From: Bacteroidota bacterium
GTDB taxonomy: Bacteria; Bacteroidota; Bacteroidia; Flavobacteriales; Flavobacteriaceae
Assembly: GCA_022560715.1 (NCBI GenBank)
Contig: JADFSQ010000025.1
Location: 1 to 11,331, forward strand
DNA length: 11,331 bases
Direction: 5' to 3'
Under the pieces are notes generated by a model, which was not told the origin of the DNA, did no database searches, and saw only the letters and a program-made list of their open reading frames with translations. The first letter of the stretch is position 1. Each line of letters opens with the position of its first letter. A program made the translations under genes and the position numbers. Of this stretch, positions 1 to 11,331 are shown one piece after another.

Positions 1-17
1 AAACACGGATAAGGATA

Positions 18-152
18 TCAGTTTTCAATAAATTTAAACGAGTAAACATTCTTGATATCAACTATTTTTAAGAAGTAAATACCATCTTTTAAGGATTGAA
101 CTTCGACATAATTATCATTAATTGATATATTGAATTTCAGTACTTTAATATA
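18..152 (-). pseudogene. Relic of a type IX secretion C-terminal sorting domain
   Basis: This minus-strand frame of 44 codons ends at a TGA at 18-20 and is closed upstream by a TAG at 153-155. Its product carries the segment VQSLKDGIYFLKI, followed by KNVYSFKFIEN at the very C-terminus. That pattern (a short strand, then L-x-x-G-I-Y-F-L-K-I, then a final strand ending in K-F-I-x) is typical of the type A C-terminal sorting domain. Bacteroidetes place this domain at the end of large secreted or surface proteins exported by the type IX secretion system. No start codon or passenger domain can be found upstream; adjacent bases read in other frames with stops. I read it as the stranded tail of a deleted or decayed secreted-protein gene. 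The family call rests on pattern recognition of a short stretch. Confidence 0.6.
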
Positions 153-292
153 CTAAATATTCTGCTTTTTCTATACTAAAATCAATGGTTTCTTACGTCG
201 AACTCAGGTTAATAGTATTACATAAGCTGTCTCAAAACAATATTTTGGTTTTACTTCATTGTCCTAAATAAATTTGATAAAAACTATAACTC

Positions 293-325
293 AAACAATA
301 TGCCTTTAATGGTATATTGTTTTTT
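293..325 (+). terminator. Hairpin with T-tract, possible terminator
   Basis: A 12-bp stem (AAACAATATGCC at 293-304 with GGTATATTGTTT at 311-322, one G-T wobble) closes a TTTAAT loop and runs into a T-tract to 325 on the plus strand. No plus-strand gene precedes it in the window. It may serve a lost gene, or act weakly as the bidirectional end of the minus-strand XRE gene whose stop is at 408. Apart from this hairpin I see no gene in 153-407. Confidence 0.45.
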
Positions 326-407
326 ATTGACAATTTGTCAGATAAATTGAAAGAATATTAAAAACTCTATAACGAGTTGACATAAATTTTGCTAAAGTTG
401 CAATTAT

Positions 408-632
408 TTAGTTAAAATTTTTATTGAAAAAGTCTTCAAGTGAAACCTCAAAATATTCACAAAGTTTATTAAGCGTAGATAACTGGATATCTCTTTTTCC
501 TTGTTCTATTCTTGAGAACTGGATTCCAGTATCATTTAAAGCATCCTCTTGAGTAACACCTTTAATTATTCGTAATTCTTTAACTCTTTTGGCAAGCTTA
601 AGTAGAAGTAATTCCTTGTTATCTTTTTTCAC
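408..632 (-). CDS. Small XRE-family helix-turn-helix repressor
   Basis: The product is 74 residues long and is essentially one XRE/Cro-C1 helix-turn-helix domain. Helix 1 lies at about 9-23, helix 2 starts at T27-Q28 (TQEDALN), the turn is D34-T35-G36, and the recognition helix follows at I37-Q44 (IQFSRIEQ), leading into GKRDIQLSTL. Residues 52-68 form the last helices. There is no sensor or dimerisation tail, so it resembles stand-alone phage- or plasmid-type repressors and the C-proteins of restriction systems. The ATG at 632 is the first in frame. A perfect palindrome at 666-683, 34 bases upstream of this start, is a good candidate for its own operator. It could also control the divergent small gene at 718. 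Its target is inferred, not shown. Confidence 0.85.
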   Translation of the reverse strand: MKKDNKELLLLKLAKRVKELRIIKGVTQEDALNDTGIQFSRIEQGKRDIQLSTLNKLCEYFEVSLEDFFNKNFN

Positions 633-665
633 GATAACAATTTCAGTCCAAAAATTAACTTTATT

Positions 666-683
666 AACAACCGTACGGTTGTT
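666..683. promoter_or_regulatory. Perfect 18-bp palindrome, putative operator
   Basis: AACAACCGTACGGTTGTT reads identically on both strands, with the centre between 674 and 675. It lies in the 85-base gap between the divergent XRE gene (start 632) and the small plus-strand gene (start 718). XRE dimers bind palindromes of about this size, so an autoregulatory operator is a natural reading. The binding itself is inference. Confidence 0.5.
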
Positions 684-717
684 TTTATTTATATTTACCT
701 TAATTAAACTTTATATC

Positions 718-882
718 ATGACAAAAAAATCAAAGAATCAAGACCTTAAAAGAGGTTACCTCTATCTTGTGGTAATCACAATTATAGTAATATCTCTTTT
801 AGCTATTACTTGCGATGGTGAGCGGGTTAAGCCCTTACCAAACAAGAAATTCGTAAAAACCATATTAATAAATATTATATAG
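718..882 (+). CDS. Small single-pass membrane protein, unknown function
   Basis: This frame encodes 54 residues from the ATG at 718. The in-frame codons before it form a longer shadow frame that runs through the repressor gene, so this later start is preferred. The N-terminus is short and positively charged (KKSKNQDLKRG). It is followed by one hydrophobic helix at about residues 14-30 (YLYLVVITIIVISLLAITC), then a polar tail (DGERVKPLPNKK) and a hydrophobic end. A cytoplasmic N-terminus with one membrane span is likely. The cysteine at the end of the helix is not in a convincing lipobox. Divergence from the XRE gene across a shared palindrome suggests common regulation. I do not recognise the family, and such a short frame could be fortuitous. 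Confidence 0.4.
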   Translation: MTKKSKNQDLKRGYLYLVVITIIVISLLAITCDGERVKPLPNKKFVKTILINII

Positions 883-889
883 TAGTGGG

Positions 890-1081
890 TTGAATAGTGT
901 TAATATTAAACCGATGCTACTAATCGAGGAAGATTTAAATGGCTCTAATAGCTTAAAAATTCTTGGACTTTCGCACGCTGATAACGATTCATTTATACTT
1001 GTTAAAACTAGATCTACTGCTAAAAACGCATTTGGTGGCACATTAACCAATACCTTCTTTTTGGAAAGATTAAATACCTGA
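890..1081 (+). pseudogene. Short unplaced reading frame, possible gene remnant
   Basis: The frame runs from a TTG at 890, or from an ATG at 914, to TGA at 1081, giving at most 63 residues. The product has ordinary protein-like composition; its C-terminal part (LVKTRSTAKNAFGGTLTNTF) looks like real coding sequence rather than chance translation. There is no convincing start signal and no recognised domain. The frame differs from that of the small gene ending at 882. I treat it as a possible remnant of the 3' end of a larger gene. From 1082 to 1188 I see no feature. Confidence 0.25.
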
Positions 1082-1188
1082 CGAATACTCGAAGGGCTAT
1101 ATCATTTATCATTAACTCCTTCAAACAACCACTGCTTGGGTTTATATATTCTGTAATAATCTATTGGATTAATTCTTGGAAGAAGGGA

Positions 1189-2385
1189 TTATTTTTTATA
1201 TTCTGCAGCTTCTTCTGAACCTTCAGTTACACTTCCCTTACTATAAGAATGGGCTCCCATTCCTGCAAGTTCTCCATCTTTTACAATTAAGTATTGATTT
1301 CTAATGGGTTCATTATCAAAGAAACATTCTAATATTTCTCTGGTACCATCAGCATATCTTGCCTGTGCTGATAGAGATGTTCCCGAAGTGTGTGGAGTCA
1401 TACCGTGATTAGGCATAGTTCTCCAAACGTGATCGTTAGGTGCTGGTTGTGGAAACCAAACATCTCCTGCATAACCACTTAATTGACCAGACTTAAGTGC
1501 TTCTGCAATTGCTTCTTTATTACAAATCTTTCCTCTGGCAGTATTAACTAGATACGCACCTTTTTTCATTTTGTTAATTAAGGTTTCATCAAATAAGTTT
1601 TCAGTTTCTGGATGTAATGGACAATTAATTGTAACTACATCACATACAGCAACCATTGATTCTACAGATTCATGAAACGTTAAATTTAATTCTTGTTCAA
1701 CAGATTCAGGTAATCTATGTCTATCAAAATAATGTAAGTGTACATCAAATGGTTTCATTTTTCTTAAAACAGATAACCCAATTCGTCCAGCCGCTACTGT
1801 ACCAATATGCATTCCTTCTACATCGTAGGAACGTTGAACAGCATCAGCAATATTCCAACCACCTGCTTTTACAATTGCGTGTTGGTTGTGATAATCTCTT
1901 ACTAAAGATAAAATCATCATAACAATATGTTCAGATACAGAAATTGAATTGCAATATGTAACTTCTACAACATCAACTTTATGATCCATTGCCGCTTGTA
2001 AGTCAACGTGATCAGATCCTATACCTGCCGTTATTGCCATTTTTAAATTTGGTGCACTTTCCATTCTTTTTCTTGTCAGGTAGTAAGGCCAGAATGGTTG
2101 TGAGATTACAACATCCGTATCAACTAATTCTTTATCGGCTTCGCAACCGTCAGCATCTTTATCTGATGTAACAACTAATGTATGTCCTCTATCTTCTAAA
2201 AAATTTCTCAATCCTAATTCTCCAGAAACACAACCTAGCAAGTCACCCGGATTAAAATCTCGTCCTTTTGGTGTTGGCAGTGTCATACCATCTGGATATG
2301 TTTCTAATTTAGGTATGCCGTCTAAAGCATATTTGCTTGGCATACCATCTTTTGGGTCGTCATATAAAACACATAATATTTTCAT
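1189..2385 (-). CDS. fdh: NAD-dependent formate dehydrogenase
   Basis: This 398-residue protein is a D-2-hydroxyacid dehydrogenase-superfamily enzyme that oxidises formate to CO2 with NAD+ in the cytoplasm, without metal or molybdenum cofactor (EC 1.17.1.9). It aligns almost end to end with the well-studied Pseudomonas sp. 101 enzyme, as I recall that sequence, and the key residues fall at the same numbers: P97, I122 and N146 for substrate, R284 in NTARGK, Q313, and the catalytic H332 in MTPHTSG. The Rossmann loop is GTVAAGRIG at 195-203. D221 in YFDRHRLP marks NAD+ rather than NADP+ preference. The C-terminal tail GAHSYSKG...EEAA is specific to true formate dehydrogenases. The ATG at 2385 follows AAAGGAAA, one of the few SD-like sites here. 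The gene stands alone, with no other C1 gene nearby. Confidence 0.95.
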   Translation of the reverse strand: MKILCVLYDDPKDGMPSKYALDGIPKLETYPDGMTLPTPKGRDFNPGDLLGCVSGELGLRNFLEDRGHTLVVTSDKDADGCEADKELVDTDVVISQPFWPYYLTRKRMESAPNLKMAITAGIGSDHVDLQAAMDHKVDVVEVTYCNSISVSEHIVMMILSLVRDYHNQHAIVKAGGWNIADAVQRSYDVEGMHIGTVAAGRIGLSVLRKMKPFDVHLHYFDRHRLPESVEQELNLTFHESVESMVAVCDVVTINCPLHPETENLFDETLINKMKKGAYLVNTARGKICNKEAIAEALKSGQLSGYAGDVWFPQPAPNDHVWRTMPNHGMTPHTSGTSLSAQARYADGTREILECFFDNEPIRNQYLIVKDGELAGMGAHSYSKGSVTEGSEEAAEYKK

Positions 2386-2807
2386 TTTCCTTTATGTTAT
2401 ATTATAATTTATTTCCGCTGATTATGCGGCTTATATCTTTTAATTTAACAGCAAGCACCATGTTTAGTGACACTTGGCGTTTTAACCTTAGTTGATTCTT
2501 AAATTTTTGATAAATAAGAATTTTAATAAAATCAAAGGTAATACATTTATTTTAAGTGGGAATTGATATTTATCATTTCTAAAATCCTCGATTTCAGTTT
2601 AAAATCAGCAATATAAATTTCATATATTTATAATAACATCAAGAGTCATTAAATTGACAGCAACCGAGTTAAAACACCACGGTGCTAAAAAGATGAGCCA
2701 AATGGAAAATAAGTTTGCTTCACTTTTTTACTTTCACATTTCTTTTAGTTCGTATAGTTTATATAGGTCTTGGTAAAAAAGTTCGAGAACGGGGTCGTTA
2801 GGAGTAC
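2386..2807. other. Gene-poor intergenic stretch
   Basis: No frame here is long enough or protein-like enough to call. The first part is the leader of the formate dehydrogenase gene (minus strand) and holds a small CCGC/GCGG hairpin at 2415-2429. The part from about 2650 to 2807 precedes a strong plus-strand terminator and contains only a 27-codon frame starting with ATG at about 2693. It may be the worn end of a lost gene, or an untranslated RNA. Confidence 0.5.
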
Positions 2808-2841
2808 AAAAGCCTTAACACAATGTGTTAAGGCTTTTTTT
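2808..2841 (+). terminator. Strong Rho-independent terminator
   Basis: A perfect 14-bp stem, AAAAGCCTTAACAC (2808-2821) against GTGTTAAGGCTTTT (2825-2838), closes an AAT loop and ends in a run of seven Ts (2835-2841) on the plus strand. Read from the minus strand it follows the gene ending at 2881 but has only a short U-run, so it may act in both directions. Confidence 0.85.
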
Positions 2842-2880
2842 ATGAGATAAAACTATCTTACTAATTATTCTGTTATTTGC

Positions 2881-3171
2881 TTATTTATCAAGTAAAGTTT
2901 CCTCTTTCCTTTTAATATCTTTATTAATCCCTTTTAACCACTTAAATTGCCTCTTAATTTCTTTACGTCTTAACTCGGCATTCCATGCTTTTTCTTCTCT
3001 GTCTTTTTGAGACTTCATTTTCCCCTGCCTAAACGTTTCTTCTTTATTAAGTATTTCTTTTTTTCTTTTCTTTTCTTTTGCGGCTCTTATATATCTGTAT
3101 GATATGGAATAAAAATATATTCCAATAAACATTACTATTAAAATAATTAATATTCTTAGACCTCCACTCAT
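2881..3171 (-). CDS. Membrane-anchored basic protein, unknown function
   Basis: The ATG at 3171 gives 96 residues; a TTG three codons earlier is possible but less likely. After a short MSGGLR leader there is one hydrophobic helix at about residues 7-24 (ILIILIVMFIGIYFYSIS). The rest is strongly charged and mostly basic, rich in K, R and E, with an extended helical or coiled-coil look (EKKRKKEILNKEE, KDREEKAWNAELRRKEIKRQ). The topology is probably a single membrane anchor with a positively charged cytoplasmic tail. There is no catalytic motif and I do not recognise the family. It lies downstream of the acidic lipoprotein gene on the same strand, but a hairpin between them suggests separate transcription. 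Confidence 0.65.
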   Translation of the reverse strand: MSGGLRILIILIVMFIGIYFYSISYRYIRAAKEKKRKKEILNKEETFRQGKMKSQKDREEKAWNAELRRKEIKRQFKWLKGINKDIKRKEETLLDK

Positions 3172-3246
3172 GACTATCAAGGATTAATAATTCACTAAAG
3201 ATAAGCAATTCGGTTTAATATGCATAATTTATTGCACAAAATAGCC

Positions 3247-3280
3247 AGCCTTACATAAAAATGTAAGGCTATTTATTTTT
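3247..3280. terminator. Hairpin terminator between two small minus-strand genes
   Basis: A perfect 10-bp stem, AGCCTTACAT (3247-3256) with ATGTAAGGCT (3261-3270), closes an AAAA loop. The plus-strand tail is T-rich (3272-3280), while the minus-strand tail contains TATTTT after a short GGC. It lies 28 bases beyond the stop of the lipoprotein gene and is the probable end of its transcript. Confidence 0.65.
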
Positions 3281-3298
3281 AAAAAGTCAAGTAAGTGA

Positions 3299-3625
3299 TT
3301 AATTGTCTTTTTTCAGTTTGTCTGCAGCTTTAGTAAGCTCGTCAGTTGCTTTTTTACTAGCATCATCAACAACTTCTTCAACAGCTTCAGCAGCGTCATC
3401 AATGGCTCCTTCAACAGCTTCTGTAGCATCATCAATAGCACCTTCAATAGTAGTAGTTGTAGAATCAGTAACAGTTTCTTCTACTTCAATTGCTTCTTCA
3501 GTTGTTTCTTCTACTGCAGCTTCTGTAGCATCTTCTGCTTTATCAGCTTCTTTTTTCTCTCTACAAGATGTAAATGAGAAACATAATGCCAATACTAATG
3601 CAGAACTTAAAATTAGTTTTTTCAT
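3299..3625 (-). CDS. Acidic, repeat-containing lipoprotein
   Basis: This 108-residue protein starts with a classic lipoprotein signal: MKK, a hydrophobic core (LILSSALVLALCFSF), and the lipobox FTSC with C21 as the lipidated residue. The mature part is made almost only of E, A, D, T, V and K. From residue 62 there are three consecutive 11-residue units, GAIDDATEAVE (62-72), GAIDDAAEAVE (73-83) and a diverged EVVDDASKKAT (84-94). They should form an amphipathic helix, as in LEA-like or apolipoprotein-like repeats. The tail is lysine-rich (LTKAADKLKKDN). Flavobacteria often encode such small low-complexity lipoproteins of unknown role; attachment to a membrane facing the periplasm is expected. 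The opposite strand is open over 125 codons only because of this skewed composition. Confidence 0.8.
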   Translation of the reverse strand: MKKLILSSALVLALCFSFTSCREKKEADKAEDATEAAVEETTEEAIEVEETVTDSTTTTIEGAIDDATEAVEGAIDDAAEAVEEVVDDASKKATDELTKAADKLKKDN

Positions 3626-3688
3626 TTTTAGTGTTTTAAAGTTAATTTTTATGCAATTAATAACATCTAATGTATTTTAACAAAATAT

Positions 3689-3718
3689 TTTTAACATTTT
3701 TTTAATATATTGTTAAAA
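3689..3718. terminator. AT-only hairpin downstream of waaA
   Basis: An 8-bp stem, TTTTAACA (3689-3696) with TGTTAAAA (3711-3718), closes a 14-base AT loop just past the waaA stop codon. It lacks GC pairs, so it is at best a weak terminator. Confidence 0.25.
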
Positions 3719-3734
3719 GCGTAAGTTTTTCACT

Positions 3735-4967
3735 CTATTTACGTATGTAATCTATGATTTGGATTACGGCACCACGATTTTTTGCGATATAAATAGCGTT
3801 TAAGTTTCCTGATTGCTTCCTTTTTTCAGTATTTAAAGCCAAAGAATCCAAAATAGCATCAAATTCTTTTTGGTTAGAAACAGCATACATACCACCTCTT
3901 TCTGTCATTTCGTTAGCTTCGGGGAATTTCTTGTGATTTTTTCCAATAATTATAGGTACTCCAAAAACAGCAGCTTCTAAAGTGTTATGAAGTCCAGTAT
4001 TGCCAACTGCACCACCTACAAAAACAATATCTGCATAACTATAAATTTTTGATAAAATGCCAATGGTATCGATAATGAAAACGGGATAGTCTGAAACGTC
4101 TAATCGTTCTTTTTCTGAAAATAGAATTGTTTTCTTTTGAATTGAATTTTTTAAAGTTTCAATTTGTTTAGGTTTTATATTGTGAGGTGCTATAATAAAT
4201 TTTAAATCTTCGGAAGTCGAATTAATATAATCTACAATTATTTTTTCATCTTCTGGCCAAGTACTTCCTGCGACAATACAAAGTTTATCTTGCTTAAACT
4301 GTTTAATAAAACCTAAAGTATTATCTATTTGTAATTGATTATAAACCCGATCGAATCGTGTATCACCAGAAATAGTAACATTAGTAAAACCTATAGATTC
4401 TAACAATTTTTTTGAATTTTCATCTTGAACAAAAATGTGTTCAAAAACGTTTAGTGATTTAAGCAACAATCCTCCATAAAATTTAAAAAATAATTGTTCT
4501 TTTCTAAATAAAGCGGAAATTAATATTGTCCTAACTTTTCTTCTTTTTAATTCATTCAAATAATTTGGCCAAATTTCATACTTCACAAAAATCACTAAAT
4601 CGGGATGCACAAAATTTAAAAATGTTTTTGCATTATACTTGGTGTCCCAAGGTAAATACACCACAATATCAGTTAGCGGATTTTTTTTACGAATCTCGAA
4701 ACCGGAAGAAGAAAAAAAGCTCAATACTATTTTATGATGAGGATATTTTTTTTTAATTTCTTCAAATACAGGAAGTCCTTGTTCGTATTCGCCAAGAGAT
4801 GCGCAATGAAACCAAATTACCTTATCCTGAGATGAAATATTGGATTTTAAAATCTTAAAAGTATTTTTTCTTCCTTCAACACCGAGACGTAACTTGGTAT
4901 TAAAATTTGCAATGATTTTTAAATGAAATGCAGCAACATAAGTGAGTATGTTATAGAGAATCTTCAA
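3735..4967 (-). CDS. waaA: 3-deoxy-D-manno-octulosonic acid (Kdo) transferase
   Basis: WaaA (KdtA) moves Kdo from CMP-Kdo to the lipid A precursor at the cytoplasmic face of the inner membrane, the first core step of lipopolysaccharide synthesis. The 410-residue length is normal for the family. A short hydrophobic N-terminal anchor (about 4-20) precedes the glycosyltransferase-N domain, with the invariant HCASLGEYEQG, where E60 is the catalytic base. Then come FFSSSGFE, LPWDTKYNA, KYEIWPN and GDTRFDRV. The C-terminal GT-B half has VAGSTWPEDE, APHNIKP and the donor-site GGAVGNTGLHNTLEAA with the following GVPIIIGK. The start codon is TTG at 4965-4967; the N-terminus from there fits the family and no upstream ATG exists before the divergent gene. 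It is transcribed away from the sugar aminotransferase, the two starts lying 81 bases apart. Confidence 0.95.
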   Translation of the reverse strand: MKILYNILTYVAAFHLKIIANFNTKLRLGVEGRKNTFKILKSNISSQDKVIWFHCASLGEYEQGLPVFEEIKKKYPHHKIVLSFFSSSGFEIRKKNPLTDIVVYLPWDTKYNAKTFLNFVHPDLVIFVKYEIWPNYLNELKRRKVRTILISALFRKEQLFFKFYGGLLLKSLNVFEHIFVQDENSKKLLESIGFTNVTISGDTRFDRVYNQLQIDNTLGFIKQFKQDKLCIVAGSTWPEDEKIIVDYINSTSEDLKFIIAPHNIKPKQIETLKNSIQKKTILFSEKERLDVSDYPVFIIDTIGILSKIYSYADIVFVGGAVGNTGLHNTLEAAVFGVPIIIGKNHKKFPEANEMTERGGMYAVSNQKEFDAILDSLALNTEKRKQSGNLNAIYIAKNRGAVIQIIDYIRK

Positions 4968-5011
4968 AGTTTTTCTTTCAGGCTAAAATACACTTCTTTA
5001 AAATAAATTCA

Positions 5012-5042
5012 TTGCTTAACGATAATGAATTTTGTAATTTCG
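5012..5042 (+). promoter_or_regulatory. Candidate Bacteroidetes promoter for the aminotransferase gene
   Basis: TTG at 5012-5014 and TAATTTCG at 5035-5042 are 20 bases apart and fit the Bacteroidetes pattern TTG...TAnnTTTG, with one mismatch in the -7 box. Transcription would begin near 5049, which is the A of the preferred start codon, so the mRNA could be leaderless. Confidence 0.35.
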
Positions 5043-5048
5043 TCGCAT

Positions 5049-6185
5049 ATGAAGAAAATACAAATGGTTGATCTAAAAGGTCAATATGAAGATATAAAAG
5101 ATATAGTAAATACTTTGGTTTTAAATGTTATTGAATCTACAGCCTTTATAAATGGTCCGGAAGTTCATAGCTTTCAGAGTGCTTTAGAAAACTATTTAGG
5201 TGTGAAGCATGTAATTCCTTGTGCAAATGGAACAGACGCATTGCAAATAGCAATGATGGGCTTGGGTTTAAAACAAGGAGACGAAGTTATTACAGCCGAT
5301 TTTACATTTGCAGCAACCGTTGAAGTTATTGCATTATTACAATTAACACCTGTTTTGGTTGATGTAAATCCAGACGATTTTAATATCAATATTGAAGCTA
5401 TTAAAAAAGCAATTACCCCAAAAACAAAAGCCATTGTGCCTGTGCATTTATTTGGTCAGTGTGCAAATATGGATGCCATTATGGAAATTGCTGAAGCACA
5501 TAATTTGTTCGTGATTGAAGATAATGCGCAAGCCATTGGAGCAACATATACATCCAAAGATGGCACAAAAACAAAAGCTGGAGTGATGAGTCATATTGGT
5601 TCTACCTCATTTTTTCCTTCAAAAAACTTGGGATGTTATGGAGATGGAGGAGCGATTTTTACAAATGATGACGATTTAGCACATACCATTCGAGGTATTG
5701 TGAATCATGGAATGTATAAGCGTTATCATCATGATGTAGTTGGTGTGAATTCCCGATTGGACTCCATTCAGGCAGCAGTTTTAAACGCAAAATTGCCACG
5801 TTTGGATGCTTATTGTAATACAAGAAGAGAAGCTGCTAATAAATATGACGAAGCTTTTAAAGGGCAAGAAAAAATTACAACGCCTTTTAGAAATGGAAGT
5901 GACAACAATCATGTGTTTCATCAATACACATTAAAAGTGAATGGTGTAAATCGGGATGCTTTGGCGCAACACCTTAACGATAACGGAATTCCGTGTGGAG
6001 TGTATTATCCCATACCGCTACATAGTCAAAAGGCTTATCAGGATTCACGTTATAACGAAGCAGATTTTCCAGTCACAAATCAGTTAGTAAAAGAAGTTAT
6101 TTCGTTACCAATGCACACCGAACTTGATGACGAGCAAATAGAATTTATTACAAGTACAATTATAGAATTTGTAAATAATAATTAG
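5049..6185 (+). CDS. DegT/DnrJ/EryC1-family PLP-dependent sugar aminotransferase
   Basis: This 378-residue fold-type I enzyme transfers an amino group, usually from glutamate, to a keto-sugar nucleotide for surface polysaccharides. Motifs in order are MVDLKGQY near the start, NGPEVHSF, the cofactor-phosphate loop CANGTDALQIAM, DEVITADFTFAA, VPVHLFGQ, VIEDNAQA (D158 contacts the pyridine nitrogen), and SFFPSKNLGCYGDGGA, where K192 forms the Schiff base. NHGMYKRYHHDVVGVNSRLD and YYPIPLH complete the active site. I place the start at the ATG at 5049 (MKKIQMVDL), matching the usual N-terminus; an ATG at 5025 would add eight atypical residues. Closest in style to WecE/WbpE-type enzymes, but the substrate cannot be read from sequence. 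Divergence from waaA and proximity to galE support a role in lipopolysaccharide or surface glycan synthesis. Confidence 0.9.
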   Translation: MKKIQMVDLKGQYEDIKDIVNTLVLNVIESTAFINGPEVHSFQSALENYLGVKHVIPCANGTDALQIAMMGLGLKQGDEVITADFTFAATVEVIALLQLTPVLVDVNPDDFNINIEAIKKAITPKTKAIVPVHLFGQCANMDAIMEIAEAHNLFVIEDNAQAIGATYTSKDGTKTKAGVMSHIGSTSFFPSKNLGCYGDGGAIFTNDDDLAHTIRGIVNHGMYKRYHHDVVGVNSRLDSIQAAVLNAKLPRLDAYCNTRREAANKYDEAFKGQEKITTPFRNGSDNNHVFHQYTLKVNGVNRDALAQHLNDNGIPCGVYYPIPLHSQKAYQDSRYNEADFPVTNQLVKEVISLPMHTELDDEQIEFITSTIIEFVNNN

Positions 6186-6192
6186 TGCGTGT

Positions 6193-6275
6193 CCTTTGCT
6201 TGGGCAAAGGTCAGGCTTTCGGCAGTCGCTTTTTCTTTTGTCATTCCTGCGAAGGCAGGAATCCAAAAACAAAAG
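6193..6275. repeat. REP/MITE-like palindromic intergenic repeat
   Basis: Two hairpins fill the gap between the aminotransferase and galE. The first is CCTTTGC-TTGG-GCAAAGG (6193-6210). The second is ATTCCTGC-GAAG-GCAGGAAT (6243-6262), enclosed by an outer 7-bp stem CTTTTGT (6235-6241) with ACAAAAG (6269-6275). The motif with GCGAAGGC in its centre resembles dispersed short palindromic repeats seen in many bacterial genomes. It is more GC-rich than its surroundings. Copy number cannot be judged from one window. Confidence 0.6.
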
Positions 6276-6338
6276 AGCTTCAACAAATGCCTTAATCCTT
6301 CACGCAGAGCTAAATGTTATTAGCATTATGATATTCAA

Positions 6339-7367
6339 ATGAAATCAAAAATATTAGTTACAGGAGGTCTTGGATTTATTGGTTCTCATACAGTTGTAGA
6401 ACTTCAAAATGAAGGTTTTGATGTCATTATTATTGATGATTTATCTAATTCTTCAGTAGATGTTTTAGGCGGAATAACATCAATCACAGGAATCACAGCA
6501 GTTTTTGAAAAATTGGATTTAAAGGATAAACCCAAAGTACAGGCATTTTTTAAAGCACATCAAGATATTCAAGGCGTTATTCATTTTGCAGCAAGTAAAG
6601 CCGTTGGCGAAAGTGTGGAAAAACCATTACTGTATTACGAAAACAATATCAACACCTTGGTTTATATACTTCAGGAATTACAAAAATTAAGAATAGCAAA
6701 TTTTATTTTTAGCTCCTCATGTACAGTATATGGTCAGGCAGATGAATTGCCGATTACTGAAAATGCACCAATAAAAAATGCCGAATCGCCTTATGGAAAT
6801 ACAAAACAAATTGGCGAAGAAATAATTAAGGATACCTGTAAGGTAACACCTCATCTTAAAGCTATTGCATTACGTTATTTTAATCCTATTGGAGCACATA
6901 AAAGTACTAAAATAGGAGAATTGCCTATTGGTGTACCGCAAAACCTTGTGCCTTTTATAACACAAACTGCTATTGGGATAAGAGAGCAACTTTCGGTTTT
7001 TGGTAACGATTATCCAACTTCGGATGGGACTTGTATTCGCGATTATATTCATGTGGTAGATTTAGCAAAAGCACATGTTGTGGCTTTACAGAGATTACTA
7101 AATAAATCAACTTATTCTAATTATGAAACCTTTAATATTGGAACTGGTAAAGGGAGTACAGTATTGGAAGTCATAAAGTCTTTTGAAAAAGTTTCAGGAC
7201 AAAAATTAAATTATAAAATTGCAGACCGAAGAGCAGGAGATATTGTTTCAGCTTATGCAGATACTACAAAAGCAAATACTGAATTAGGATGGAAAGCCAT
7301 ACTAACTTTAGATGATGCTATGCGTTCTGCCTGGAAATGGGAGCAACACATAAGAAAAAACAACTAA
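6339..7367 (+). CDS. galE: UDP-glucose 4-epimerase
   Basis: GalE interconverts UDP-glucose and UDP-galactose (often also the N-acetyl forms) using tightly bound NAD+, supplying galactose units to surface glycans and feeding the Leloir pathway. The 342-residue length is typical. It is an extended short-chain dehydrogenase with the NAD loop TGGLGFIGSH at 8-17, D33-D34 near the end of the second strand, HFAASKAVGES at 82-92, SSSCTVYG at 125-132, and the catalytic Y152-x3-K156 pair in PYGNTK. LRYFNPIGAH and the C-terminal DGTCIRDYIHVVDLA and FNIGTG segments are family hallmarks. The ATG at 6339 has no SD sequence, as usual here. It follows the aminotransferase on the same strand, separated by a 153-base repeat-bearing gap. 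Confidence 0.96.
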   Translation: MKSKILVTGGLGFIGSHTVVELQNEGFDVIIIDDLSNSSVDVLGGITSITGITAVFEKLDLKDKPKVQAFFKAHQDIQGVIHFAASKAVGESVEKPLLYYENNINTLVYILQELQKLRIANFIFSSSCTVYGQADELPITENAPIKNAESPYGNTKQIGEEIIKDTCKVTPHLKAIALRYFNPIGAHKSTKIGELPIGVPQNLVPFITQTAIGIREQLSVFGNDYPTSDGTCIRDYIHVVDLAKAHVVALQRLLNKSTYSNYETFNIGTGKGSTVLEVIKSFEKVSGQKLNYKIADRRAGDIVSAYADTTKANTELGWKAILTLDDAMRSAWKWEQHIRKNN

Positions 7368-7394
7368 ATATTATAAATTTCAATTATAGTCATT

Positions 7395-8669
7395 ATGAAA
7401 AAATTACTTTTTCTTTTAACAATACTGTTTTCTTTCAGTATTACTTCTCAAAACACCTATTTACATTGCGGAAAATTAATAGACACTAAAAATGGTAAAG
7501 TGCTTACAAATAAAACTGTTGTAGTTTCTGGTAAAACAATTTTATCTATTCTGGATGGTTATATAACGCCAGAAAATTCTAAAGATACTGTTATCGATTT
7601 GAAAGATAAAACCGTAATGCCTGGGCTTATTGATATGCACGTGCATTTAGAAAGTGAATTAAGTCCGAAATCGTATGTAGAACCTTTTATACTTAATGAA
7701 GCTGATATTGCCTTTAATTCTCAAAAACATGCGAAAAAAACTCTAATGGCAGGTTTTACTACTGTTAGAGATTTAGGGGGAAGTGGTGTTAATGTTTCGT
7801 TACGTAATGCCATTGCTCAAGAAAAAGTTGTTGGACCTCGAATTTTAACTGCCGAAAAAGCATTAGGAACAACAGGAGGACATGCTGACCCAACAAATGG
7901 GAGAAGTAAAGCATTAATGGGTGATCCAGGGCCAAAAGAAGGTGTTGTAAATAGTGTAGATGATGCCAGAAAAGCAGTGAGACAACGCTATAAAAATGGT
8001 GCAGATTGGATTAAAATCACAGCAACTGGTGGAGTGTTAAGCGTTGCCAAAAGCGGACAAAACCCACAATTTACTTTAGAAGAAATTAAAGCTATTTGCG
8101 AAACAGCAAAAGACTACGGAATGCAAGTTGCCGCTCATGCTCATGGCGATGAAGGTATGAGGCGTGCCATATTAGGAGGTGTTAAAACTATAGAACATGG
8201 TACTTTAATGAGTGCTGAAACTATGGAGTTAATGAAAGAGTATAATGTGTATTATGTGCCAACAATTACTGCTGGAAAATCTGTAGAAGCTAAGGCAAAA
8301 ATTAAAGGCTATTTTCCAGAGATAATTGTTCCTAAAGCATTAGCAATTGGGCCAAAAATTCAGGATACTTTCAGAAAAGCATATAGTAAAGGCGTACTTA
8401 TTGCATTCGGTACAGATGCTGGTGTTTTTAACCATGGACAAAACGGAAAAGAGTTTGGTTATATGGTTGAAGCCGGAATGCCAGCTATTGAAACTATACA
8501 AAGTGCTACAATTACGAATGCGAAAGTTTTAGAGTTGGATAATTTAGGGCAAATTGCTGTCGGATTTCTTGCCGATATTGTTGCTACAGACGAAGATCCA
8601 ACTCAAAACATTCACACGATGGAAACTATTGTTTTTGTAATGAAAGAAGGAAAAATTTATAAGCAATAA
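7395..8669 (+). CDS. Secreted metal-dependent amidohydrolase (imidazolonepropionase/prolidase-like)
   Basis: This 424-residue amidohydrolase-superfamily enzyme has a Sec signal peptide (MKKLLFLLTILFSFSITS, cleavage near residue 19), so it should act in the periplasm or outside the cell. The binuclear metal site is complete: H82 and H84 in DMHVH, a carbamylatable lysine K207 in DWIKITATGG, H248 in AAHAHG, H268 in IEHGT, and D341 in FGTDAG. GGHADPTNG and NHGQNGKEF are also typical of this group, which includes Xaa-Pro and Xaa-Arg/Lys dipeptidases (Sgx9260-like) and is usually annotated as imidazolonepropionase-like. Dipeptide or other amide hydrolysis is likely, but the substrate is not determined; it is not true HutI, which is cytoplasmic. 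It begins 27 bases after galE and is probably read on the same transcript. Confidence 0.88.
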   Translation: MKKLLFLLTILFSFSITSQNTYLHCGKLIDTKNGKVLTNKTVVVSGKTILSILDGYITPENSKDTVIDLKDKTVMPGLIDMHVHLESELSPKSYVEPFILNEADIAFNSQKHAKKTLMAGFTTVRDLGGSGVNVSLRNAIAQEKVVGPRILTAEKALGTTGGHADPTNGRSKALMGDPGPKEGVVNSVDDARKAVRQRYKNGADWIKITATGGVLSVAKSGQNPQFTLEEIKAICETAKDYGMQVAAHAHGDEGMRRAILGGVKTIEHGTLMSAETMELMKEYNVYYVPTITAGKSVEAKAKIKGYFPEIIVPKALAIGPKIQDTFRKAYSKGVLIAFGTDAGVFNHGQNGKEFGYMVEAGMPAIETIQSATITNAKVLELDNLGQIAVGFLADIVATDEDPTQNIHTMETIVFVMKEGKIYKQ

Positions 8670-8681
8670 TTACAAAAATAC

Positions 8682-8768
8682 ACCTACAAGGAATTCCTGC
8701 AAGGTTTTAACTTGTCCGCCGAAGATTTATCGAAAGAGGAAAACCCTGTAGGTATAAACCTTGCAGGA
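8682..8768. repeat. Palindromic repeat cluster with four related arms
   Basis: Four versions of one motif (CCTRCARGGTTTT and its reverse complement) are present. ACCTACAAGG (8682-8691) matches the complement of CCCTGTAGGT (8744-8753) with one mismatch. TCCTGCAAGGTTT (8695-8707) is perfectly complementary to AAACCTTGCAGGA (8756-8768). The pairing order is interleaved rather than nested. The cluster lies 12 bases after the amidohydrolase stop and may form its transcript end. No transposase is present. Confidence 0.65.
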
Positions 8769-8831
8769 TAAATGATTTTTTTCAATTTAACTCAATAATG
8801 AAACGGTAGAATTAGAAGACTTTTTCTATTT

Positions 8832-8963
8832 AACGGTTTGGCTATGCTTCTGTTGTGGACTTAAGTAGCTATTATTTTCCTCATTAAAATTATTTTCTTA
8901 AATTAGCAATAACTTAAATAATGCCCTAAACCACAATAGAGTATAGTCGTTGTTTGTACCGTT
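8832..8963. repeat. Imperfect palindromic element abutting the group II intron
   Basis: The left arm has AACGGT (8832-8837) then GGCTATGCTTCTGTTGTGG (8840-8858). The right arm has CCACAATAGAGTATAGTC (8931-8948) and finally ACCGTT (8958-8963), the exact complement of the left end. The 72-base centre has no reading frame. The element ends at the base before the intron. It resembles the intergenic palindromes with AAC...GTT ends common in Flavobacteriia, and is vaguely like an integron attC site, but no full R'/R'' core pair is present. Confidence 0.55.
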
Positions 8964-9720
8964 GTGTGTCCTGCGTTACTTGGGGATACAAGATAAGATT
9001 AAGTTCTTTGACATACAAGTAACAAAACTGTAATTGAGATGACAGGATATTTGTATTAGTCCGCCCACTAATATGATTATGGTCTATCGGCTGGGGTGTT
9101 CAGGCAAATCAGTCAAACCGCCTTATGGGGCTTACCTTTCACGGGTTGGTCTTGAGCGTTAAGGTCAAAGGCACTACCGCATTTGTATTGTGAGTAGAGA
9201 GCTATGGTAGGAGTAGAGGAGTTGAAAGAGATGAGATTGAACCTTTGTAGAAGTGTCGTAAACAACTTTAGTATTGTCAAAATCGAGGGATTGACGGTCT
9301 TGCGAGAAAAGTCTTGACGAGAGTAACCTGATTTATTGGTCAAGAGGCAATCGGCATATAGGAGGCAAGAACTTTACTTACTGCTCAATTACGGAACAGG
9401 AGAAACTTCTAATGTGATGTTAAGGAAGAACGGCATAACCCCGAATGGGCAAGCTTAAGAGTACCGATGCACATAAGGAGTGGCGGACTAACTCGTAGTA
9501 GCGAAAAGTATTAATAGATGTCTTTGGAAACTTAGATGTAGCGAAGGGGTTAGCATACGCTTATGGTAGGCGATTTTGCCAACTTATCATTGTTGTTAAG
9601 GAAGAGCTTGTGTACTACCAAACAATGAAAATTGTGCGTATGAAGAGCCGTATGATGGGAGACTATCACGTACGGTTCTGTGAGAGGTTTAGGGGTGAAA
9701 TTCCCCTTTACCTACTCGTC
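8964..9720 (+). mobile_element. ORF-less group II intron
   Basis: A complete group II ribozyme of about 757 bases lacking a reverse transcriptase gene. The 5' end is GTGTGTCC, fitting the GUGYG consensus. Exon pairing is visible: EBS2 AAACAAC (9260-9266) is perfectly complementary to IBS2 GTTGTTT (8949-8955), and EBS1 GACGGT (9293-9298) pairs with IBS1 ACCGTT (8958-8963) using five Watson-Crick pairs and one G-U. Domain IV is closed by CATACGC (9554-9560) with GCGTATG (9636-9642), has an inner TGGTAG/CTACCA stem, and is only about 90 bases long, so no ORF is encoded. Domains V and VI follow. It sits between two convergent genes and interrupts no protein. Splicing or movement would need a maturase supplied from elsewhere. 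The 3' end reads GTC rather than the usual AY, so that boundary may be off by a few bases. Confidence 0.88.
9645..9720 (+). ncRNA. Group II intron domains V and VI
   Basis: Domain V is 34 bases (9645-9678). It starts GAGCCGTA with the AGC catalytic triad, has a GAGA tetraloop on an upper GATGG/CTATC stem and a two-base bulge, and ends TACGGTTC. Domain VI (about 9682-9717) pairs GAG-AGGT with ACCT-CTC and GGGG with CCCC, leaving A9714 bulged as the expected lariat branch point. That is the seventh base from an intron end at 9720, the usual distance. Confidence 0.93.
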
Positions 9721-9743
9721 GTTTTATTTCCGTATTGTCGGTA

Positions 9744-9834
9744 GCGTTGGCGAAGGCATACTCTTTGACAAGTTTTGGCTCGTGTGGCTGGTATTTTGAG
9801 CGACTTGGCAATGTGTATGGCTTTATGCGTTGGC
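9744..9834. repeat. Imperfect palindrome flanked by 8-bp direct repeats, after hsdM
   Basis: GGCATACTCTTTGACAAGT (9755-9773) pairs with ACTTGGCAATGTGTATGGC (9803-9821), 15 of 19 positions, with an inner GCTC/GAGC stem (9778-9781, 9798-9801). The direct repeat GCGTTGGC stands on each side (9744-9751 and 9827-9834). The right repeat overlaps the last base of the hsdM stop codon. In the hsdM direction the hairpin could help end the transcript, though it has no U-tract. Confidence 0.55.
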
Positions 9835-11323
9835 TATTCATTCTCTCCGTTAATTGTTTCCATTATCTCTCTAAAACTATTCAGTCCAGATTCAATATTT
9901 TCTATGATTTCATTAGCTAAAATGTCGGGGTCTGGCAAGTTGTCTAAATCGGTCAAGCTTTTATCTCTTAACCAAAAGATGTCGAGGTTGGTTTTGTCTC
10001 TCGCTATTATTTCATCATAGGTGTATTTTCGCCATCTTCCTTCTTCATTTTCAGCACTCCAAGTTTCTTTTCTTTTGTTAATATTCTTTGGATTATAACA
10101 TTTCACAAAGTCTGCTAAATCCTCAAATCGCATTGGGTTTTTCTTTGGTGTGTGATGTACATTTGTTCTGTAATCATAAAACCATATTTCTTTGGTATGA
10201 GCTTCTTTACTTGCAGGTTTATTATTGAAAAACAAAACATTTGCTTTTACTCCTTGTGCATAAAATATACCTGTTGGCAATCTTAAAATAGTGTGTAACT
10301 CTGTCGTTTTCATTAACTGTTTTCTAACTTCTTCTCCTGCTCCACCTTCAAATAAAATATTATCAGGAAGTACGACAGCCGCTTCTCCTGTAATTTTTAA
10401 TTGGGTTTTTATGTGTTGTAAGAAGTTCAATTGCTTATTGGAAGTTGTTTCCCAAAAATCTTGACGATTGTAGCTCAAATCTTCTTTTACAATATCTCCC
10501 TTCTCATTAGTAAAAGTCATACTGCTTTTTTTACCGAAAGGAGGATTGGCAAGTACATAATCATATCTACTTCCATCATCTGAAACCAAAGCATCAGCAG
10601 GCGATAAAAAGCTTTCTCCATCTATTTCGCCAATGTTGTGCAATACATATTCATCAAACACAACCTACGCGTATTGGCTACAATCTCATTTCCGTGAAAG
10701 GTGTTGTTTTTTAAAAAAGATTTTTCTTCTCGGTCCAGTTTATTATTTCCTGCAATCCAATCGTAAGCTGCTAAAAAGAAACCACCTGTTCCACAAGCAG
10801 GGTCGGCAATGGTTTTCATCGGTTGGGGTTGAACACATTCTACCATAGCCCGAATCAATTGACGAGGGGTAAAGTATTGCCCTGCTCCGCTTTTTACGTC
10901 TTCTGCATTTTTTTCAAACAACCCTTCGTAAATGTCGCTTTTAATATCGGCCCCCATCACGAGCCAGTTTTCGCTGTCCATCATATCAATTACCTTCGCC
11001 AACATGGCTGGGTCTTGAATTTTATTTTGGCTTTTGGTAAATAGTTGCCCCAGTATTCCTTTTTGTGTACTTAACTCCCGCAGCAATGTAGCATAATGCA
11101 AATCTAACTCTGCACCTTTTAATGCGGTTAAGCTTTCCCAATTATATTCTTTAGGAATATACATTTTGCGGTTGTATGGCGGTTTGCTATATTCATCGGC
11201 CATTTTTAAAAACAGTAAATAGGTGAGTTGTTCTAAATAATCGCCATAACCTACACCTACATCACGTAGGGGATTACAGAAACTCCATACTTTACTAACT
11301 ATACTGGCTGTGTTGCTGCTCAT
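9834..11323 (-). pseudogene. hsdM: Type I restriction-modification N6-adenine methylase subunit, frameshifted
   Basis: HsdM is the SAM-dependent DNA adenine methyltransferase of type I systems and works as a complex with the specificity subunit HsdS. The first frame (10622-11323) gives the helical HsdM N-terminal domain and motif I: GAGQYFTPR at 147-153 and following, DPACGTGGF at 174-182, then FHGNEIVANTRRLCLMNMY ending at Y227. It then runs off into CTTLAK and stop. The second frame (9834-10661) continues with LHNIGEIDGESF, YDYVLANPPFG (motif IV, NPPF), LPDNILFEG and LRLPTGIF, to a normal C-terminus. One missing base in the AA at 10642-10643 (T on the coding strand) explains the break: adding it restores TAT-TTG-CAC and a 496-residue protein of usual length. 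No slippery run is present. The ATG at 11323 lies eight bases from the window edge. No hsdS follows downstream. Confidence 0.9.
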
Positions 11324-11331
11324 ATTTTCTC

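Follow-up and report, generated by a model that had tools for sequence, protein, structure and literature searches.

An ORF-less group II intron at an attC-like hairpin in the Flavobacteriaceae, from a family with reverse transcriptase-bearing members

ORF-less group II introns are described as rare in bacteria, and C.te.I1 of Clostridium tetani, which self-splices in vitro, as the sole one without a related IEP gene (PMC4424553). In T. elongatus, introns retain DIVa when their ORF is deleted; DIVa is described as the critical IEP-binding region of IIA introns (PMC2882425). The ORF-less TeI3 introns of this organism, which are driven in trans by the TeI4 IEPs, are reported to stem from one deletion in one genome (PMC2882425). 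Other described systems concern the insertion site. Class C introns use terminators (PMC4424553), and IIC-attC introns, which belong to an En-minus class, occupy the attC bottom strand, antisense to the cassettes, with the hairpin 5ʹ of the intron (PMC7923331, PMC4424553). Additionally, Sonbol & Siam 2021 described introns of class IIB beside attC sites of integrons from hypersaline settings. There are one complete and two truncated examples, named UHB.I2 and H.ha.F1/F2, and hairpin recognition was proposed for them (PMC7923331). In Bacteroidetes proper, the account of IntegronFinder 2.0 names one complete integron, that of Salinibacter ruber (PMC9024848). In the literature searched, no paper was found on group II introns at attC sites or integrons of Bacteroidetes or on ORF-less flavobacterial ones, which does not prove that none exists.

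The window, meaning the whole stretch of 11,331 nt analyzed here, belongs to a MAG of 444 contigs that is 81.6% complete (G000). On its plus strand lies an ORF-less group II intron of 757 nt (8964–9720; 5ʹ-GUGUG ... CUCGUC-3ʹ), identified by Rfam matches and by boundaries taken from relatives. The preliminary description of it holds on almost every point, and its interpretation in part. The intron is probably a non-autonomous, RT-less intron from an RT-bearing family that inserts beside attC-like cassette hairpins and is mobilized in trans by the RT of a sibling. The family is apparently without an endonuclease domain, and its hosts are Flavobacteriaceae and other Bacteroidota.

By analogy, the presumed working of the intron is like a combination of TeI3-type dependent introns and IIC-attC introns. 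With TeI3 the family shares a deleted DIVb ORF, a retained DIVa and ORF-less copies that multiply. Unlike the TeI3 deletion as described, ORF loss here is spread over several branches and many genera, the ORF-less members frequently occur in genomes where no family RT is found, and the target is an attC-like hairpin with no clear EBS match (PMC2882425). The likeness to IIC-attC introns extends to the bottom strand, the antisense orientation, the 5ʹ hairpin and the En-minus class. However, the domain V triad is CGC in IIC introns (PMC7923331) and AGC (GAGCCG...) in the window, so that this intron falls outside IIC. Moreover, insertion is 13 nt past the start of the GTTR core rather than within TTGT/T, ORF-less forms recur, and a sister sublineage uses the other strand (PMC7923331, PMC4424553). 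UHB.I2 and H.ha.F1/F2 are likewise non-IIC introns beside attC or attC-like structures, but UHB.I2 is oriented as the cassettes and the window's sublineage is opposite; compared with these hypersaline introns, the present set offers 26 junctions, a covariation-supported hairpin and RT-less members (PMC7923331). The family extends what is known of non-IIC introns at attC-like hairpins in number of junctions, in orientation and by its RT-less members. C.te.I1 is likewise an ORF-less bacterial intron and has no related RT in its genome (PMC4424553); none was found in the 81.6%-complete MAG of the window. C.te.I1 is described as self-splicing in vitro (PMC4424553), and splicing of the window intron is a prediction.

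Ribozyme anatomy, constraint and domain IV

The 5ʹ end, GUGUG at 8964, fits the group II consensus GUGYG, and this start is common to 26 distinct 5ʹ junctions with differing flanks, found with a pattern for the first 12 bases of the intron. Part of domain I (9075–9191) matches RF01999, group-II-D1D4-2, at 52.1 bits (gathering 36), and RF00029, covering domains V and VI, matches 9643–9719 at 61 bits against a gathering threshold of 40, both on the plus strand. Domain V (9645–9678) is 34 nt long with its AGC triad, and the same 34-mer occurs in many relatives. In the RF00029 alignment, domain VI (9679–9720) has a bulged branch A at 9714; it ends in UC (9719–9720), where relatives end in AC. The covariance-model search called for in the preliminary description bears out its 34-nt domain V and its branch-A domain VI; its 5ʹ consensus holds as well. 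Among 22 excised introns, the 3ʹ end reads CTCGAC in 19 and CTCGTC in the window, with two lacking a recognizable end; the ends of the relatives place that of the window intron at 9720, one base past the Rfam match. Both copies in this genome thus have UC in place of the group II 3ʹ AY, which is a consensus and not an absolute feature, and 19 of the 22 introns have AC. None of the three sense frames of the intron contains a stop-free stretch of at least 80 codons, in agreement with the earlier statement that it encodes no RT or maturase.

The window intron has the six-domain group II fold. When 12 RT-bearing relatives, without the window, are used to predict a consensus structure, the window keeps 165 of the 188 scorable pairs (88%), a further 13 pairs being gapped, whereas random placement of its substitutions keeps 75 ± 2% of pairs and at most 81% in 500 runs. 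The fold is therefore under constraint. In 15 of the kept pairs, both sides differ from the commonest pair. Unique departures from otherwise invariant columns number 16 in the window. Of 17 RT-bearing copies, 16 have 0–6 such departures and one has 14; these counts are lowered by several near-identical members. Such departures, together with the A-to-U change that gives the UC end, are in keeping with a decaying relic, in which the RT has been lost, splicing and movement are gone, and structure persists only since the loss is recent. This explanation is nevertheless unlikely: the substitutions avoid breaking pairs, domain V is identical to that of the RT-bearing copies, and the genome contains a second copy that shares the UC end and has a different 3ʹ exon.

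That second ORF-less copy (C118:1–127), cut by the contig start, is 99% identical over its 127 nt and argues for mobility in the ORF-less state. The interior of contig C284 additionally contains a diverged 3ʹ fragment of 48 nt (92% identical, ending in AAC), which has the pattern of a 5ʹ-truncated insertion of a related intron. RF00029 matches in the genome are confined to C436 and C118. Searching the same genome, as had been advised, accordingly yielded a further copy and a fragment but no intron RT that matches.

Pairing of EBS1 and EBS2 with IBS1 and IBS2, a further element of the preliminary description, finds no comparative support. Candidates sought by own-versus-cross pairing over 22 introns gave nothing convincing and no own-specific pairing, with the best column at 0.64 for own and 0.54 for cross exons. 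Only a short constant AAC/GTT match with the exon is possible.

Domain IV is short (9539–9643, 105 nt) and, as previously noted, closed, by a stem of 9554–9560 with 9636–9642 (CATACGC/GCGTATG). By eye, the stem at the same place is CTTAAC/GTTAAG in RT-bearing relatives and CAAGACC/GGTCTTG in the ORF-less copies of G010 and G225: the sequences differ and pairing is retained. In RT-bearing introns, domain IV opens with TTACAACT-stem-AGGATGATTTT, start codon included. Alignment and fold identify a homologous remnant of this start-codon region in the window, D4a (9576–9608, plus strand; TTGCCAACTT...AAGGAAGAGCT), whose ATG reads AAG. Ten columns of D4a are invariant across six ORF-less and eight RT-bearing segments hand-picked around the motif. 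Scored by pattern or by eye, D4a is kept in 10 ORF-less copies from nine genomes (G000, G010, G225, G395 with two, G370, G162, G296, G050 and G144); G013 and G122 have a diverged, only faintly recognizable form, and the copy of G177 is cut. By analogy with DIVa, the retained D4a may be bound by an RT acting in trans.

The attC-like hairpin and its cassette setting

The 5ʹ exon of the intron is an attC-like hairpin of 131 nt (8828–8958, plus strand), with R''/L'' in the left arm and L'/R' in the right, that ends 5 nt before the intron starts; the plus strand here is the attC bottom strand. The hairpin scores 75.5 bits with R1, a covariance model of 16 exons picked by eye for a standard-length hairpin and then by AACG at −130 to −141. 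The window is among these 16 members, as is the misaligned L074, and 10 of the 26 exons were left out. R1 finds the hairpin at 22 of the 26 junctions, including six of the 10 outside the model, and gives no match at L037, L040, L068 and L080. The 16 members have attC-type AAC/GTT ends and an inner L box. More generally, the right arm common to the 5ʹ exons resembles TATANNNTGTTRNNNNNNNGTT and directly precedes the junction. In 20 of the 26 junctions, GTTR begins at exactly −13 (background frequency of TGTTR, 0.0026), a count that scored GTTR alone and not the full RRRY. The window reads GTTTGTA, departing from the attC R' consensus GTTRRRY.

The hairpin covaries. In 16 of the 26 exons, 82.1% of cells are paired compared with 65.2% in shuffled ones, and double-change cells number 57 versus 24.6 ± 3.6 (0 of 500 shuffles); pairing drops sharply when the arms are slid. 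With a strict arm score, 17 of the 26 sites reach p<0.05 and nine p<0.01, and the window has p=0.17. G.T wobbles fall mostly on the intron sense strand (55 vs 6 in 22 hairpins; 59 vs 11 in all 26), making this the best-folding strand. Furthermore, all 18 sites that could be called have the next gene 3ʹ of the intron on the minus strand, and in 14 of them its stop is no more than ~30 nt away. For the window's sublineage, this arrangement is that of a gene cassette whose intron occupies the attC bottom strand and runs antisense to the cassettes.

In the window, the neighboring genes are convergent, as reported earlier: an amidohydrolase gene at 7395–8669 (plus) and, nearest on the 3ʹ side, the C-terminal part of an HsdM-like methyltransferase at 9834–10661 (minus), whose stop faces the intron across a gap of ~115 nt. 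The telling context is not this arrangement but the hairpin directly 5ʹ of the intron, which the preliminary description had missed. The HsdM-like reading consists of two overlapping minus-strand ORFs over 9834–11323 and is therefore frameshifted or a pseudogene. A repeat of ~117 nt with inverted segments (8674–8789) lies 3ʹ of the amidohydrolase gene and has partial copies elsewhere in the genome and in genus mates. Further upstream, a SAM-I/IV riboswitch (2631–2721, plus; 58.7 bits) has no evident plus-strand gene close downstream.

In four of four other genomes from the genus, similarity to the amidohydrolase region breaks off at 8669–8672, just past the gene, so the block of hairpin and intron is probably new here. 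An intron-free hairpin, 89% identical to 8828–8958, exists at C211:1497–1620 of the same genome. This insertion boundary and the cassette-type site would also fit a passenger, an intron that has ceased to retrohome, is carried along with its cassette by a cassette recombinase and needs no maturase to splice, as has been speculated for C.te.I1. The evidence from reverse transcriptases, given below, makes this quite improbable.

R1-type elements occur in nine of nine genomes searched, with at least 12–29 in each; the counts are lower bounds, with 150 candidates scored per genome. G010, G125, G177 and G292 have such elements though they contributed nothing to R1. At G177:C12 (L152 283–8586), each of the eight elements comes immediately after a minus-strand ORF, and the array is headed by a 375-aa recombinase-like ORF with a TIGR02249 match below the cut-off. 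At G177:C118 (L148), the next gene is on the minus strand for all 10 elements that have one, within 25 nt for eight. For the Salinimicrobium locus L077, the figure is two of seven because ORFs of 60 aa are scarce between its elements, and the three loci together give 20 of 25. The two G177 loci and Salinimicrobium L077 and L078 have the appearance of integron-like arrays of attC-like hairpins. The integron integrase model TIGR02249 has matches in 15 of 15 genomes, above the cut-off in none, and was set aside as integrase evidence since the 14 control genomes match too. An array-side gene at G177:C57, similar to the C12 ORF, passes NF040815 (225.5 vs 220 bits). Around the intron-free element of the window's genome (C211 1497–4071; L140), a transposase-like ORF and a recombinase-like ORF can be read by eye. 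The latter begins with a stretch similar to the N-terminal extension seen in the G177 gene, and two stops are counted in its TIGR02249 match.

The 5ʹ exon hairpin could be of the terminator type, as in ordinary IIC introns, rather than attC-like, given that class C introns use terminators (PMC4424553). This is very improbable, because the element is 131 nt long with AAC/GTT ends, an unpaired spacer and a long inner box, and because no plus-strand terminator-like site appears in 8600–9900 in a scan that sees short loops only. The elements that follow minus-strand ORFs in both G177 arrays also argue against a terminator, although L077 does not show this regularity.

Three copies of a second ORF-less sublineage have a junction R1 match (L093, L099 and L102, from G395, G296 and G122), and in each of them intron and hairpin are on opposite strands, the intron apparently being inserted inside the inner box; by eye, L020 and L026 of this sublineage also sit inside the inner box. 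Bottom-strand insertion is therefore not general, and the two sublineages use the same element in two ways. Possibly, though this wider proposal is tentative, the Flavobacteriaceae have a mostly overlooked integron-like cassette system of attC-like arrays and a XerA/IntI-like recombinase with an N-terminal extension. Its hairpins would be the homing target of more than one type of non-IIC intron, on either strand, and the introns that lost their RT on several branches would survive in various genera as non-autonomous, SINE-like elements keeping only the maturase-binding D4a.

Relatives and the distribution of reverse transcriptases

Among 397 family genomes sampled, 34 match the intron and 33 the second ORF-less sublineage, with 37 in the lists combined; many of these genome matches cover the conserved domain V–VI end only. 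Related introns in Bacteroidetes, whose absence would have counted against the preliminary description, are thus many. Domain IV of the full-length relatives encodes an RT/maturase of 419 aa (TIGR04416 374 bits, cut-off 300), and this RT ends soon after domain X, so that the family appears to be En-minus. RT-bearing relatives are found in Aquimarina, Flavivirga, Nonlabens, Cellulophaga, Polaribacter, Salinimicrobium, Aequorivita and Psychroflexus, and also in Saprospiraceae, Chlorobiota and Alkaliflexus records. The list of relatives comprises 28 loci, partial and distant ones included. Plasmid and phage collections gave 42 plasmid records and one phage record, none matching over 80% of the intron, and among the matches listed only the domain V–VI end is covered.

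ORF-less copies, counted where the match runs through domain IV, are present in 12 genomes: G000, G010, G225, G395 (two), G370, G162, G296, G050 (two), G013, G122, G144 and G177, the last with a copy at a contig end. The G177 copy has the 3ʹ half of the window's D4 (95.8% over 120 nt) with the ATG intact. At G144:C25 (L043 1–2251), an RT-bearing intron and an ORF-less one follow in tandem with no exon between them. The window intron forms a clade with the G010 and G225 copies (support 1.0 in one tree and 99 in another), which adjoins RT-bearing copies of Nonlabens and Polaribacter, and the trees show ORF loss on a branch common to three genera. Other ORF-less copies are on other branches, one of them beside the G125 intron (bootstrap 100), whose label as RT-bearing comes from its split match; the RT appears to have been lost repeatedly, on several branches. 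A single ORF loss for the whole family was considered, and the tree, in which some nodes are weakly supported, does not favor it. A grouping of the G010 ORF-less copy with an RT-bearing copy, in a tree of 600-nt prefixes (support 0.53), was also discarded, as later trees group G010 with the window.

A family RT is present in four of the 12 genomes with ORF-less copies (G010, G144, G177 and G050, the last with one stop inside). Five others (G000, G013, G162, G296 and G370) have only distant RTs, the best per genome being 33–37% identical; G162 has in addition a weak match and two short fragments from the end of a family RT, and one more weak match occurs in G296. No RT match is detectable in the remaining three, G122, G225 and G395 (99% complete). 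In the window's own genome, no family RT was found in the contigs of the 81.6%-complete MAG. Its sole RVT_1 match, on C72, encodes an RT of 438 aa, 34% identical to that of the window's family, inside an intron of another type (RF02001, D1D4-3). With boundaries drawn by eye, this C72 intron (2056–4100 region) starts where an attC-like element (C72:2056–2190) has its R' end, and the stop codon of the downstream gene abuts its 3ʹ end.

Function in trans with a maturase encoded elsewhere, as suggested earlier, is plausible, given that D4a is kept and that four of the 12 ORF-less genomes hold a family RT, but the intron's own genome yielded none. The lack of a family RT in most ORF-less genomes limits the trans model, unless the driver was lost or missed. 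That none was found in G000 favors the relic explanation, as do relatives that look decayed: domain V is altered in G013, G122 and G162, G395:C1 has an insert between domains V and VI, and the G225 copy is without the usual 3ʹ end of domain VI, yet Rfam aligns it end to end at 56.6 bits. In L095 (G162; 1950–2069), domain V starts GCGCCG, and its triad would be CGC, not AGC. The passenger explanation, for its part, gains from the three genomes with no RT match. However, a maturase acting in trans accounts better for the loss of the RT on several branches while D4a was kept, and MAG incompleteness can hide an RT in the window's genome, though not in the 99%-complete G122, G225 and G395.

Proposed mobilization in trans and its meaning

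Under the favored explanation, that of a dependent intron mobilized by a sibling RT, intron RNA would be made by read-through transcription and fold into a ribozyme. The RT/maturase of an RT-bearing sibling, present now or formerly, would bind the retained D4a hairpin and aid splicing. The intron RNA would then reverse-splice beside an exposed attC-like bottom strand, recognized through the hairpin and the short IBS1 match (GTT-AAC), and reverse transcription and host replication would complete the insertion. Early stops of the RT would leave 5ʹ-truncated copies.

The window intron is worth more as a marker of its family and of the hairpin target than as a single intron. As a family whose ORF-less introns recur, are spread over genera and in many cases have no family RT, it would be a natural model for the passage from an autonomous retroelement to a dependent intron. 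To judge from the hairpin target, attC-type recognition seems not to be confined to class IIC, and the introns offer a way to find cassette arrays in a phylum where, according to the IntegronFinder 2.0 account, integrons have seldom been reported (PMC9024848).
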